Source of the DNA: Blastococcus haudaquaticus
Lineage (GTDB): Bacteria; Actinomycetota; Actinomycetes; Mycobacteriales; Geodermatophilaceae
Reading direction: 5' to 3'
Assembly (NCBI RefSeq): GCF_900230285.1
Contig: NZ_OCNK01000003.1
Span: 1 to 64,000, forward strand
DNA length: 64,000 nt
A program made the translations under genes and the position numbers. Under the pieces are notes generated by a model, which worked only from the letters and a program-made list of their open reading frames with translations, did not search any database and had not been told where the DNA came from. Below, in pieces: positions 1 through 64,000 of the stretch; the first letter of the stretch is position 1; the number at the start of each line of letters is the position of its first letter.

Positions 1-88
1 CGGCAACATTCCGAACCCGGAAGCTAAGCCTCTCAGCGCCGATGGTACTGCCCTGGAGACGGGGTGGGAGAGTAGGACGCCGCCGGAC
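1..88 (+). rRNA. rrf: 5S ribosomal RNA, 3' part (5' end outside window)
   Basis: The first ~88 bases match the 3' three-quarters of an actinobacterial 5S rRNA. They contain the conserved stretches ccgaacccggaagctaagcc and gatggtactgccctggagac, then gggtgggagagtaggacgcc, which closes the terminal helix. About 30 bases of the 5' end are cut off by the window edge. It is presumably the last gene of a 16S-23S-5S operon read left to right, because a strong hairpin terminator follows directly. The exact 3' end is uncertain by a few bases. Confidence 0.95.
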
Positions 89-97
89 AACCATTCC

Positions 98-132
98 CGA
101 AGGGGCCCCAGCCACGCGCTGGGGCCCCTTCG
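98..132 (+). terminator. rRNA operon terminator hairpin
   Basis: A perfect 13-bp stem (98-110 with 120-132, cgaaggggcccca) closes a 9-base loop about 10 bases after the 5S rRNA. It is the expected rRNA operon terminator. There is no long T tract, as is common in high-GC actinobacteria. Confidence 0.85.
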
Positions 133-150
133 TGCATTCCCGGGCCGTTG

Positions 151-1059
151 TCAGGGCTTCGGGTGGGCTGCGAAGAAGCGCCAGATCTCCGCAGTGGCGT
201 CCAGATCCGGATAGGGCGGATCTGCGGCCGGCCGCAGGGACGACGACCCGGGCCATTGGTGGCCGGCGCCGTCGACGGTCACCAGCTCCACGGAACGTCC
301 GTCGGCACAGCCGCTCACCGATCGGCGGACACGGTCCTCGCTCACCTCCGCCGGCTCGAGGCAGCGGTCGACCGAGCGCCAGAACTCGACGACGTCGTCG
401 ACCGGTGGCGGGTCCACGTCGGCCAGCCGCTCCCCCGGCTCGCCGTCCATGCGCACCACGGCGTCCGCCGTCCCGTGCAGGTGGAGGACCGACACAGGTG
501 CGGGGTCCGCGCAGTCGCCGAGCATCGTCCCGGCCACCGGTGCGATCGCTGCGACGACGTCGGTGGAGCAGGCGAGGGTGTAGCTCATCATCCCGCCGTT
601 CGACATGCCTGTGACGAAAACCCGGTCCATGTCCACGTTCGTGCGCCGGGCGACGTCGTCCACCACCGCGGTCAGGAAGGCGACGTCGTGCACGTCCTGG
701 GCGGCCGCCCGGCCGCAGCACCCGCCTCCGGCGTTCCAGGTCCGGTGCATCCCGTCGGGGTGGGCGACCAGGAAGCCCTCCCGGTCCGCGAGCGCCGGCC
801 ATCCGTAGGACTCCTCCGCCTGCCGAGCGCTTCCTCCAGCGCCGTGCAGGACGAGGACCAGTGCCGGTTCGGGCGGCAGGTCCGCTGGGCGATGGATGCG
901 GTACGTCCGCTCGTCGTCGCCGATCACGAGATCCTGGACCGACGACCCGGCCGGGACCGGAGCGCTCGGGGAAGGCGCGCGGTCCTCGGTGCGTGCGCAG
1001 CCGGACAGCAGCAGGCAGGGCGCCGCGAGCACGGCGAGTGCGCGGCGACCGGTCGTCAC
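151..1059 (-). CDS. Secreted lipoprotein esterase, PHB-depolymerase/feruloyl-esterase (LpqC) family
   Basis: An alpha/beta-hydrolase of the polyhydroxybutyrate depolymerase/feruloyl esterase group, anchored outside the membrane as a lipoprotein. The GTG start at 1059 gives a short positively charged N-terminus, a hydrophobic core and a lipobox LLSGC (Cys21), so it is preferred over longer upstream frames. The nucleophile elbow is GMSNGG (GxSxG type), the oxyanion-side LVLHGAGGSARQ lies near residue 70, and the likely catalytic His is in GAGHQWPG near the C-terminus. About 302 aa is normal for the family. It stands alone between the rRNA terminator and the ABC operon hairpin. The natural substrate cannot be read from sequence; an acetyl-xylan or feruloyl ester is as likely as a polyester. 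Confidence 0.85.
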   Translation of the reverse strand: MTTGRRALAVLAAPCLLLSGCARTEDRAPSPSAPVPAGSSVQDLVIGDDERTYRIHRPADLPPEPALVLVLHGAGGSARQAEESYGWPALADREGFLVAHPDGMHRTWNAGGGCCGRAAAQDVHDVAFLTAVVDDVARRTNVDMDRVFVTGMSNGGMMSYTLACSTDVVAAIAPVAGTMLGDCADPAPVSVLHLHGTADAVVRMDGEPGERLADVDPPPVDDVVEFWRSVDRCLEPAEVSEDRVRRSVSGCADGRSVELVTVDGAGHQWPGSSSLRPAADPPYPDLDATAEIWRFFAAHPKP

Positions 1060-1077
1060 CGGGTCACCGTAGAGCCA

Positions 1078-1117
1078 GCAGGCCCCCGCTCCGTCCGGGG
1101 ACGGCGCGGGGGCCTGC
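1078..1117 (-). terminator. Hairpin terminator of the GntR-ABC operon
   Basis: A perfect 12-bp inverted repeat (gcaggcccccgc, 1078-1089, with 1106-1117) lies 18 bases past the stop of the ABC permease, on the side where its transcript leaves. It separates the ABC operon from the esterase. Confidence 0.7.
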
Positions 1118-1135
1118 GAGGTGCCGCCGTGATGG

Positions 1136-1831
1136 TCAGGGGACGACGCGGCGGATCCCCGGGTAGGCGACGAGTGCGGACAGCAGGGCCACGACCGCGG
1201 GGATGCCGACCGTGAGCGTGACGATGGACTGGTCGGCGAACCAGCTCGCGATGTCGGCCCAGGCGCCCAGCCAGGTGACGAGGATCGCCAGGCCACCGAA
1301 CACCAGCATCGAGACGATGATCAGCCACCAGGTGCCGGCCTGGCCCCAGCGCTTGTGCACGATCCCCGATCCCACACCGGCGAAGGCGAAGGCCATCATC
1401 GGCACGCCGGACGCGAGGATCTGGAGGAAGAAGTTGTCGACCTCGAAGGGGCCCGGCGCCCAGTAGCTCATGCCGGCGCCCCATCCGCCGGTCCCGTTCT
1501 CGATGGCGACGAGAACCGCGATGGCCACGCCGTAGAGGAGTGACTGGACGACGACCACCAGCGCCGTCCCCAGGTAGAAGGTCCGCCGGCTGATGCTGAT
1601 GCCCATGGCGAACGGCAGCAGTTGGGTCACCGACTGCACGAACATCACGAGCACGGTGAAGTAGAGAGCCAGGACACCGCCGGTGAACCCGCCGTCATCC
1701 TCCCCGGCCGGGGTCAGGTGCCAGATCACGACGTTGATGGCGAAGCTGATGCCGACGACGAGCCATGGGACGCCGAGCATCACCAGCGGGTTGAAGAGGT
1801 GCAGGCGCGCTGCCTGGAGGACGCGGTTCAT
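1136..1831 (-). CDS. ABC exporter permease (ABC-2-like, YtrC/D type)
   Basis: The membrane subunit of an ABC system, 231 aa with about six hydrophobic helices (first near residues 15-38, last near 205-225, just before the Arg-rich tail). It has no recognisable substrate motif. The start ATG overlaps the stop of the ATPase gene by one base (TGATG), so the two are translationally coupled. With the GntR repressor upstream, the order is regulator-ATPase-permease, the layout of Bacillus YtrA-type operons that respond to cell-envelope stress or antimicrobial peptides. That role is inferred from layout; the protein itself only supports 'integral membrane transporter subunit'. Confidence 0.75.
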   Translation of the reverse strand: MNRVLQAARLHLFNPLVMLGVPWLVVGISFAINVVIWHLTPAGEDDGGFTGGVLALYFTVLVMFVQSVTQLLPFAMGISISRRTFYLGTALVVVVQSLLYGVAIAVLVAIENGTGGWGAGMSYWAPGPFEVDNFFLQILASGVPMMAFAFAGVGSGIVHKRWGQAGTWWLIIVSMLVFGGLAILVTWLGAWADIASWFADQSIVTLTVGIPAVVALLSALVAYPGIRRVVP

Positions 1832-2778
1832 CAGGAGACCTCCTCGAGGTCCTCGGAGGGGGCTGCCCTCAGAGGACTGCGGACCGGGCCGCGGGTCGCA
1901 GGGGACTGCAGGCTCATGGCCACCACGAGCTGCTGCAGGTTGGTCGGTTCGACGGTGAGGCCGTGCGTGGCGGCTGCGCGCCGGTCGGCGGCCCCGCCGA
2001 CGCGGACCACGGCCCGGCTGTGCCCGCCCAGCGACTCGGTGTGCAGGAGTTCGTGCTGCCGGGCGAACGCCTGCACCTTGTCCACGGGGCCGCTGACCGT
2101 GAGGGCGCTGTCGCGCAGCGACTCGGCGTCCGTGTCGAGGAGCACGCGGCCCCGGTCGATGAGCAGGACCCGCTCCAGCAGGCTGGCGATCTCCTCGATG
2201 AGGTGCGTGGAGAGGACGATCGTGCGCGGGTGCTCGGCGTAGTCGGCGAGCAGCCGGTCGTAGAACTGCTGCCGGGCCACGGCGTCCAGCCCGAGGTAGG
2301 GCTCGTCGAACAGCGTCAGCGGAGCCCGGGAGGCGAGGCCGATGATGATGCCGACCATCGAGTTCATGCCCCGGGACAGCTTCCGCACCGGCCGCTTGGC
2401 CGGCAGGTCGAAGTCGGTCAGCAGGTCGGCGGCCAGGTCGTCGTCCCAGTGGGGGAAGACCATGGCCGCGGCCGCGAGGGCGTCCTGCACGCGGAACTGC
2501 TCGGGGTAGCGCTGCCCCTCCTTGACGAAGCAGATGTCGCGGAGGATGCGGTCGTTCTCGTACGGGCTGGCGCCGAACACCTCCACCCGCCCCGCGGACG
2601 GCACGCGGTGGCCGGTGAGGAGCTGCATGAGCGTGGTCTTGCCGGCGCCGTTGCGGCCCAGCAGGCCCGTGATGGCGTCCTTCTCGAAGCTGGTCGTGAC
2701 CGAGTCCAGGGCGGTGTGCTCCCGGAACCTCATCGTGACGTCCCGCACGGTGGCCGTCGGGTTGGTCCCCGTGGTCAT
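1831..2778 (-). CDS. ABC transporter ATP-binding protein
   Basis: The cytoplasmic ATPase partner of the permease at 1136-1831. The ATG at 2778 gives 315 aa. Walker A is GRNGAGKTT near residue 45, the signature is KLSRGMN, Walker B is LTLFDEPYLGLD, and the switch His is in VLSTHLIEE. The Q-loop region reads FVKEGQRYPE. A C-terminal extension of about 90 residues follows the ATPase core. The gene overlaps its GntR regulator by four bases (ATGA) and the permease by one base, so all three form one operon. The family resembles YtrB; the transported molecule is unknown. Confidence 0.88.
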   Translation of the reverse strand: MTTGTNPTATVRDVTMRFREHTALDSVTTSFEKDAITGLLGRNGAGKTTLMQLLTGHRVPSAGRVEVFGASPYENDRILRDICFVKEGQRYPEQFRVQDALAAAAMVFPHWDDDLAADLLTDFDLPAKRPVRKLSRGMNSMVGIIIGLASRAPLTLFDEPYLGLDAVARQQFYDRLLADYAEHPRTIVLSTHLIEEIASLLERVLLIDRGRVLLDTDAESLRDSALTVSGPVDKVQAFARQHELLHTESLGGHSRAVVRVGGAADRRAAATHGLTVEPTNLQQLVVAMSLQSPATRGPVRSPLRAAPSEDLEEVS

Positions 2779-3137
2779 CGCTGGCCCTCCCAATCGTCGA
2801 TCATCGCCGCGAGGTCGCGGGCGGAGATGCCGAGCTTCTGGGCCTCGGTCATCAGCGGGTGGATGTACTGGTCGGCGAACTCGCTGCGCCGACGCTTGAG
2901 CAGCTGCTCGCGGGCGCCCGTGGCGACGAACATCCCGACTCCTCGTCTCTTGTAGAGGACCCCGTCGGTGACCAGTTCGTTCAGGCCCTTGGCGGCCGTG
3001 GCGGGGTTGATCCGGTGGAAGGCGGCGAGCTCGTTGGACGAGGGCGCCTGGGTCTCCTCGGCGAGGGACCCGTCGACGATCGCGTTCTCGATCTCCGCGG
3101 CGACCTGCCGGAAGATCGGTCCGGCGTCCTCGTTCAC
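2775..3137 (-). CDS. GntR-family repressor, YtrA subfamily
   Basis: A short (120 aa) GntR regulator: an N-terminal winged helix ([16 protein letters not shown]..., recognition region [25 protein letters not shown]) and only a short helical tail (residues ~75-120) instead of a large effector domain. That is the hallmark of the YtrA subfamily. Such proteins usually sit in front of an ABC exporter and repress their own operon, as seen here by the four-base overlap with the ATPase gene. A near-ideal palindromic operator and a promoter lie 40-90 bases upstream (3177-3227). The inducer is unknown; in related systems it is envelope stress or a peptide antibiotic. Confidence 0.9.
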
Positions 3138-3176
3138 GTCGCTGTCCGTGGTGCTCCAGGGCTGCGCGGGTCCCTG

Positions 3177-3200
3177 GGTTCATTACTCATGTAATGAACC
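3177..3200. promoter_or_regulatory. Operator: perfect 10-bp inverted repeat with 4-base spacer
   Basis: Positions 3177-3186 (ggttcattac) and 3191-3200 (gtaatgaacc) are exact reverse complements around tcat. The site is AT-rich in a GC-rich region and lies 40 bases upstream of the GntR gene, overlapping its predicted -10 box. This is the expected autorepression site of a YtrA-type regulator. Seen: the palindrome. Inferred: its owner. Confidence 0.82.
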
Positions 3201-3227
3201 ATAGAGGCAGTGAGGCGCGAAAGGCAA
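3198..3227 (-). promoter_or_regulatory. Promoter of the GntR-ABC operon
   Basis: On the minus strand a -35-like TTGCCT (3227-3222), an 18-base spacer and a -10-like TATGGT (3203-3198) precede the GntR gene. The -10 runs into the palindromic operator, so a bound repressor would block polymerase. Confidence 0.55.
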
Positions 3228-3308
3228 GAGTCCAACCGGGCGACGCAACAGGGCTGTCACACGGGCTGGCTAACGTCCGGATTCCGAGAACCCCGGAGGT
3301 CGAGCACG

Positions 3309-3611
3309 TTGCACCTGTCACCGCACGAGCAGGAGCGGCTGCTGCTGTCCTACGCAGCAGAGCTGGCTCGCCGACGGCGCGCACGCGGGCTGAGGCTCAA
3401 CCTGCCGGAGGCGACGGCGATCGTCACCGACCACGTGCTGGAGGGCGCCCGCGACGGCGGCCTCGTGGCCGAGCTCATGCAGTCCGGCCGCACGGTCCTC
3501 ACCCGGGACGACGTCATGGACGGCGTCCCCGAGCTGCTGGAGGAGGTGCAGGTGGAGGCGACCTTTCCCGACGGGACCAAGCTCGTCACGGTCCACCACC
3601 CCATTCCGTGA
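3309..3611 (+). CDS. ureA: Urease subunit gamma
   Basis: The smallest structural subunit of the nickel enzyme urease (urea to ammonia and carbamate). A TTG start at 3309 preceded by GGAGG at 3295-3299 gives exactly 100 aa beginning [13 protein letters not shown], which matches the family N-terminus; the frame upstream is not urease-like. Conserved blocks include GLRLNLPEA, the [16 protein letters not shown] region and the C-terminal [12 protein letters not shown]. The stop overlaps ureB by four bases (GTGA). First gene of the ureABCFGD run. The TTG start is rare among neighbours and may lower its translation slightly. Confidence 0.95.
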
Positions 3612-3940
3612 GCGGAAGCTTGCGGAGCGATGGAGGCGTCGTCCCCGGTGAGGTCCTCCCTGCGGACGGCGTCATCGAGACGCTGCCCGGCGCCCCTCGC
3701 ATCGAGGTCGAGGTGACCAACTCCGGCGACCGGCCGGTCCAGGTGGGCTCGCACTTCCACTTCGCCCAGACCAATCGCGCGCTGCGGTTCGACCGCGCCG
3801 CGGCACATGGTCACCGGCTGGACATCGCCGCCGGCACCGCGGTCCGTTTCGAGCCCGGCATCACCCGCACGGTGTCCCTCGTCCCGCTCGCCGGCGCCCG
3901 TCTCGTCCCCGGCCTCACGGCAGAAGGAGGGCTCGGCTGA
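3608..3940 (+). CDS. ureB: Urease subunit beta
   Basis: The second small structural subunit of urease. The GTG at 3608 is inside the ureA stop (four-base overlap), giving 110 aa. Typical blocks are the PGEVLPADG start of the fold, [17 protein letters not shown] and the [10 protein letters not shown] end region. It packs against UreC near the mobile flap over the active site. It ends one base inside ureC (TGATG), so the three structural subunits are translationally coupled. Length and order are standard for actinobacterial separate-subunit ureases. Confidence 0.95.
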
Positions 3941-5661
3941 TGGTGCAGCTGTCCCGCGAGCGCTACGCCCAGCTGTACGGCCCCACCACCGGCGACCGCG
4001 TCCGGCTGGCCGACACGAACCTGCTGATCGAGGTCGAGGAGGACCGCTGCGGCGGTCCGGGCCGGGCCGGCGAGGAGGCGGTGTTCGGCGGCGGGAAGGT
4101 GATCCGCGAGTCGATGGGCCAGGGCCGCGCGACCCGCGCCGAGGGCGCTCCCGACCTGGTCATCACCGGCGTCGTCGTCCTCGACCACTGGGGCATCGTC
4201 AAGGCCGACGTCGGGATCCGCGACGGGCGGATCGTCGCGCTGGGCAAGGCCGGCAACCCGGACACCATGGACGGCGTCCACCCCGCCCTGGTCATCGGTC
4301 CCGGCACCGAGGTGCTGGCTGGGAACGGGAAGATCCTCACCGCGGGTGGCATCGACTGCCACGTGCACTTCATCTGCCCGCAGATCGTCCCGACGGCGCT
4401 CGGATCCGGCGTCACGACCCTGATCGGCGGCGGCACGGGCCCGGCCGAAGGGTCGAAGGCGACCACGATCACCCCGGGGGACTGGTACCTCGCCCGCATG
4501 CTCGAGGCGATGGACCCGCTGCCGGTGAACGTGGCCCTGCTCGGCAAGGGCAACACGGTGCGGCGGGAGTCGCTGGTCGAGCAGCTCCGGGCCGGTGCGA
4601 GCGGGTTCAAGCTGCACGAGGACTGGGGATCGACGCCGGCCGCGATCGACGCCGCGCTGACCGTCGCCGGCGAGCACGGGGTCCCCGTGGCCCTGCACAG
4701 CGACACGTTGAACGAGGCCGGCTTCGTCGAGGACACCCTCGCGGCGATCGCCGGCCGGACCATCCACGCGTACCACACCGAGGGCGCCGGGGGCGGCCAC
4801 GCACCGGACATCATCACCGTCGCCGGCCACCCGAACGTGCTCCCCAGCAGCACGAACCCGACCCGGCCGCACACCGTGAACACGCTCGACGAGCACCTCG
4901 ATATGCTCATGGTCTGCCACCACCTGGACAGCTCCGTCCCCGAGGACCTCGCCTTCGCCGAGAGCCGGATCCGGCCGACGACGATCGCCGCCGAAGATCT
5001 GCTGCACGACCTGGGCGCGATCTCGATGATCGGGTCGGACGCGCAGGCCATGGGCCGGGTCGGCGAGGTCGTGCTGCGGACGTGGCAGACCGCGCACGTG
5101 ATGAAGGCCAAGCGTGGCTCGCTGGCCGGCGACGGCGCCGCCGACAACCTCCGGACCCGCCGGTACGTGGCCAAGTACACGATCTGCCCGGCCGTCGCGC
5201 ACGGGATCGACGGCGAGCTCGGCTCGGTGGAGCCGGGCAAGCTCGCCGACCTGGTGCTGTGGGACCCGAAGACGTTCGGGGTCCGGCCGCACGTCGTGCT
5301 CAAGGGCGGCATGATCGCCTGGGCCCAGATGGGTGACGCGAACGCGTCGATACCGACGCCGCAGCCGGTCCTACCGCGACCCATGTTCGGCGCCTACGGC
5401 AAGGTCCCGGCGCTGACGTCGGTGCACTTCGTCGCACCGGCGGCGATCGAGGCGGGGCTGGCCGACCGGCTGGCGATCGACCGGAGGCTCGTCGCGGTCA
5501 CCGACACGACGCGGCTGACCAAGGCGGACATGCCGCAGAACACCGCGCTGCCCGACATCCGGGTCGACCCCGACACCTTCACGGTGTCGGTCGATGGCGA
5601 GGTATGGGATGCCGAGCCGGTGCGCGAGCTGCCCATGGCCCAGCGCTACTTCCTCTTCTGA
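3940..5661 (+). CDS. ureC: Urease catalytic subunit alpha
   Basis: The catalytic subunit, 573 aa, of the amidohydrolase fold with a two-nickel centre. All key residues are present: nickel ligands His141 and His143 (CHVHF), the carbamylated Lys224 (GFKLHEDWG), His253 (ALHSD), His279 ([11 protein letters not shown]), flap Cys326 and the general-acid His327 (MVCHHLD), and Asp367 (GSDAQAMG). Numbers are offset by seven from the Klebsiella enzyme. The protein is full length with no frame break. It is coupled to ureB by a one-base overlap and followed 13 bases later by ureF. It should hydrolyse urea from the medium and urea released by the allantoicase encoded downstream. Confidence 0.98.
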
Positions 5662-5674
5662 GGGCCCGCTTCCC

Positions 5675-6307
5675 ATGACCTCAGCGCTGCTGACCCTTGC
5701 CGACTCCCGGCTGCCGGCTGGTGGGCACACCCACTCGGGCGGCGTGGAACAGGCGATCGCGGCGGGCATCGTGCACGACCCGGGCAGCCTCGCCACGTTC
5801 CTGCGCCGCCGGCTGGCCACGTCCGGGCTGGTAGCGGCAGGTCTGGCGGCAGCGGCGTGCGGTGCGGCCGCGGAGCGGCTGGCGGCGCTGGACGACGAGG
5901 CCGATGCCCGCACGCCGTCGCCGGCCTCGAGGACGGCGTCGCGGCAGCAGGGGCGCGGGCTGGTCCGCGTCGGCCGCCGCGCCTGGCCCTCGCCGCTCTG
6001 GGACGCCCTGACCGATCGGCCGCACCACCCGATCGCTCTGGGTGTCGCCGCCGGAGCGGGTGGGCTGGCTCCACGGGACGCCGCATCCGCCGCCGCCTAC
6101 CTGTCGATCAGCGGTCCGGCGACGGCGGCCCAGCGGTTGCTCGCGATGGACCCGCTCACCGTCGCCGCGGTGACCGCCCGGCTCTCGCCCGACGTCGACG
6201 ACGTCGCCGAACGCGCCGTCGGCGAGCTGCCGGCCGCCACCGATCCGCTCCTCGACCTGCTGGCCGAGGTGCACGCCGCCCGGAAGGACCGGTTCTTCGC
6301 CTCATGA
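5675..6307 (+). CDS. ureF: Urease accessory protein UreF
   Basis: An all-helical accessory protein (210 aa from ATG 5675) that helps UreG and UreD deliver nickel and CO2 to the urease apoenzyme. The N-terminus (LLTLADSRLPAGGHTHSGGVEQAI) carries the family's LADSRLP-GG-HSGG pattern. Similarity falls off in the middle, as is usual for this poorly conserved family. It lies between ureC and ureG in the common actinobacterial order ureABCFGD. A longer frame starting inside ureC is possible but lacks homology before this ATG. Confidence 0.92.
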   Translation: MTSALLTLADSRLPAGGHTHSGGVEQAIAAGIVHDPGSLATFLRRRLATSGLVAAGLAAAACGAAAERLAALDDEADARTPSPASRTASRQQGRGLVRVGRRAWPSPLWDALTDRPHHPIALGVAAGAGGLAPRDAASAAAYLSISGPATAAQRLLAMDPLTVAAVTARLSPDVDDVAERAVGELPAATDPLLDLLAEVHAARKDRFFAS

Positions 6308-6325
6308 CGCTCACCAGGAGTCCGC

Positions 6326-7012
6326 ATGCCGCCTGACCACAACCTCGACGACTACGTGGACCCGTACGCCCCCGGGCACCGCCACTCCGCAGACGGCAAG
6401 CCGGGACCGCTGCGGGTCGGGCTCGGCGGACCGGTCGGCTCGGGCAAGACCGCGCTGGCCGCCGCGCTGTGCCGCACCCTGGGCGCCGAGTACGACCTCG
6501 CCGTCGTCACCAACGACATCTACACGACCGAGGACGCCGACTTCCTGCGCCGCAACGCCGTCCTGCCCGACGACCGGATCGAGGCGGTGCAGACCGGCTG
6601 CTGCCCCCACACCGCCATCCGCGACGACATCACCGCCAACCTCGACGCCGTCGAGCTGCTGGAGTCGCGGCACCCGGGGCTGGAGCTGGTCCTGGTGGAG
6701 AGCGGTGGCGACAACCTGACCGCGAGCTTCAGCTACGGCCTGGTCGACGCGCAAATCTTCGTCATCGACGTCGCCGGCGGGGACAAGGTGCCGCGCAAGG
6801 GCGGACCGGGGGTGACGGCCGCCGACCTGCTGGTGGTCAACAAGACCGACCTCGCCCCGATGGTCGGCGCCGACCTCGACGTCATGCGCCGTGACTCCGC
6901 CGCGGTGCGGAACGGGAAGCCGACGCACCTGATCTCGCTGCGCGAGGACCCGTCGGCCGCGACCGTGGCGGAGTGGGTGCGGGAGCAGATCCGGGCCCGC
7001 GTGCTCGTGTGA
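6326..7012 (+). CDS. ureG: Urease accessory GTPase UreG
   Basis: A SIMIBI-class GTPase (228 aa) that carries nickel and powers urease activation. P-loop [10 protein letters not shown] lies near residue 35. The metal-binding Cys-Pro-His is in TGCCPHTAI, base-recognition is VVNKTDLA, and ESGGDN is also conserved. The N-terminus has a few His and Asp residues (DHNLDDY...GHRHS), a weak version of the His-rich metal store of some UreG proteins. It overlaps ureD by four bases at its stop (GTGA). Confidence 0.96.
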
Positions 7013-7734
7013 GGACGGTCGTCCAGATCGTCGCCCGGCCCGGTCCGGGCGGCCGGACCGTGCTGCCGGTCGTCCGGGCCGGCGGGCAGCTCGCCGTCCG
7101 GCGGACGGGCGCGGCGTCGGTGCACCTGGTGGCGACGGCGTTCGGCCCGCTCGGCGGGGACGACGCCGAGATCTCGCTGGTCGTCGAGGAGGGCGCGCGC
7201 CTCGCCGTGCGGTCGGTGGCCGCGGCGATCGCGCTGCCCTCGCGCGGTGAGCCGCTGCCCTCCGCCCAGCGCATCCGTGCCACGGTCGCCGGCGCGCTCG
7301 ACCTCCGGCTCGAACCCACGGTGGTGGCCGTCCGGGCGCACCACCAGGCGGAGCTCACCGCTCACCTGGCCGACGGCGCGGTACTGACCGCCACCGAGCA
7401 GGTGCTCCTCGGCCGCAGCGGCGAGGAACCGGGCCGCTGGACCGGGACGACGCGGATCGAGCGGGCCGGCCGGCCGGTCCTGCACACCACCGTCGGGCTG
7501 GGGCCGGGAGAGCCGGCCTGGTTGCCCCCGGTGGCTCCCCGGGCGTATGCCTCCACCGTGCACAGTGCAGCCGAGGGGCCTGCCGACGACGCAGAGGTGG
7601 CGACGGGCGAGGACGCCGTCCGGCTGCCGCTGCCCGGCGGCTGGGTGACGACCGCCTGGGGCACCGAGCTGCACCGTGTGGTCGGTGCGGTCGACGCGCT
7701 GTCGCCCGCTGCAGACCTCCGAGGAACCGCATGA
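7009..7734 (+). CDS. ureD: Urease accessory protein UreD (UreH)
   Basis: The scaffold protein of the urease activation complex (241 aa from GTG 7009). It binds apo-urease and passes nickel from UreF/UreG. Family blocks seen are a beta-rich core with [16 protein letters not shown] near residue 60, [15 protein letters not shown], and [20 protein letters not shown]. The GTG sits in the ureG stop, and the gene ends in a four-base overlap with allB. This couples the urease genes directly to allantoin degradation. Confidence 0.9.
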
Positions 7735-9047
7735 GCCTCGTCGTCCGGGCCCGCCGGGTGCTGCTGCCCGAGGGCGAGCGGGCCGCCGCCGTGCACAGCG
7801 AGGACGGCCGGATCACCGCCGTCACGGCGTTCGACGACGCACCCGCCGCGGTCACCCTGGCCGACGACGAGGTGCTGCTGCCCGGGCTGGTCGACAGCCA
7901 CGTGCACGTCAACGAGCCGGGCCGCACGGAGTGGGAGGGCTTCGCGTCGGCGACCCGTGCCGCGGTCGCCGGTGGCGTCACGACGATCGTCGACATGCCC
8001 CTCAACTCGATCCCGGCGACGACCACCCTCGACGCGTTGCACGTGAAACGGGCGGCGGCGAAAGGCCAGGTCAGCGTGGACGTGGCCTTCTGGGGCGGGG
8101 CGGTCCCGGGCAACGTCGACCAGCTGCGGCCGCTGCACGAGGCGGGCGTCGTCGGCTTCAAGTGCTTCCTGCTCGACTCCGGCGTCCCCGAGTTCCCGCC
8201 CCTCGACGACGAGGGTCTGCGGGCCGCGCTGGCCGAGCTGGCGGCCTTCGACGGTCTGCTCATCGCGCACGCGGAGGACGCCGACGTGATCGCAGCGGCA
8301 CCCGCACCGCGCGGGCCGAGCTACGCGGGGTTCCTCGCGTCCCGACCGGGAGCGGCCGAGGAGTCCGCCATCGGCCGGTTGGTGGCGGCCGTGGCCGACA
8401 CCGGGGCGCGGGCGCACGTCGTCCACCTGGCGGACGCCGATGCCCTGCCCGTCCTGCGGAGGGCCCGGGCGCAGGGGGTGCGGATCACGGTCGAGACCTG
8501 CCCCCACTACCTGACCTTCGCCGCCGAGGATGTGCCCGACGGGGCCACCGCCTTCAAGTGCTGCCCGCCGATCCGCGAGGTCTGGCACCGCGAGGCGCTG
8601 TGGGCGGCGCTGGCCGACGGCGACGTGGACCTGGTGGTGAGCGACCACTCGCCGTGCACGCCGGAGCTCAAGCGGCTCGACGACGGCGACTTCGGCGCTG
8701 CCTGGGGCGGGATCGCCTCCCTGCAGGTGGCCCTGCCGGTGGTCTGGACCGGCGCGCGCGCCCGCGGGATCGGGCTGGACCGGGTGGTGCGCTGGATGGC
8801 CGAGGCGCCGGCGCGGCTGGCCGGGCTGCCGACCAAGGGGGCGATCGCCGTGGGACGGGACGCCGACCTGGTGGCGTTCGCACCGGAGGACCGCTGGACC
8901 GTCGGCGAGCTGCAGCACCGCCACCCCGTCACGCCCTACGCGCACCGCGAGCTGCACGGCGTGGTCCGGCGGACCTGGCTGCGCGGCCGGCCGGCGGACG
9001 GCACCCCGATCGGGCGCCTGCTCCGGCGCGGCGGCATGCCAGAGTGA
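7731..9047 (+). CDS. allB: Allantoinase
   Basis: A cyclic amidohydrolase that opens the hydantoin ring of allantoin to give allantoate (438 aa). Metal and carbamate motifs are [17 protein letters not shown] near residue 57, [10 protein letters not shown] (the expected carbamylated Lys), ETCPHYLTF and SDHSPCT. The FK-CFL-DSG and SDHSPC sequences favour allantoinase over dihydropyrimidinase or dihydroorotase. The ATG overlaps the ureD stop by four bases, so it is translated from the urease message. Its product feeds the allantoicase directly downstream. Confidence 0.93.
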
Positions 9048-9072
9048 CCCCCCGCCGGCACCGAGGAGCCCC

Positions 9073-10194
9073 ATGAGCGACTTCACCCGCCTGCCCGACC
9101 TCGCCAGCCGTGCCCTGGGCGGGGCGGTGGTGGCGGCGAACGACGAGTCCTTCGCCGAGCGCGAGAACCTCGTCCTGCCGGCGGCTCCGGTGGCCCGGAC
9201 GGAGTTCGGCCCCAAGGGCAAGGTCTACGACGGCTGGGAGACCCGTCGTCGGCGCACCCCGGGCCACGACTGGGCCGTCGTCCGGCTGGCGACGCCGGGC
9301 ATCGTCGCGGGCGCCGTCGTCGACACCGCGTTCTTCACCGGCAACTACCCGCCGCAGGCCTCGCTCGACGGCGCCGCCATCGAGGGGCACTGCTCCGTCG
9401 ACGAGCTGCTCAAGGCCGACTGGCAGCCGCTGCTGCCGGTCCACGGCCTGGCCGGCAACACCCACAACGTCTTCCCGGTCCACTCCGGCCGCCGGGTCAC
9501 CCACGTCCGGCTCAACATCCACCCCGACGGCGGCGTCGCGCGGCTCCGGGTGCACGGCCACGCCGTTCCGGACCCCCGGCTCCTCGACGCCGGGCCCGTG
9601 GACCTGGCGGCGCTGGAGAACGGCGCCCTGATCAGCGGCGTGAGCAACGAGTTCTACGGCCGGCCGGAGCAGCTGATCGCCCCCGGCCTGGCCCGCAGCA
9701 TGGGCGAGGGCTGGGAGACCGCCCGGCGGCGCGACTCCGGCAACGACTGGGTCGAGGTGACCCTGGCCTGCGAGGGCGTCGTGACCCTGGCCGAGCTCGA
9801 CACCAGCTGGTTCCTGCACAACGCCCCGGGCACTGCCGCGCTCATCGGGATCGGCCCCGACGGCGAGGTGCCGGTCCTGCCGCGGACCCGCCTGCAGCCC
9901 GACACCCGCCACCGCTTCGTCCTCGACGGCGCACCGGCGGTGGAGAAGGTGCGGCTCGACGTCCACCCGGACGGCGGCATGGCCCGGCTGCGGCTCTGGG
10001 GTCGGCCGACGGCCCGGGGCCGGGCCGCGCTCGGACGGCGCTGGTTCGACGCCCTGCCGGACCTCCAGGCGCTCGAGGTGCTCGGCTCGATCGGGGTCCC
10101 GCCGGAGACCGCCGGCCGCCTGGTGGGTGCCCGGCCCACGACGGGAGACCTGCCGGCGGCGGTGGCCCGCTTGGTCGACGGTGCGCCCGCCTGA
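9073..10194 (+). CDS. alc: Allantoicase
   Basis: Hydrolyses allantoate to urea and (S)-ureidoglycolate (373 aa). The protein is a tandem duplication of the allantoicase jelly-roll repeat. Repeat one has the blocks YDGWETRRRRTPGHDWAVV and VRLNIHPDGGVARLRVHG, and repeat two has GEGWETARRRDSGNDWVEV and VRLDVHPDGGMARLRLWG. The urea it releases is the substrate of the urease encoded just upstream. It lies 25 bases after allB, in the same operon. No ureidoglycolate lyase is seen nearby, so the last step of the pathway must be encoded elsewhere or done by another enzyme. Confidence 0.95.
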   Translation: MSDFTRLPDLASRALGGAVVAANDESFAERENLVLPAAPVARTEFGPKGKVYDGWETRRRRTPGHDWAVVRLATPGIVAGAVVDTAFFTGNYPPQASLDGAAIEGHCSVDELLKADWQPLLPVHGLAGNTHNVFPVHSGRRVTHVRLNIHPDGGVARLRVHGHAVPDPRLLDAGPVDLAALENGALISGVSNEFYGRPEQLIAPGLARSMGEGWETARRRDSGNDWVEVTLACEGVVTLAELDTSWFLHNAPGTAALIGIGPDGEVPVLPRTRLQPDTRHRFVLDGAPAVEKVRLDVHPDGGMARLRLWGRPTARGRAALGRRWFDALPDLQALEVLGSIGVPPETAGRLVGARPTTGDLPAAVARLVDGAPA

Positions 10195-10270
10195 CCGGCG
10201 CGCAGGAATCGATGATCCCCCCGGCCGCGCGCCGCTAGGGTCGGCGCACCCTCGGACCAAGGAGCCGCCC

Positions 10271-10582
10271 GTGTCCCGCCGTCGACTGCGCCTGCTCGTC
10301 GCCACCCCCTTCCTCGCCGTCGGGCTCAGCGCCTGCGGTGCCGGCTCGCTCGCCGCGGACGACGTCGCCGAGGGGGCCGAGGACGCGCTCGAGGCCGAGG
10401 TCGGGCTCCGCCCCGAGGTGTCGTGCCCCGACGAGCTGGCGGCCGAGGTCGGCGCGGAGACCCGCTGCACGCTCAGCGTCGAGGGCGACGACCAGGAGTA
10501 CGGCGTCACGGTGACCGTCACGTCGGTCGAGGACGACACCGCCAACTTCGACGTCGAGGTGGACGAGGAGCCGCTCGAGTAA
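10271..10582 (+). CDS. Small lipoprotein with DUF4333-like domain
   Basis: A 103-aa secreted protein from GTG 10271. It has an Arg-rich start, hydrophobic stretch and lipobox VGLSACG, then an acidic domain with two Cys (EVSCPDEL...TRCTLS) and a C-terminal beta pattern (YGVTVTVTSVEDDTANFDVEVDEE). This cysteine pair and size match DUF4333 proteins of actinobacteria, whose role is unknown. It lies between alc and the deaminase in the same direction, but nothing ties it to purine catabolism other than position. Confidence 0.75.
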   Translation: MSRRRLRLLVATPFLAVGLSACGAGSLAADDVAEGAEDALEAEVGLRPEVSCPDELAAEVGAETRCTLSVEGDDQEYGVTVTVTSVEDDTANFDVEVDEEPLE

Positions 10583-10617
10583 CGCGTCCGTCACCCCGGC
10601 TGGGCAGGATCCCGGTC

Positions 10618-11997
10618 GTGGACATTCCCGCGCGCGCCGACCTGCTGGTCACCGACGCCGAACTGGTCGCCACCGTCGACGACGCCCGCCGCGAGATCGC
10701 CGGCGGCTGGGTGGCCGTCACCGACGGCGCGGTCAGCGGGCTCGGCGGGCCGGGCGACCCGAGGCCGGATGCCGTGACGACGATCGACGGGCGTGGCTGC
10801 CTGGTGACGCCGGGCCTGGTGAACACCCATCACCACCTCTACCAGAACCTGACGCGCGCCTTCGCGCCCGCCCTGACCGGCGGTCTCTTCGACTGGCTCG
10901 TGACGCTCTACCCGCTGTGGGCGCGGCTGGACGAGGAGGCGGCGTACGTCAGCGCCTACGTCGGCCTCACCGAGCTGGCGATGGGCGGCTGCACCACCTC
11001 GACCGACCACCTCTACGTGCACCCCCGCGGCGCGGGCGACCTCATCGCCGCCGAGGTGGCGGCCGCGCGCGACCTCGGCATCCGGTTCCACCCGACGCGC
11101 GGCTCGATGTCGCTGTCGGTGAAGGACGGCGGGCTGCCGCCGGACTCCGTCGTCCAGGACGACGACGAGATCCTGGCCGACTCCCAGCGTCTGGTGGAAG
11201 CGCTCCACGACCGCTCGCCGCTGGCGATGACCCGCATCGCGCTGGCCCCGTGCTCGCCGTTCAGCGTCTCCACGGAGCTGATGACCCGCACCGCCGAGCT
11301 GGCCGCGCGGCTCGACGTCCGGCTGCACACCCACCTGTGCGAGACGCAGGACGAGGACGCGTTCTGCCTGGAGACGTTCGGCCGCCGCCCGGTCGACTAC
11401 CTCGCCGACGTCGGCTGGATGACCGACCGGACCTGGCTCGCGCACGTCGTGTGGCCCTCGCCGGAGGAGGTGACCCGGCTGGGCGCGGCGGGCGTGGGCG
11501 CGGCGCACTGCCCGTCGTCCAACATGATCCTGGGCAGCGGGCTGTCGCCGGTGGCCGAGCTGCGCGCCGCGGGCGCCCCGGTCGGGCTGGGCGTGGACGG
11601 CTCCGCCTCGGCGGACTCGGCGTCGCTGTGGCTGGAGGCCCGCACGGCGATGCTGCAGGGCAAGCTGCGGCACGGTGCGGGCGCGATGTCCGCGCGGGAC
11701 GCCCTCGAGATGGCCACGCGCGGGGGAGCTGCCTGTCTCGGGCGGACCGGTGAGGTCGGCGAGCTGTCCGTGGGGGCGGGCGGCGACCTCGTCGTGTGGT
11801 CGCTGGAGGGCCCGCGGTTCGCCGGTGCGCTGTCGGACCCGGTCGAGGCGTGGCTGCGCTGCGGCCCGGTCTCCGCCCGGGACACCGTCGTCGGCGGGCG
11901 GCTGGTCGTGGAGGACGGGCGGCCGGTGCACGCCGGGCTGGACGAGCAGCTCGCCGTCCACCGCCGGGTCTCGGCCGCGATGCAGCGGGGCCGTTGA
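10618..11997 (+). CDS. Amidohydrolase, 8-oxoguanine deaminase-like
   Basis: A metal-dependent deaminase of the AtzB/TrzN/8-oxoguanine deaminase branch (459 aa from GTG 10618). Motifs are NTHHHLYQNLTRA (metal His pair and the substrate-loop sequence typical of 8-oxoguanine deaminase), HTHLCETQDEDAF, AHCPSSNMILGSG and the catalytic Asp in LGVDGSASAD. It would convert 8-oxoguanine to urate and ammonia, which fits next to genes that degrade later urate products. Guanine deaminase or a triazine-type hydrolase cannot be excluded by motif alone. It is the last gene before the palindromic convergent terminator at 11999. Confidence 0.82.
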   Translation: MDIPARADLLVTDAELVATVDDARREIAGGWVAVTDGAVSGLGGPGDPRPDAVTTIDGRGCLVTPGLVNTHHHLYQNLTRAFAPALTGGLFDWLVTLYPLWARLDEEAAYVSAYVGLTELAMGGCTTSTDHLYVHPRGAGDLIAAEVAAARDLGIRFHPTRGSMSLSVKDGGLPPDSVVQDDDEILADSQRLVEALHDRSPLAMTRIALAPCSPFSVSTELMTRTAELAARLDVRLHTHLCETQDEDAFCLETFGRRPVDYLADVGWMTDRTWLAHVVWPSPEEVTRLGAAGVGAAHCPSSNMILGSGLSPVAELRAAGAPVGLGVDGSASADSASLWLEARTAMLQGKLRHGAGAMSARDALEMATRGGAACLGRTGEVGELSVGAGGDLVVWSLEGPRFAGALSDPVEAWLRCGPVSARDTVVGGRLVVEDGRPVHAGLDEQLAVHRRVSAAMQRGR

Positions 11998-11998
11998 A

Positions 11999-12022
11999 GG
12001 GCCGAAGTGGCCACTTCGGCCC
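11999..12022. terminator. Perfect 24-bp palindrome between convergent genes (bidirectional terminator candidate)
   Basis: Two 12-base arms (gggccgaagtgg and its exact complement) meet with no spacer. The site fills the gap between the deaminase stop (11997) and the EgtE stop (12023). Related sequences occupy two other convergent gaps at 43271-43345 and 57120-57194. A shared bidirectional terminator is the simplest reading. Confidence 0.65.
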
Positions 12023-13159
12023 CTAGAGGGCGGCGGCGAGGGCCTCGAGGTCGTCGAGCTCGACGTCGAGGTGCGGCGACACCCGCAGCACCGGGCCGGT
12101 CATCTCACCGGGCGCGCGCTCGGGGCCGATGGCGCTGACCACGATGCCGTGCTCGGTGAGCAGGGAGCTGCGGACGCCCACCACGTCCACGCCGTCCGGC
12201 GGGCGCAGCGTCGTGGTGCCGGTCGGCTCGTGCAGCGGCTCGACGACCCGCCAGCCGCCCACGCCGTCGAGCAGCTCGCGCGTGGTGCGCCCGATCGACG
12301 CCAGCCGCTCGCGCACCCGATCGGGACCGGCGGCCAGGTGCTCGCCGACCGCCACGACGAGGCCCACGCGCCCGGCGATGTGCGCCTCACCGGACTCGAA
12401 CGCGCGCATCGGCGGCACGCCCTCCGGCTCGGGCAGCACCGGTGTGAGCTGCCGGGCCAGCGCGGGCCGGACGCAGAGGACGCCCACGCCCCGCGGCCCG
12501 GCCAGCCACTTGCGGGAGGTCCCGTAGACGACGTCGGCGCCCACGTCGGCGTCGGCGTGGCCCAGCGACTGGGCGGCGTCCAGGACGAGCGGGACCCCGG
12601 CGGCGCGGCACACCGCCGCCACCTGGGCGGCCGGGTGCAGCAGGCCGCGGTGACTGGGGACGTGGGTCAGGTGCACGAACGCCGGCGGGTCGGACGCGAG
12701 CAGGCGTTCCACGCCCTCGACGTCCACCCGGCCCACCCCGTCGACGGGCAGCGGCTCCGGCCGGAGACCGTACGTGCGCAGCTGGGCGATGTTCGGCGCG
12801 TACTCCCCGGGCAGGCAGGCCACCCGCGAGCCGGCCGGCAGCCGCCACCCGGTGAGCAGGGCGACCAGTGCGGCCTGGGCCGACTCCACGAAGGCGACGT
12901 CGGCCGCCGCCATGCCGGCCAGCCCGCCGATCACCGAGCGGCCCTGCTGGAGCAGGTCGTCGGCGGTGGCCTCCGCGACGTACCCGCCGAGCTCCGCCTC
13001 GTGCCGGGCGTGGTGCGCGGTGGACTCCAGCGTCCGGTGGCTCTGCCGGCTGCAGGCTGCGCTGTCCAGGTGCCGGCCGGCGGGGCGGGGGCGGGCCTTG
13101 CGCCACGCGGCGCCGAGGTCCTCGTGGAGCAGAGGGGACTGCGGAAGGCTCACTGGCAC
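12023..13159 (-). CDS. egtE: Class V aminotransferase fold, probable ergothioneine C-S lyase EgtE
   Basis: A PLP enzyme of 378 aa. The N-terminal block ([20 protein letters not shown], then HHARHEAELGGYVAE) is the signature region of EgtE, the beta-lyase that releases ergothioneine from hercynylcysteine sulfoxide. The PLP lysine is Lys217 in YGTSRKWLAGPRG, and the pyridine-binding Asp194 is in LVLDAAQSLGH. In mycobacteria egtE is clustered with egtABCD; here none of the partners is nearby, so it is an orphan in this window. Cysteine desulfurase or kynureninase are less likely given the N-terminus. GTG starts at 13159 or 13153 are both possible. Confidence 0.8.
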   Translation of the reverse strand: MPVSLPQSPLLHEDLGAAWRKARPRPAGRHLDSAACSRQSHRTLESTAHHARHEAELGGYVAEATADDLLQQGRSVIGGLAGMAAADVAFVESAQAALVALLTGWRLPAGSRVACLPGEYAPNIAQLRTYGLRPEPLPVDGVGRVDVEGVERLLASDPPAFVHLTHVPSHRGLLHPAAQVAAVCRAAGVPLVLDAAQSLGHADADVGADVVYGTSRKWLAGPRGVGVLCVRPALARQLTPVLPEPEGVPPMRAFESGEAHIAGRVGLVVAVGEHLAAGPDRVRERLASIGRTTRELLDGVGGWRVVEPLHEPTGTTTLRPPDGVDVVGVRSSLLTEHGIVVSAIGPERAPGEMTGPVLRVSPHLDVELDDLEALAAAL

Positions 13160-13180
13160 CAGGCTAGGCGAGCGCGTCGC

Positions 13181-13915
13181 TCAGGTGTCCAGCTCCCCGC
13201 GCGCCACGGAGACGCCCGAGTGCGTCGGGTCGCCGTCGAGCGGCTCCACCGAGACGTCGACCAGCGGGAACCGCCCGAGGTCGAGATCGGCCGGCAGCTC
13301 CACGGTCTGCGTGCCGGGGCGGACGACCCCGAGCGGCACCATGTCGACCACGTCGCGGTCGATCAGCCAGATCTCGTAGTACTCGGCGTCCAGCGCCGGC
13401 GCGTCCAGCTCGACGCGGACGACCCGCGAACCGTCCTCGAGCTCCACCACCTCGGCCCGGCCGGAGGCCTCGTTGTCGGCCAGCGGGTCGAGTGCGACCG
13501 CGGTGACCGCCTCGCCGTCGTCGCCGTTCTGCACCACGGCGACCGCTCCGGCACCCACCACCGCGCCGGCGAGGACCGCGGCGGCGACGAGGAGCGCCGG
13601 ACGACGGCGAGGGCGGAACGGGAGCACCGTGGCGGCGCGGACCGGCTCCGCAGCCGGCGGGTCGGCGACGACGTCGTCCCGGACGGTCGCCGAGACGCCG
13701 GTCGCGGCCACGATGGCGTCCCAGACTGCCGGCGGCGGCGCCACAGCGGGGCCGGGAGCGGCGAGCTGGGGGACGGCGACCGCGTCGACGGCCCGCTGGA
13801 GGGAGGCGACCTCCGACCGGCACGCCTCGCAGGTGGCGAGGTGGGCGGAGTCGTCGGCAGGCAGGGGCTCGCGCAGCGCGGCGAGGGCGAGCTGCTCAGG
13901 CGTGCAGTGCTGCAC
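13181..13915 (-). CDS. Anti-sigma factor, RskA family
   Basis: A membrane-anchored anti-sigma factor (244 aa). The cytoplasmic N-terminal part has a zinc-associated HxxxCxxC motif (HLATCEAC, residues ~25-32). A single membrane helix lies near residues 108-130 (LLVAAAVLAGAVVGAGAVAVV), followed by an extracytoplasmic RskA domain with ALDAEYYEIWLIDRDVVDMV. It should hold the adjacent ECF sigma factor inactive until an outside signal triggers its proteolysis. The ATG lies 20 bases inside the sigma gene, the usual coupled arrangement. Confidence 0.92.
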   Translation of the reverse strand: MQHCTPEQLALAALREPLPADDSAHLATCEACRSEVASLQRAVDAVAVPQLAAPGPAVAPPPAVWDAIVAATGVSATVRDDVVADPPAAEPVRAATVLPFRPRRRPALLVAAAVLAGAVVGAGAVAVVQNGDDGEAVTAVALDPLADNEASGRAEVVELEDGSRVVRVELDAPALDAEYYEIWLIDRDVVDMVPLGVVRPGTQTVELPADLDLGRFPLVDVSVEPLDGDPTHSGVSVARGELDT

Positions 13916-14498
13916 CGTCCACCTCCAACCTGGTCCGGAGCCGTTCGAGGGTGCGTCGGATGTGGGACTTCACCGTGCCGAGCGGCAGTCCGGTGCGCTC
14001 GGCGATCTGGGCGTGGGTGAGGTCCTCGAAGAACGCCAGCTCGATGATCCCTCGCTGTGGCTGGCCCAGGAGGTCCAGCTCGTCGAGCACCAGGATCCGG
14101 TCGGCGACCTGGGTGTCCACGCCTGCGGTGACCCGTTCGGCCGGGCCGGCCTGCGCCTCGGACATCGCGGCCTCGGTCTCCCGGCGCTGCTTGTCCCGGC
14201 GCGCCCAGGTGTCGGCGATCTTGTGCCGCGCGACCCCGACCAGCCAGCCGGGGAGCGGGCCCTTGTCGGCCCGGTAGCCCGCCCGCCCGGTCCAGGCGGA
14301 GACGAAGGTCTGCTGGGTGACGTCCTCGGCGTCCGGTCCGGGACCGAACGCCCGGACCGCCATCCCGTGGATCTGGCCCGCCCACCGCTCGTAGGCGAGC
14401 GCGAGCGCCTGCTCGTCACCTGCGGCGAAGCGGCGGCCGATCTCCCGGTCGTCCGGCTCGGCGGCGGCGGGTCGCGCCTGCCGTCGGTCCGTCGCCAT
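13896..14498 (-). CDS. ECF RNA polymerase sigma factor (SigK-like, RskA-controlled)
   Basis: A 200-aa group-IV sigma factor. The sigma-2 region (residues ~25-95) contains AFGPGPDAEDVTQQTFVSAW and GPLPGWLVGVARHKIADTW. Sigma-4 (residues ~135-190) contains the helix-turn-helix LTHAQIAERTGLPLGTVKSH. The ATG at 14498 is chosen because the frame upstream has no sigma homology. It is co-transcribed with its RskA-type anti-sigma factor. A GCATCC-N16-CGGAAG pair lies upstream and could be its own promoter, but that is a guess. Confidence 0.93.
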   Translation of the reverse strand: MATDRRQARPAAAEPDDREIGRRFAAGDEQALALAYERWAGQIHGMAVRAFGPGPDAEDVTQQTFVSAWTGRAGYRADKGPLPGWLVGVARHKIADTWARRDKQRRETEAAMSEAQAGPAERVTAGVDTQVADRILVLDELDLLGQPQRGIIELAFFEDLTHAQIAERTGLPLGTVKSHIRRTLERLRTRLEVDGAALHA

Positions 14499-14611
14499 GC
14501 CCCGAACGCTACCGAGCCGCAGAGGGCGCACCGCCACCAACTCGCTCACGGGCGCACCGTGCCGCTCGCTGGCACCGGACCTCCCTGGCTCGAACGGGTG
14601 CTGCACTCCTT

Positions 14612-14639
14612 CTTCCGCGAGCATCGGTCGTCCGGATGC
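14612..14639 (-). promoter_or_regulatory. Possible ECF-type autoregulatory promoter
   Basis: On the minus strand GCATCC (14639-14634), 16 bases and CGGAAG (14617-14612) precede the sigma gene by about 110 bases. They resemble the CCATCC/CCGAA boxes of SigK-type sigma factors. Weak evidence: two short boxes only. Confidence 0.25.
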
Positions 14640-14664
14640 AGGCCACTGCGGGAGGATCGGCCGC

Positions 14665-15135
14665 ATGGCCATCGAGCGGGACCGCGACATCGACGGCCGG
14701 GCCCGCAACGCCCGACCGCGCGACGCCCTCGGCCGGCCCCTGCCCTACGACGCCGTCGGTGAGGAGCGGGCGCCGGAGGGGATCGTCCGGCCGCCGGACC
14801 GGGCGCTGGACGAGGCGCAGGAACTGCTCGACGCCGGACGCCCCTTCCACGCCCACGAGGTGCTCGAGGACGCGTGGAAGTCCGCGCCGGAGGACGAGCG
14901 CCGGCTGTGGCGCGGCCTGGCGCAGCTCGCCGTCGGCCTCACGCACGCCGCCCGGGGCAACCAGCTGGGCGCGGCGACCCTGCTGGAGCGTGGTGCCGGC
15001 AACGTGGCGCCCTACGCCGCGGCGCGGCCGCACGGCATCGACGTCGCCGGCCTCGAGGGGTGGGCGCGACGCCTGGCCGCCGACGCGACCGGCGGCCGCG
15101 ACCTCGACGTCGGGGCGCCCCGGCTGCGGGGATGA
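14665..15135 (+). CDS. DUF309 family protein
   Basis: A small helical protein of 156 aa from ATG 14665. The core (residues ~45-110) holds the DUF309 signature: LDEAQELLDAGRPFHAHEVLEDAWK, then LWRGLAQLAVGLTHAARGN. The family function is unknown; the conserved His and Glu in FHAHEVLEDAW are thought to form a buried polar site. The N-terminal 40 residues are charged and probably disordered. It is read away from the sigma factor operon and is followed by the SRPBCC gene. Confidence 0.88.
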   Translation: MAIERDRDIDGRARNARPRDALGRPLPYDAVGEERAPEGIVRPPDRALDEAQELLDAGRPFHAHEVLEDAWKSAPEDERRLWRGLAQLAVGLTHAARGNQLGAATLLERGAGNVAPYAAARPHGIDVAGLEGWARRLAADATGGRDLDVGAPRLRG

Positions 15136-15175
15136 GATCTGGCCCTCCGTCGCCGGGCGGAGCAGACTCCCGGTC

Positions 15176-15616
15176 GTGAGGAGCTTCGAGGCCGTCACCC
15201 GTATCGACGCCGACCCCGCCGCGGTCTGGGCGCTGCTGACCGACGTCCACGGCTGGCGGGACTGGGACTCCGGCGTCGACCGCATCGAGGGCCGGGTCGC
15301 CCTCGGCGAGCCGATCACCGTCTACGCCACGATGATCCGCAGCCGGCCGTTCACCGCGACCGTCACCGAGCTCCGCCCGCAGGAGGCGATGCGCTGGCGG
15401 GGCGGTCTGCCCGGCGGGCTCGCCGTCATCGAGCGGACCTACGCCCTGGACGCCCAGGACGGCGGCGGGACGGTGCTGACCGTGCGCGAGGACCACTCCG
15501 GACCGCTCGCCGGGGTCCTCGGACGGACCACCCCCGACCTCAACCCGTCCTTCCGGCAGTTCTGCGCCGGACTCAAGGCGAAGGCGGAGGGACGAGTCTC
15601 ACGCCCGGCCGGCTGA
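15176..15616 (+). CDS. SRPBCC (START-like) ligand-binding protein
   Basis: A 146-aa START/polyketide-cyclase-like protein from GTG 15176. The fold is recognisable from the opening FEAVTRIDADPAAVWALLTDVHGWRDWDSGVDRIEG, the strand-rich middle (ITVYATMI, FTATVTELRPQEAMRWRG) and the long C-terminal helix (SFRQFCAGLKAKAEG). These proteins have a deep hydrophobic pocket for small ligands; no catalytic residues are evident. It lies 40 bases after DUF309 and just ahead of malic enzyme. Confidence 0.85.
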   Translation: MRSFEAVTRIDADPAAVWALLTDVHGWRDWDSGVDRIEGRVALGEPITVYATMIRSRPFTATVTELRPQEAMRWRGGLPGGLAVIERTYALDAQDGGGTVLTVREDHSGPLAGVLGRTTPDLNPSFRQFCAGLKAKAEGRVSRPAG

Positions 15617-15652
15617 GGCCCGCCACCACGCGGTGAGACGATGGACGCCGTC

Positions 15653-17146
15653 ATGAGCACCGATACCGCGCCCGCAGCCGGCGCCGCCGAGCCCGTCCCC
15701 GCCGCCGTCCCCCGGGGGCCGGTGACCTCCGCGTCCTACTCGATCACCGTGCGGCTCACCTCCGACGGTGACCCGGCGAGCATCGGGCGCATCGCCACGG
15801 CCGTGGGGTCCGCCGGGGGTGCGGTCACCGCGATCGACGTCGTCGACTCCCGCTCCGACGGGCTGACCGTGGACGTCACCTGCTCGGCCGCCGACGCCGC
15901 CCACTCCGAGGAGATGGTCGAGGCACTGCGCGCCGTCCCCGGCGTGACGGTGCGCAAGGTCAGCGACCGCACCTTCCTGCTGCACCTCGGCGGCAAGCTG
16001 GAGATCGCGTCGAAGGTCCCGCTGAAGACCCGCGACGACCTCTCGATGGCCTACACCCCCGGAGTGGCGCGGGTCTGCCTGGCGCTGGCCGAGCACCCCG
16101 AGGACGTCCGCCGGCTGACGATCAAGGGCAACACCGTCGCCGTCGTCACCGACGGATCCGCGGTCCTCGGTCTCGGCGACATCGGCCCCGGCGCCGCGAT
16201 GCCCGTCATGGAGGGCAAGGCCGCGCTGTTCAAGCGGTTCGCCGACATCGACGCCTGGCCCATCTGCCTCGACACGCAGGACGTCGACGAGATCGTGCGC
16301 ACCGTCGAGCTCATCGCGCCCGGCTTCGGCGGCATCAACCTCGAGGACATCGCGGCCCCGCGCTGCTTCGAGATCGAGGCCCGGCTCCGCGACAAGCTCG
16401 ACATCCCCGTCTTCCACGACGACCAGCACGGGACGGCGATCGTCGCCCTGGCCGCGCTGAAGAACGCGCTGCGGGTCGTGGACAAGTCTCTGCCCGACGT
16501 GAAGATCGTGGTCGCCGGCGGAGGTGCGGCGGGCACGGCGATCGTGCACCTGCTGCTCAAGGCCGGCGCCGGCAAGGTGCTGGTCTGGGACCGCGAGGGC
16601 ATCCTCTCGCCCGACGACGACCGGCTCGGCCCGGCGAAGAAGGACCTCGCGCAGCTCACCAACCCCGGGGCCGAGCGGGGCGAGCTGCCCGACGCGCTCG
16701 AGGGGGCCGACGTCTTCATCGGGGTCAGCGCCGGGAACGTGCTGAAGGTTGAGGACCTCTCCCGCATGAACGAGCGGGCGATCGTCTTCCCGATGGCCAA
16801 CCCGACGCCGGAGGTGGACCCGGTGCGCGCGCGTGAGTACGCGACGATCGTGGCCTCGGGCCGGTCGGACCTGCCGAACCAGATCAACAACGTGCTCGCG
16901 TTCCCCGGGGTCTTCCGCGGCCTGCTGGACGCCCGGGCCACCGAGATCAGCGACGGGATGCTGCTCGCGGCGGCCGACGCGCTCGCCGCCGTCGTCAAGG
17001 ACGACCAGCTGAACGCCAACTTCATCATCCCGAGCGTCTTCGACCCCGCCGTCACCACGGCCGTGGCCGCTGCCGTGGCCGACCAGGCGCGGCACGAGCC
17101 GGGCGCGACCGTCGAGGTCAGCGGGGTGGAGACCACCCGGGCCTGA
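15653..17146 (+). CDS. NAD(P)-dependent malic enzyme with N-terminal ACT domain
   Basis: Oxidative decarboxylation of malate to pyruvate in the cytoplasm, linking the TCA cycle with gluconeogenesis. About 497 aa. An N-terminal ACT-like regulatory domain (residues ~20-100: SYSITVRLTSDGDPASIGRIATAVG) precedes the malic core: YTPGVARVC, the substrate region IKGNTVAVVTDGSAVLGLGDIGP, the metal-site block HDDQHGTAIV and the Rossmann GGGAAGTAI. The ACT domain suggests allosteric control by a small molecule. ATG 15653 is chosen; ATG 15641, four codons earlier, is equally possible. Its 3' end overlaps the convergent glycosyltransferase gene by 29 bases. Confidence 0.95.
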   Translation: MSTDTAPAAGAAEPVPAAVPRGPVTSASYSITVRLTSDGDPASIGRIATAVGSAGGAVTAIDVVDSRSDGLTVDVTCSAADAAHSEEMVEALRAVPGVTVRKVSDRTFLLHLGGKLEIASKVPLKTRDDLSMAYTPGVARVCLALAEHPEDVRRLTIKGNTVAVVTDGSAVLGLGDIGPGAAMPVMEGKAALFKRFADIDAWPICLDTQDVDEIVRTVELIAPGFGGINLEDIAAPRCFEIEARLRDKLDIPVFHDDQHGTAIVALAALKNALRVVDKSLPDVKIVVAGGGAAGTAIVHLLLKAGAGKVLVWDREGILSPDDDRLGPAKKDLAQLTNPGAERGELPDALEGADVFIGVSAGNVLKVEDLSRMNERAIVFPMANPTPEVDPVRAREYATIVASGRSDLPNQINNVLAFPGVFRGLLDARATEISDGMLLAAADALAAVVKDDQLNANFIIPSVFDPAVTTAVAAAVADQARHEPGATVEVSGVETTRA

Positions 17147-18377
17147 CGGCCCCCGCGGGCTCGGGGGCCCCGGGCGGGGGCGACCGGAGCGCGGCGACGG
17201 CGCACGTGCCGAGCAGGAGCAGCCAGCCCCACAGCGGCAGCAGGCGCAGCAGCACGTCCGGCAGCCCGGTGAGGTCCTCGATGTGCCAGGCGTTCGTGGT
17301 GGTGAACAGGTAGACCCCCGCCCACGCCGGCCAGCTGCGCACCAGGCTGCCGGGCCGGGCCGCGGTCAGCAGCAGCGGGAGCAGGTAGATGCCGTAGTTC
17401 GCCCACGAGAACGACGACGCGAGCATCGTGCCGAGCATCAGCAGCGGCACGACCTCCAGGGGAGCCATCGGCCCCGACCGCCGCCGCCAGGCCACCCAGC
17501 AGGCCAGGCCGAAGGCGGCCACCCGCAGCGCCACGTCCAGGCCTCCGGGGAGCCCGAGCTCGACGGCGGCGCCGTGGATGGACCGGTTGTACGGGGCCAG
17601 CACGTCGCGGTTGCCGTCCGCGAGGAGCGGCAGGACGCCGGTGATGAAGACGTCGCGGTCGGGCACGGTGAGCAGGCCCACGGCCGTGAGCACGATCCCG
17701 CTGGCGGCGGCGGCCAGCAGGGCGCGACCGCGCTGCAGGAGCACCAGCGCGAGGACGACCGGGGCCAGCGTCGGCTTGACCGCGCACACCGCGCCGAGCA
17801 GGACACCCGCCGCGACGTCCCGGCGGGCCATGAGCAGGGCGATGACGCTCGCCTCGGCCAGCAGGAGGACGGTGTCGATGTTCCCCTGCGCGAGTAACCC
17901 GATCAGGGGTCTGCTGTGGGCGAGCAGCAGGAGGACGCCGGGGACGACGGGGGAGTCGGCGCGGACACCCACCAGGCGCAGGATCAGGACGGCGGCGGTC
18001 ACCGCGGCGGCCAGTCCGCCCAGCACGACCACGACCACCGCCGCCCGGAACGGCAGCAGCCCCAGCGGCGCGAGCAACCAGCCCGCCAGCGGGGGGTAGA
18101 TGAACTCGAGGTGGGAGTCGTACAGCGGCCCGCCGGAGGCCAGGCTGGCCCCGCCCCGCCAGAGGATGGCCAGGTCATAGGCGTTCCCGGTCGACGAGCG
18201 CACCGCGATGTGGAGGAGGGAGCCGACGGCCAGCGGCCACAGCACGGCCCGGGCCACCCGCGTCACGGCCGCCGGATCGCGCCCCGGGCCCAGCGGTGGA
18301 AGCGACGGTGTCCCCGACGGGGGAGACGCCAGGCGGGTCGAGGTGGGCCGCACGCGAACCGCTTTCCGGTCGGACAT
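17118..18377 (-). CDS. Polytopic GT-C glycosyltransferase, GT87/DUF2029 type
   Basis: An integral membrane protein of 419 aa with about ten hydrophobic helices. The first extracytoplasmic loop carries the family pattern NAYDLAILWRGGASLASGGPLYD, followed by FIYPPLAGWLLAPL. This matches the GT87 mannosyltransferase group that uses polyprenyl-phosphate sugar for envelope glycans such as lipoarabinomannan. The acidic catalytic residue is expected in the YDLAI loop. ATG 18377 is the first good start; the frame beyond is low-complexity and reads into the Fpg gene on the other strand. The C-terminal tail overlaps the end of malic enzyme. Confidence 0.78.
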   Translation of the reverse strand: MSDRKAVRVRPTSTRLASPPSGTPSLPPLGPGRDPAAVTRVARAVLWPLAVGSLLHIAVRSSTGNAYDLAILWRGGASLASGGPLYDSHLEFIYPPLAGWLLAPLGLLPFRAAVVVVVLGGLAAAVTAAVLILRLVGVRADSPVVPGVLLLLAHSRPLIGLLAQGNIDTVLLLAEASVIALLMARRDVAAGVLLGAVCAVKPTLAPVVLALVLLQRGRALLAAAASGIVLTAVGLLTVPDRDVFITGVLPLLADGNRDVLAPYNRSIHGAAVELGLPGGLDVALRVAAFGLACWVAWRRRSGPMAPLEVVPLLMLGTMLASSFSWANYGIYLLPLLLTAARPGSLVRSWPAWAGVYLFTTTNAWHIEDLTGLPDVLLRLLPLWGWLLLLGTCAVAALRSPPPGAPEPAGAVRPGWSPPR

Positions 18378-18477
18378 CGCGCCCGGGGCCGGGCACGAGC
18401 CTGGTGGTACCCGCTCGCCGTCGACGACACCCGGACGTGGGACGCGTGCGGCGTCGCGAGCGGGGATCATGGTCACC

Positions 18478-19332
18478 GTGCCGGAGCTGCCCGAGGTGGA
18501 GGCGCTGGCCGCGTTCCTGCGCGAGAACGCGGTCGGCCACGTGCTGGCGCGCGCCGACCTGGCGTCGGTCCAGGCGATCAAGACCTTCGACCCGCCGTTG
18601 AGCGCCCTGGGCGGGCTGGAGATCACCGGCGTCGGCCGGCACGGCAAGTTCCTCGACCTCGACGTCTCCGGTGTGCACCTCGTCGTCCACCTGGCGCGGG
18701 CGGGGTGGCTGCACTGGCGCACCGGGCTGCCGCCCGCGCCGCCGAAGCCCGGCAAGGGCCCGCTGGCACTGCGCGTGCACCTCGACGACGGGAACGGCTT
18801 CGACCTCACCGAGCAGGGCACCCGCAAGGGGCTGGCGGTGTACGTCGTCCGGTCGCCGTCGGAGGTGCCCGGCATCGCGAGGCTCGGCCCCGATGCCCTG
18901 CAGGTCGACCGCGAGCAGTTCGCCGCCCTCATGGCCGGCCGCAGCGGCCAGCTCAAGGGCGCGCTCACCGACCAGACGCTGATCTCCGGCATCGGCAACG
19001 CCTACTCCGACGAGATCCTGCACGCCGCTCGGCTGTCGCCGTTCAAGGGCGCGGACAAGCTCAAGGACGACGAACTGATCCGTCTCTACGAGGCCATGCG
19101 GGCGACGCTGACCGACGCCCTCGACCGGCAGGCGGGCCAGAAGGCGGCGACGATGAAGGGCGAGAAGCGCTCCGGGCTGCAGGTGCACGCCCGCACCGGG
19201 CTGCCGTGCCCGGTCTGCGGCGACACCGTCCGCGAGGTGAGCTTCGCCGACACCTCGCTGCAGTACTGCCCCGCGTGCCAGACCGGCGGCAAGCCGCTGG
19301 CCGACCGGCGGATGTCCAAGCTCCTCCGGTAG
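18478..19332 (+). CDS. Fpg/Nei-family DNA glycosylase
   Basis: A base-excision repair enzyme that removes oxidised bases and cuts the abasic site. GTG 18478 places the catalytic Pro right after the start (VPELPEVEAL), as this family requires, so the four codons upstream are excluded. The lysine of the N-terminal domain is in GRHGKFLDL. The helix-two-turn-helix region contains LKGALTDQTLISGIGNAYSDEILH. The C-terminal zinc finger is CPVCG...CPAC followed by the Arg-containing tail. At 284 aa it is full length. The sequence fits the actinobacterial Fpg2/Nei-like branch, so substrate preference (8-oxoG or oxidised pyrimidine) is open. Confidence 0.92.
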   Translation: MPELPEVEALAAFLRENAVGHVLARADLASVQAIKTFDPPLSALGGLEITGVGRHGKFLDLDVSGVHLVVHLARAGWLHWRTGLPPAPPKPGKGPLALRVHLDDGNGFDLTEQGTRKGLAVYVVRSPSEVPGIARLGPDALQVDREQFAALMAGRSGQLKGALTDQTLISGIGNAYSDEILHAARLSPFKGADKLKDDELIRLYEAMRATLTDALDRQAGQKAATMKGEKRSGLQVHARTGLPCPVCGDTVREVSFADTSLQYCPACQTGGKPLADRRMSKLLR

Positions 19333-19354
19333 TCGAGGATCGCGGCTGCGCGAG

Positions 19355-19403
19355 AGTGCACTTCGCGGGGCTACCGGCGCTGGGATGGCCCGGAATGTGC
19401 ACT
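19355..19403. repeat. Imperfect palindrome between convergent genes, possible decayed member of the 58-base hairpin family
   Basis: Arms agtgcac (19355-19361) and gtgcact (19397-19403) flank an imperfectly paired centre with cggcgctgggatgg. It shares the gaatgtgca right arm and a GGCGCTG-ATG-GG centre with the better palindrome at 20693-20750. It lies between the Fpg and metallo-hydrolase stops and may act as a terminator. Confidence 0.45.
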
Positions 19404-19424
19404 GTCACCGCGGACGGTGACGGG

Positions 19425-20633
19425 TCAGCCAGGGAGCAGGGAGAGGAGCCGGGTCAGCGTGCGGGCGAGGACCGACGTCCCGACGCCGCCGTCGCCGGCC
19501 GCCGCGGAGTCCGCGGCCGACCCCACCGCCGTCCACCAGTCGTGCAGGGGTGGCGGGTCGAGGACGTCGATGCGCTCACCGGGCTGCGGGACGACGACCT
19601 CCGCGCCGGTCCGCGCGACGGCCGTCAGGAGGCGCTGCACCGGCTCGGCCCAGCGGTGGAACGCCAGGTTGAAGGTCGCCCAGTGGATCGGCAGCAGCAC
19701 CCGTCCTCCGAGGTCGCCGTGCGCGCGCGCCGCCTCCTCGGGGTCCATGTGGATCGCGTGCCAGGCGTCGTTGTAGGCGCCGACCGGCAGGAGGGTGAGG
19801 TCGAAGGGCCCCAGGCGAGCGCCGATCGCGGCGAACGCGGGGGTGTAGCCGGTGTCCCCGCCGAAGAAGACGCGGTGCCGTGGCCCAGCCAGCGCCCACG
19901 AGGCCCAGAGCGTGGTGTCGCGGTGGAAGTAGCGCCCCGAGAAGTGGCGCGCCTCGGTGCAGGTGAGCGTCAGCCCACCCACGGTGTGGCTCTCGTCCCA
20001 GTCCAGCTCGACGATGCGCTCCTCGGGCACGTGCCACTTGCGCAGGTGCTCGCCGATGCCGATCGGGACGACGAACGGCGCCGTCTGGGTGGTGAGCAGT
20101 GCCCGCACGGTCGGCAGGTCGAGGTGGTCGTAGTGGTCGTGCGAGATGAGCACGGCGTCGACCTGGGGGAGCTCCTCGAGGGGCATCGGGGGCTCGTGCA
20201 GGCGGGTGGGGCCGAACACCGGCGACGGCGAGACGCGGTGCCCCCACACCGGGTCGACCAGCACTCGCTGGCCGTCGATCTCGAGCAGGGCGCTGGCGTG
20301 CCCGAACCAGGTGACCGCCAGCTCGGCGGCGTCCGCCGGGATGGCCGCCCGCGACAGCGGGATCGGGCCGCCCGGCAGGCCGACGTGCCGCTCCTCGTGC
20401 CACTGCCGCAGCAGCCCGTCGCGGGTGTTGGCGGGGGAGAGGGCCGGCGTGGGCATCCGGTTGTGGAACTTGCCGTCGGAGAACTGTGCGGACCGGCTCA
20501 CGACGGGGCGCAGCCGGCGGCGGTGGGCGCCGAGGGCTGTCGGCAGTCCCCAGGCGGCTGCGGCGACGAAGCCCGCCGGGCCGGCGAGGATCGAGGCGAC
20601 GAGGGCGGCACGGCGGGCGATACGGGACGGCAC
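19425..20633 (-). CDS. Membrane-anchored metallo-beta-lactamase-fold hydrolase (UlaG/NAPE-PLD-like)
   Basis: A 402-aa protein from GTG 20633 with one N-terminal hydrophobic segment (residues ~8-30). The metallo-hydrolase domain follows: TWFGHASALLEIDGQRVLVDPVWG, the metal motif ISHDHYDHLD (HxHxDH), EARHFSGR, GGDTGYT and LLPIHWATF. The WFGH-S-LLEIDG-VLVDP start and the HWATFNLAFH end match the NAPE-phospholipase D-like branch, which acts on phosphodiester or lactone bonds. Substrate unknown. It is downstream of the ABC permease at 20759, separated by a 58-base palindrome. Confidence 0.85.
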   Translation of the reverse strand: MPSRIARRAALVASILAGPAGFVAAAAWGLPTALGAHRRRLRPVVSRSAQFSDGKFHNRMPTPALSPANTRDGLLRQWHEERHVGLPGGPIPLSRAAIPADAAELAVTWFGHASALLEIDGQRVLVDPVWGHRVSPSPVFGPTRLHEPPMPLEELPQVDAVLISHDHYDHLDLPTVRALLTTQTAPFVVPIGIGEHLRKWHVPEERIVELDWDESHTVGGLTLTCTEARHFSGRYFHRDTTLWASWALAGPRHRVFFGGDTGYTPAFAAIGARLGPFDLTLLPVGAYNDAWHAIHMDPEEAARAHGDLGGRVLLPIHWATFNLAFHRWAEPVQRLLTAVARTGAEVVVPQPGERIDVLDPPPLHDWWTAVGSAADSAAAGDGGVGTSVLARTLTRLLSLLPG

Positions 20634-20692
20634 GGTCCCAGCATCCCAGCCGGAGCTGCATGGCTGCTGTGAGCCGGGCGACGTTCCCGCGG

Positions 20693-20750
20693 CGAGATCT
20701 GCACACTCGCGCCCATCGAGGCGCTGATGAGGGCGAATGTGCAGATCTCG
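20693..20750. repeat. 58-base imperfect palindrome (copy 2 of hairpin family)
   Basis: Thirteen continuous pairs at the base (cgagatctgcaca with its complement), then a mostly paired upper stem, an apex CCATCG-N5-CTGATGA and a C-A mismatch. The length and apex are identical to the copy at 46682-46739, while several stem pairs differ in a compensated way. It lies between the ABC permease stop and the downstream hydrolase start. Confidence 0.8.
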
Positions 20751-20758
20751 GCGGACGG

Positions 20759-23230
20759 TCAGCCGGCGATGGCGGACACCGGCGACGTCCGGGCGGCGCG
20801 GCGGGCCGGCAGGACCGAGGCCAGCAGCCCGGCGACCGTGGCGACGGCGACTATCACGGCCACCTGCAGCCACGGCACCGACAGCACGATCTCGCCGATC
20901 TCGCCGAGCACGGAGGCGGCGCCGATGAGCCCGTACGCCCCGCCGACGAGGACCCCGAGCACCGCCGCCACACCTGCGACCAGCACCGCCTCCCAGGCCA
21001 GCAGCCCGCGCAGCTGGCCGCGGGTGAGGCCGAGCGCCCGCAGCAGGCCGTTCTCCTGCCGGCGTTCCACCACCGACAGCGCCAGGGTGTTGCCCACACC
21101 GATCAGGGCGATCAGCACGGCGATGCCCAGCAGACCGGTGACGACGAGCAGCAGCAGGTCGAGCACCTCGTCGATCTGGTCCCGCAGGGTCACCAGCCCG
21201 GTCACCTGCGCCGCCGGGTCGATCTCGGCGACGACGTCGGTGATCCGGTCGACGGCGCCGACCTGACCGTCCGGTTCGCCGTCGGTGAGGCGCAGCCACA
21301 GCTCACCCAGCCCCGTCTCGGGCGCGACGGCGCGCAGGTCGTCCGCGGTGAGCATCAGCGGCTGGCCGGAGTCGACCACCAGCGCGGTGAACGTGCGCTG
21401 TTGGCCGGGCGCGCCCAGGGCCACGGGATCGCCGTCCCGCACCGCCCACGTCTCGGCCAGCCACTCGGGGAGGAGCGCCTGACCGGGCACCGGCAGGGCC
21501 AGCTCCTCCGTCGACCGCAGGACCGGCTCCGTGGCGGCGGCGTCGACCCCGAAGGTCCACGTCGGCTGACCGTCGGGACCGGTGACGTCGGCGGAGATGA
21601 CGGCGGCCCCCCGGTCGACGCCGTCGAGGTCCTCCAGCGTCGCCAGCAGCGACGCCGGCAGGGCGCCGTCGAAGCTGCTCACCACGATGTCGGTGGGGAA
21701 CTCGGCGGCCAGCCCGGCCTGTGCCGTGGCCCTCGTGGAGGCCGCGCCGACGACGAAGGCGCTGGTCAGCGTGACGCCGATGAGCAGGGCCGTGGCGGTC
21801 GCCGCCGTCCGACGGGGGTTGCGGGTGGCGTTGCCGGCCGCGAGCTGGGCCGGGACCCCGCCGAAGCGCCCGGCGAGCCGGCCGGCGGCCGCGACCACGG
21901 GCGGAACGGCACGCTGGGCGAGCAGCACGATGCCCAGGAAGCTCAGCACCCCACCGGGCAGCGCGATCAGCACCTGCCCCATCGCCACGCCCAGGGCCAT
22001 GAGGCCGACGCCGGGCAGCAGGAGGAGCAGGCCGAGCACCAGCCGCAGCACCCCCGGCCGGGAACGCAGCGGCGCCGGATCCACCGGCCGCAGCGCGGCC
22101 AGCGGCGCGACGCGGGTGGCGGCGCGGGCGGGGGCGAGGGCGGCGAGCAGCGTCACCAGCGTGCCGACCAGCACGCCGGCGACCGGCGCGTACCAGGGGA
22201 TCGACAGCCCGGTCAGGGGGATGGGCGACTCGCCGCCACCGGCGAGCGCGGACACCGCGGCAGCCAGCCCGATGCCGGCTGCGACGCCGATCGTGGAGGA
22301 GGCCAGGCCGGTGACCACGGCCTCGCCGAGGACGCTGCGGCGCACCTGCCGGGCCGTGGCGCCGACGCAGCGCAGCAGGGCGAGCTCACGGGTCCGCTGG
22401 GCGAGGAGGACGGCGAAGGTGTTGGCGATCACCAGCCCGGCGACCAGCACGGCGACCGTGCCGAACACGAGCAGCACCGCGGCCAGGGCCGTCGTGTTGC
22501 CCATCATGGCCGCGGCGGCGTCCGCCGCGCGCTCGGAGCCGGTGCGCACCTCGACCGGCCGGTCGCCCAGGGCGGCGGCCGTATCGGTGCGGACCTGCTC
22601 GTCGGAGAAGCCGGGAGCCGCGGCGACGCGCAGCTCGAGGGGATCGGCCGCACCCCATTCACGGGCCTGCTCGGGCGTGACGAAGGCCCGGCCGTAGAGC
22701 CCGGCCTCCGGGTCGCCGCTCAGGTCGACGATGCCGGTGACGGTCACCTCCGACGTGGACTCGTCGCCGGCGGCGTCGTAGGTGGTCACGGTGAGGACGT
22801 CGCCGACGGCGGCCCGCGCGCGGTCGCTGACAGCGACCTCGCCGGGACGGTCGGGCAGCGCGCCGTCGGAGACCCGCTGCCACCGCAGCGCGGGGTCGTC
22901 GGCGACGGTGCCGACGAACAGGTACTGGGAGCCGGTGCGGCCGGGGACGGCGGCCTGGATCGACGTCTCGAAGGAGGGCGCGACCGCGGCGACCGAGGAC
23001 AGGCCGGCGACCGCGTCGGCGTCGTCGGCGAGGGAGGAGCCGTCGTCGGAGGTCACGACCGCGGCCGCGCCCACGTACTGCGCACCGACGGCGTTCAGCA
23101 CGGTGCTCCGGGCGGTCTCGTTGAGCACGAGCGTGGCCACGACGAAGCCCACCGCGATGACGACGGCGAGGGTCGAGGCCAGCAGGCGGGCGACGTGCGC
23201 CCGCACCTGGGCGAAGAGGACGCTGCGCAC
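20759..23230 (-). CDS. MacB/FtsX-type ABC transporter permease
   Basis: A large permease of 823 aa with two FtsX domains. It has an N-terminal membrane helix (residues ~14-38), a long extracytoplasmic MacB_PCD-like domain (~50-230), three helices around 255-390, a second extracytoplasmic domain (~470-670) and three final helices (~690-815). There is no ATPase domain; the ATPase is encoded three bases upstream (23234-24007). Such pairs move lipoproteins, peptides or antibiotics away from the membrane or act in envelope stress rather than import. The cargo is unknown. The downstream NarL-type two-component system could regulate it. Confidence 0.88.
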   Translation of the reverse strand: MRSVLFAQVRAHVARLLASTLAVVIAVGFVVATLVLNETARSTVLNAVGAQYVGAAAVVTSDDGSSLADDADAVAGLSSVAAVAPSFETSIQAAVPGRTGSQYLFVGTVADDPALRWQRVSDGALPDRPGEVAVSDRARAAVGDVLTVTTYDAAGDESTSEVTVTGIVDLSGDPEAGLYGRAFVTPEQAREWGAADPLELRVAAAPGFSDEQVRTDTAAALGDRPVEVRTGSERAADAAAAMMGNTTALAAVLLVFGTVAVLVAGLVIANTFAVLLAQRTRELALLRCVGATARQVRRSVLGEAVVTGLASSTIGVAAGIGLAAAVSALAGGGESPIPLTGLSIPWYAPVAGVLVGTLVTLLAALAPARAATRVAPLAALRPVDPAPLRSRPGVLRLVLGLLLLLPGVGLMALGVAMGQVLIALPGGVLSFLGIVLLAQRAVPPVVAAAGRLAGRFGGVPAQLAAGNATRNPRRTAATATALLIGVTLTSAFVVGAASTRATAQAGLAAEFPTDIVVSSFDGALPASLLATLEDLDGVDRGAAVISADVTGPDGQPTWTFGVDAAATEPVLRSTEELALPVPGQALLPEWLAETWAVRDGDPVALGAPGQQRTFTALVVDSGQPLMLTADDLRAVAPETGLGELWLRLTDGEPDGQVGAVDRITDVVAEIDPAAQVTGLVTLRDQIDEVLDLLLLVVTGLLGIAVLIALIGVGNTLALSVVERRQENGLLRALGLTRGQLRGLLAWEAVLVAGVAAVLGVLVGGAYGLIGAASVLGEIGEIVLSVPWLQVAVIVAVATVAGLLASVLPARRAARTSPVSAIAG

Positions 23231-23233
23231 CGG

Positions 23234-24007
23234 TCAGGCCCCCAGTCCGCGCAGCGCGTCGAGCACGGACTCCGCCGTGGGGTCGCTCAGCTCGCCGGCG
23301 AGCAGGCCGTCGGCCAGCAGCACGACGCGGTCGGCGTAGGCGGCGGCGACGGGGTCGTGGGTGACCATGACGACGGTCTGGCCCGTCTCCTTGACGCTGG
23401 ACCGGAGCAGTCCGAGCACCTCCGCGCCCGAGCGGGAGTCCAGGTTGCCGGTGGGCTCGTCGGCGAAGACGACGTCCGGCCGCGGGAGCAGTGCGCGGGC
23501 GATGGCCACCCGCTGCTGCTGGCCGCCGGAGAGCTCGTGCGGGCGGTGGCCGAGCCGCTCCCGCAGGCCCAGGCGGGCGACGACCGAGTCCATCCACGCC
23601 GTGTCGGGACGCAGGCCGGCGAGCTGCATGGGCAGCACGATGTTGTCCCGGGCGTCGAGGACGGGGAGCAGGTTGAAGGACTGGAAGACGAACCCGATCC
23701 GCTGGCGGCGCAGCTTGGTCAGCTCGTCGTCCCGGAGGCGGGTGAGGTCCGTGCCGCCGAGCCAGACCTCGCCGGCCGTGGCCGTGTCCAGGCCGGCCAG
23801 GCAGTGCATGAGCGTGGACTTGCCGGAGCCGGACGGGCCCATGATGGCGGTGAACTCCCCGGCGGCGAACGCGACGTCCACCCCCGCGAGTGCGTGCACG
23901 GCGGTCTCGCCGCTGCCGTAGGTCTTGCGCAGTCCCGTCGCCCGCACGGCGGCGGTGGACAGCGGGGCCGGTGGCTCACCGGGAACGGTCATGACGGGGA
24001 CGGACAC
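23234..24007 (-). CDS. MacB-type ABC transporter ATP-binding protein
   Basis: The ATPase for the FtsX permease three bases downstream. Walker A is MGPSGSGKSTLMH, Q-loop FVFQSFNLLP, signature LSGGQQQR, Walker B VVFADEPTGNLD and switch VMVTHDP; this is a textbook LolD/MacB ATPase. GTG 24007 lies five bases after GGAGG and gives 257 aa. ATG 23992, or a longer frame from 24043, are alternatives. Two copies of GTGATCA spaced 12 bases apart (24024-24042) lie just upstream and could be a regulator site. The gene heads the two-gene export operon. Confidence 0.9.
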   Translation of the reverse strand: MSVPVMTVPGEPPAPLSTAAVRATGLRKTYGSGETAVHALAGVDVAFAAGEFTAIMGPSGSGKSTLMHCLAGLDTATAGEVWLGGTDLTRLRDDELTKLRRQRIGFVFQSFNLLPVLDARDNIVLPMQLAGLRPDTAWMDSVVARLGLRERLGHRPHELSGGQQQRVAIARALLPRPDVVFADEPTGNLDSRSGAEVLGLLRSSVKETGQTVVMVTHDPVAAAYADRVVLLADGLLAGELSDPTAESVLDALRGLGA

Positions 24008-24144
24008 AGGTACCTCCGAGGCAGTGATCAGGACGGTGATCACGCTGCCGGTCGGGCACGTCGCCCCGCGTCGGAGCCGGGGCGGGTCTTGTCCTCGCGC
24101 ATCCTGCGCCCGCGGGACTACGCCGTGTCATCCTCCGGTCGGAC

Positions 24145-24192
24145 GGCCTCCTTTCGGGGCCCGCCCCGAGCCTGCGAGGGGTGGGGAGGAGG
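24145..24192 (-). terminator. Branched hairpin after response regulator (copy A of a conserved terminator motif)
   Basis: Directly after the response-regulator stop, outer arms cctcc/ggagg enclose a core (plus strand ggggcccgccccgagcct, then gcgaggggtggggag). The core is nearly identical to the one at 36578-36611, which also follows a minus-strand signalling gene. Probably a transcription terminator. Confidence 0.6.
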
Positions 24193-24903
24193 TCAGGCGT
24201 CGCGGAGGAGGTCGGCCGGCTGCACGAGGCCGGTGCGGTAGGCCAGGACGACGGCCTGCACGCGGTCGCGGGAGCCGGTCTTGGCCAGCACCCGGCCGAC
24301 GTGCGTCTTCACCGTCGCCTCGCTGACGACGAACCTCGCCGCGATCTCGGTGTTGCTCGCGCCGTACGCCATGAGCTCCAGCACCTCCCGCTCGCGGGGG
24401 GTGAGGTCGGCGATGGCCCGGGCGTCGGTGCCGGCCGCCGCTCCAGCTCCCCCACCCACCCCCGACCCGCGGAGCATGGGCGCGACGTGCTGGAGGAGCC
24501 GCCGGGTGGAGCTGGCCGCGATCACCGAGTCGCCGGCGTGCACGGTGCGCACGGCGGCCAGCATCTCCTCCGGCGGCGCGTCCTTGAGCAGGAACCCGCT
24601 GGCCCCGGCGCCGATCGCCGCCACCACGTACTCGTCGAGGTCGAAGGTCGTCAGCACGACGACGCGCGGTGCACCGGGCAGGGCGGTCACCTGTCGGGTC
24701 GCCTCGATGCCGTCGGTGCCGGGCATGCGGACGTCCATCAGGACGACGTCGGCACGGGTGCGGGCCAGCAGCTGTACCGCGCTCGCGCCGTCGCCGGCCT
24801 CGCCCACGACGGTGAGGTCGGCCTGGGAGTCGATGACCATGCGGAAGCCGGCGCGCACCATCTGCTGGTCGTCGACCAGCACCACCCGGATCGGCTCGCT
24901 CAT
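24193..24903 (-). CDS. NarL/LuxR-family response regulator
   Basis: A DNA-binding response regulator of 236 aa. The receiver domain (residues ~5-120) has the acidic pocket VLVDDQQ, the phospho-acceptor Asp in VLMDVRMPG and the Lys in FLLKDAPPE. The C-terminal LuxR helix-turn-helix (residues ~165-225) is [20 protein letters not shown], then [15 protein letters not shown] Gly/Ala-rich linker joins them. The ATG overlaps the kinase gene by four bases, so it partners the kinase at 24900. The MacB-type ABC operon next in line is a natural candidate target. Confidence 0.95.
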
Positions 24904-26081
24904 CGCTTCCGACCGTAGGGCAGCGCGGCGTGCACCCCGAAGCCGCCTCCTGTCCGGGGCCCGGCCTCCAGCCGGCCGCCGTGCAGCGATGCCCGCTCGT
25001 GCATGCCGCGCAGCCCCTGTCCCTTGCCGTCGTGGTCCACCATCGTGGCCGATGCGCCCCGTCCGTCGTCGAGAACCGACAGCTCCAGCGCGTCGGGCCG
25101 CCACTGCAGCCGCACCCATGCCCGGCCGGCCGGCCCGGCGTGCTTCAGCACGTTGGTCAGGGACTCCTGCACGATCCGGTAGGCCGCCAGCTGCGGTCCC
25201 GCGGACATGGGGCGCGGGTCGCCCTCGATGATCAGGTCGACGTCCAGGCCGCTGGCCCGCACGTCCTCGACGAGGGCCGGGATCGCGGCGACGTCGGGTT
25301 GCGGGGCGTACTCCTCGCCGCCGCCCTCGCGGAGGACGCCCAGCAGCGAGCGCATGTCGGTGAGCGCCTGCCGGCCGGTGGCCGCGATGGCCTCGAGCGC
25401 GCCGGTGGCGGCCTCCGGATCGGCCTTCCCGGCGTACCGGCCGCCGTCGGCCTGGGCGATGACGACCGAGAGGGAGTGGGCGACGACGTCGTGCAGCTCG
25501 CGGGCGATCCGGGCGCGCTCGGCCGTGGCCGCCAGCCGCATCTCCTGGTCGCGCTCCTGCTCGAGCAGCTGCGCACGCTCCTCCAGGGCCGACTGCCGCT
25601 GCATCCGCACGCGACGCAGGTCGCCCAGCGCCCACGCTGCGACGACGGCGACACCGATCGACCCGGCGGAGATGACCAGCGCGTCGCTGGAGTCGAAGGT
25701 GTAGTACCGGAGGGCGGCCAGCACCGCCCCGACGAGGCCGACGGCCAGCCCCGCCCGGCCGGCCCACCGCGGCGCGTACGCGGCGAGCGAGTAGATCATC
25801 ACCAGCGCGGCGAAGTTGGCGGCGAGGAACGTGCTGAGCAGGACGAGCTCGAGCAGGCCGGCGGCGATGACGACGCCGGCCGCCGGGATCGGGGCCCGCC
25901 GGCGCCAGGCCAGCGGCACGACGAGGACGGTCCCGAGGACCAGGGCCGTGCCCTCGGCCTCCCAGTAGCTGCCGGCCGGCATGACCACCGTGACGAGGAA
26001 GATCCCGGCCGCGATCGCCACGTCGACCGCGAACGGGTGCTCGCGCAGCCGGATCGCCAGGCGCTCGAGGGGACTCTCCAT
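24900..26081 (-). CDS. Membrane sensor histidine kinase, HisKA_3 (NarX/DesK type)
   Basis: A 393-aa kinase partner of the response regulator. The N-terminal half (residues ~15-160) has about five to six membrane helices with short loops, so sensing is probably within or at the membrane. A coiled coil follows, then the HisKA_3 dimerisation domain with the phospho-His in [16 protein letters not shown]. The HATPase domain has the N-box [10 protein letters not shown] and G-boxes DDGRGA and GLRGMHERA. This intramembrane type often senses lipid or antibiotic stress. An inverted repeat 60 bases upstream (26141-26165) may be an autoregulatory site. Confidence 0.93.
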
Positions 26082-26140
26082 CGCGGTCGAGCCTAGGCAG
26101 CCGGCCCGGAGCAGTCGTCGTCCCTGAGGGGGAGACGCGT

Positions 26141-26165
26141 GTCCTACCCCGGTCTGAGGTAGGAC
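26141..26165. promoter_or_regulatory. Inverted repeat upstream of kinase operon
   Basis: gtcctacc (26141-26148) and ggtaggac (26158-26165) are exact reverse complements with a 9-base spacer. They lie 60 bases upstream of the kinase start and just before the divergent zinc-ribbon gene. A nearby ccctgaggg (26122-26130) adds further dyad symmetry. This is a candidate binding site for the NarL-type regulator. Confidence 0.5.
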
Positions 26166-26171
26166 GGGTGC

Positions 26172-26315
26172 ATGACCGAACCGGGAGAGCCGGAGGACGA
26201 GGGCGGGGACCCGGCCTGCTGGCTGCGCCGGGTCTGCCCCGCCTGCGGCCGGCTGGCCGAGGAGGACCCACCCACGTCGTGCGCCGCGTGCGGCGCCGAG
26301 CTCGACCCGGGCTGA
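26172..26315 (+). CDS. 47-aa zinc-ribbon microprotein
   Basis: A short gene from ATG 26172 to TGA 26315. It has an acidic N-terminus (TEPGEPEDEGGDPACW), then two CxxC knuckles: VCPACGRLAEE and SCAACGAELDPG. The Cys-Pro-x-Cys / Cys-x-x-Cys spacing is typical of a rubredoxin-like or zinc-ribbon fold binding one Zn. It starts 7 bases after an inverted repeat and ends 3 bases before the convergent Rieske gene, so it occupies the whole gap. Two complete knuckles in a 47-codon frame make chance unlikely. The function is unknown; a transcription or redox accessory is possible. Confidence 0.7.
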   Translation: MTEPGEPEDEGGDPACWLRRVCPACGRLAEEDPPTSCAACGAELDPG

Positions 26316-26318
26316 CCG

Positions 26319-27614
26319 TCAGGCGGCCAGCTGCCGCCGACCCACCGCCATGAAGTCGCAGAGCGCCTGGCGGAGGGCGATCCCGCGGGCGTCGGCCGGC
26401 ACGTGGACCTCGTCGCGCCGGTCCAGCGGCAGCCCGGCGAGGTCCAGCGCCGCCTGGGAGCGGATGTCCTCCTCGAGGAGCTGCTGCTGGAGCGCGATCT
26501 GCCCGGCCGCCGTCGCCGGGGTGGGCAGGGGCTGTCCCGGCCCGGCAGAGAGCAGCAGGCAGACGTAGAGCCGGGAGGAGTCGAGGTCCTCGGGCTGCAC
26601 CAGGTAGACGATCGTGGTCGCCGCCCCGGAATCGAGGAATTCCTGCCGGAGCCGGAGCTGGAAGGGCGCCCGGTAGGTGTAGGTGGTGCGCCGGCGCTGC
26701 CGCAGCGGCCGGCCGCCCAGGGCGACCTCCGGGTCCACCGGGTTGTCGCACCACTGTTCCTGCACGCTGGTGAACCCGCCGGGCTCGGGCTCCACCCGGT
26801 AGGGCGCAACCTCGGCGCTGTCGGTCGGCCCGATCGTCGACGCGTGGACGAACGATCCGTGCGTGGCGTCGAGGAAGGTGTCGGCCAAGGGGCCCGCCGG
26901 TCCGGGAGAGCGCAACGGCCGCAGCCAGCGGCTCACGAAGCGGCGGTCGACGGCCTCGGGCACCTCGAGGTCGACGTCGGCCGGCTCGTCCGGGGCCAGC
27001 CAGATCACGCCCAGGCGCTCGCGCACCCCGTGGGCGGGCGGGTCCGCGCGGAGCCCGCTCCCCTCGCGGCGCAGCGTCCAGTTCCGCCCGAGCAGGCGCA
27101 CCTGCAGCCAGCCACCGGGCCGCAGCTCGCGGGACAGTGCGACGGGGTGCCACGCGTGCTCGAGGGACGGGTCGAGATTGCCGAAGACCGGTCCGGGCGG
27201 GGCGGGCGATCCGGGGACCGGCTCGGCCGCGGAGGCCGTGCGCGGTGGGGACGGCGTCGCTGTCGGGTCGGGCGCGAGCCAGACCCAGCCGTGCCGTTCC
27301 TCCACCGCCCACGGGGTGGCGAGGTCCGCGCGGGGTGGCGAGGTGCCGGCCGGACCGAGGGAGGGGATGTCCACGCACCGGCCCTCCGTGTCGAAGCGCC
27401 AGCCGTGCGCCGGGCACTGCAGACGCCCCTCGACCACGGAGGCGGTGGCCAGCGGCACCAGCCGGTGCGGGCAGCGCGCGGGAAAGGCGCTCACCTCGCC
27501 ACCCGGTCGCAACCGGACGACGACGAACGCCCGTCCGGCGGCGCCCACGGGCACCGGCGTCGTCCCCACCTCGGCGGCGCGAGCCACCGGGTACCACCCC
27601 GTCGTCGAACCCAT
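26319..27614 (-). CDS. Rieske non-heme iron oxygenase (ring-hydroxylating/demethylase type)
   Basis: The terminal oxygenase component, about 431 aa. The Rieske [2Fe-2S] domain (residues ~5-110) has CPHRLVPLATASVV...CPAHGWRFD, the CxH-X17-CxxH pattern. The catalytic domain carries the mononuclear iron motif DATHGSFVHASTIG (D-x2-H-x4-H). The overall shape resembles vanillate O-demethylase or pheophorbide/Rieske monooxygenases. No reductase or ferredoxin gene is adjacent, so electrons must come from a protein encoded elsewhere. ATG 27614 or 27623 can start the protein. Substrate unknown. Confidence 0.85.
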   Translation of the reverse strand: MGSTTGWYPVARAAEVGTTPVPVGAAGRAFVVVRLRPGGEVSAFPARCPHRLVPLATASVVEGRLQCPAHGWRFDTEGRCVDIPSLGPAGTSPPRADLATPWAVEERHGWVWLAPDPTATPSPPRTASAAEPVPGSPAPPGPVFGNLDPSLEHAWHPVALSRELRPGGWLQVRLLGRNWTLRREGSGLRADPPAHGVRERLGVIWLAPDEPADVDLEVPEAVDRRFVSRWLRPLRSPGPAGPLADTFLDATHGSFVHASTIGPTDSAEVAPYRVEPEPGGFTSVQEQWCDNPVDPEVALGGRPLRQRRRTTYTYRAPFQLRLRQEFLDSGAATTIVYLVQPEDLDSSRLYVCLLLSAGPGQPLPTPATAAGQIALQQQLLEEDIRSQAALDLAGLPLDRRDEVHVPADARGIALRQALCDFMAVGRRQLAA

Positions 27615-27673
27615 GGCCGCCATTGCAGCCGACGCGGGTTTTCGCGGCGTTACGTTCCGCGCAACGATGTGCG

Positions 27674-28861
27674 TCAGCCGGCGGCAGCCCCGACGGGTTC
27701 GGCCCGCAGGGCCACCATGCAGAGGTCGTCGGCCGGGGCCCCTCGGGCGAACGTGGTCACGGCGGCGACGAGGGCGTCGAGGACGGAGGCCGGTGTCGCT
27801 CCGCGGTGCTCGCGCAGCACCTGCCGGGCCCGTTCCTCCCCGAACAGGGCGATCGGCGCCGAGCGGTCGCGGTCCGCGGTCCGTCCCTCGAGGAGCCCGT
27901 CGGTGAAGACCAGCAGCCCGCGACCGTCCGCCAGCCGGGTCGTACCCGCCTCGACGACGAGCGGCTCGGCCCCGATCCCGAGCGGGACACCGATCCGGCC
28001 GCCGGGCAGGGCGGCCGCCGTGTCCAGGTCCCAGGGGACGTCGTGTCCGGCAGCGGCCCAGCGGACGGTGCTCTCCGGGGCGGCTGCGACGTTCAGGCAC
28101 ACGACGGTCACGAACGGGGACGGGCCGTTCCCTGTCCCGCTGGTCTCGGACAGGGCCGTGTTCGCGAGCTGGAGGAGCTGGACCGGGTCGCTGGTGAACC
28201 GGGCGAACGTCGCGCAGGCGGCCCGCACGAACGCGGCGCAGCGGGCGGCCTCCAGGCCGTGCCCGACGACGTCGCCGACGACGATCGTCGTGCTGCTCGC
28301 GGGCCCCTCCACGACGAGGTAGAAGTCGCCGGCGACCAGGCCGTCGGCTGGGGTGAACGAGGTGGCGATGTGCAGGTGCGGCCGATCCGGCACGTCCCGC
28401 GGCGTCAGCACCGCCCGCAACGACTCCAGCTCCGCCAGCTCCTCCTCCTGCGCGCGGACGCGGAGGGCGAGCGCGCGCTCGCGCCGCAGCAGCAGCGTGA
28501 CCAGGACGCCCACGCCGAAGAACACGAGGGCGCGGTTCATGGCGGCCAGCCAGACGGTCGCCCCGCCGAGATCCGGGTGCGGGGCCAGGAGCACCTTGTC
28601 GACCACGAACATCAGCGTGGTCGCCGTCGCCGTCAGCAGGGCGCCGCGCAGCTCGAACCAGTACCCGGCCAGCACGATCGGGACCAACCCGTACATCGCC
28701 ACGGCCAGGCCGGGGGTGGAGGCGCTCGCCATCAGCGCCCACAGCGCGACCAGCAGGACGAGGACGAGGAGCGTCTGGTCCCGCCGACGCGTGAGCCGCC
28801 CCGCGAGGGAAGCGGATCGCGGGCGGCCGGCGGACGGATTTCCTCTCCGCCCCGCTCTCAC
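27674..28861 (-). CDS. Membrane-bound SpoIIE/PP2C-type serine phosphatase
   Basis: A 395-aa protein. The N-terminal 130 residues hold about four membrane helices (LLVLVLLVALWALMAS, then AVAMYGLVPIVLAGYWF, and so on). A short coiled coil (RVRAQEEELAELESL) leads to a PP2C/SpoIIE domain with metal motifs GDFYLVVEG, VVGDVVGHGLEAA, LVFTDGLLEGR and the final ADDLCMVAL. Such phosphatases usually dephosphorylate an anti-anti-sigma factor (RsbU role) in general stress responses; no STAS or anti-sigma kinase gene is adjacent. It is transcribed away from the LytS operon. Confidence 0.9.
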   Translation of the reverse strand: MRAGRRGNPSAGRPRSASLAGRLTRRRDQTLLVLVLLVALWALMASASTPGLAVAMYGLVPIVLAGYWFELRGALLTATATTLMFVVDKVLLAPHPDLGGATVWLAAMNRALVFFGVGVLVTLLLRRERALALRVRAQEEELAELESLRAVLTPRDVPDRPHLHIATSFTPADGLVAGDFYLVVEGPASSTTIVVGDVVGHGLEAARCAAFVRAACATFARFTSDPVQLLQLANTALSETSGTGNGPSPFVTVVCLNVAAAPESTVRWAAAGHDVPWDLDTAAALPGGRIGVPLGIGAEPLVVEAGTTRLADGRGLLVFTDGLLEGRTADRDRSAPIALFGEERARQVLREHRGATPASVLDALVAAVTTFARGAPADDLCMVALRAEPVGAAAG

Positions 28862-29005
28862 CAGGTGAACCTAACAGCCGGGACGGACCCGCCCGGGCAC
28901 CCCGGAGTCCGGGTTCCACCCACGGAACGGGCGTCGCGTCCTCGTCGCACACCCGGACCGGGGACACGCCCCCGACCCGGGTGGTGCCGGTGACCTCTCA
29001 GGTTC

Positions 29006-29024
29006 TACCGTGCGCTGGCTCACC
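29006..29024 (+). promoter_or_regulatory. Possible promoter with CRP-like half-sites upstream of LytS gene
   Basis: A TACCGT -10-like box (29006-29011) runs into CGTGC-N6-TCACC (29009-29024), one change from GTGA-N6-TCAC. The first ten bases (ttctaccgtg) and the last six (gctcac) are the same as at the stronger site in front of the DUF485-ActP operon (33000-33019). No good -35 is seen. Confidence 0.35.
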
Positions 29025-29109
29025 TTCCGCCCGACGGGAACCATGGGCCTGGACTGCGGGGAGGGAGGGTGGGGCCGGGGGGCTCGCACCGCCCCGGCGC
29101 CGGACGTCG

Positions 29110-30234
29110 ATGCGCGATGCACTGCGGTGGCTGCGGCCCGGCCACCTGGGCACGGAGGCGGAGCAGGCGACGTTCCGGACCCTCCACTCGGCGTCCCGCA
29201 CGGCACCGGCGCTGCGCGAGGGACTGACTCCCGGCTCTGCGGAGCGCGCGATCCGGCACCTGCGGGACCTGCTCGGCGTGCCGGCGGTCGCCCTCACCGA
29301 CACCGTGGCGATGCTGGCCTGGGACGGCCGCTTCAGCCATCACGCAGGGGATGCGGCGGGCCTCGCGGCGATCCTCCTGGAGTCCGGCAACACGGTGGTC
29401 CGCGACCGCACGGACTTCCCCTGCGCGGACGCAGGCTGCGGGCTGCGGCAGGTCGTGGTCAGCCCGCTCGTGGTGGAGGACCGGGTGGTCGGCACCCTGC
29501 AGGCGTTCACCTCGTCGGCGTCGGCCGGGCTGGTCCGGGCCGTAGCCGAGGTGGCGCGCTGGGTGTCGGGCAACCTGGAGCTGGCGGAGCTCGACGCGTC
29601 CCGCACCCGGCTGATGGAGGCCGAGGTCCGGGCGCTGCGGGCGCAGATCAGCCCGCACTTCATCTACAACTCGCTCGGCGCGATCGCGTCGTTCGTGCGG
29701 ACGGACCCCGAGCGCGCCCGCGAGCTGCTGCTGGAGTTCGCCGGCTTCACCCGGTACTCCTTCAGCCGGCACGGTGAGTACACGACGCTGGCCGAGGAGC
29801 TGCGCTCGATCGAGCGGTACCTCGTCCTGGAGAAGGCGCGGTTCGGCGACCGGCTGCAGGTGACGCTGCGGGTGGCGCAGGAGGTCCTGCCGGTCGCCGT
29901 CCCCTTCCTCTGCCTCCAGCCGCTGGTGGAGAACGCGGTGCGGCACGGGCTGGAGCGCAAGCCGGGCACCGGGACCGTGACCATCATCGCCGCGGACCAG
30001 GGTGGGGAGTGCCTGATCTCGGTGGAGGACGACGGCGTGGGGGAGGACCCGGAGAAGGTGCGACGGGCGCTGGCCGGCGACGTCTCCGTGGACTCGGTGG
30101 GCCTGGGCAACGTCGACGCGCGGCTGCGGACCGCGTTCGGCGACGACTACGGCCTGGTCGTCGAGACGGGTCCCGGAGCGGGCACGAAGGTTATCGTGCG
30201 GGTCCCGAAGTTCGCCCCGGGAGTGCGTCCATGA
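29110..30234 (+). CDS. Soluble LytS-type histidine kinase with GAF-like sensor
   Basis: A 374-aa kinase from ATG 29110. Unlike classic LytS it has no membrane helices. Residues ~50-160 look like a GAF-type domain (GVPAVALTDTVAMLAWDG..., Cys pair in CADAGCGLRQVVVSPLVV). The His_kinase domain has ALRAQISPHFIYNSLGAIAS with the phospho-His after SP, then an HATPase end (LQPLVENAVRHGLE, VEDDGVG, VGLGNVDARL). It overlaps the LytTR regulator by four bases. Such pairs in gammaproteobacteria (BtsSR, YpdAB) sense pyruvate and control its transporter. Here the next genes are symporters, so a cytosolic carboxylate signal is plausible but unproven. Confidence 0.9.
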   Translation: MRDALRWLRPGHLGTEAEQATFRTLHSASRTAPALREGLTPGSAERAIRHLRDLLGVPAVALTDTVAMLAWDGRFSHHAGDAAGLAAILLESGNTVVRDRTDFPCADAGCGLRQVVVSPLVVEDRVVGTLQAFTSSASAGLVRAVAEVARWVSGNLELAELDASRTRLMEAEVRALRAQISPHFIYNSLGAIASFVRTDPERARELLLEFAGFTRYSFSRHGEYTTLAEELRSIERYLVLEKARFGDRLQVTLRVAQEVLPVAVPFLCLQPLVENAVRHGLERKPGTGTVTIIAADQGGECLISVEDDGVGEDPEKVRRALAGDVSVDSVGLGNVDARLRTAFGDDYGLVVETGPGAGTKVIVRVPKFAPGVRP

Positions 30235-30971
30235 CCGAGCGGCTGACCGTTCTCGTGGTCGACGACGAGCGCCCGGCGCTCGAGGAGCTGCGCTGGCTCC
30301 TCGAGCGCGACGAGCGGATCGAGACGGTGCTGAGCTGCGACTCGGCCACCGAGGCGCTGCGCCTCCTCCAGGAGCGGGGCGTGGACGCCGTCTTCCTGGA
30401 CATCCGGATGCCCGGGCTCAGCGGGGTCGACCTGGCGCGGGTGCTGTCACGGTTCAAGGTGCCGCCCCCGGTGGTCTTCGTGACCGCCTACGACGACCAC
30501 GCCGTCGACGCCTTCGAGCTCGGGGCCGTCGACTACGTCCTCAAGCCCGTCCGCGACGACCGGCTGGCCGAGGCCGTCCGCCGGGTGGTCGGCGCCCGGG
30601 CCGGTGGTCCCGCGTCGGTGGACGACGACATCGCCGTGGAGCTCGGCGGGGTGACCAGGTTCGTGCAGCGCTCCAGCGTGGGCTACGTCGAGGCGCAGGG
30701 CGACTACGCGCGGCTGCACACCCCGTCCGGCAGCCACCTGGTGCGGGTGCCGCTGACCACCTTGGAGGAGGCCTGGAAGGACGCCGGCTTCGTGCGGATC
30801 CACCGGTCGCTGCTGGTGGCGCTCCAGCACGTCGAGGAGGTCCGGATGGACGCCGGCCGGTGCACGGTGGTGGTCGGCGGCACGCAGCTCGGCGTGAGCC
30901 GGCGGCACACCCGAGAGCTGCGCGACCTCCTGGTGCGCCGCGCGCGGCCCGGCACCCCGGGCAGGGGATGA
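30231..30971 (+). CDS. LytTR-family response regulator
   Basis: A 246-aa regulator. Its receiver domain (residues ~5-120) has VVDDERPALEEL, the phospho-Asp in VFLDIRMPGLSG and the Lys in VLKPVRDD. A LytTR DNA-binding domain (residues ~140-238) follows: YVEAQGDYARLHTPSG, FVRIHRSLLVAL and VSRRHTRELRDLL. LytTR domains bind pairs of ~9-base direct repeats. It is coupled to the kinase by ATGA and followed four bases later by the membrane protein and symporter genes, so all four probably share a message. Confidence 0.94.
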   Translation: MTERLTVLVVDDERPALEELRWLLERDERIETVLSCDSATEALRLLQERGVDAVFLDIRMPGLSGVDLARVLSRFKVPPPVVFVTAYDDHAVDAFELGAVDYVLKPVRDDRLAEAVRRVVGARAGGPASVDDDIAVELGGVTRFVQRSSVGYVEAQGDYARLHTPSGSHLVRVPLTTLEEAWKDAGFVRIHRSLLVALQHVEEVRMDAGRCTVVVGGTQLGVSRRHTRELRDLLVRRARPGTPGRG

Positions 30972-30974
30972 CCG

Positions 30975-31349
30975 GTGTCGGAGACCACGCCGCGCCGGGT
31001 GCGCGTGACGAGCCCGCGCACGGTCGCCGCCCGCGCCCAGCGGGTGCCGCCCGCCCGGGAGATCGACGCCCAGACGCTCCTGGGTGAGGTGTACATGTCC
31101 TCGCTGCTGCGCTCCCAGCTGCGGCTCGCGCTGCTCGCCCTCGCGGCGCTCGCGGTCCTCGTCGGCGGGATCCCGCTGGTCTTCTGGCTGGCGCCGGAAC
31201 TGTCCGAGGTCGAGGTGCTGGCCGTGCCGCTCCCGTGGCTGCTGCTGGCATTCGCCGTCTACCCGTTCCTCTTCCTGATCGGCTGGCTCTACGTGCGCGC
31301 CGCGGAGCGCAACGAGCGCGACTTCACGGACGTGCTGGACCGGTCGTGA
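30975..31349 (+). CDS. Small two-helix membrane protein, putative symporter partner
   Basis: A 124-aa protein from GTG 30975. It has a charged N-terminal 45 residues, then two membrane helices (LRLALLALAALAVLVGGIPL near 48-68, and VPLPWLLLAFAVYPFLFLIG near 84-103) and a charged tail. It overlaps the symporter gene by four bases. The topology and position mirror the DUF485 protein ahead of ActP at 33069, but the sequence is not clearly DUF485. A cognate stabilising or regulatory subunit for the downstream symporter is the simplest idea. Confidence 0.7.
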   Translation: MSETTPRRVRVTSPRTVAARAQRVPPAREIDAQTLLGEVYMSSLLRSQLRLALLALAALAVLVGGIPLVFWLAPELSEVEVLAVPLPWLLLAFAVYPFLFLIGWLYVRAAERNERDFTDVLDRS

Positions 31350-32875
31350 CCGCCGCCGGGTACAGCGTCGTCGGCGTCACGGCGGTCTTCGTGGCCACGC
31401 TGGCGGTCGGCGCCTACGGCTGGCGGTTCTCCCGCACCACGAGCGACTTCTTCGTCGCGTCGCGCACGGTGCGGCCCGGGCTCAACGCGTCGGCCATCGG
31501 CGGGGAGTACCTCTCCGCGGCGTCGTTCCTCGGTGTCGCCGGCCTGGTGCTCGCCTTCGGCACGGAGATGCTCTGGTACCCGGTCGGCTGGACCGCGGGC
31601 TACCTCGTCCTGCTCGTCCTGGTCGCCGCCCCGCTGCGCCGTTCCGGCGCCTACACGCTGCCGGACTTCGCCGAGAGCCGGCTGGAATCGCGCGGGGTGC
31701 GGCGGCTGTCCGCGCTGCTGGTCGTCGCCATCGGCTGGCTCTACCTCATGCCGCAGTTCCAGGGCGCCGGCCTGGCGCTGGCCTCCACCACCGGCACCGG
31801 CCCCTGGCTGGGGGGCGTGCTGGTCGCGACGGTGGTGGTCGTCAACGTGCTGTTCGGCGGCATGCGCAGCATCACGTTCGTCCAGGCGTTCCAGTACTGG
31901 CTGAAGCTCACCGCGCTGCTGTTCCCGCTGCTGTTCATGGCCGCGATCTGGTTCGGCGACGGCGCGGTCTCCCCCGCCTCGGCCGAGATCGGGGACGGCG
32001 GCGGGGCCGGCGACTCGTGGGTCTCACCGCTCGCCGGGACGCAGCACGAGGTCTACACGACCTACTCGATCATCATCGCCACGTTCCTCGGCACGATGGG
32101 CCTCCCGCACGTGGTGGTGCGCTTCTACACCAACCCCGACGGCGCAGCGGCCCGCCGCACGACGCTGTTCGTGCTGGGCCTGCTCGGCCTCTTCTACCTC
32201 CTGCCGCCGGTCTACGGCGGCCTGGGCCGGATCTACGCGCCGGACCTGGTGAGCAGCGGCCGGACCGAGTCGGTGGTGCTGGAACTGCCGGCGCGCATGG
32301 TGGCGGGCACGGCGGGCGACCTGCTGTCCGCGCTGACGACGGCGGGAGCGTTCGCGGCGTTCCTCTCCACGTCGTCCGGGCTGACCGTCGCGGTGGCCGG
32401 CGTGATCAGCCAGGACGTGATGGGCCGCCGGTTCGGCGGGGTGCGCGCCTTCCAGGCCGGCGCCGTCGTCGCCGTCGTCGTCCCCCTCGGCCTCTCCCTG
32501 CTCACCGAGGGCGTGGGCGTCGCCCAGGCCGTGGGTCTCGCCTTCGCCTTCGCCGCCTCCACCTTCTGCCCGCTCCTGGTCCTGGGCATCTGGTGGCGCC
32601 GGCTCACCGACGTGGGCGCGATCGCCGGCATGCTCGTCGGCGGGGGGTGCGCTGGCGGGGCGGTGCTGGGCACCCTGCTCGGCGTGGCACCCGGGGGCTG
32701 GCCGGGCGCGCTGCTCGCCCAGCCCGCCGCCTGGACCGTCCCGCTGGCGTTCCTCACCATGGTGGCGGTCTCGCTGGCCACCCCCCGGCGCGTACCGCGG
32801 CACGCCGCCCGCACGATGGTCCGGCTGCACACCCCCGAGGCGGTGCAGCTCGACCGGAGCACCCCGCCGCGGTGA
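31346..32875 (+). CDS. Sodium:solute symporter family transporter (ActP-like)
   Basis: A 509-aa SSS-family permease from GTG 31346 (the GTGA overlap with the previous gene fixes the start). It has about 13 membrane helices with the SSS signatures SDFFVASRTVRPGLNASAIGGEYLSAASFLGVAG and GGMRSITFVQAFQYW, the helix-8 region TMGLPHVVVRFYTNP and the sodium-site stretch AFLSTSSGLTVAVAG. The GLPHVVVRFYT motif is shared with acetate/monocarboxylate carriers such as ActP and MctC. The likely substrate is a short carboxylate (acetate, propionate, pyruvate). It sits in the LytS-LytTR operon, which probably controls it. Confidence 0.88.
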   Translation: MTAAGYSVVGVTAVFVATLAVGAYGWRFSRTTSDFFVASRTVRPGLNASAIGGEYLSAASFLGVAGLVLAFGTEMLWYPVGWTAGYLVLLVLVAAPLRRSGAYTLPDFAESRLESRGVRRLSALLVVAIGWLYLMPQFQGAGLALASTTGTGPWLGGVLVATVVVVNVLFGGMRSITFVQAFQYWLKLTALLFPLLFMAAIWFGDGAVSPASAEIGDGGGAGDSWVSPLAGTQHEVYTTYSIIIATFLGTMGLPHVVVRFYTNPDGAAARRTTLFVLGLLGLFYLLPPVYGGLGRIYAPDLVSSGRTESVVLELPARMVAGTAGDLLSALTTAGAFAAFLSTSSGLTVAVAGVISQDVMGRRFGGVRAFQAGAVVAVVVPLGLSLLTEGVGVAQAVGLAFAFAASTFCPLLVLGIWWRRLTDVGAIAGMLVGGGCAGGAVLGTLLGVAPGGWPGALLAQPAAWTVPLAFLTMVAVSLATPRRVPRHAARTMVRLHTPEAVQLDRSTPPR

Positions 32876-32978
32876 ACCGGGCGAGCTGCCCGACGGCGCC
32901 GGACGCGACCGCTCGTCCCGCAGGACCGGCCGTACGTCGACCGGCGGTGGCCGCTCGGCGCAGCGTCCGCACGCCGTC

Positions 32979-33020
32979 CTGACGCCACCGGAGCACACTT
33001 CTACCGTGACAGGGCTCACA
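32979..33020 (+). promoter_or_regulatory. Promoter with overlapping CRP/GlxR-like site, DUF485-actP operon
   Basis: A -35-like CTGACG (32979-32984), 17 bases and a -10-like TACCGT (33002-33007) lie about 60 bases before the DUF485 start. CGTGA-N6-TCACA (33005-33020) overlaps the -10 and matches the CRP/GlxR consensus TGTGA-N6-TCACA except for its first base. Expected effect: control by cAMP-type carbon signalling. Confidence 0.6.
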
Positions 33021-33068
33021 TCCCGCCCCCTGCGTGAGCCCCGCCCGACCTGACCAGGAGGTCGCACC

Positions 33069-33452
33069 GTGACCGAGCCCGAGGAACGGCGTCTGCTGAC
33101 GCCCGAGGAGTATCTGGCTGCGCAGAACTCCCCCGAGTTCCAGGACCTCAAGAAGAGGTTCCGCGCCTTCGCCTTCCCGATGACGTTGGCGTTCTTCGCC
33201 TGGTACCTGCTCTTCGTCCTGCTCTCGACCTACGCGCACGACTTCATGTCCACCAAGGTGTTCGGGAACGTGAACCTCGGCCTGTTGCTCGGTCTGGCCC
33301 AGTTCGTGTCCACCTTCGTGATCACGCACCTGTACGTGAACCACGCCAACAAGCGCACCGACCCGATCGCCGACGAGATGCGCGAGCGGCTCGAGCACCA
33401 CGACTACGCCGGCCCGCGCGGCACCGGCACCGAGGGGGCCACCCGTGTCTGA
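33069..33452 (+). CDS. DUF485 membrane protein (YjcH type)
   Basis: A 127-aa protein from GTG 33069 preceded by a good ribosome site (aggagg about 8 bases upstream). The DUF485 block includes SPEFQDLKKRFRAFAFPMTL, then two membrane helices (LAFFAWYLLFVLLSTYAHDF and GLLLGLAQFVSTFVITHLYV) and a charged tail with YVNHANKRTDPIADEMRE. DUF485 proteins are almost always paired with an acetate symporter (YjcH-ActP in E. coli). It overlaps actP by eight bases, as in other actinobacteria. Confidence 0.93.
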   Translation: MTEPEERRLLTPEEYLAAQNSPEFQDLKKRFRAFAFPMTLAFFAWYLLFVLLSTYAHDFMSTKVFGNVNLGLLLGLAQFVSTFVITHLYVNHANKRTDPIADEMRERLEHHDYAGPRGTGTEGATRV

Positions 33453-35088
33453 CGTCCTCGCCGCCGACAGCGCCACGATCGGCGAGCCCGCCGTCAACAT
33501 CTCGATCTTCGGCGTGTTCGTCCTGATCACCCTGGTGATCACGTTCCGGGCCAGCCGCAACAACAAGAGCGCGGCCGACTACTACGCCGCGGGCCGCAAC
33601 ATCAGTGGACAGCAGAACGGCCTGGCCATCGCGGGGGACTACCTGTCGGCGGCCTCGTTCCTGGGCATCGCCGGCGCCATCGCCGTCTACGGCTACGACG
33701 GCTTCCTGTACTCGATCGGCTTCCTGGTCGCGTGGCTGGTCGCGCTGCTCCTCGTCGCGGAGCTGATGCGCAACACCGCACGGTTCACGATGGCCGACGT
33801 CCTGGCTTTCCGGATGCGGCAGCGGCCGGTCCGCATGGCCGCCGCGATCTCGACGCTCGCGGTGTCGCTGTTCTACCTGCTGGCCCAGATGGCCGGCGCC
33901 GGTGGTCTGGTGACCCTGCTGCTCGGGGTCAGCGGCGAGGCGGCCCAGGCCGTCGTCGTCACCGTCGTCGGCGCGCTGATGATCTTCTACGTCCTCGTCG
34001 GCGGCATGCGCGGCACCACCTACGTCCAGATCATCAAGGCCTCGCTGCTGATCGTGGGCGCGTTCGTGATGACCGTGTGGGTGCTCGGCAAGTACGGGTT
34101 CAACCTGTCCTCACTGATCGGTGGCGCGCAGGACCTGGCGGTCGAGGGGCGCGACGTCGCGGCTCCCGGTGCCCAGTACGGCGCGACCGGCACGTCGAAG
34201 CTCGACTTCGTCTCGCTCGGCCTGGCGCTGGTCCTCGGGACGGCGGGTCTGCCGCACGTGCTGATGCGCTTCTACACGGTGCCCACCGCCAAGGACGCCC
34301 GACGTTCGGTCGTCTGGGCCATCTGGCTGATCGGCATCTTCTACCTGTTCAGCCTGATCATCGGCTACGGCGCCGGCGCGCTGGTCGGGCCGGAGCGGAT
34401 CCTCGCCGCCCCGGGCGCGGTCAACGCCGCCGCTCCGCTGCTGGCCTTCGAGCTCGGCGGCACGGTGCTGCTGGGCATCATCGCCGGCGTCGCGTTCGCC
34501 ACGATCCTCGCGGTGGTCGCGGGGCTCACCATCACGGCGTCCGCCTCGTTCGCCCACGACGTCTACGCGTCGGTGATCAAGAAGGGGCAGGTCACCGGGA
34601 ACGGCGAGGTGCGGGTCGCGCGGATCACCGCCGTCGTGATCGGCGCGGTCTCCATCGGGCTGGGCATCCTGGCGCTGCAGGCAGGCATCAACATCGCCTT
34701 CCTGGTGGCCCTGGCCTTCGCGGTGGCGGCCTCGGCCAACCTGCCGACGATCCTCTACACGCTGTTCTGGAGGAACTTCACCACCCAGGGCGCCCTGTGG
34801 TCGATCTACGGCGGGCTCATCGCCTGCGTCACGCTGATCATCTTCTCGCCGGTCGTCTCCGGTGCACCGGTCAACCCGGTGACCGGTGTGAGCCCGTCGC
34901 TGATCCAGGACGTGGACTTCTCCTGGTTCCCGCTCAACAACCCCGGCCTGGTGTCGATCCCGCTCTCGTTCTTCCTGGGCTGGCTCGGCTCGAAGCTGTC
35001 GAAGGAGCGCCCCGACGAGCTCAAGTCCGCGGAGCTCGAGGTGCGTGCCTTCACCGGCATCGGGGCGGAGAAGGCCGTCGCCCACTGA
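33445..35088 (+). CDS. actP: Cation/acetate symporter
   Basis: A 547-aa SSS-family transporter for acetate and related monocarboxylates. It begins inside the DUF485 gene (eight-base overlap). It has about 13 helices with the signatures ADYYAAGRNISGQQNGLAIAGDYLSAASFLGIAG, YVLVGGMRGTTYVQIIKAS, GTAGLPHVLMRFYTVP and AGLTITASASFAHDVY. The sequence matches ActP/MctC closely over its length. A strong hairpin terminator follows at 35110. It is the second symporter in a row, and the two are similar enough to suggest an old duplication or overlapping substrates. Confidence 0.93.
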   Translation: MSDVLAADSATIGEPAVNISIFGVFVLITLVITFRASRNNKSAADYYAAGRNISGQQNGLAIAGDYLSAASFLGIAGAIAVYGYDGFLYSIGFLVAWLVALLLVAELMRNTARFTMADVLAFRMRQRPVRMAAAISTLAVSLFYLLAQMAGAGGLVTLLLGVSGEAAQAVVVTVVGALMIFYVLVGGMRGTTYVQIIKASLLIVGAFVMTVWVLGKYGFNLSSLIGGAQDLAVEGRDVAAPGAQYGATGTSKLDFVSLGLALVLGTAGLPHVLMRFYTVPTAKDARRSVVWAIWLIGIFYLFSLIIGYGAGALVGPERILAAPGAVNAAAPLLAFELGGTVLLGIIAGVAFATILAVVAGLTITASASFAHDVYASVIKKGQVTGNGEVRVARITAVVIGAVSIGLGILALQAGINIAFLVALAFAVAASANLPTILYTLFWRNFTTQGALWSIYGGLIACVTLIIFSPVVSGAPVNPVTGVSPSLIQDVDFSWFPLNNPGLVSIPLSFFLGWLGSKLSKERPDELKSAELEVRAFTGIGAEKAVAH

Positions 35089-35109
35089 TGAAGGACCCAG
35101 CACGCCGCC

Positions 35110-35142
35110 GAGGCGCGCGTCCCCTGCGGGGGCGCGCGCCTC
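35110..35142 (+). terminator. Terminator of DUF485-actP operon
   Basis: A 15-bp stem (gaggcgcgcgtcccc, 35110-35124, with 35128-35142; one G-T pair) and a 3-base loop lie 21 bases after the actP stop. A very stable GC hairpin. Confidence 0.8.
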
Positions 35143-35223
35143 GCGCGTCGTGCGGTCGACCTCGCGGTAGGGCAGCCGGGCACGCGGTCGACGGCGTGGA
35201 GGGCGTGCGCGCCGCGAGGACCT

Positions 35224-35466
35224 TCAGGCCGCGGCCGCCGGTGCGGGTGCCGGTGCGGCCTCCGCGGTGAGGACGACGACCTCCGCCGAGGACGACGCCC
35301 GGTGGTGCCGGGCCACCCAGCGCGCGGTCAGGCCGGCGAGGACGACGAGCCCGGCGAGCGTGGCCCGACCCGGGTTCGCCAGGGCGACGGCGATCGCGGC
35401 GGCGTAGACCACCGACAGCGCCACGAGGGCGGCCGGCAGGTGGGGCAGGTGCAGGTGCGGGTGCAT
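35224..35466 (-). CDS. Small two-helix membrane protein, function unknown
   Basis: An 80-aa protein. ATG 35466 follows a clear ribosome site (ccaggaggtccgtc), so the longer frame upstream is unlikely. It starts with a His/Pro stretch (MHPHLHLPHLP), then has two hydrophobic helices (ALVALSVVYAAAIAVAL and ATLAGLVVLAGLTARWV) and ends in an Ala/Pro tail. It is not recognised as a known family. It lies downstream of Mn-catalase in the same direction, after a hairpin. The His-rich start could bind a metal, which is of interest next to Mn genes, but that is speculation. Confidence 0.6.
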   Translation of the reverse strand: MHPHLHLPHLPAALVALSVVYAAAIAVALANPGRATLAGLVVLAGLTARWVARHHRASSSAEVVVLTAEAAPAPAPAAAA

Positions 35467-35498
35467 GACGGACCTCCTGGACGGGTGCCCCGCCGGCC

Positions 35499-35529
35499 GG
35501 CGGCCGGTCCCCGGGAGGGACGGGCCGCC
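35499..35529 (-). terminator. Hairpin after Mn-catalase gene
   Basis: ggcggccggtccc (35499-35511) pairs with gggacgggccgcc (35517-35529) except for one position, around a 5-base loop. It lies 42 bases past the catalase stop on its transcript and may end it or reduce read-through into the small membrane gene. Confidence 0.6.
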
Positions 35530-35570
35530 GTCCGGCGACGGCACAGGAGAAGCGGTGAGGTCGCCAGACC

Positions 35571-36431
35571 TCAGGTCAGCATGTCCTTGGCCTTCTGCAG
35601 GAGGTTCTTGACCTCCGTCTGCGGGGTCGGGTACAGCCGCGGGTCGCCCGGCGGCAGGATCGGCGCGTCGGCGGTGGCCTCGATGCGACGGGCCGCGAAC
35701 GTGGCCCGCCCGTCGATCGACGGTCCGGAGGCCCAGCTGCCGGCCGCCGCGTCAGGACCGTCGGAGGTGTCGATGAAGGTGTAGCCGAGGTCGCCGACCT
35801 CCTCCTCCAGCGGGAACGCCTCAGGCACCGGGATGCCCTCGAGCCCCTCCGTCTTGAGGTCCTCGATCGCCGCCAGCCACTGCTGCTGGTGGTAGTGGTC
35901 GCGGGTGATGAGGAACCGGAGCAGGTCCTTGACGCCCGGGTCGTCGGTCATGTTGTAGAGCCGGGCCACCTGAAGACGGCCCTGCATCTCCGCGGTGGCG
36001 TTGTACATGAAGTCGGCCATCAGGTTGCCGCTGGCGGTCACGTACGCACCGGTCCAGGGGTTGCCCATGGAGTCCATGTACGAGGCGCCCGCACCGTTGA
36101 CGATCGGGTGCTGCGGGTTGTGCTGGCCGTAGCCGGCTGCCGCCTCCTTGCTGCGGTCGGCGGCGTCCGGCTTCAGCGGGATGTGGTCGAGCAGCCGGTC
36201 GATCATCGTCACGATCATCTCGACGTGCGCGAGCTCCTCGGTGCCGATCGCCAGGAGCATGTCCTTGTACTTGCCGGGCAGCCGGCAGTTCCAGCCCTGC
36301 AGCAGGTACTGGGTGGCGACGGTCATCTCGCCCCACTGGCCGCCGAGGACCTCCTGCATCTTGCGGGCGAAGTCCGGGTCCGGAGCGTCGGGCTTGGCCT
36401 CGTACTGGAGAGCGTGGAAGTGCGTGAACAC
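35571..36431 (-). CDS. Manganese catalase (ferritin-like di-manganese)
   Basis: A non-heme catalase that splits hydrogen peroxide with two Mn ions. GTG 36431 follows GAGGAG by six bases and gives 286 aa, beginning VFTHFHALQYEAKPD, the expected family start. Metal ligand regions are LLGGQWGEMTVATQYLLQGW-like (here VLGGQWGEMTVATQY), GTEELAHVEMI, the second helix pair NATAEMQGRLQVARLYNM and ITRDHYHQQQW. The C-terminal 60 residues are extended, as usual. Its neighbours are a kinase/regulator pair and an Nramp Mn transporter, which suggests a Mn/peroxide module. Confidence 0.93.
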   Translation of the reverse strand: MFTHFHALQYEAKPDAPDPDFARKMQEVLGGQWGEMTVATQYLLQGWNCRLPGKYKDMLLAIGTEELAHVEMIVTMIDRLLDHIPLKPDAADRSKEAAAGYGQHNPQHPIVNGAGASYMDSMGNPWTGAYVTASGNLMADFMYNATAEMQGRLQVARLYNMTDDPGVKDLLRFLITRDHYHQQQWLAAIEDLKTEGLEGIPVPEAFPLEEEVGDLGYTFIDTSDGPDAAAGSWASGPSIDGRATFAARRIEATADAPILPPGDPRLYPTPQTEVKNLLQKAKDMLT

Positions 36432-36561
36432 GGGGGGCTCCTCTGGGTCGTCCGGCACCCGCTGTCGCGGCTGCACCAGAGGACTGCCCACCCCCGCTGG
36501 CCTGCCCGTGCCGTCCGGTGGCCCCCTGGTGCCAATCGGACGAGCCCGTGTCAGGTGAGCG

Positions 36562-36621
36562 GGACAGCCCCTCTGCAGGGGCCCGCGCCGAGCTCGCGAG
36601 GCGTGGGGAGCAGAGGGGTCC
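36562..36621 (-). terminator. Branched hairpin after kinase gene (copy B of a conserved terminator motif)
   Basis: Outer arms cccctctgc (36568-36576) and gcagagggg (36610-36618) enclose a core (ggggcccgcgccgagct, then cgcgaggcgtggggag) almost identical to that at 24156-24188. It begins right after the minus-strand kinase stop at 36624. Probable terminator; the conserved core may have an added role. Confidence 0.65.
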
Positions 36622-36623
36622 TT

Positions 36624-37364
36624 CTAATGGTCGGGCAGCTGGACCCGGAGGGTCAGGGCGTCGTCGACGTCGTCCCAGACGACCCACCCGCCCAACTCGC
36701 GCGCCTGCTGCTGCACCGACCACAGGCCCAGTCCGGTGAGGTCGGCCGGGGGGCGCGTGGTGCGGAGGTGCTCGACGATCCGCTGCACCGGGATCCCGGC
36801 CTGGGTGACGGCGAACTCGACCCAGCCGCCCCCGCTGGTGATGCCCAGTTGGACCGGCGCACCGTTCCCGTGCCGGTGGGCGTTCTCCAGCAGATTGACC
36901 AGGATCCGCTGGAGCCGTGCGTCGCCGACCTCCACGCCGCCGGCGGTCGCGTCCAGCTGCACGGTCAGCTGTCCGCGCGGAAGACCGGAGGCGGCGACCG
37001 AGGCGGCGACCACCTCCGGGATCATCCGGCCGCGGTCGGCGCGGCGGGGCGGTGCTCCGCCGGTCGCCTCGGCGGTGCGCAGCAGCGAGGTCAGGTGCGC
37101 GGCCTGGGCCTGCGCCAGCACGAGAACCTCGTCGCGCCCCGGGGTCGTCCGGTCGAGGTGGTGGAGCGCGCTCTCCAGACAGCTGAGCGAGCCGCGCATG
37201 TCGTGGCACAGCGCTCTGACCAGTGCGTCCTCGGTGGACGGCGGCGGGTCGGCGCGTCGGACCGGCGCCGACCGGCGGAGCCGGGTGCGCAGCGACCGGA
37301 GCAGCGGCGGCACGAGCCGACCGCGCCCGGGGGACGACGTGTGATGAGCAAGAATCACGGGCAT
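36624..37364 (-). CDS. Soluble histidine kinase (HisKA/HATPase)
   Basis: A compact 246-aa kinase with no membrane helix and almost no sensor region. After a basic N-terminus (residues 1-40) comes a HisKA domain with the phospho-His in ALCHDMRGSLSCLESALHHL, then an HATPase domain with N-box NLLENAHRHG and G-box LTGLGLWSVQQQARELGG. The D-box (FAVTQAGIPV) is degenerate, so ATPase activity may be weak. It is divergent from the LuxR-type response regulator at 37432, 67 bases away; the pair probably works together and shares the promoter gap. Any signal must come from a partner protein or the short N-terminus. Confidence 0.82.
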   Translation of the reverse strand: MPVILAHHTSSPGRGRLVPPLLRSLRTRLRRSAPVRRADPPPSTEDALVRALCHDMRGSLSCLESALHHLDRTTPGRDEVLVLAQAQAAHLTSLLRTAEATGGAPPRRADRGRMIPEVVAASVAASGLPRGQLTVQLDATAGGVEVGDARLQRILVNLLENAHRHGNGAPVQLGITSGGGWVEFAVTQAGIPVQRIVEHLRTTRPPADLTGLGLWSVQQQARELGGWVVWDDVDDALTLRVQLPDH

Positions 37365-37431
37365 CTCCGCCCCACACCAGCCGACCAGCACGAACTCAGC
37401 TGATCTGCCGACGTCTGGGGGACACGCAGGC

Positions 37432-38112
37432 ATGGACGGCGCTGTTGTTTCACGCCGGACCCAGGTAGACGTGATTGTGGTCGATGACCACCCACTTTTC
37501 ACCCGGGGACTGTCACTCCTCCTCCCCGACGTGAGCGAGGGCCGGGTCCGCGTCGTCGGCACGACCGACGACGCCTCCGCCGCGGCTGCGCTCGTGCAGC
37601 GGCACCGGGCCGACGTCGCCGTCGTCGACGTGCAGATGCCGCCGCCCGGCGGTGCCCGGGCGATCGCCGCCATCCGCCGGGTCGAGCCGACGGTGCGGGT
37701 GGTGGCCATGTCGGGATCGGCCGATTCCGACGCGGCGGTCGAGGCGCTGCGGGCCGGTGCCGCCAGCTTCCTCCCCAAGACGGCGGACCCCGAGGCGCTG
37801 GTCGAGCCGCTGCTCGCGGTGCTCGACGGCTGGTCGGTGCTGCCCGAGGCGCTCCTGCGCCGCCTGCTGGAACGCGCCGCCCCGACCGACGACGAGGGGA
37901 TCGCCGGTCAGCTCAGCGCCGACGAGCGGCGGCTCTGGCGGCTGATCGCCGGGGGTGCCGGGACCATGGACATCGCCACCACGCTGCACGTCTCCGAGCG
38001 GACGGCGAAACGGCTGGTCGCCCACCTGCTGCGGCGTCTCAACGTCGCGACCCGCGTCGAGGCGGCGGGGCTGGCCGGCCGGGTCGGACTGGAGCAGGGC
38101 ACCGGCCGCTGA
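37432..38112 (+). CDS. Response regulator with LuxR-like DNA-binding domain
   Basis: A 226-aa regulator. The receiver domain has IVVDDHPLFTRGLSLLL, the phospho-Asp in VAVVDVQMPPPGG and the Lys in SFLPKTADPEAL. The output domain (residues ~155-220) is a divergent LuxR helix-turn-helix: LSADERRLWRLIAGGAGTMD, then VSERTAKRLVAHLLRRL. It is divergent from the kinase at 36624, the likely partner, and convergent with the Nramp gene 10 bases away. The neighbouring Mn-catalase and Mn transporter make metal or peroxide response genes the obvious targets to test. Confidence 0.88.
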   Translation: MDGAVVSRRTQVDVIVVDDHPLFTRGLSLLLPDVSEGRVRVVGTTDDASAAAALVQRHRADVAVVDVQMPPPGGARAIAAIRRVEPTVRVVAMSGSADSDAAVEALRAGAASFLPKTADPEALVEPLLAVLDGWSVLPEALLRRLLERAAPTDDEGIAGQLSADERRLWRLIAGGAGTMDIATTLHVSERTAKRLVAHLLRRLNVATRVEAAGLAGRVGLEQGTGR

Positions 38113-38122
38113 GGCCCGCGGG

Positions 38123-39427
38123 TCAGCCGACGGCGAGCTGCACGAGCAGGTGCGCGTTGAGGCCGATGATCAGCGCCGCGACCACGCAGCCGACGGCCGT
38201 CGTCCGCCGCCGGTTGACCCAGGCGCCCATGACGGCGCGACGGCTGGTCAGCCACAGCAGCGGGACCAGTGCGAACGGGATGCCGAAGCACAGCACGACC
38301 TGCGACCACACCAGCGCCGTCGTCGGGTCGACCCCGAGCAGGAGCACCGCGAGCGCGGGGGCGAGCGTGATGAGCCGGCGGGCGAGCACCGGGATCCGGC
38401 GGCGCAGGAAGCCGGCCATCACGACCTGGCCCGCGTGGGTCCCGACCGACGACGACGCGAAGCCCGAGGCCAGCAGCGCGATGCCGAACACGATCCCGGC
38501 GCCCCGGCCCAGCTGGTCGCCGAGGCCGGCGTGGACCGCCTCCAGGGAGCCGTCCATTCCGGTGCCGGTGAACAGCTGGGCGGCGATGACCAGCATCGCG
38601 GCGTTGATCAGTCCGGCGAACCCCATGGCGACGAGCACGTCGATCCGCTGCGCCCGGAGGAGGCGGCGCCGTCCCCCCGTGCTGCGGCCGGCGGTGACGG
38701 CGTCGCCGTAGCGGCCGGGCGTGAGGGCGGAGTGCACGTAGATCACGTGCGGCATGACCGTCGCCCCGAGGATGCCGGTCGCCAGGATCAGGCTCTCCGG
38801 CCCGGCGAAGGAGGGGACCAGCCCCGCGGCGGCGCCCCCCACGTCCACTCCGGAGCCCACGAGCGTGTAGCCGAAGCCCAGGCCGATGACGAGCAGCAGC
38901 CCGGTGATGACCCGCTCGAAGGGCCGGTGGCCGCGCGACTGGGTGGCCAGCAAGCCGAACGCGACGACGGCGGTGATGACGCCGCCGATGGGCAGCGGCA
39001 CCCCGAAGAGCAGGTTGAGTGCGACGGCGCCGCCGACGATCTCCGCGAGGTCGGTGGCCATGGCGACCGCCTCGGCCTGCAGCCACAGTCCGCGCGTGAC
39101 CGGGCGCGGCAGCCGTTCGCGGCAGAGGGTGGCGAGGTCCCGCCCGGTCGCCAGCCCGAGCTTGGCGGTCAGCGACTGGATGAGCATCGCCATGAGGTTG
39201 GCCGCGACGATGACCCAGAGCAGCGTGTAGCCGAAGGACGCCCCGCCGGAGAAGTTGGTCGCGAAGTTGCCCGGGTCGACGTACGCGACCGAGGCGACGA
39301 AGGCGGGCCCGAGGAGCGGCCACAGGCGCCGCCGGGAGGTCGGCGCGGGCTTCCGGGGCGGCGCGGCGCCGAGCTGGGGCGGCAGCGCGGTCGGCAGCAG
39401 GGCGGCCTCGGACTTCGACAGGTACAC
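38123..39427 (-). CDS. mntH: Nramp-family divalent metal transporter (MntH)
   Basis: A proton-coupled Mn(II)/Fe(II) importer of 434 aa from GTG 39427. It has about eleven helices. The metal-site motif in helix 1 is VDPGNFATN (DPGN), and helix 6 has ILGATVMPHVIYVHSAL (MPH). Both are required for Mn selectivity and are intact. The frame upstream of this GTG lacks homology. Gene order with Mn-catalase and a two-component pair suggests a Mn homeostasis cluster. The upstream 107-base gap, shared with the divergent MutL-family gene, contains an 18-base perfect palindrome (39501-39518). Confidence 0.94.
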   Translation of the reverse strand: MYLSKSEAALLPTALPPQLGAAPPRKPAPTSRRRLWPLLGPAFVASVAYVDPGNFATNFSGGASFGYTLLWVIVAANLMAMLIQSLTAKLGLATGRDLATLCRERLPRPVTRGLWLQAEAVAMATDLAEIVGGAVALNLLFGVPLPIGGVITAVVAFGLLATQSRGHRPFERVITGLLLVIGLGFGYTLVGSGVDVGGAAAGLVPSFAGPESLILATGILGATVMPHVIYVHSALTPGRYGDAVTAGRSTGGRRRLLRAQRIDVLVAMGFAGLINAAMLVIAAQLFTGTGMDGSLEAVHAGLGDQLGRGAGIVFGIALLASGFASSSVGTHAGQVVMAGFLRRRIPVLARRLITLAPALAVLLLGVDPTTALVWSQVVLCFGIPFALVPLLWLTSRRAVMGAWVNRRRTTAVGCVVAALIIGLNAHLLVQLAVG

Positions 39428-39500
39428 GACGGGCCTCGCTCGGGACAGAGGGCTGGTGAGGCTGTCCTGCCCGCCGTGCGGGGACCGGTCGGGCCGTTCC

Positions 39501-39518
39501 GTGGCCCCCGGGGGCCAC
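39501..39518. promoter_or_regulatory. 18-base perfect palindrome in divergent promoter gap
   Basis: gtggccccc followed by its exact complement, 39501-39518, lies 74 bases upstream of mntH and 17 bases upstream of the MutL-family gene. It could be an operator for either gene or a fold in the leader. There is no known metal-regulator consensus in it. Confidence 0.35.
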
Positions 39519-39534
39519 ACCGCCGGAGCCGACG

Positions 39535-40848
39535 GTGGATAGGGTCCGCCGGGTGACCGCGAGCCAGCCGACGACGCTGGCCTGCGTCGACATCGGGTCC
39601 ACGTTCACCAAGGCCGCGCTGGTCGATCCGGCGACCGGTCGGCTGCTCGCCACCGCCCAGTCGCCGACCACGCTGGACGACGTCGTGACCGGCGTCCTGG
39701 CCGCGACCGCAGGGTTCCCCGACGCCCCGGTGGTCGCCTGCTCCAGCGCGGGCGGGGGCCTCCGCCTGGCGGTGGTCGGCTACGAGCAGCTGATCAGCGC
39801 CGAGGCCGGGCACCGGGCGGCGCTGTCCGCCGGCGCCCGGGTGGTGCACGTGACCGCCGGGGTGCTGGACGCGGAGCGGCTGGCCGCCCTGCGCGCCGCC
39901 GCGCCGGACGTCGTCCTGCTGGTGGGCGGCACCGACGGCGGCGAGGCCTCGGTGCTGCGGGCCAACGCGGCCGTCCTGGCGGGTGCGGACTGGTCCGTCC
40001 CGGTCGTGCTGGCGGGGAACGCCGCGGTGCGGGACGAGGTGGCCGCGGTCCTGCGCGGCGGCGGGCTGCCGGTGCACGAGGCGGGCAACGTGCTGCCCGA
40101 CATCGGCCGGCTCTCCCCGGAGTCCGCCCGGGCGGCCATCCGGGCGGTGTTCCTGGAGCACGTGATCGGGGGCGACCGGCTGTCCACCGATCCCCGGCTC
40201 CGTTCCTGGGTGCGCGCCGTGACGCCGGACGCCGCCCTTGAGGGCGTGACGGTGCTGGCCCGGGTCCTGGCCCCGGCCGAGGTGTCGGTCGTCGCGCTCG
40301 ACGTCGGCGGCGCCACCACGGACGTCTACTGCGTGCCCGATCCCGACGCCGAGCAGGCGACGCTCGGCCGCGAGGCGGTCGGGATCCCGGCCCGGCGCCG
40401 GACCGTGGAGGGCGACCTGGGCGTCTCGTGGAGCGTCGACGCGCTGCGCGAGGCGGCCGCCGCGGAGGGACTTCCGACGCCGGGGGAGGACCCGCTCGCC
40501 CTCGGGGAGGCCGCCGCGGTCGTCGCGCTGCGCCGGCACCTGCGGGCCGAGGCGGCCTACGGGCCCGGCGGTGCGAGCGCCCGCTCCGCGCGGCTCGTCG
40601 TCCTCTCCGGCGGGGTGTTCCGGCACGCCGCACCGGCCGACGTCGACCAGGTCCTCGCCCGGCTCGCCGAGGATGCCGGAGGCGCGGGCAGTGTGCTGGG
40701 CGGGAAGGCGGTGATCGTGGACCGCCGCTACGTGCTGGCCGCCATCGGCCTGCTCGCCGCCGAGCACCCCGCGGCGGCCACCGCACTCGCCGACGACCTG
40801 GTGCGCGGCGGCGACCGGGTCACCCCGTTGGCGCGGCGACCGGCCTGA
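39535..40848 (+). CDS. MutL/GlmL family ASKHA ATPase (glutamate mutase L-like)
   Basis: A 437-aa protein of the glutamate-mutase-L family, an actin/hsp70-fold ATPase usually encoded near B12-dependent aminomutases. Phosphate motifs are ACVDIGSTFTKAALVD near residue 16 and ALDVGGATTDVY near 255, and VVLSGGVFRHA closes the fold. A conserved LLVGGTDGGE follows. No cobalamin-dependent mutase is nearby, so it is an orphan here. GTG 39535 has GGAG six bases upstream; GTG 39553 is the alternative. The last 29 bases overlap the convergent PH-domain gene. Confidence 0.85.
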   Translation: MDRVRRVTASQPTTLACVDIGSTFTKAALVDPATGRLLATAQSPTTLDDVVTGVLAATAGFPDAPVVACSSAGGGLRLAVVGYEQLISAEAGHRAALSAGARVVHVTAGVLDAERLAALRAAAPDVVLLVGGTDGGEASVLRANAAVLAGADWSVPVVLAGNAAVRDEVAAVLRGGGLPVHEAGNVLPDIGRLSPESARAAIRAVFLEHVIGGDRLSTDPRLRSWVRAVTPDAALEGVTVLARVLAPAEVSVVALDVGGATTDVYCVPDPDAEQATLGREAVGIPARRRTVEGDLGVSWSVDALREAAAAEGLPTPGEDPLALGEAAAVVALRRHLRAEAAYGPGGASARSARLVVLSGGVFRHAAPADVDQVLARLAEDAGGAGSVLGGKAVIVDRRYVLAAIGLLAAEHPAAATALADDLVRGGDRVTPLARRPA

Positions 40849-42325
40849 GCTCGTCCGCCCACGCCTCGGAGGCGGCCGCGGCGAAGGCCGCGACGTCGTC
40901 GGCGGCCATGTCGACGGCGGTGTAGCCACCGCGACCGGCCCCGACGCAGGCGGTGACGCTCGCCAGTCCGGCACGACGCTGGAACGGCGACTGCTGCACC
41001 TGCCAGCCGACGACCGCGCGCCGCTGCAGCACGGCCTGCTCCCGGACGAGCCACCCGCTGCGCACGGCGAACGCGCCCGCGCCGGCCGCGTGCCCGAGGG
41101 CGGCGTAACGGCCCAGCCCGAGCGGCACACCGAGGGCCAGGAGCACCAGCCCGAGGACGAGCACCCACCACCAGCCCAGCAGCGGCGTGAGGGCCGCACC
41201 CGCGGCGGTGACCAGCAGGCCGGCCGACACCGCCCGCACGATCCGGCGGCGTCGCGCCGCCGGCGGGTGCTGGCGGAGCGGACCGGGCTCCGGGACGAGG
41301 CGGACGCCGAGCGAGCGCGCCTCGTCGCGGGGACCCAGCGGCAGCAGCTGCCCGCGGCGGGTGGCGTCCCCGAGACCGGTGACCAGCGCGTTCACGCGCG
41401 CCGCCCGCACCCAGCGCATGCCCAGGCCCTCCGACAGCGTCCACCCGCGGATCCGGTCGATCTCCAGCTCGGTGTGCCGCCGGGTGACCAGCCCGCGGGC
41501 GGCGACCAGCGACCCGCCCCGGCGGGTCAGCCGGAACCCCCAGTTGACGACGGCGGCGCCGATGATCGACCCGGCCACGAGCACGACCAGCGCCACCACG
41601 ACCACGACGACGACCGCCTGGACGCCGGAGACGTGCACGCCGTCGAGGTCGGGCCGGAACCGTTCGGGCAGCTCCTGGGCCAGCCGCATCAGCGCGCCGA
41701 CCGCGGCCATCGGCACCGCGAGGTAGCTGCCCACGAGCGGGGCGTAGAGCAGCCACCGGTTGTCGAAGCGGGCGAACGGCTCCTCGGGCGCCGGCTCGGC
41801 GTCCTCGCTGAGGGGGGCGGTCGAGCGGTGCGTGAGGACGGAGGCCCGCAGCCGGTCGCCCTCGGCCCGGCTCACGCCGTCGACGACGAGCTCCTCGTCC
41901 TTGTCCGCGGCTCCGGCCGCGGCGTCGATGCGGACGCGGACCAGCCCGAAGACGCGGTGCAGCGGTCCCGCCTCCACCTCGACGCCCCGGATGCGGTCGT
42001 TGGGCACCGTGCGCACCGAGCGGGACAGCAACCCACGGGTGACGACGACCGACGCCGGTCCGTCGGCGTAGGTGAACCGCCACCAGGAGAGGGCCGCGGT
42101 GGCCAGGGACAGCAGCGTGACGCCGACGACGAGGGCGACCACGGTCGTCGTCCCGCCGCCCAGTCCGGTGGCGGCGACAAGGGGGATCATGGCCGGCACG
42201 AACTGGCGGGCCTGGCGGAAGGTCGCCGTGTGCACCAGCACGATCCGGGGCGAGGTGCGCCGTCCGGTGTCCACCGGCCGGGGCGGCGGCGTGGTCGGCG
42301 GCGGTGTGGTGGGAGGCGGTGTCAC
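40820..42325 (-). CDS. Membrane protein with repeated bacterial PH (bPH_2) domains, YdbT-like
   Basis: A 501-aa integral membrane protein. A Pro/Thr-rich start (TPPPTTPPPTTPPPRP) is followed by three pairs of helices, each pair leading into a cytoplasmic bPH_2 domain. These domains are marked by WRFTYADGPASVVVTRGLLSRSVRTVPNDRIRGVEVEAG, LTRRGGSLVAARGLVTRRHTELEIDRIRGW and VRSGWLVREQAVLQRRAVVGWQVQQS. Position, size and partner gene match the Bacillus YdbS-YdbT pair, linked with resistance to bacteriocins such as amylocyclicin. The GTG overlaps the upstream gene's stop by four bases. Confidence 0.85.
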   Translation of the reverse strand: MTPPPTTPPPTTPPPRPVDTGRRTSPRIVLVHTATFRQARQFVPAMIPLVAATGLGGGTTTVVALVVGVTLLSLATAALSWWRFTYADGPASVVVTRGLLSRSVRTVPNDRIRGVEVEAGPLHRVFGLVRVRIDAAAGAADKDEELVVDGVSRAEGDRLRASVLTHRSTAPLSEDAEPAPEEPFARFDNRWLLYAPLVGSYLAVPMAAVGALMRLAQELPERFRPDLDGVHVSGVQAVVVVVVVALVVLVAGSIIGAAVVNWGFRLTRRGGSLVAARGLVTRRHTELEIDRIRGWTLSEGLGMRWVRAARVNALVTGLGDATRRGQLLPLGPRDEARSLGVRLVPEPGPLRQHPPAARRRRIVRAVSAGLLVTAAGAALTPLLGWWWVLVLGLVLLALGVPLGLGRYAALGHAAGAGAFAVRSGWLVREQAVLQRRAVVGWQVQQSPFQRRAGLASVTACVGAGRGGYTAVDMAADDVAAFAAAASEAWADELRPVAAPTG

Positions 42326-42834
42326 GTCGCCTGGTCGCGGACCTGCTCGGCCCGGTGCGCGAGGTCGTCGGCCACCTGCTGGGCGACGTCGGACTCCAGG
42401 TGCCAGATGTGCACGGTGCCCTGGGACGAGGCGGTCAGCACCGCGACCGTCGACAGGCCGAACATCTGCTGGAGCACCCCCCGGGTGACGTCGACGGTCT
42501 GGATGCGGGAGATGGGGACCAGCGTCCAGGTCTGGCTCAGCCAGCCCGTGCGGGTGAAGACGGCGTCCTGGGTGATCTCCCAGCGGTACACCCGGTGCTT
42601 GAACCAGGGGCGGACGCCGATGGCGACGACGGCGTAGAGGACGACCGCGGCCGGGGCCGCCCACCGCAGCTCGGGTAGCACGCCCGGGGAGTCCGACGGG
42701 ACGAAGATCGCCACCAGGGCCGCGAGCACGCCGAGGATCACCGAGCTGATCACGCTCTCGGTGACCCAGAGCCCGATCGCCGACCGGGACAGCGACCAGG
42801 CCGGTTCGCGAACGGGTGCAGGGGTGGTGGTCAT
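42322..42834 (-). CDS. bPH_2 domain membrane protein, YdbS-like
   Basis: A 170-aa protein from ATG 42834. Two helices (residues ~22-45 and ~55-75) precede one bPH_2 domain: RVYRWEITQDAVFTRTGWLSQTWTLVPISRIQTVDVTRG, then FGLSTVAVLTASSQGTVHIW. It partners the larger three-domain protein by a four-base overlap. Function is likely envelope-related; no catalytic residues are present. A start further upstream (42870) is possible but adds only a low-complexity stretch. Confidence 0.85.
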   Translation of the reverse strand: MTTTPAPVREPAWSLSRSAIGLWVTESVISSVILGVLAALVAIFVPSDSPGVLPELRWAAPAAVVLYAVVAIGVRPWFKHRVYRWEITQDAVFTRTGWLSQTWTLVPISRIQTVDVTRGVLQQMFGLSTVAVLTASSQGTVHIWHLESDVAQQVADDLAHRAEQVRDQAT

Positions 42835-42907
42835 GGGGGCGGGCGGCGGGTGATGGTCATCGCAGTCCATCCTGGCAGTGCCGTCGCCCGGTCCGTGCCG
42901 TGCCACG

Positions 42908-43249
42908 ATGGAACGCGTGATGCCGCAGCAGGTGCCGACCGTCTCCGTGAGCGAACTGCCCGACGACGCGGTGATCCTCGACGTCCGCGAGGACGACGAG
43001 TGGGTGCACGGCCACGCGGAGAGCGCGACGCACATCCCGATGGGCGACGTGCCGCCGCGGCTCGACGAGCTCCCCGACGCCGACCCCCTCTACGTCATCT
43101 GCCGCAGCGGCGGGCGCTCGGCGCGGGTGGCCGCCTGGCTGAACCAGAACGGGTTCGACGCGGTGAACGTCGCCGGTGGCATGGGCGAGTGGGAGGCGGC
43201 CGGCAAGCCGATGGTGAGCGAGACCGGCCAGCCCCCCTTCGTCCGGTAA
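42908..43249 (+). CDS. Rhodanese-like single-domain sulfurtransferase
   Basis: A 113-aa rhodanese domain. The core is VSELPDDAVILDVREDDEWVHGHAESATHIPMGDVP, then the active-site loop VICRSGGRSARVA with the catalytic Cys, and the end VNVAGGMGEWEAAGKP. The loop CRSGGRS is intact, so persulfide transfer from a donor is possible. Starts at 42908, 42917 or 42920 all give a complete domain. It is convergent with the CoA ligase, and the gap holds a cluster of palindromes. Confidence 0.9.
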   Translation: MERVMPQQVPTVSVSELPDDAVILDVREDDEWVHGHAESATHIPMGDVPPRLDELPDADPLYVICRSGGRSARVAAWLNQNGFDAVNVAGGMGEWEAAGKPMVSETGQPPFVR

Positions 43250-43270
43250 CGAGGGGCCCGTCCGACAACG

Positions 43271-43345
43271 AGGGGCCATAGTGGCCACTTCGGCCCCTCC
43301 AGGGGTCGGTTCCCGACCGGAGCAGGGGCCGTAGGGGCCACGTCG
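43271..43345. repeat. Palindrome cluster between convergent genes (GGCC family, two copies plus hairpin)
   Basis: Copy one (43271-43298) is aggggccatagtgg followed by a near-complement. A small hairpin ggtcgg-ttc-ccgacc (43305-43319) follows, then a decayed second copy (43325-43348: ggggccgtagg, ggccacgtcggcc). The same motif is a perfect palindrome at 11999-12022. Likely a bidirectional terminator. Confidence 0.6.
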
Positions 43346-43349
43346 GCCG

Positions 43350-44966
43350 TCAGCTCGGGAGCGCGTACTCGGCGAACTTCGTCCGCAGGTCCTTCTTCGA
43401 GAACTTGCCGACGCTGGTCTTGGGCACCTCGTCGATGAACTCGACGGCCTCCGGCATCCACCACTTCGCCACCAGTGGCTTGAGGTGCTCGAGGATCTCC
43501 TCCTGCGTGACCGACTCGCCCTCCTTGACGACGACGCAGGCCAGCGGGCGCTCGTCCCACTTCGGGTGCGGGATGCCGATGACCGCGGCCTCCTTGACCG
43601 CCGGGTGGCTCATGATCGCGTTCTCCAGGTCCACCGAGCTGATCCACTCGCCGCCGGACTTGATCAGGTCCTTGGTGCGGTCGGCGATGCGGATCGAGCC
43701 GTAGGCGTCCATCGCCGCGACGTCCCCGGTCTTCATCCAGCCGTCCTCGGTGGTGAGCTCGGTGCCGGCGTCCGGGTTGTAGTAGTCCTGCGCGCACCAC
43801 GGCCCGCGCACCTGCAGCTCGCCGGTGGCCTTGTCGTCCCACGGCTGCGGCTCGAGGGTGTCGGCGTCGACGATGCGGGCCTCCACGCCGAGGAACGGGA
43901 TGCCGGCGCGGGCCCGCTGGGTCGCCTTCGTCTCGTCGTCGGCGTCCTCGTACCGGTTGGGCAGCACACCCGACGACGCCACCGGGTGGGTCTCGGTCAT
44001 GCCCCACGCCTGCAGGATCGGGATGCCGACCTGCTCGCGGTAGGCCTCCGACAGGGCCTTCGGGACGGCGGAGCCGCCACAGCCGATGTCGCGGAGCTTG
44101 TGCGGCTTGCCGGCCAGGTGGGGGAGCACGCCCTGCCAGATGGTCGGGACGCCGGCGGTGAACGTGACGCCCTCGTCGATGATCAGCTTGGCGATCGCCT
44201 CCGGCTGCATCAGCGCGCCCGGCATGACCAGCGAGGCCCCCGCCGCGGGAGCCGCCTGCGCGATGCCCCAGGCGTTGGCGTGGAACATCGGGACGACCGG
44301 CATGGCGACGTCGCGGATGCCCAGCCCGAAGGCGTTCGGAGCCATCACGCCCATGGTGTGCAGGAACGTCGAGCGGTGCGAGTAGACGACGCCCTTCGGG
44401 TTGCCGGTGGTGCCGCTCGTGTAGCACATCGAGGCGGCCAGGCCCTCGTCCTCGACGTGGAACTCGACCGGCTCGGCGTCGGCCAGGAGCGTCTCGTAGT
44501 CGAGGATTCGAGCGTCGTCGGGGATCTCGTTGTCGCCGCCGTCGTCCATGACCACGACCTGCTTGACCGTCTTCATGGTGTCGATCAGCGACCACAGCAG
44601 GGGCAGGACCGTGCGGTCGACGAAGATGACCTCGTCCTCCGCGTGGTTGGCGATGTAGGTGAGCTGCTCCGGGAAGAGCCGCACGTTGAGGGTGTGCAGC
44701 ACGCGCCCGGTGCAGGGCGCGGCGAAGTACAGCTCGAGGTGGCGCTGGCTGTTCCAGCCGAACGTGCCGACCCGGCCGTCGCTGCTGATGCCCAGGGTGT
44801 CGAGGACACCGCCGAGCTTGCGGGTGCGCTGAGCCCACTCCGCATAGGTCGCCCGGGTCACGCCCCCGGGGTTGTTGGTGACGATCGTGCCGTCGCCGTA
44901 GTGCTGCTCGACGTGCCGGAAGATCGCGTCGACGGTCAGGGGGGTGTCCTGCATGAGCCCGCGCAT
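43350..44966 (-). CDS. Acyl-CoA ligase (medium/long-chain fatty-acid type, ANL superfamily)
   Basis: An adenylate-forming enzyme of 538 aa that activates a carboxylic acid with ATP and CoA. The P-loop is MCYTSGTTGNPKGVVYSHRS. Other motifs are QAWGMTETHP (acyl-adenylate site), the hinge DGWMKTGDVAAMD and DRTKDLIKSGGEWISSVDLEN, and the catalytic lysine near PKTSVGKFSKK at the C-terminus. ATG 44966 starts the usual N-terminal MRGLMQDTPLTVDAIFRHVEQHY. This branch often handles medium-chain acids; short-chain or aromatic acids are not excluded. A perfect GTGA-N6-TCAC sits 15-30 bases upstream. Confidence 0.93.
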   Translation of the reverse strand: MRGLMQDTPLTVDAIFRHVEQHYGDGTIVTNNPGGVTRATYAEWAQRTRKLGGVLDTLGISSDGRVGTFGWNSQRHLELYFAAPCTGRVLHTLNVRLFPEQLTYIANHAEDEVIFVDRTVLPLLWSLIDTMKTVKQVVVMDDGGDNEIPDDARILDYETLLADAEPVEFHVEDEGLAASMCYTSGTTGNPKGVVYSHRSTFLHTMGVMAPNAFGLGIRDVAMPVVPMFHANAWGIAQAAPAAGASLVMPGALMQPEAIAKLIIDEGVTFTAGVPTIWQGVLPHLAGKPHKLRDIGCGGSAVPKALSEAYREQVGIPILQAWGMTETHPVASSGVLPNRYEDADDETKATQRARAGIPFLGVEARIVDADTLEPQPWDDKATGELQVRGPWCAQDYYNPDAGTELTTEDGWMKTGDVAAMDAYGSIRIADRTKDLIKSGGEWISSVDLENAIMSHPAVKEAAVIGIPHPKWDERPLACVVVKEGESVTQEEILEHLKPLVAKWWMPEAVEFIDEVPKTSVGKFSKKDLRTKFAEYALPS

Positions 44967-44980
44967 GGCCGGATCCTGCC

Positions 44981-44996
44981 AGTGACGGCGCTCACG
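44981..44996. promoter_or_regulatory. CRP/GlxR-like site upstream of acyl-CoA ligase
   Basis: AGTGA-CGGCGC-TCACG: exact GTGA-N6-TCAC dyad. It lies between the AlkD stop (44999) and the ligase start (44966), 15-30 bases before the start codon. That close position could block initiation if bound. Confidence 0.5.
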
Positions 44997-44998
44997 TT

Positions 44999-45658
44999 CT
45001 ACCGGGGAGGGCGACGCTCCAGCTCGCGCAGGGCGTCCCGGCCGACCCAGCGGGCGCCGGGACCGCCGGACACCAGCTCCTGCGCGGTCTCGACGGCGCG
45101 CGCGTGCAGGCCCGGACTGCGCTTGCCGATCTGGCGCAGCGCCCAGCTCGCCCCCTTGCGGACGACGGTCCGCTCGTCGTCCGCCCGCTCGGCGATCGCC
45201 CACAGGAACGGCTCGAACCGGTCGTCGCCGGACACCTTGTCCGCGACGGCGAGGCCGGCCATCACCGCGAAACCGGCGCGCTTCACGACCGGCTCCGGCC
45301 GCCCGCTCCACTCCAGCGCCAACGGTGCGCCGAACGGCGTGTGCCGGACGAGGTTCTGGCACACCTGGTCGCACAGGTCCCAGGACGCGAAGCCGGCCGC
45401 CCACCCGTCCAGCTGCTCCGCGGTGACCTGCCCCGGCTCCTCGACGAGGCTCGCCAGGATGCGGGCCTCGTGGACGCCGGAGGCCCAGAGCCCGGCCGCC
45501 AGCTCGTGCGAGCGGCCGAGCTCCTTCGCCAGCGCCCGCAGCTCGGCGACGGTGACGCCGAGGACGGTTCCGCCGCCGATGCCGTAGCGCGCCATGCCGT
45601 CCAGCCGCGACGGGTCGGCAAGGGCGCGCAGCCGGTCGAGCACCTGGTCAGGGGCCAT
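44999..45658 (-). CDS. DNA alkylation repair protein, AlkD-like HEAT-repeat glycosylase
   Basis: A 219-aa all-helical HEAT-repeat protein from ATG 45658. It shows the AlkD pattern: YGIGGGTVLGVTVAELRALAKELGRSHELAAGLWASGVHEARILASLV, SWDLCDQVC, WSGRPEPVVKRAGFAVMAGL and KGASWALRQIG near the end. AlkD recognises positively charged alkylated bases without base flipping, using Trp and Asp residues; SWDLCDQ is the likely catalytic stretch. It lies upstream of the CoA ligase and downstream of the methyltransferase, in the same direction but with no obvious shared role. Confidence 0.87.
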   Translation of the reverse strand: MAPDQVLDRLRALADPSRLDGMARYGIGGGTVLGVTVAELRALAKELGRSHELAAGLWASGVHEARILASLVEEPGQVTAEQLDGWAAGFASWDLCDQVCQNLVRHTPFGAPLALEWSGRPEPVVKRAGFAVMAGLAVADKVSGDDRFEPFLWAIAERADDERTVVRKGASWALRQIGKRSPGLHARAVETAQELVSGGPGARWVGRDALRELERRPPR

Positions 45659-45680
45659 GCCCGCATCCTGCACGGAGGGC

Positions 45681-46319
45681 TCAGCGCAGACGGCGGACGC
45701 GCAGCACCACGTCGTCGGTGTGGTGCGCGCCGGCGCCGCCCTCGGGCGCGACGCGCGGCCTCTGCTCGTCCACCTCCACCTGCCAGGCGTCGTCGAGGAG
45801 GGCCGCCACCATCGAGGGCCAGACGTAGTCGGCCGGGTCGAAGTCCCCGTCGTGCGCCTCCTGGGCTTCCATCCCCGCGTGGTGCACGAGCAGCAGGACG
45901 CCGCCCGGCGCCACCGCGTCGAGGAGGGCGCGCTCCGCGGCGGCGTCCGGGGTGCGGAGCAGGGCCGGGTACTGCGCCGACACGAGGTCGAAGGACCGCG
46001 GCGGCAGCGCCGCCTCGGCCAGGCCGGCGTGCACCCAGTGGACCTCGACGCCGGCGTCGCGCGCGTGCCCGGCGGCCCGCTCCAGCGCGACGCCGGAGAC
46101 CTCGAGGGCCGTGACGTCCCACCCGTTGCGCGCCAGCCACACGGCATCGGCGCCCTCGCCGCAGCCCACGTCGAGGACCCGCCCGGGCGTCATCCCGGCG
46201 ACCTCGGCCACGAGAGCGCCGTTGGGTCGGCCGCTCCACAGCTGCTGCCGGTCGGCATACCGCCGGTCCCATTCCGCCTGCACCGCGGGGTCTCCCACGT
46301 AGTCGTCGGTCACCCGCAC
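45681..46319 (-). CDS. Class I SAM-dependent methyltransferase (tellurite/thiopurine type)
   Basis: A 212-aa SAM enzyme. Motif I is VLDVGCGEGADAVWLARNGWDVTALEVSGVALERAAGHA, followed by FDLVSAQYPALLRT and GGVLLLVHHAGME. The opening DDYVGDPAVQAEWDRRYADRQQLWSGRPNGALVAEV matches the TPMT/tellurite-resistance methyltransferase group. The substrate is not set by sequence. The start (GTG 46319 or 46313) lies inside the 3' end of the truncated P450 frame, so the remnant's end is fused against this gene. Confidence 0.88.
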   Translation of the reverse strand: MRVTDDYVGDPAVQAEWDRRYADRQQLWSGRPNGALVAEVAGMTPGRVLDVGCGEGADAVWLARNGWDVTALEVSGVALERAAGHARDAGVEVHWVHAGLAEAALPPRSFDLVSAQYPALLRTPDAAAERALLDAVAPGGVLLLVHHAGMEAQEAHDGDFDPADYVWPSMVAALLDDAWQVEVDEQRPRVAPEGGAGAHHTDDVVLRVRRLR

Positions 46320-46642
46320 AGGCTGAGGCCGCGCACCCCGGATCGGCTACTCCCGTTGCTGATCAGCCGGCGCAGTCGCGTGTGGTCCGGCGGCTCCATC
46401 TCCAGGATCGCGTTCCGGTGGATCAGGTTGAAGCTCGCGAACCGCTCGCCGGGCTCCTTGTCCTGCCAGATCCGGCCCAGCCGGCGGTCGCGGAGGACGG
46501 CGTTGGACTCGGCGTGCGTGAAGGCCAGCCAGAGGCCCAGCCCCTCGTGCCACTGGACCGGCGCCGCCTGCCGGGCCCGGACGAACGAGGGGTACGGGTC
46601 CGCGACGACGGACGCATCGGCGAGATCGAGCGGGGTGGTCAC
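46310..46642 (-). pseudogene. Cytochrome P450 N-terminal remnant
   Basis: A 110-codon frame from GTG 46642 reads like the first ~95 residues of a bacterial P450: ADPYPSFVRARQAAPVQWHEGLGLWLAFTHAESNAVLRDRR, then the helix-C motif EPPDHTRLRRLIS. It then breaks into unrelated residues (NGSSRSGVRG...) and stops inside the methyltransferase start. The remaining ~300 residues, with the ExxR and the heme-cysteine loop, are absent. A P450 without heme ligation cannot work. This looks like a deletion that joined a P450 start to the methyltransferase gene. It may still supply the latter's promoter. Confidence 0.82.
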
Positions 46643-46681
46643 GGCAGCGAGCCTAGGGAGCCTGCGCGGCCGTCCTGATGC

Positions 46682-46739
46682 CGACTTCTGCGTTCTCGTG
46701 GCCATCGGGGGACTGATGACCACGAGAACGCAGAACTCG
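46682..46739. repeat. 58-base imperfect palindrome (copy 3 of hairpin family)
   Basis: Same length, apex (CCATCG-N5-CTGATGA) and conserved C-A mismatch as the copy at 20693-20750, but with different, compensated stem bases. It lies between the P450 remnant start (46642, minus) and the SEC-C gene start (46802, plus), so in a divergent gap rather than at a gene end. Confidence 0.8.
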
Positions 46740-46801
46740 CCTGCGACAGCGCGACCGGGCGACCGGTGCCGCCGCGAGGGACCCCACCTACGCTGCACCG
46801 C

Positions 46802-47734
46802 ATGGCTTCCCGCAAGCGCTCCTCCGCCCCCGCTGCCACCGCGCCGGAGGGCATCAACCCGAAGGCCCCGTGCTTCTGCGGCTCCGGGCGTCGCTACAAG
46901 CACTGCCACGGCTCGGGTTACGCCCCGCCGGTGAGCCGGCCCTTCGAGGGTCTGCCCGGCGAGCCCGACTGGGTGGCGCTGCGGGAGCTCGTGCCGGCGG
47001 CCACCGCCACCCTCCGGACGACGGACGGCCGGGAGGTCACCCTCGCGAGCGTGCTGCCCGGCGGCACGCCCGCCCTCGTGCGGGCCAACGGCGAGATCGT
47101 GGTCGGCGTCCAGATGCAGACCTCCTCCGACGACGTCAGCCGGGACATCGGCACCGCCCTGGCCGCCGCCCTCGAGGCGCCGGCCGGGGCCCCCGTCGAC
47201 CCGGGCCCGATCGGTGCCGCCGGTTCCGCGGGTCCCCGCCTGCAGGAACTCCTGGACGTGTCCGCGCCCTTCGAGGTCGTGGTGCACGACGACTTCGCCT
47301 TCTGGCTGGAGGGCACCGAACCGAGCCAGGCGGCGCTGCACGGCCTGGAGCACGCGAACGAGGCGGTCCTGCCGACCGTCCGGCTGCCGGGGCTCGAGGC
47401 CGCCTACTGGGTGCGGCCGGGCAGCGAGCGCGCGCACCTGCGCTGGGTGCGCCCGGAGCCGGAGGAGGAGCTCCTCGACGCGCTCGCCCGGCTCTCGGCG
47501 TCGGAGCAGATCCTGCTCGGTGAGGGGACCCGCTACGCCGGCGCCTTCCGCGCGCTCGGCCTCGTCGTCCCCGTGTGGGACCTCCCCGCCGACGTGCCGG
47601 CCGAGGAGTGGATCGGCCCGGCGACGGAGTTCCAGACCCGGCTCGAGCAGGCGCTCACCGTCACCGAGCCGCTCACCAGCGACGAGCGGCGGGCCCGCGC
47701 CGGCCTGATCTCGCGCCAGATCACGCTGCGCTGA
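46802..47734 (+). CDS. DUF5926 family protein with SEC-C metal-binding motif
   Basis: A 310-aa protein from ATG 46802. The N-terminus (residues ~15-45) has the SEC-C zinc motif INPKAPCFCGSGRRYKHCHG. The rest is the actinobacterial DUF5926 region (TLASVLPGGTPALVRANGEIVVGVQ, FEVVVHDDFAFWLEG, ISRQITLR at the end). SEC-C motifs come from SecA and mediate zinc-dependent partner or nucleic-acid contact. No enzymatic role is known. It is read towards the arabinose regulon but separated from it by 230 bases that hold an independent promoter. Confidence 0.8.
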   Translation: MASRKRSSAPAATAPEGINPKAPCFCGSGRRYKHCHGSGYAPPVSRPFEGLPGEPDWVALRELVPAATATLRTTDGREVTLASVLPGGTPALVRANGEIVVGVQMQTSSDDVSRDIGTALAAALEAPAGAPVDPGPIGAAGSAGPRLQELLDVSAPFEVVVHDDFAFWLEGTEPSQAALHGLEHANEAVLPTVRLPGLEAAYWVRPGSERAHLRWVRPEPEEELLDALARLSASEQILLGEGTRYAGAFRALGLVVPVWDLPADVPAEEWIGPATEFQTRLEQALTVTEPLTSDERRARAGLISRQITLR

Positions 47735-47863
47735 CCGGCCGGCGTCGTCCCGGGAGCCGTCCGGGGCCGGCGCGTGCAGGGCTGGAGCCGTCCGGTGAAC
47801 CTCTCCCCATGCCCAGATGACCGGCGCGTTACGCGACCGTGACAACTAAAGAGCGAGGAGGGG

Positions 47864-47893
47864 TTGACGGCGTTGGTTGTTAGCGCTCACATT
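47864..47893 (+). promoter_or_regulatory. Promoter and LacI-type operator of the arabinose transport operon
   Basis: A -35-like TTGACG (47864-47869) is followed 17-18 bases later by a weak -10 (TCACAT or CACATT, 47887-47893). The LacI-type operator TGTTAGCGCTCACA (47878-47891) overlaps the -10. One half-site differs by a single base from the perfect palindrome TGTTAGCGCTAACA in front of araB (53166). A LacI-family regulator gene lies within the cluster at 52100. Confidence 0.72.
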
Positions 47894-47964
47894 GACTCCG
47901 CTCGCGTCGCGCGGGCCTGCGCCGGGTCGAGTGGTGGCAGTTGTCTCGAAGAGGAGATCAATAC

Positions 47965-49104
47965 GTGAGCAGGAAGCTCGGCTTCACCGCCGCGAGCGCC
48001 GTCCTGGCGCTCACGCTGGCGGCATGTGGTGGCGAAGGCGCCGGCAGCAGCTCCGGCGGCGGAAGCGGCTCGGACGAGGACCTGTCGATCGGCGTCTCGA
48101 TGCCGACCCAGACCTCCGAGCGCTGGATCGCCGACGGCGAGTCCGTCCAGGAGCAGCTCGAGGCCGAGGGGTACGAGGTCGAGCTGCAGTACGCGAACGA
48201 CGACATCCCCACGCAGTCGCAGCAGGTCGACCAGATGATCACCCAGGGCGTCGACGCCCTGATCATCGCCGCGATCGACGGCACCGCGCTCAGCAGCCAG
48301 CTGCAGGCCGCTGCTGACGCCGGCATCCCGGTCATCTCCTACGACCGGCTGATCCGCGACAGCGAGAACGTCGACTTCTACGTCAGCTTCGACAACTTCA
48401 AGGTCGGCGTGGCGCAGGGCAACGCGCTGCTGACCGGGCTCGGCATCGCCAACGAGGACGCCCCCGACGGCACCGCCACCGGCCCGTTCAACATCGAGCT
48501 GTTCGCCGGTTCGCTGGACGACAACAACGCCTTCTTCTTCTTCGACGGCGCCATGTCGGTCCTGCAGCCCAAGATCGACGACGGCACCCTGGTCGTGAAG
48601 TCCGGCCAGACCACCATCCAGCAGGCGGCGACGCTCCGCTGGCAGCAGGAGACGGCGCAGAAGCGCATGGAGGACCTGCTCACCTCCAGCTACAACGACG
48701 GCACCCGCGTCGACGGCGTCCTCTCGCCCTACGACGGTCTGTCCCGCGGCATCATCACCGCGCTGCAGAACGCCGGCTACGGCTCGGCGGCCCAGCCCAT
48801 GTCGGTCGTCACCGGTCAGGACGCGGAGATCGCGTCGGTCAAGCTGATCGCCGACGGTGTCCAGAGCTCCACGATCTTCAAGGACACCCGTCTGCTGGCC
48901 GAGCAGGCCGTCATCGCCGCCCAGGCGTTCCTCGAGGGCGACGAGCCCGAGGCCAACGACACCGAGTCCTACGACAACGGCGTCAAGGTCGTCCCGGCCT
49001 ACCTGCTCCCCGTCGTCACGGTGTTCGCCGACGACATCGAGAAGGAACTGGTCGAGACCGAGTACTGGACGGCCGAAGAGGTCGAAGCCGGCCAGGCCGA
49101 CTGA
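47965..49104 (+). CDS. Sugar ABC transporter substrate-binding lipoprotein (ChvE type; probable L-arabinose)
   Basis: A 379-aa lipoprotein. GTG 47965 follows an ideal ribosome site (gaagaggagatcaatac). The signal peptide ends in lipobox LTLAACG. The periplasmic-binding fold then shows SIGVSMPTQTSERWIADGESVQEQLEAEGYEVELQYANDD and PVISYDRLIRDSENVDFYVSFDN, the ChvE (multiple monosaccharide-binding) pattern. First gene of the importer; a strong hairpin after it probably keeps its mRNA more abundant than the ATPase message. L-arabinose is inferred from araBDA in the same cluster. Confidence 0.88.
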   Translation: MSRKLGFTAASAVLALTLAACGGEGAGSSSGGGSGSDEDLSIGVSMPTQTSERWIADGESVQEQLEAEGYEVELQYANDDIPTQSQQVDQMITQGVDALIIAAIDGTALSSQLQAAADAGIPVISYDRLIRDSENVDFYVSFDNFKVGVAQGNALLTGLGIANEDAPDGTATGPFNIELFAGSLDDNNAFFFFDGAMSVLQPKIDDGTLVVKSGQTTIQQAATLRWQQETAQKRMEDLLTSSYNDGTRVDGVLSPYDGLSRGIITALQNAGYGSAAQPMSVVTGQDAEIASVKLIADGVQSSTIFKDTRLLAEQAVIAAQAFLEGDEPEANDTESYDNGVKVVPAYLLPVVTVFADDIEKELVETEYWTAEEVEAGQAD

Positions 49105-49122
49105 CCTCGAGCACCACAGACC

Positions 49123-49160
49123 GGCCGGGCCCGGTGGCGATCTCGCTGCCGGGCCCGGCC
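49123..49160 (+). terminator. Intercistronic hairpin after sugar-binding gene (attenuator-like)
   Basis: A perfect 12-bp stem (ggccgggcccgg, 49123-49134, with 49149-49160) around a 14-base loop, 19 bases after the binding-protein stop. It is probably a partial terminator or 3' stabiliser, giving more binding protein than ATPase and permease. Confidence 0.7.
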
Positions 49161-49287
49161 GCACCACCCCGCACCACCCGGGCCGCCCGGCGTCTAGCCC
49201 GCAGGCCCCGCACCTCCCACACTCTTGAACACCGCGCGCACCCGCCCTGTCCTGTACGCGCAGACGAGCCGAAGGACGACGGAGTCC

Positions 49288-50823
49288 ATGGACGACAACA
49301 TCCTGGAGATGCGCTCGATCACCAAGACCTTCCCGGGCGTCAAGGCGCTCGAGAACGTCTCCCTGGCCGTGCGCCGGGGCGAGATCCACGCTATCTGCGG
49401 TGAGAACGGCGCCGGCAAGTCCACGCTCATGAAGGTGCTGTCCGGGGTCTACCCGGCAGGCAGCTACGACGGCGAGATCGTCTTCGACGGCCAGGCCGCG
49501 TCCTTCGGTGGCATCCGCGACAGCGAGCACGTCGGGATCGTGATCATCCACCAGGAGCTCGCGCTGGTCCCGTACCTGTCGATCGCGGAGAACATCTTCC
49601 TCGGCAACGAGCGCCGCGGCCGTGGCGGCCTCATCGACTGGAACAAGGCGAACGCCGAGGCCACCGAGCTGCTGCAGTCGGTCGGCCTCGACGAGAACGC
49701 CGTCACCCCGGTCGGTCAGCTCGGCGTCGGCAAGCAGCAGCTGGTGGAGATCGCGAAGGCGCTGTCCAAGGACGTGCGCCTGCTGATCCTCGACGAGCCC
49801 ACCGCCGCGCTCAACGACACCGACTCCGAGCACCTGCTCAACCTGCTGCGCCGCCTCAAGGAGCGCGGCATCACCTCGATCATGATCTCGCACAAGCTCA
49901 ACGAGATCACCGCGATCGCCGACCGCGTGACCGTCATCCGCGACGGGCAGACGGTCGAGACGCTCAACCTGGACGCCGGCGAGGTCACCCAGGAGCGGAT
50001 CATCCGCGGGATGGTCGGCCGCGACCTGGAGAGCTACTACCCCGAGCGGACGTCGGACCCGGGCGCTGAGGTCCTCCGCGTCGAGGACTGGACTGTCTGG
50101 CACCCGACGCAGGACCGCAAGGTCGTCGACGGCGCCAGCTTCACCGTCCGCGCCGGCGAGGTCGTCGGCATCGCCGGCCTCATGGGTGCCGGGCGCACGG
50201 AGCTCGCCATGAGCATCTTCGGCCGCTCCTACGGCCGCGACATCTCCGGCCGGATCTTCATGCACGGCAACGAGGTGCGGGCCCGCTCGGTGGCCGAGGC
50301 CATCGACCGGGGCATCGCCTACGCCACGGAGGACCGCAAGCGCTACGGCCTCAACCTCATCGAGGACATCCGGCGCAACGTCTCCGCGGCCGCCCTCGGC
50401 AAGCTGTCGCGCCGGGGCTGGGTCAACGGCAACGAGGAGACGAAGGTCGCCGAGGAGAGCCGGCGCAGCATGAACATCAAGGCGCCCAGCGTGATGTCGA
50501 TCGTCGGCAAGCTCTCGGGCGGCAACCAGCAGAAGGTCGTGCTGTCCAAGTGGCTGTTCACCGACCCGAACGTGCTGATCCTCGACGAGCCCACCCGCGG
50601 CATCGACGTCGGCGCCAAGTACGAGATCTACACCATCGTCAACCGTCTCGTGGCGGCCGGTAAGGCCGTCGTCGTCATCTCCTCCGAGCTGCCCGAGCTG
50701 CTCGGCATCTGCGACCGCATCTACACGCTGTCGGCCGGCCGCATCACCGGCGAGATGCCGGTGACCCAGGCGACGCAGGAGAACCTCATGGAACTCATGA
50801 CCAAGGAAAGGGAGTCCGTCTGA
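49288..50823 (+). CDS. Sugar ABC transporter ATP-binding protein, two ATPase domains (MmsA/GguA type)
   Basis: A 511-aa fused double ATPase typical of monosaccharide importers. Domain one has Walker [11 protein letters not shown], signature [10 protein letters not shown] and Walker [14 protein letters not shown]. Domain two has a degenerate Walker A region ([16 protein letters not shown]), signature [10 protein letters not shown] and Walker [15 protein letters not shown]. Both domains are intact. ATG 49288 is chosen. It overlaps the permease by one base (TGATG). It pairs with the ChvE-type binding protein and the permease at 50823. Confidence 0.93.
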
Positions 50824-52076
50824 TGGCCACGACCGCGACCCCGCAGGCCGACCCGACTCCCAAGGAGCCCGAGGCCACGCCCGCCGCTGCGCTGACCACC
50901 GGCACCAGCGACCTCCGCCAGCTGCTGCTGCGCAACCTGCGCCAGAGCGGCATCTACATCGCGTTCGTCGCGATCGTGGCGCTGTTCGCGATCCTCACCG
51001 AGGGCCTCTCGCTGAGCCCCGGCAACATCACGAACATCGTCCTCCAGTACTCCTACATCCTCGTGCTGGCGATCGGCATGGTCCTCGTGATCATCGCCGG
51101 GCACATCGACCTGTCCGTCGGATCGGTGGTCGCGCTCACCGGTGCGGTGTCGGCGGTGCTGGTCATCCAGCGGGACTACCCGTGGTGGGTCGGCATGCTC
51201 GCCGCGATCGCCGTCGGCCTCGCCGTCGGCGCATGGCACGGGTTCTGGGTCGCCTACGTCGGGATCCCGGCCTTCATCGTGACCCTCGCCGGCATGCTGC
51301 TGTTCCGCGGGCTCACCCTGCAGGTGCTGGGCAACATCTCGCTCTCGCCGTTCCCCTCGGAGTACAGCAAGGTCGCCAGCGGCTTCCTCAACGGGCTGCT
51401 CGGCGGCAACGGCTACGACGCCTTCACGCTGCTGATCGGCGCGGTCGCCGTCGCGGGGTACGCGGTCAGCGGCTTCCGCACCCGCGTCGCCCGGATCAAG
51501 TACCAGCAGCCGGTCGAGTCGTTCCCGCTGTTCGTCGGCCGGGTGCTCGTCGTCGGCGCCGTCGTCATGTACTTCGCCTGGCAGCTGGCCCACGCCCGCG
51601 GCCTGCCGATCGTGCTGATCATCCTGGCGGTGCTGATCATCGCCTACGGCGTCATCTCCAAGCGGACCGTCTTCGGCCGCCAGATCTACGCCATCGGCGG
51701 CAACCTGGCGGCGGCCCAGCTGTCCGGCGTCAAGGTGAAGGTCGTCAACTTCTGGATCTTCGTGAACATGGGCTTCCTGTCCGCGATCGCCGGGATCATC
51801 TACTCCTCGCGGTCCAACGGCGCCCAGCCCGCGGCGGGCAACATGTTCGAGCTCGACGCCATCGCCGCCGCCTTCATCGGTGGTGCGGCCGTCACCGGTG
51901 GTGTCGGCACCGTCGTCGGCGCCATGGTCGGCGGTCTGATCATGGCCGTCATGAGCAACGGCATGCAGCTCATGGGCGTCGAGCAGCAGATCCAGTCGAT
52001 CGTGAAGGGTCTCGTGCTGCTGCTGGCCGTCGCCTTCGACGTGTACAACAAGCGCCGTGCCGGGACCTCTCGCTGA
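50823..52076 (+). CDS. Sugar ABC transporter permease (MmsB/GguB type)
   Basis: A 417-aa permease of the ribose/xylose type with about ten helices. The family patterns IDLSVGSVVALTGAVSAVLV, GIPAFIVTLAGMLLFRGLTL, YAIGGNLAAAQLSGV and FELDAIAAAFIGGAAVTGGVG are clear. It is coupled to the ATPase gene by TGATG. One permease presumably forms a homodimer. The likely substrate is L-arabinose (cluster context), though ChvE-type systems also take xylose, glucose and galactose. Confidence 0.93.
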   Translation: MATTATPQADPTPKEPEATPAAALTTGTSDLRQLLLRNLRQSGIYIAFVAIVALFAILTEGLSLSPGNITNIVLQYSYILVLAIGMVLVIIAGHIDLSVGSVVALTGAVSAVLVIQRDYPWWVGMLAAIAVGLAVGAWHGFWVAYVGIPAFIVTLAGMLLFRGLTLQVLGNISLSPFPSEYSKVASGFLNGLLGGNGYDAFTLLIGAVAVAGYAVSGFRTRVARIKYQQPVESFPLFVGRVLVVGAVVMYFAWQLAHARGLPIVLIILAVLIIAYGVISKRTVFGRQIYAIGGNLAAAQLSGVKVKVVNFWIFVNMGFLSAIAGIIYSSRSNGAQPAAGNMFELDAIAAAFIGGAAVTGGVGTVVGAMVGGLIMAVMSNGMQLMGVEQQIQSIVKGLVLLLAVAFDVYNKRRAGTSR

Positions 52077-52099
52077 GCGCTGAGCCGTTCGGGCAGCCG

Positions 52100-53152
52100 G
52101 TGCGACGCGGAGGAGCGGTCGAGGCCGAGGGGGCGCCCCGGCCGCTGGTGATGTCCGACGTCGCCGCGCTCGCAGGGGTGTCGCACCAGACGGTGTCCCG
52201 GGTCGTCAACGGGCACCCCAACGTCGCTCCGCAGACCCGGGAGCGGGTGGAGCGGGCGATCGCCGAGCTGGGCTACCGGCCCAACATCGCGGCGCGGGCG
52301 CTGGTCACCGGCTCCACCCGCACGCTCGGGCTCGTGACGGTGAAGATCGACCAGTACGGGCCGGCGCAGACCATGATCGGCCTGGAGAACGCCGCCCGGG
52401 CGGCCGGCTACTCGGTGAGCGTCTCGATCCTGGACGACGCGACCGCCGCCGCGATGCGCGACGCCATCGACACCTTCGTCGCCCAGCGGGTCGACGGCAT
52501 CGTCGCGCTCTCCACGTACGACGACGCCGCGGAGGCGCTCCGCGCCCTCGACCCGCCGGTCCCGCTGGTCGCGGTCCAGGTCGGCGGCGGCGAGGACCGC
52601 CCCGCCGTCGGTGTCGACCAGGAGACCGGGGCCCGGCTGGCCACCCGCCACCTGCTCGGCCTGGGGCACCGGACCGTGCACCACGTCGCCGGACCCGCCG
52701 ACTCGCAGGAGGCGCGCGGCCGGATCGACGGGTGGCGGTCGGAGCTCCGGGCCGCCGGTGCGCCCGTCCCCGAGGAGCTGCTGCGCGGCGACTGGACCGC
52801 CTCGTCGGGCTACCTGGCCGGGAAGGCGCTGGCGGCGCGCATCCACGGCGGCGAGGACATCACCGCGGTCCTCACCGCGAACGACCAGATGGCGCTCGGT
52901 CTGCTCGCCGCCCTGCATCAGTGCGGACTGCGCATCCCCGAGGACGTCAGCGTCGTCGGGTTCGACGACCTGCCCGAAGCGCCGTACTTCACGCCGCCGC
53001 TGACCACCGTGCGGCAGGACTTCGCGGAGCTGGGACGGCGGGGCGTGCAGTTGGTCCTCGCGCGCATGAACGGTCAGGACCTGCACCCCGAGCCGGTGCC
53101 GACGGCTCTCCTGGTCCGGTCGAGCACGGGCCCCGCCCGGGTGCGGACGTGA
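52100..53152 (+). CDS. LacI-family transcriptional regulator of arabinose genes
   Basis: About 350 aa. The helix-turn-helix is [36 protein letters not shown], followed by the hinge YRPNIAARALVTGSTRTLG, then a periplasmic-binding-like sugar domain ([38 protein letters not shown]). GTG 52100 is chosen because the second LacI gene in the window also has ~25 residues before its helix; ATG 52151 is the minimal alternative. It lies between the importer and araB, flanked by two matching operators (47878, 53166), and should repress both until arabinose or a derivative binds. Confidence 0.9.
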   Translation: MRRGGAVEAEGAPRPLVMSDVAALAGVSHQTVSRVVNGHPNVAPQTRERVERAIAELGYRPNIAARALVTGSTRTLGLVTVKIDQYGPAQTMIGLENAARAAGYSVSVSILDDATAAAMRDAIDTFVAQRVDGIVALSTYDDAAEALRALDPPVPLVAVQVGGGEDRPAVGVDQETGARLATRHLLGLGHRTVHHVAGPADSQEARGRIDGWRSELRAAGAPVPEELLRGDWTASSGYLAGKALAARIHGGEDITAVLTANDQMALGLLAALHQCGLRIPEDVSVVGFDDLPEAPYFTPPLTTVRQDFAELGRRGVQLVLARMNGQDLHPEPVPTALLVRSSTGPARVRT

Positions 53153-53165
53153 GGGCCACGCTGGG

Positions 53166-53179
53166 TGTTAGCGCTAACA
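53166..53179. promoter_or_regulatory. LacI-type operator upstream of araB (perfect palindrome)
   Basis: TGTTAGCGCTAACA at 53166-53179 is a perfect 14-base LacI/PurR-type operator with a central CG. It lies 56 bases before araB. The same sequence with one change occurs at 47878. The adjacent LacI regulator is the obvious owner. Confidence 0.85.
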
Positions 53180-53234
53180 TGCGATCGGTCCTCGGGACCC
53201 TGGCCTGTCCCCGGCGGCGAGAGGGTGCCTTGAG

Positions 53235-54914
53235 ATGACGATGGAAGCCGGCCCAGCGATCACCGGCGGTCGCACCGCCCTCGGGATCGAGCTGGGGTCG
53301 ACCCGGATCAAGGCCGTGCTGATCGGCCCGGACCACGAGCCGCTCGCCGTCGGCAGCTCCGACTGGGAGAACCAGCTCGTCGACGGGCTGTGGACGTACT
53401 CGCTGGACGCGGTCCGGGCCGGGGTGCAGGAGAGCGTGGCGACCCTGGCCGACGACGTGCGCCGCCGCCACGGGGTCGACCTGTCCACGGTCGGGGGCAT
53501 GGGCGTGTCCGCGATGATGCACGGCTACCTCGCCTTCGACGCCGACGGCGAGCTGCTGACGCCCTTCCGCACCTGGCGGAACACGAACACGGGCCGGGCC
53601 ACCGTGCGGCTCAGCGTGGAGTTCGGCGTCAACATCCCGCACCGGTGGAGCGTCGCGCACCTGTACCAGGCGATCCTGGACGGCGAGGAGCACCTCGGCC
53701 GGCTGGACCACCTGACGACCCTGGCCGGCTACCTGCACTGGCAGCTCACCGGCGAGAAGGTCCTCGGCATCGGTGATGCCAGCGGCATGTTCCCGATCGA
53801 CAGCAGCACCGGCGGTTACGACGCCACGATGCTCGCCCGGTTCGACGAGCTGGCCGCCGAGGCCGGGGTCGAGCTGACCCTGGCCGACCTGCTGCCCGCC
53901 GTCGCCCTCGCCGGCCGCCCGGCCGGCACGCTCACCGCGGCGGGCGCCACGCTGCTCGACCCGTCCGGGCGGCTGGGTCCCGGCATCCCGCTGTGCCCTC
54001 CCGAGGGTGACGCAGGTACCGGCATGGTCGCCACCAACTCGGTCGCTCCGCGCACGGGCAACGTCTCCGCCGGCACGAGCATCTTCGCCATGGTCGTGCT
54101 CGAGCACGAGCTCACCCGGGTGCACCGGGAGCTCGACCTGGTCACCACACCCGCCGGCGACCCGGTGGCGATGGTGCACTGCAACAACGGGGCCAGCGAG
54201 CTGGAGGCCTGGGCCGGGCTGTTCACCGAGTTCGCCCGCGCGCTGGGGTCCGAGGTGGGCACCTCCGAGGTCTTCGAGACCCTGTTCGCCGCGGCCCTGG
54301 GCGGTGCCAGCGACGGCGGCGGGATGCTCGCCTACAACTACCTCTCCGGGGAGCCGATCACGGACCTGGAGGAGGGCCGGCCGCTCTTCCTGCGGTCGCC
54401 GGACAGCCGGCTCGACCTCGGGTCCTTCATGCGCACGCACCTCTACGCGTCCCTGGCCACGCTGCGGATCGGCATGGACGTCCTGCAGAGGACCGAGGGC
54501 GTACGGCTGATGCGGATGTTCGCGCACGGCGGCCTGTTCAAGACCGAGGGCGTCGCGCAGCGGTTCCTCGCCGCCGCCATCGACACCCCCGTCTCCGTCG
54601 GCGACGTCGCCGGAGAGGGAGGGGCCTGGGGCATCGCCGTCCTGGCCGCCTTCGCCGCCGATCGCTCCTCGGGTCGGTGCGCGCCGGAACAGGCCCTGGC
54701 GGACTACCTGGACACCAGGGTCTTCACCGGCGCGACCCTGCAGACCGTCCACCCCGACCCGGCCGACGTCGAGGGCTTCGACGCGTTCATGCGGCGCTAC
54801 GTCGCCGCCCTGCCGGTCGAGCGGGCCGCCGTGGCGCACGTGGCGGTGGGCCGGCGGCAGACCGCCGACAGCGAGCCGACCGCGACCGTCCCGACCGAGG
54901 AGGAGCCGGCATGA
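53235..54914 (+). CDS. araB: FGGY-family sugar kinase, probable L-ribulokinase
   Basis: A carbohydrate kinase of 559 aa. The N-terminal ATPase fold begins [33 protein letters not shown] marks the sugar lobe and [13 protein letters not shown] the FGGY second lobe. Within the cluster araB-araD-araA it is the L-ribulose kinase, although its sequence is not the classic E. coli AraB type. It overlaps araD by four bases (ATGA). A LacI operator lies 56 bases upstream. Xylulokinase activity is possible but less likely in this context. Confidence 0.87.
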
Positions 54915-55591
54915 GCGTTCCCACCCCGACCGAGCGGGGGAGCCACCGCGCGCTGCGGGAGCACGTCGCCGCCCTGCACGCCGAGCTCACGCGCTACGGC
55001 CTGGTCACCTGGACGGCCGGCAACGTGTCCGGCCGGGTGCCGGGCGAGGAGCTGTTCGTCATCAAGGGCAGCGGCGTCTCCTACGACGAGCTGACCTGGG
55101 AGGGCATCACGGTCTGCGACCTGGACGGGACCGTCGTCGACGGGGTCAAGGCGCCGTCGTCGGACACCGCCGCCCACGCCTACGTCTACCGGACCATGCC
55201 CGAGGTCGGCGGTCAGGTGCACACGCACAGCCCGTACGCGGCCGCCTGGGCCGCCCGGGGCGAGGAGATCCCGTGCGTCCTGACGGCGATGGCCGACGAG
55301 TTCGGCGGCCCGATCCCGGTCGGCCCCTTCGCGCTCATCGGTGACGACTCGATCGGGCAGGGCGTCGTCGCGACGCTGAAGGACTCTCGCTCGCCGGCGG
55401 TCCTCATGCAGAACCACGGGGTCTTCACCATCGGCCGGGACGCGAAGGCGGCGGTGAAGGCCGCGGTCATGACCGAGGACGTCGCCCGTACCGTGCACCT
55501 CTCGCGCCAGCTCGGCGAGCCCATCCCCATCGCGCAGGCGGACATCGACTCGCTCTACGCGCGGTACCAGAACGTGTACGGACAACGCTGA
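54911..55591 (+). CDS. araD: L-ribulose-5-phosphate 4-epimerase
   Basis: A class II aldolase-fold epimerase, 226 aa. Zinc ligands are in [15 protein letters not shown] (HxH) and the later QNHGVFTIG His. [13 protein letters not shown] and [17 protein letters not shown] are the family opening. It converts L-ribulose-5-phosphate to D-xylulose-5-phosphate, which enters the pentose phosphate pathway. The ATG overlaps araB by four bases and the stop overlaps the leader of araA, where GGAGG at 55593-55597 serves araA. Confidence 0.95.
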
Positions 55592-55605
55592 TGGAGGACT
55601 TCCCT

Positions 55606-57114
55606 GTGACTGCCCCGTTCGAAGGTCGCGAGGTCTGGTTCCTGACCGGGAGCCAGGGGCTGTACGGCGAGGAGACCCTCCAGCAGGTCGCCGCGCAGTC
55701 CCAGCGGGTCGCGACGGCCCTCGACGAGGCCGCGGAGGTGCCGGTCCGCGTCGTCTGGAAGCCGGTGCTCACCGACGCCGGCGCCATCCGCCGGATCCTG
55801 GGCGAGGCCAACGAGGACCCGGGCTGCCTCGGCGTCATCACCTGGATGCACACGTTCTCGCCGGCGAAGATGTGGATCTCCGGCCTCGACGCGCTGCGCA
55901 AGCCGCTCCTGCACCTGCACACCCAGGCCGACGCCGCCCTGCCGTGGGCGACGATCGACATGGACTTCATGAACCTCAACCAGGCCGCGCACGGCGACCG
56001 GGAGTACGGGTTCATGCTCACCCGGCTGCGCGTCCCGCGGACGACGGTCTCCGGGCACGTCTCGAACCCGCGCGTCCGTGCCCGGGTCGGCTCCTGGGCG
56101 CGCGCGGCCGCCGGTGCGGCCGCCGCCCGCGGGCTGAAGCTGGCCCGGTTCGGCGACAACATGCGCAACGTCGCGGTGACCGAGGGCGACAAGGTGGAGG
56201 CGGAGATCCGCTTCGGCATGTCGGTCAACACGTGGGGCGTCAACGACCTGGTGGCCGTCGTGGACGCGGTGCAGGACTCCGCGGTCGACGAGCTGGTCGC
56301 GGAGTACGCCGACCTGTACGACATGTCCGCCGACGTCCTGCCGGGCGGGGACCAGCACGAGGCGGTGCGCTACCAGGCCCGCATCGAGGCCGGGCTGCGC
56401 TGGATCCTCGAGGAAGGTGGCTTCGGGGCCTTCACCACGAACTTCGAGGACCTGGGCGGTCTGCGCCAGCTCCCCGGCCTCGCCGTGCAGCGGCTGATGG
56501 CCGACGGCTACGGCTTCGGCGGCGAGGGCGACTGGAAGACCTCGGCGCTGCTCCACGTGCTGAAGGTCGCCGGCGCGGGCCTGCCGGGCGGGACGTCGTT
56601 CATGGAGGACTACACCTACGACCTCGAGGTGGGCAGCGAGAAGATCCTCGGCGCCCACATGCTCGAGGTCTGCCCGACCATCTCCGGCGGGAAGCCGCGG
56701 CTCGAGGTGCACCCGCTGGGGATCGGCGGCCGCGAGGACCCGGCCCGCCTGGTCTTCGACGCGGACCCGGCTCCCGGCGTCGTCATCGGGTGGTCCGACC
56801 TCGGTGACCGGTTCCGCTGGGTGGCCAACGAGATCGACGTCGTCGAGCCGGACGAGCCGCTGCCGAACCTGCCCGTGGCGCGCGCGGTCTGGGAGCCCCG
56901 GCCGGACTTCGCCACGGCGACCGAGGGCTGGCTGACGGCCGGCGGCCCGCACCACACGGTGCTGACCACCCAGCTGGGGGCCGACGAGCTGACCGACCTG
57001 GCCGAGGTGTTCTCCACCGAGCTGGTGCTCATCGACGCCGACACGACGCGTCGCTCGCTGGCCAAGGAGCTGCGCTGGAGCGCGGCGTACCACCGCCTCA
57101 ACCAGCGCCTCTGA
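55606..57114 (+). CDS. araA: L-arabinose isomerase
   Basis: Converts L-arabinose to L-ribulose (502 aa, Mn-dependent). GTG 55606 follows GGAGG by eight bases, so ATG 55591 (in the araD stop) is less likely. The start [20 protein letters not shown] is highly conserved. Metal-site residues lie in the blocks [21 protein letters not shown] and [26 protein letters not shown] (Glu/His). Last gene of the araBDA operon; convergent with the M20 peptidase and followed by a palindromic terminator pair. Confidence 0.96.
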
Positions 57115-57119
57115 TCCAA

Positions 57120-57194
57120 GGGCCAAAGTGGCCATTTCGGCCCGTCTCGTCGGACGTTCCGCTCCGGCAGATGGCCAAAATGGTCACTTTGGCC
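57120..57194. repeat. Palindrome pair between convergent genes (GGCC family)
   Basis: Copy one (57120-57143) is gggccaaagtgg followed by ccatttcggccc, which pair with two mismatches (G-T type). Copy two (57172-57194) has atggccaaaatgg then tcactttggcc. They flank a short spacer between the araA (57114) and M20 (57199) stops. Related to 11999 and 43271. Likely a bidirectional terminator. Confidence 0.6.
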
Positions 57195-57198
57195 GCTC

Positions 57199-58632
57199 TC
57201 AGAGGTGGCGGATCAGGTACCGGTAGAAGCCGGCGCCGCGGTGCAGGGCCGCCACGGACAGCCGCTCGTCGGCGGCGTGCAGGGTGGCGAGCTCCTCGCG
57301 GCTCAGGTCGAACGGCATGAAGCGGTAGACGCTGTCGCACACCTGGCTGAAGTGGCGCGCGTCGCTGGCCTGCACCATCACGTACGGCGCCACGGCCGCG
57401 TCGGGGTAGACCGACCGGACGGCGGCGCCGATGAGCGCGAATGCCTCGTTGTCGGCCCGCGACACCGGTGAGGGGTCGTTCCCCGCGACCACGCGCAACT
57501 CCACCTCCGGGTCGTCCACGATCCGGCGCAGCCGCTCGAGGGTCGACTGCACCGTCTCGCCGAGCGCGATCCGGATGTTGGCGTGCGCCCGGGCGCGGGT
57601 CGCCAGCACGTTGCGCGCCTTGCTTCCCTCGAGCTGGGTGATCGCCACCGTCGTCCGGACCAGCGCGTTCGCCTCCCGGCTCGCGCGGGAGAGCACCGCC
57701 GCCAGGGCCGGCCGCAGGTACTCCGCGTGGGCGAACAGCGCCCGGTAGCCGGCGGGGGAGTGCCGGCCGAGCGCGTCCACCATCCCGAGGACGACGTCGT
57801 GCAGCCGGGCCGGGAAGGGGTGGTCGTCGATCCGCGTGATCGCCCTCGCCAGCCGGGCGGGGGCGCCGCCCCGCGCCGGGGACGAGGCGTGGCCACCGGC
57901 GTCGGTGGTGATGAGCTCGACGTCGAGCAGGCCCTTCTCGGCCAGCCCGACGACGGCGGTGGGGCGGGGCACGCCGGGGAAGACCCCGCGCACCACCGCG
58001 CCGCCCTCGTCGATGACCGCCCAGGGGCGGATGCCGCGGGCACCCAGCGCCTCCACCGCCAGCTGCGCCCCGACGCCGAAGACCTCCTCGTCGTTGCCGA
58101 AGGAGAGGTAGACGTCGCGGGCGGGGCTGACGCCGGCGGCGACCAGGGACTCCACCGCCTCGAGGACCGCGACCAGCGCGCCCTTGTCGTCGATGGCGCC
58201 GCGGCCGTGCACGACCCCGTCCTCGACCAGGCCGGAGAAGGGGTCGCGCGACCACTTCTGGCCGGCCACCGGGACGACGTCGTAGTGGGCCATGAGCACC
58301 AGCGGAGGGAGGTCGACGCCGCTGGACCACCGGTAGAGCAGCGCACCGTCGCCGAGCACCTCGCGCTCCAGCACGCGATGGGTCTCGGGATACAGCTCGG
58401 TGAGCCGCTGCCGGAAGAGCTCGAAGGCCTCGGTGTCCACCTCGCCGGGGGTCCGCGAGGAGATGGTCGGGATCCGCACCAGTTCGGCGAGCCGTTCGGC
58501 TGCGGCCTCGGCGTCCAAGCCGTCCAGGTCGGCCGGGTCCGGGTGCACCTCCGGCGGGCGGAAACGGGCCACCCTCCGCGCCGCGGCGGTCACGGCGGCA
58601 CCGCAGGCCGCGGCCACCAGCGCCGCCCTCAT
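57199..58632 (-). CDS. M20-family metallopeptidase/deacylase (CPDA-like)
   Basis: A 477-aa zinc amidohydrolase from ATG 58632. The catalytic lobe has LMAHYDVVP with the first metal His, RGAIDDKGALVAVLEAV with the bridging Asp, NDEEVFG with the Glu pair, and ASDARHFSQVCDSVYRFMPF with the last His. The N-terminal hydrophobic stretch (residues ~1-18, AALVAAACGAAVTAAA) suggests a membrane anchor or secretion. The domain resembles carboxypeptidase PM20D1-like enzymes that join or split N-acyl amino acids. The ATG overlaps the upstream MFS gene by four bases. Confidence 0.86.
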   Translation of the reverse strand: MRAALVAAACGAAVTAAARRVARFRPPEVHPDPADLDGLDAEAAAERLAELVRIPTISSRTPGEVDTEAFELFRQRLTELYPETHRVLEREVLGDGALLYRWSSGVDLPPLVLMAHYDVVPVAGQKWSRDPFSGLVEDGVVHGRGAIDDKGALVAVLEAVESLVAAGVSPARDVYLSFGNDEEVFGVGAQLAVEALGARGIRPWAVIDEGGAVVRGVFPGVPRPTAVVGLAEKGLLDVELITTDAGGHASSPARGGAPARLARAITRIDDHPFPARLHDVVLGMVDALGRHSPAGYRALFAHAEYLRPALAAVLSRASREANALVRTTVAITQLEGSKARNVLATRARAHANIRIALGETVQSTLERLRRIVDDPEVELRVVAGNDPSPVSRADNEAFALIGAAVRSVYPDAAVAPYVMVQASDARHFSQVCDSVYRFMPFDLSREELATLHAADERLSVAALHRGAGFYRYLIRHL

Positions 58633-60128
58633 GGCCGGAGCTCCGTCGCCGGCGCGACCGAGCGCAGGTCCGCGGCCGCCGGATCGTCGGAGAAGGCGAG
58701 CCGGGGGACGACGACGAGCGCGACGGCCGCGAGCAGCGCCGTGACGCCGCAGACCACCCAGACGGTGATGTAGCCGCCCAGCGAGCCCGCGGTCCCCTCG
58801 GAGCCGTCGACCATGGTGGGCGCGCCCGCGACGAGGGCGACGGCGAACGTCGCGGAGGCGAAGCTGCCACCGAGCACTTTGGTGGTGTTGGTCAGGCCGG
58901 TGGCCACACCGGTGCGGCCGGCCGGGGCGGCAGCGGCGGCGGCGGCCGGGAGCGCGGCCACCAGCGCGCCGGAGCCGAGCCCCGCGACCACCATGCAGGC
59001 GAGCACCTGGGGCAGGGAGCCGTGGAGCGGGACGAGCAGCAGGTAGCCGGCGCCGACCAGGAGCGCCGCGCCGATGAGGGTCGTCCGAGGGCTGGTGCGT
59101 GCGGAGATCCGGGAGAACTGGCTGGCGCCGATCAGCATGGAGATGACGTAGCCGCCGATGACGATCGACACCATGCTCGTCGAGAGACCCAGCCCGTAGC
59201 CGTACTCGTCCGGGTCGGTGCGCGCGAAGGTCGACAGCGGACCCTGCGCGCCCAGGACGCTGATGCCGAAGAGCCCGGCGGTGAGCTGCACCGGCCACAT
59301 CGACGGGCTGCGGAGCACCCGGAAGTCGACCAGCGGGTCGGGGCGGCCGAGCTCGTAGCGGACGAACGGGATCACCAGCAGCAGGCCCAGCGCCGTGACC
59401 AGCCACGGCCAGGCCTCGCCGGCGCCGTTGATCCGCACGAAGGTCAGCCCGCCGGTGATGACGAGCAGGACGACGCTGAGCAGTGCCGCGCCGGTGGCGT
59501 CGACGCTGCCGGCCTGGCGGTCCACGCTCTCCGGCACCCGCAGTGCGACGACGGCGCAGACCCCGACGACGAGCAGCCCGGGGACGAGCAGGACGAGCCA
59601 GAACTGGTCGGCGAGGACGCTCCCCACCTGCCCACCGCCGAGGGCGCCGACGATCGCGCCGAACTGCAGAGCGGCGACGATCAGGCCGGTGGCGCGGCGG
59701 GTCTGCGCGGCCGGGTCGGCCAGCCCCCGTGACCGGTTGTAGATCAGCGCCACCTGCAGGGGCAGCCAGGCCGCGTAGATGCCCTGGACCGCCCAGGCCA
59801 GGAGGAACACCGGGAAGCTCTGCGCGAAGGCGAGGACGACGGTCGCCGCGGCGACCAGCGCCGCGGAGACGAGCAGCATCCGGCGGTGGCCGTGCAGGTC
59901 GCCGAGCTTCGCCAGGATCGGGACGGCGATCGCCGACAGCATCAGCTGCGCGGCCTCGAGCCAGTTGACGTCGGCGTCGTGGATGTCGAGGTGGCGTGCG
60001 ACGTCGGTGAGCAGCGGGATGTAGTAGCCCTGGAGGACGCCGCTGGTGAACTCGACGAACACCAGGAAGCCGACCAGGCCCCCGCCGATGCCCGCGATCC
60101 GCCCGCTCGCCCGGTCCGTTCCCGTCAC
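58629..60128 (-). CDS. MFS exporter, DHA2 (14-helix) type
   Basis: A 499-aa major-facilitator drug/solute exporter from GTG 60128. About 14 membrane helices are visible. The loop 2-3 motif is AKLGDLHGHRRMLL, and the helix-4 region RATGLIVAALQFGAIVGALGGGQVGS is typical of the drug:H+ antiporter-2 family. A short charged C-terminal tail follows. It overlaps the M20 peptidase by four bases; such pairing suggests the exporter moves a substrate or product of the peptidase, but the compound is unknown. Confidence 0.88.
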   Translation of the reverse strand: MTGTDRASGRIAGIGGGLVGFLVFVEFTSGVLQGYYIPLLTDVARHLDIHDADVNWLEAAQLMLSAIAVPILAKLGDLHGHRRMLLVSAALVAAATVVLAFAQSFPVFLLAWAVQGIYAAWLPLQVALIYNRSRGLADPAAQTRRATGLIVAALQFGAIVGALGGGQVGSVLADQFWLVLLVPGLLVVGVCAVVALRVPESVDRQAGSVDATGAALLSVVLLVITGGLTFVRINGAGEAWPWLVTALGLLLVIPFVRYELGRPDPLVDFRVLRSPSMWPVQLTAGLFGISVLGAQGPLSTFARTDPDEYGYGLGLSTSMVSIVIGGYVISMLIGASQFSRISARTSPRTTLIGAALLVGAGYLLLVPLHGSLPQVLACMVVAGLGSGALVAALPAAAAAAAPAGRTGVATGLTNTTKVLGGSFASATFAVALVAGAPTMVDGSEGTAGSLGGYITVWVVCGVTALLAAVALVVVPRLAFSDDPAAADLRSVAPATELRP

Positions 60129-60191
60129 CCGTCGTCCTTTCCCGCTGCACCATCGGCGATGGCGCGGAGGGATCGGAGCGTAATGGCCGAG

Positions 60192-60233
60192 CCGTCCGGG
60201 CGGACCCCCTGAGCCTGGGGTCCGCCCGGACGG
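60192..60233 (-). terminator. Strong hairpin after surface-protein gene
   Basis: A perfect 17-bp stem (ccgtccgggcggacccc, 60192-60208, with 60217-60233) and 8-base loop lie 13 bases past the surface-protein stop (60246) on its transcript. One of the most stable hairpins in the window. Confidence 0.85.
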
Positions 60234-60245
60234 ATTGCGGAGTGG

Positions 60246-61223
60246 TCAGGCCCGGCGGCGTCCGGAGAGGATCAACCACGCGCCGGAGGCCAGCAGCGCC
60301 GCACCCCACGCGACGAGCGGCTCGGTCGCCACACCGGTGTACGCGAGCTTCCCGCCGTCGCCGGAGTAGGCGACCGGCTGTGCCACCGGGGCTGCGGTCT
60401 CCTCGCAGCCGGTCCCGTCGGAGTCGCTGTCGAGGTGGCTGCCGTAGCCGTAGGTCCCGGCGTACACGGGTGCGGCACCGTGCGCGCGGGCCTCGTCGCA
60501 GTTCTTGTACTGGAAGGCGGCCGGCTGCTGGGCCGGAGGCGTGTAGTAGCCCGAGGACTTCGTCGGCGCGGTGGTCTGCGTGCCGCCACCCGTCGGGGGC
60601 GTGGGCAGGCACTTCTGCAGGTCCTCACCCGCCTTGGTCAGGATGAGCTCGCCTTCCGTGGACAGGTCCTCTCCCTGCTCGGCGAGCAGGTCGGGCAGCG
60701 TCGCGAGGAAGGCCGGAAGGTTCGCCGCATTCGCCGGGTCGAGGGCGTCCTCGAGCAGGCCGGCGAATTCCTCACCGTTGGCGCCGAGAGCCGCTTGCAG
60801 GTCGGTCGCCAGCTTCTGCACCACGCCCGCGATGCAGGTCCCGGGATTTGCCGGGCTGCTCGAGCTGGTCGAGGAGCTGGAGCTGGAGCTCGAACTGGAA
60901 CTGGATGAGCTCTCGCCCTCGACGAGAGCGCCGGCACCCTCACCCAGCCCTGCGATTCGGCCGGCCGGCGGCGGTGGGGCGGTCCGGGTAGCCGTCGCAG
61001 CGCCGCTGCTCTCCGACTCCGTGGAGCTGCCGGTGGCCCCTGGGCCGCTCGTCTCCGCCGTCCCACTGGCCGTGGTGCCGGTGAGGGAGTCGAGGATCTC
61101 CGAGGTCGTCGGGCCTGCGGGCTCCGTCTCGTCCCCCGGCAGAGCGCTCGCGGGCACCACCCACAGCAGGGCCATCGCGAATGCGGCGATCAGGACGAGT
61201 GGTGCTCTGACGTGCTTGGACAT
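60246..61223 (-). CDS. Cell-wall surface protein with excalibur domain and sortase-like LAYTG tail
   Basis: A 325-aa secreted protein. Signal peptide MSKHVRAPLVLIAAFAMALL; a Thr/Ser/Pro-rich region with a run of about 13 Ser (residues ~105-118); a small helical domain (GTCIAGVVQKLATDLQAALG, later EDLQKCLP); an excalibur calcium-binding domain (YKNCDEARAHGAAPVY...DSDSDGTGCE); then KLAYTGVATEP, a helix and RRRA, a sortase sorting signal of the LAxTG type. It would be linked to peptidoglycan by a class E/D-type sortase. A CRP-like site and a small inverted repeat lie just upstream. Confidence 0.85.
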   Translation of the reverse strand: MSKHVRAPLVLIAAFAMALLWVVPASALPGDETEPAGPTTSEILDSLTGTTASGTAETSGPGATGSSTESESSGAATATRTAPPPPAGRIAGLGEGAGALVEGESSSSSSSSSSSSSSTSSSSPANPGTCIAGVVQKLATDLQAALGANGEEFAGLLEDALDPANAANLPAFLATLPDLLAEQGEDLSTEGELILTKAGEDLQKCLPTPPTGGGTQTTAPTKSSGYYTPPAQQPAAFQYKNCDEARAHGAAPVYAGTYGYGSHLDSDSDGTGCEETAAPVAQPVAYSGDGGKLAYTGVATEPLVAWGAALLASGAWLILSGRRRA

Positions 61224-61238
61224 CTATCCCCCGGGGGT

Positions 61239-61269
61239 TCACTGCAGCAGTGCAGTGAGCTGTATCACG
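61239..61269 (-). promoter_or_regulatory. Inverted repeat and CRP/GlxR-like site upstream of surface-protein gene
   Basis: tcactgca-gcag-tgcagtga (61239-61258) is an exact 8-bp inverted repeat. Overlapping it, GTGA-GCTGTA-TCAC (61255-61268) is an exact CRP-type dyad 31-46 bases before the start codon. Two dyads sharing bases suggest competing regulators. Confidence 0.5.
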
Positions 61270-61361
61270 GGTAACAGTTAATCGCCGGCACGAGTTCCAG
61301 GTACCGAGCGAACCGGTCCGTCACCACGCCGCGCGCCGCAACGCGGAGTAGCGCTTCGACC

Positions 61362-62591
61362 TCAAACCTGGTCGCGCGCCACCGGACAGGACATGCAGCG
61401 CGGCCCGCCGCGACCACTGCCGAGTTCCGACCCCGCGATGCGCACGACCTCGATGCCGGCCGCCTCCAGCGCCGCGTTGGTGACCGTGTTCCGCTCGTAG
61501 GCGACCGCCAGCCGGGGGGCCAGCGCGAGGGTGTTGTTCCCGTCGTCCCACTGCTCGCGTTCGGCCGTCACCGGGTCCAGGCCGGTGTCGATGACCCGCA
61601 GCCGGTCGATCCCCATGGCGGCCGCGGCCGCGGTCAGGAAGGGCTGCGGGCCGCTCACCGCGAGCTCGGTTGTGTCGGCGTCGTCGGCCGGGTGGGCGGG
61701 GGAGCCGTCGGGCGCGGTGACGGTCCAGGCGACGAGGGAGTCGGCGACCGCGGGGTACATGACCATCGCGTCGACGTCGACCATGGTCGCGATGGTGTCG
61801 AGGTGCATCGTCGCCCGCTGCTGGGCGATCGGGACGACCAGCACCGTGTGCGCCAGTCGGCGTGCGAACAGCCGGCGGGCGAGCCGCTCCGCTCCGCCGG
61901 GCGTCGTCCGCTCCCCGACCCCGACCGCCACCACCCCCGCGGCCAGCAGCAGGACGTCCCCGCCCTCCAGGTGCTCCAGGCGCGCCCCGTACAGCTGCTC
62001 GACCCCGGCGAACCGGGGGTGGTGCGCGTAGACCGCGGCGGTGATCGTGCTCTCCCGGTGGCGGGCCGGCATGGCCAGCGAGGTCACGGCCACCTCGTCG
62101 GCCACCCAGACCGAGGAGTCGCGGGTGAACAGCAGATTGGGCAGCGGGGGGACGACGAAGTCGCCGCGGTCCATGACCTCGTAGGCGAGCCCCTTGCCAC
62201 CGCGCAGCTCGTCATGGGCGAGCCCGGCGATCAGCGTGTTGGCCAGCACCTCGGGATCCATGTCGGACAGGTGCGCCGTGGTGGACCGCTGCAGGGTGGC
62301 GCCCAGCCGCGGGTCGTCGACCGCCGCCGAGATGAGCTCCGTCCGCGCCGAGGGGAAGGACAGCACCTCGGCCAGCAGCCGGTCCAGGTGCAGCACCTCG
62401 ACCCCGCGGTCGGTCAGGGCCTGGGCGAACGCGTCGTGCTCCTCCTGCGCGCGGTCCACCCACGGGACGCCGTCGAAGAGCAGCTGGTCGTTGTTGCGCG
62501 GGGTCAGCCGGCGCAGCTCGGCACCCGGTCGGTGGAGCAGCACCGTGCGCAGCCGGCCGACCTCGCTGGTGACGGAGCAGGGGGCGGTCAT
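61362..62591 (-). CDS. arcA: Arginine deiminase
   Basis: Converts arginine to citrulline and ammonia (409 aa from ATG 62591). Conserved blocks are [26 protein letters not shown] at the N-terminus, [21 protein letters not shown] and [10 protein letters not shown]. The catalytic Cys is in the last block, [13 protein letters not shown]. The upstream frame adds a stretch without homology. The usual partners arcB and arcC (carbamoyl-phosphate route) are not seen here. It could supply ammonia or help at low pH rather than full ATP-generating fermentation. Confidence 0.95.
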
Positions 62592-62655
62592 GCGACGAGC
62601 CTCGCCGATGGCCTCCGAGCCGGCCAACCCGGGTCGCCGTCGCGCGGGCACCCGC

Positions 62656-63732
62656 TCAGGGCTGCGGAGGTGGGTTCCGCGGCGGCGCGGTGGAGTCGCG
62701 GACGAGCAGCTGCGCCGGGACGACCACCGGTGGACCGTCGAACCAGGTGACCTCGGTGGCGATCCGGGCCAGCAGGACGTCGACGCAGCGCCGTCCCACC
62801 TCGGCGAAGTCCTGCCGCACCGTGGTCAGCGGCGGGCGGAGGAACTCGGCCTCCGCGATGTCGTCGAACCCGACCACGCTCATGTCCTCCGGAACCCGTA
62901 TCCCGGCCTCGGACACCGCCCGGATCAGCCCGAGCGCCATGTGGTCGTTGGCGACGAACACCGCCGTCGTGTCCGGGAGCTCGGTGAGCAGCCGGCGACC
63001 CGCCTCGTAGCCCGATCGCGGACTCCAGTCCCCGGCGAGCGGAGGGGGCACCGCGAGGCCGGCCGCCGTCAGCGTCTGCTCCCATCCGCGACGCCGGGCG
63101 TCGGCCTCGATCCAGTCCTCCCGGCCGGAGACGTGGGCGATCCGGCGGTGGCCGAGCTCGATCAGGTGCCGCGTGGCCGCCATGGCGCCCCCAACCTGGT
63201 CGACGACCACCGACGGGATCCCGGGGGCGGCCCCGCCCTCCACGGCCACGGCCGGCAGGTGCGGGGGCAGGCCGGTCATGACGCGGACGGCGGCGCGTTG
63301 CGGGGCCAGCACGACCACGCCGGTCACCGACTGCTCGAGGAGCCGGTCGACCGCTTCGGCGAAGGCGTCCTCGTCCGGGTCCTGAACGGTCACGACGCTC
63401 ACCCGGTAGTCGCGGGCCCGGGCCGCCTCCTCCATGCTGAACAGGGTGCTGGCCGGCCCGTGCAGCGTGGTGTCGAAGGCGACGACACCGATGGTCGCGG
63501 TCGACCGGGTGACCAGTGCGCGCGCCGTGAGGTTGCGCCGGTAGCCCAGCTTGACCATCGCCTCGAGGACCCGCTCCCTCGTCTCCTGGCGGACGTGCGG
63601 ATGGCCGTTGAGCACCCGGGACACCGTCTGGTGGGAGACCCCGGCCAACTGGGCGACGTCGGTCATGACCGCCGGGCGGGCCGCGCGTGCGGGCGTGCGA
63701 CCGCCGTCGGTCCGCGGCAGCGTCCCGCTCAC
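62656..63732 (-). CDS. LacI-family regulator of a YjfF-type sugar importer
   Basis: A 358-aa regulator from GTG 63732, which lies in the permease stop (GTGA, four-base overlap). The helix-turn-helix is [33 protein letters not shown], very close to that of the arabinose LacI (52100), so the two may recognise similar DNA. The effector domain includes [38 protein letters not shown] and [24 protein letters not shown]. It is last in an operon that begins outside the window, and presumably senses the sugar carried by that importer. Confidence 0.9.
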
Positions 63733-64000
63733 CCGCTGGACCCGGCGCTGCGGGTGGACAGCCGCTGGACGACGACGAAGGCCAGCAGCAGGACGCCGAT
63801 GGTGATCCGGGTCCACCACGAGCTGAGGCCGCCGTCGAAGGAGATCAGCGCCTGGATGGTGCCCAGGACCAGCACGCCCAGCAGGGAGCCGAAGACGTAG
63901 CCGGCCCCACCGGTCAGCAGCGTGCCGCCGATCACCACCGCGGCGATGGCATCGAGCTCCATGCCGATCCCGTGCAGGCTGTAGCCCGACAGCATGTAGA
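63729..64000 (-). CDS. yjfF: Sugar ABC transporter permease YjfF-like, C-terminal part (cut by window edge)
   Basis: Only about 90 C-terminal codons are inside the window. The sequence MELDAIAAVVIGGTLLTGGAG, then LGTIQALISFDGGLSSWWTRITIGVLLLAFVVVQRL, closely matches YjfF, the second permease of the galactofuranose (YtfQRT-YjfF) importer. The stop overlaps the LacI gene by four bases. The rest of the operon lies to the right of the window, read leftward. Confidence 0.82.
   Translation of the reverse strand, partial: YMLSGYSLHGIGMELDAIAAVVIGGTLLTGGAGYVFGSLLGVLVLGTIQALISFDGGLSSWWTRITIGVLLLAFVVVQRLSTRSAGSSG

Follow-up and report, generated by a model that had tools for sequence, protein, structure and literature searches.

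Palindromes Scattered among the Genomes of Soil Bacteria Are Most Likely Docking Sites of an Enzyme Rather than RNA Hairpins

Introduction

AbiEi is an autorepressor whose binding site consists of two inverted repeats of 23 bp separated by 3 bp, and Rv2827c (1zel) is named as an AbiEi homologue (PMC3985639). The palindromes described here resemble this operator, the AbiEi box, in being long two-fold-symmetric inverted repeats near the gene of a protein with an AbiEi-like N-terminal half. However, this half is here fused to a nuclease, palindromes occur on both sides of the gene as well as genome-wide, and no AbiEii toxin was recognized among the neighbours of 30 nuclease loci, clustered and read by eye, which include purS, purC, a hydrolase, smpB, and ftsX. 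A second point of comparison is the homing endonuclease I-Bth0305I (3r3p), which we take to be a member of the Vsr-like family; its catalytic domain resembles the nuclease half, and the gene described here lies at sites that are elsewhere a bare palindrome. Unlike in the case of I-Bth0305I, the gene is bounded by two whole palindromes, many solo copies are found per genome, and no intron or intein context was noticed.

The REP/RAYT system is similar in arrangement, with one palindrome-flanked gene and many solo palindromes, mostly intergenic near gene ends and some in ORFs. Nevertheless, the enzyme here is unrelated, the repeat is palindromic over its full 58 nt, and the REP tag, described in PMC3733652 as an unpaired GTAG or CGTC at one end, is absent from the 272 flanks of 136 copies. 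The RPE of Rickettsia can likewise lie in frame within a coding gene, here a glycosyltransferase-like one, but measures ~150 bp rather than 58 nt; moreover, one gene is concerned here so far, and a candidate enzyme is linked to the repeat. Finally, the U-lacking (I-shaped) bidirectional terminators of high-GC bacteria share with these palindromes a stable hairpin past stop codons that is common between convergent genes, whereas the palindromes form a conserved sequence family that co-varies with a protein and is also found in divergent gaps and inside a gene. A search of the literature turned up no paper that deals with these palindromes or with a DUF559 gene flanked by palindromes.

Two Palindromes in the Window

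The window, i.e., the whole 64,000-nt stretch of DNA that was analysed, contains two solo palindromes, A and B, which lie among their neighbours as follows:

19425-20633, minus strand: metallo-hydrolase gene, neighbour of A, called start 59 nt from A
20693..20750, no strand assigned: solo palindrome A, 58 nt, CGAGATCTGCACACTCG stem type
20759-23230, minus strand: FtsX-domain permease gene, neighbour of A, its stop 8 nt from A
46310-46642, minus strand: short ORF, cytochrome-P450-like by reading, neighbour of B in the divergent gap
46682..46739, no strand assigned: solo palindrome B, 58 nt, TTCTGCGTTCTCGTGG stem type
46802-47734, plus strand: DUF5926/SEC-C gene, neighbour of B in the divergent gap

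A preliminary description, made from the sequence alone, had reported both palindromes as exactly 58 nt long, A following a gene end and B lying in a divergent gap. The length and the contexts were confirmed, A being placed 8 nt past a stop codon, and the six stem pairs described as compensated between the two copies (5/54, 11/48, 12/47, 13/46, 18/41, and 20/39) are all correct. Three further differences, absent from that description, are uncompensated, namely 4/55 (C-C in B), 14/45 (C-A in A), and 19/40 (G-G in A). A and B have the same apex and the same C-A mismatch at pair 21/38, as had been noted, but neither is a feature of the family: this pair is C-G in 41, T-G in 13, and C-A in 12 of 94 copies of 58 nt. 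In A, pairing runs three positions further out, one of them possibly mismatched, which yields an inverted repeat at 20690-20753. Folding z-scores on the two strands amount to -6.7 and -8.0 for A and to -9.6 and -10.7 for B, and none of 200 shuffles equalled either strand of either palindrome. The statement that no named family matches also held in Rfam, which gave no match at the gathering score for A or B, while permissive Rfam searches returned only microRNA and sRNA models far under their cut-offs.

Two minor observations concern other parts of the window. The ORF at 46310-46642, of 110 aa and without a Pfam match, was read as a cut-short cytochrome P450 and is followed by a methyltransferase-like gene. 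Moreover, the Rfam model 5_ureB_sRNA matches positions 4104-4396 of the minus strand at 40.2 bits, against a threshold of 40.

Family, Spread, and Paired Stem Changes

In the genome to which the window belongs (G000), a pattern search found 12 places, from which a covariance model, R1, was built; R1 in turn finds 22 places with E < 1e-7 in this genome, plus a weak one at E 0.6. A covariance-model search of the genomes of the bacterial family, named beforehand as a check, uncovered many more copies in relatives: 67 of 96 genomes, covering 9 of 12 genera, are matched one or more times at E 0.01 by this model, which favours the CGAGATC stem type. Among 394 genomes drawn from the class, nine match at E 1e-4 under stricter filters, the seven of these outside the family being weak. 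A set of 136 copies comprises all 22 of the own genome, 30 from 29 relatives (the best copy of each plus one second copy at one of those loci), and a further 84 that come for the most part from three genomes, L127 having been removed as a duplicate of L180.

The compensatory change of stems first described for A and B generalizes to the family. In 62 copies, hand-chosen among the 94 of 58 nt (set A5, copies of 55-57 and 59 nt being excluded), 19 of 26 pairs display double changes, 91.4% of cells are paired, and 144 cells carry a double change, against 50.3 ± 5.1 in shuffles and at most 36 in slid controls, although the structure was derived from the same sequences and relatedness inflates such counts. 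The same pattern is seen at orthologous positions, where stems differ yet mostly pair, both at the smpB-ftsX site of five genomes (gene names by reading) and at the rplT/RNA methyltransferase gap of four. Thus, at the sequence level, the palindromes form a family with paired stem changes. Such mirrored changes would also be forced by a protein site of two-fold symmetry, so that covariation alone is no proof of a fold.

The idea that the arms act as uptake sequences or half-sites was considered and discarded. Palindromes contain the arm AGATCTGCA 12 times, and it is found nowhere else in 304 kb; as only 0.46 occurrences would be expected there by chance, this absence shows just the lack of a pool of single arms. 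Of nine arm motifs tried, one (CGGCGATCTCGCC) is seen once outside palindromes.

A Nuclease Gene Bounded by Two Palindromes

Among 11 neighbouring copy pairs within one locus, six, found in five genomes, surround one type of gene, which encodes a protein of ~275 aa, with a spacing of 930-942 bp (1073 bp in G047). Of the remaining close pairs, one encloses a metallo-hydrolase gene, one a glycoside-hydrolase-like gene, and the others no called gene. A composite transposon between other close copy pairs was rejected, the genes in between being ordinary by reading. A profile of the six nucleases detects DUF559-type homologues in all 96 family genomes, with a clear score gap, and a close version in 48 of them at a cut of E 1e-85 chosen by the analyst, G086 with its partial gene (2.6e-56) being scored as lacking it. 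Searches of phages at E 1e-10 found no homologue, and plasmids yielded two distant ones at E 1e-15.

Fifty close loci represent 47 of the 48 genomes, with two loci each in G021, G076, and G028, G072 being left out because of a contig end. Palindromes whose scores exceed the 99th percentile for 198 control windows lie upstream of the gene in 44 loci, downstream in 42, and on both sides in 38. The end of the upstream palindrome is 98-112 nt from the nuclease start in 43 of 44 loci (182 nt in the other one), and the downstream palindrome starts at -3 to +35 nt relative to the stop. The motif TGTGGA lies just inside the upstream palindrome in 25 of 26 cases examined, counted in the first 30 loci only, and the autonomous unit is ordered as palindrome, ~105 nt with this conserved motif, nuclease gene, and palindrome. 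The two ends of one locus are alike (mean 41.8 versus 18.2 between loci, p 8e-23), with the own partner ranked first in 18 of 38 loci and no lower than sixth in any of them; between lineages the stem varies, yet the ends of one locus match. Flanking of the gene at near-fixed distances and matching of its ends are both evident in the sequences of these loci.

The encoded protein consists of an AbiEi-like DNA-binding N-terminal half (PADLOC AbiEi 1.6e-15; Pfam AbiEi_1 in only two of six members, best 0.033) and a C-terminal DUF559/REase_MTES_1575 half (Pfam DUF559 2.8e-9), which is the better conserved of the two (mean identity 0.71 versus 0.57). In Foldseek searches with an AlphaFold2 model (pLDDT 89.6), the top match is 1zel (probability 1.00, E 1.2e-3, TM 0.43), and further matches include 3r3p (probability 1.00, E 0.018, TM on target 0.76) and 3hrl (probability 0.99); these E-values are weak (all of them 0.001 or higher), and chains of the mitoribosome are interspersed among the named matches in the ranking. 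By sequence, 3hrl is matched at 1.6e-7 and 3r3p at 0.62. Moreover, the 26-6-26 geometry of the 58-nt palindrome is similar to that of the AbiEi site.

Co-Variation, Co-Occurrence, and Alternation of Nuclease and Palindromes

The palindrome varies together with the N-terminal half of the nuclease. For the 46 of 50 loci that have a full-length match and are flanked by one or two palindromes, the palindrome correlates with the N-terminal half given the nuclease half (partial Mantel r 0.475, p 0.001) and shows no correlation with the nuclease half given the N-terminal half (r -0.022, p 0.63). In 23 genomes, solo copies are nearer to the nuclease flanks of their own genome than to those of others (p 5.6e-4), the own flanks being among the best 6 of 45 in 15 genomes; in the other 8, the solo copies found with R1 are unlike the own flanks.

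Across the 96 genomes, the close nuclease and at least three palindrome matches, counts that include those flanking the nuclease, occur together in 46 genomes, matches only in 14, the nuclease only in 2, and neither in 34 (Fisher 3.5e-12; within-genus permutation p 2e-4); at a threshold of five matches, the corresponding figures are 46, 11, 2, and 37. Within genus g7 (18 genomes), all five genomes with the nuclease have at least six matches, G086 combines seven matches with its partial gene, and the other 12, without the close nuclease, have at most one. Since 14 of 48 genomes without the close nuclease keep at least three matches, with 39 in G085, persistence of palindromes in the absence of the enzyme must be assumed.

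The location of the gene is also variable. It lies beside purS in 22 of 30 loci (names by reading) and elsewhere between smpB and ftsX in three g7 genomes, next to a murB-like neighbour in G021, and at other sites in G002, G028, and G076. The smpB-ftsX site holds a full copy in G047, G042, and G071 and a solo palindrome in G000, G048, G028, G085, and G068; the purS site, full in those 22 loci, is solo in G085, which lacks the close nuclease; and a third site is full in G028 and G076 and solo in G073. Co-variation with the N-terminal half, alternation of solo and full states at three sites, and co-occurrence across genomes are patterns read directly from genome sequences. The smpB-ftsX alternation fits the insertion of the gene at an older solo site, and that at purS the loss of the gene, which would leave one palindrome.

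With regard to the window itself, site A is also occupied in G076, G034, and G019, and the nuclease-flanking palindromes nearest to A are those of G076 (L328). Gap B holds copies with other stems in G057, G011, and G028, and the nuclease-flanking palindrome nearest to B is that of G019 (L353). The nuclease was not found in the 60 loci fetched around sites A and B in relatives.

Proposed Mechanism and Its Implications

The palindromes are probably double-stranded DNA sites recognized by a mobile AbiEi-DUF559 endonuclease, with A and B as solo sites. By analogy with AbiEi, we infer that the nuclease binds the palindromes as double-stranded DNA, each site consisting of two ~26-bp half-sites around a centre of ~6 bp. 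The enzyme would cut at or near the palindrome, and repair from a full copy would carry the gene into the solo site, i.e., homing. In turn, recombination between the two end palindromes would delete the gene and leave a solo site. The nuclease gene would thus live between two copies of its own site, solo sites would be either landing pads or remnants, and the covariation of stems would reflect drift in specificity. Recognition of this kind needs both half-sites to be changed together, so that RNA-like covariation would arise without RNA. Several results speak against this reading: the lack of a clean target-site duplication, the genomes that keep palindromes without the close nuclease, the solo copies unlike their own nuclease flanks in 8 of 23 genomes, the different contents of the remaining close pairs, the weak Foldseek E-values, and the failure to find the nuclease around sites A and B in relatives.

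It is also possible, though slightly less likely than not, that these units represent a novel type of mobile element in prokaryotes that has neither transposase nor intron, in which the homing site of an AbiEi-DUF559 endonuclease is its long palindromic operator-like box, many solo copies per genome serve as landing pads, and nuclease specificity and site sequence co-evolve continuously. If the endonuclease reading is right, dispersed palindromic repeats would have an enzyme in genomes without RAYT transposase, and protein-DNA co-evolution would be a source of RNA-like covariation, a warning for covariance-based RNA discovery. Furthermore, the family would provide a natural series of nuclease-site pairs with shifting specificity. 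DUF559 is listed as of unknown function in Pfam, and homologues of its type occur in all 96 family genomes searched; a role for it is now directly testable.

Genomic Context and Alternative Explanations

According to gene calls from an own codon-usage script, 48 of the 136 copies are convergent, 63 tandem, and 18 divergent, and 7 overlap a called gene. Among the 129 intergenic copies, 92 are no more than 30 nt away from a stop codon, versus 23% under random placement in other gaps, with a median distance of 8 nt in the 111 copies that have an adjacent 3' end; convergent gaps hold 48 of the 129 copies and make up 10 of 89 control gaps. A nuclease site would not in itself lead one to expect such a strong enrichment at 3' ends, which counts against the endonuclease reading. 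The position just past stop codons may be tolerated or selected, and this clustering of solo copies leaves room for an additional terminator or 3'-end role.

These data are the main argument for regarding the palindromes as U-less, often bidirectional terminators or mRNA 3'-end hairpins that spread as repeats under selection for the RNA fold, an alternative that we consider unlikely. The window offers it a parallel: the hairpin after the 5S rRNA gene (98-132) is perfect and has no U tract, and other long hairpins here also lack one, so that U-less terminators may be normal here; structured 3' ends lacking U are reported for Streptomyces (PMC8269248). By contrast, ribosomes repressed an E. coli terminator placed a few bp past a stop codon (PMC4824070). 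As the preliminary description had pointed out, a simple terminator does not account for every copy, given the 18 divergent ones and 3 of the 7 overlapping copies that lie in frame in one glycosyltransferase-like gene, where they are read RDLH...CADLA. Neither does the transcribed strand appear privileged in the 53 tandem copies beside a 3' end: 52 G-U versus 38 A-C mismatches on the sense strand give no significant excess in this test of modest power (binomial p 0.17), sense and antisense folding energies display no bias (p 0.81), and the T fraction in the following 12 nt averages 0.13, with a maximum of 0.42, short of a U tract. The flanking of the nuclease gene and the co-variation with its DNA-binding half are also left unexplained by terminators. 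Thus, the strand-preference results make selection on an RNA hairpin less likely, and the earlier conclusion that covariation is evidence of selection on an RNA hairpin or cruciform is unsupported, given these negative strand tests and a stem whose sequence changes together with the DNA-binding half of the nuclease.

Another alternative is an AbiEi-like regulon, in which the protein would be a regulator, the palindromes its operators, and the DUF559 part incidental. The proven autorepression by AbiEi on inverted repeats (PMC3985639) and the palindrome upstream of the nuclease gene are in its favour. Nevertheless, it is distinctly unlikely in view of the position of most examined copies just past genes, the better conservation of the nuclease-like half, the near-constant distance of the upstream palindrome from the start codon, and the several different sites of the gene.

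More doubtful still is a REP/MITE-like palindrome moved in trans by a classical transposase, with the nuclease as a passenger. Dispersed short palindromes, some of them in frame, do recall REPs and the RPEs of Rickettsia, as described in PMC3733652 and PMC10969869. However, the co-variation is with the AbiEi-DUF559 protein, the flanks bear no GTAG or CGTC tag, and no transposase was recognized by reading between the close copy pairs examined. RAYT transposition in particular was rejected: a search for transposases of the Y1/HUH family (PF01797) drew a blank in all 96 family genomes, whereas 5 of 14 controls were positive.

Lastly, neutral quasi-palindrome correction, a template switching in replication that yields paired changes without selection, would account for arms that are often near perfect whatever their sequence but is very improbable, as it explains neither the sequence common to the sites of one genome, nor the matching nuclease ends, nor the co-variation with the protein.

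Turnover at Orthologous Sites

Across 153 orthologous gaps common with G043, the 58-nt copy is present in five of the own genome and in none of G043. At site A, G043 has an unrelated composite palindrome, and in other gaps, other palindrome families are swapped between the two species. A probable site in common lies outside the 153 gaps (own C6:267488 and G043 C1:233162). This combination of common and unshared occupancy indicates that some palindrome sites are old while others come and go. Comparisons of filled and empty sites by eye, made between diverged species, yielded neither a clean target-site duplication nor an empty site that is exact, and the 272 flanks of the 136 copies give only a weak C-G-G/A preference as an insertion-site motif.

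The in-frame glycosyltransferase (GT9) copy is present in 7 of 40 orthologues, the 40 being those of 55 loci that yielded the region, and the GT9 tree requires six changes, three of them forced by supported branches. These copies were set aside as proof of repeated insertion, sister species showing, by eye, remnant-like in-frame stretches at this place.

Two convergent gaps of the window also differ from their G043 counterparts. A long palindrome (GGCCAAAGTGGCC...) fills the gap at 57121-57194, where G043 has an unrelated CTTGTGCTCTGCCCACC-type palindrome. At 43240-43341, two 19-nt tandem units are followed by a GGCC-rich palindrome; in G043, this gap is gone and the two genes overlap.

Paralogues and Further Palindrome Types

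More distant DUF559 loci may have palindromes of their own. Under loose cut-offs, 15 of 21 such loci, from three genomes, have candidate palindromes on both sides, and in 8 of these 15 the two ends match each other better than any other; L392 and L393, two of the eight, have GC-rich terminator-like hairpins and are weaker evidence. In addition, BLAST detected single solo copies related to two of the paralogue palindrome types. Paralogues with their own palindrome pairs suggest a general arrangement, and several scattered palindrome families may be sites of such enzymes.

Individual loci illustrate the range of forms. In G031, a close nuclease (L374) lies between quite different, AT-richer palindromes (TTGGTGATCTTGACCTT...) at both ends, and the genome has no R1 matches. 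The composites L289 (G043:C1:23763-23850) and L299 (231212-231305) consist of TGATCAG...CTGATC units around a GGGTCCTGGCTCA hairpin, and similar pieces flank the DUF559 paralogue L380. The GAGTGAGCAGTTGCGGTCGCC palindrome, solo at G000:C6:152371, is also found at both ends of a DUF559 paralogue (L378/L379), with which it apparently forms a second nuclease-palindrome pair.
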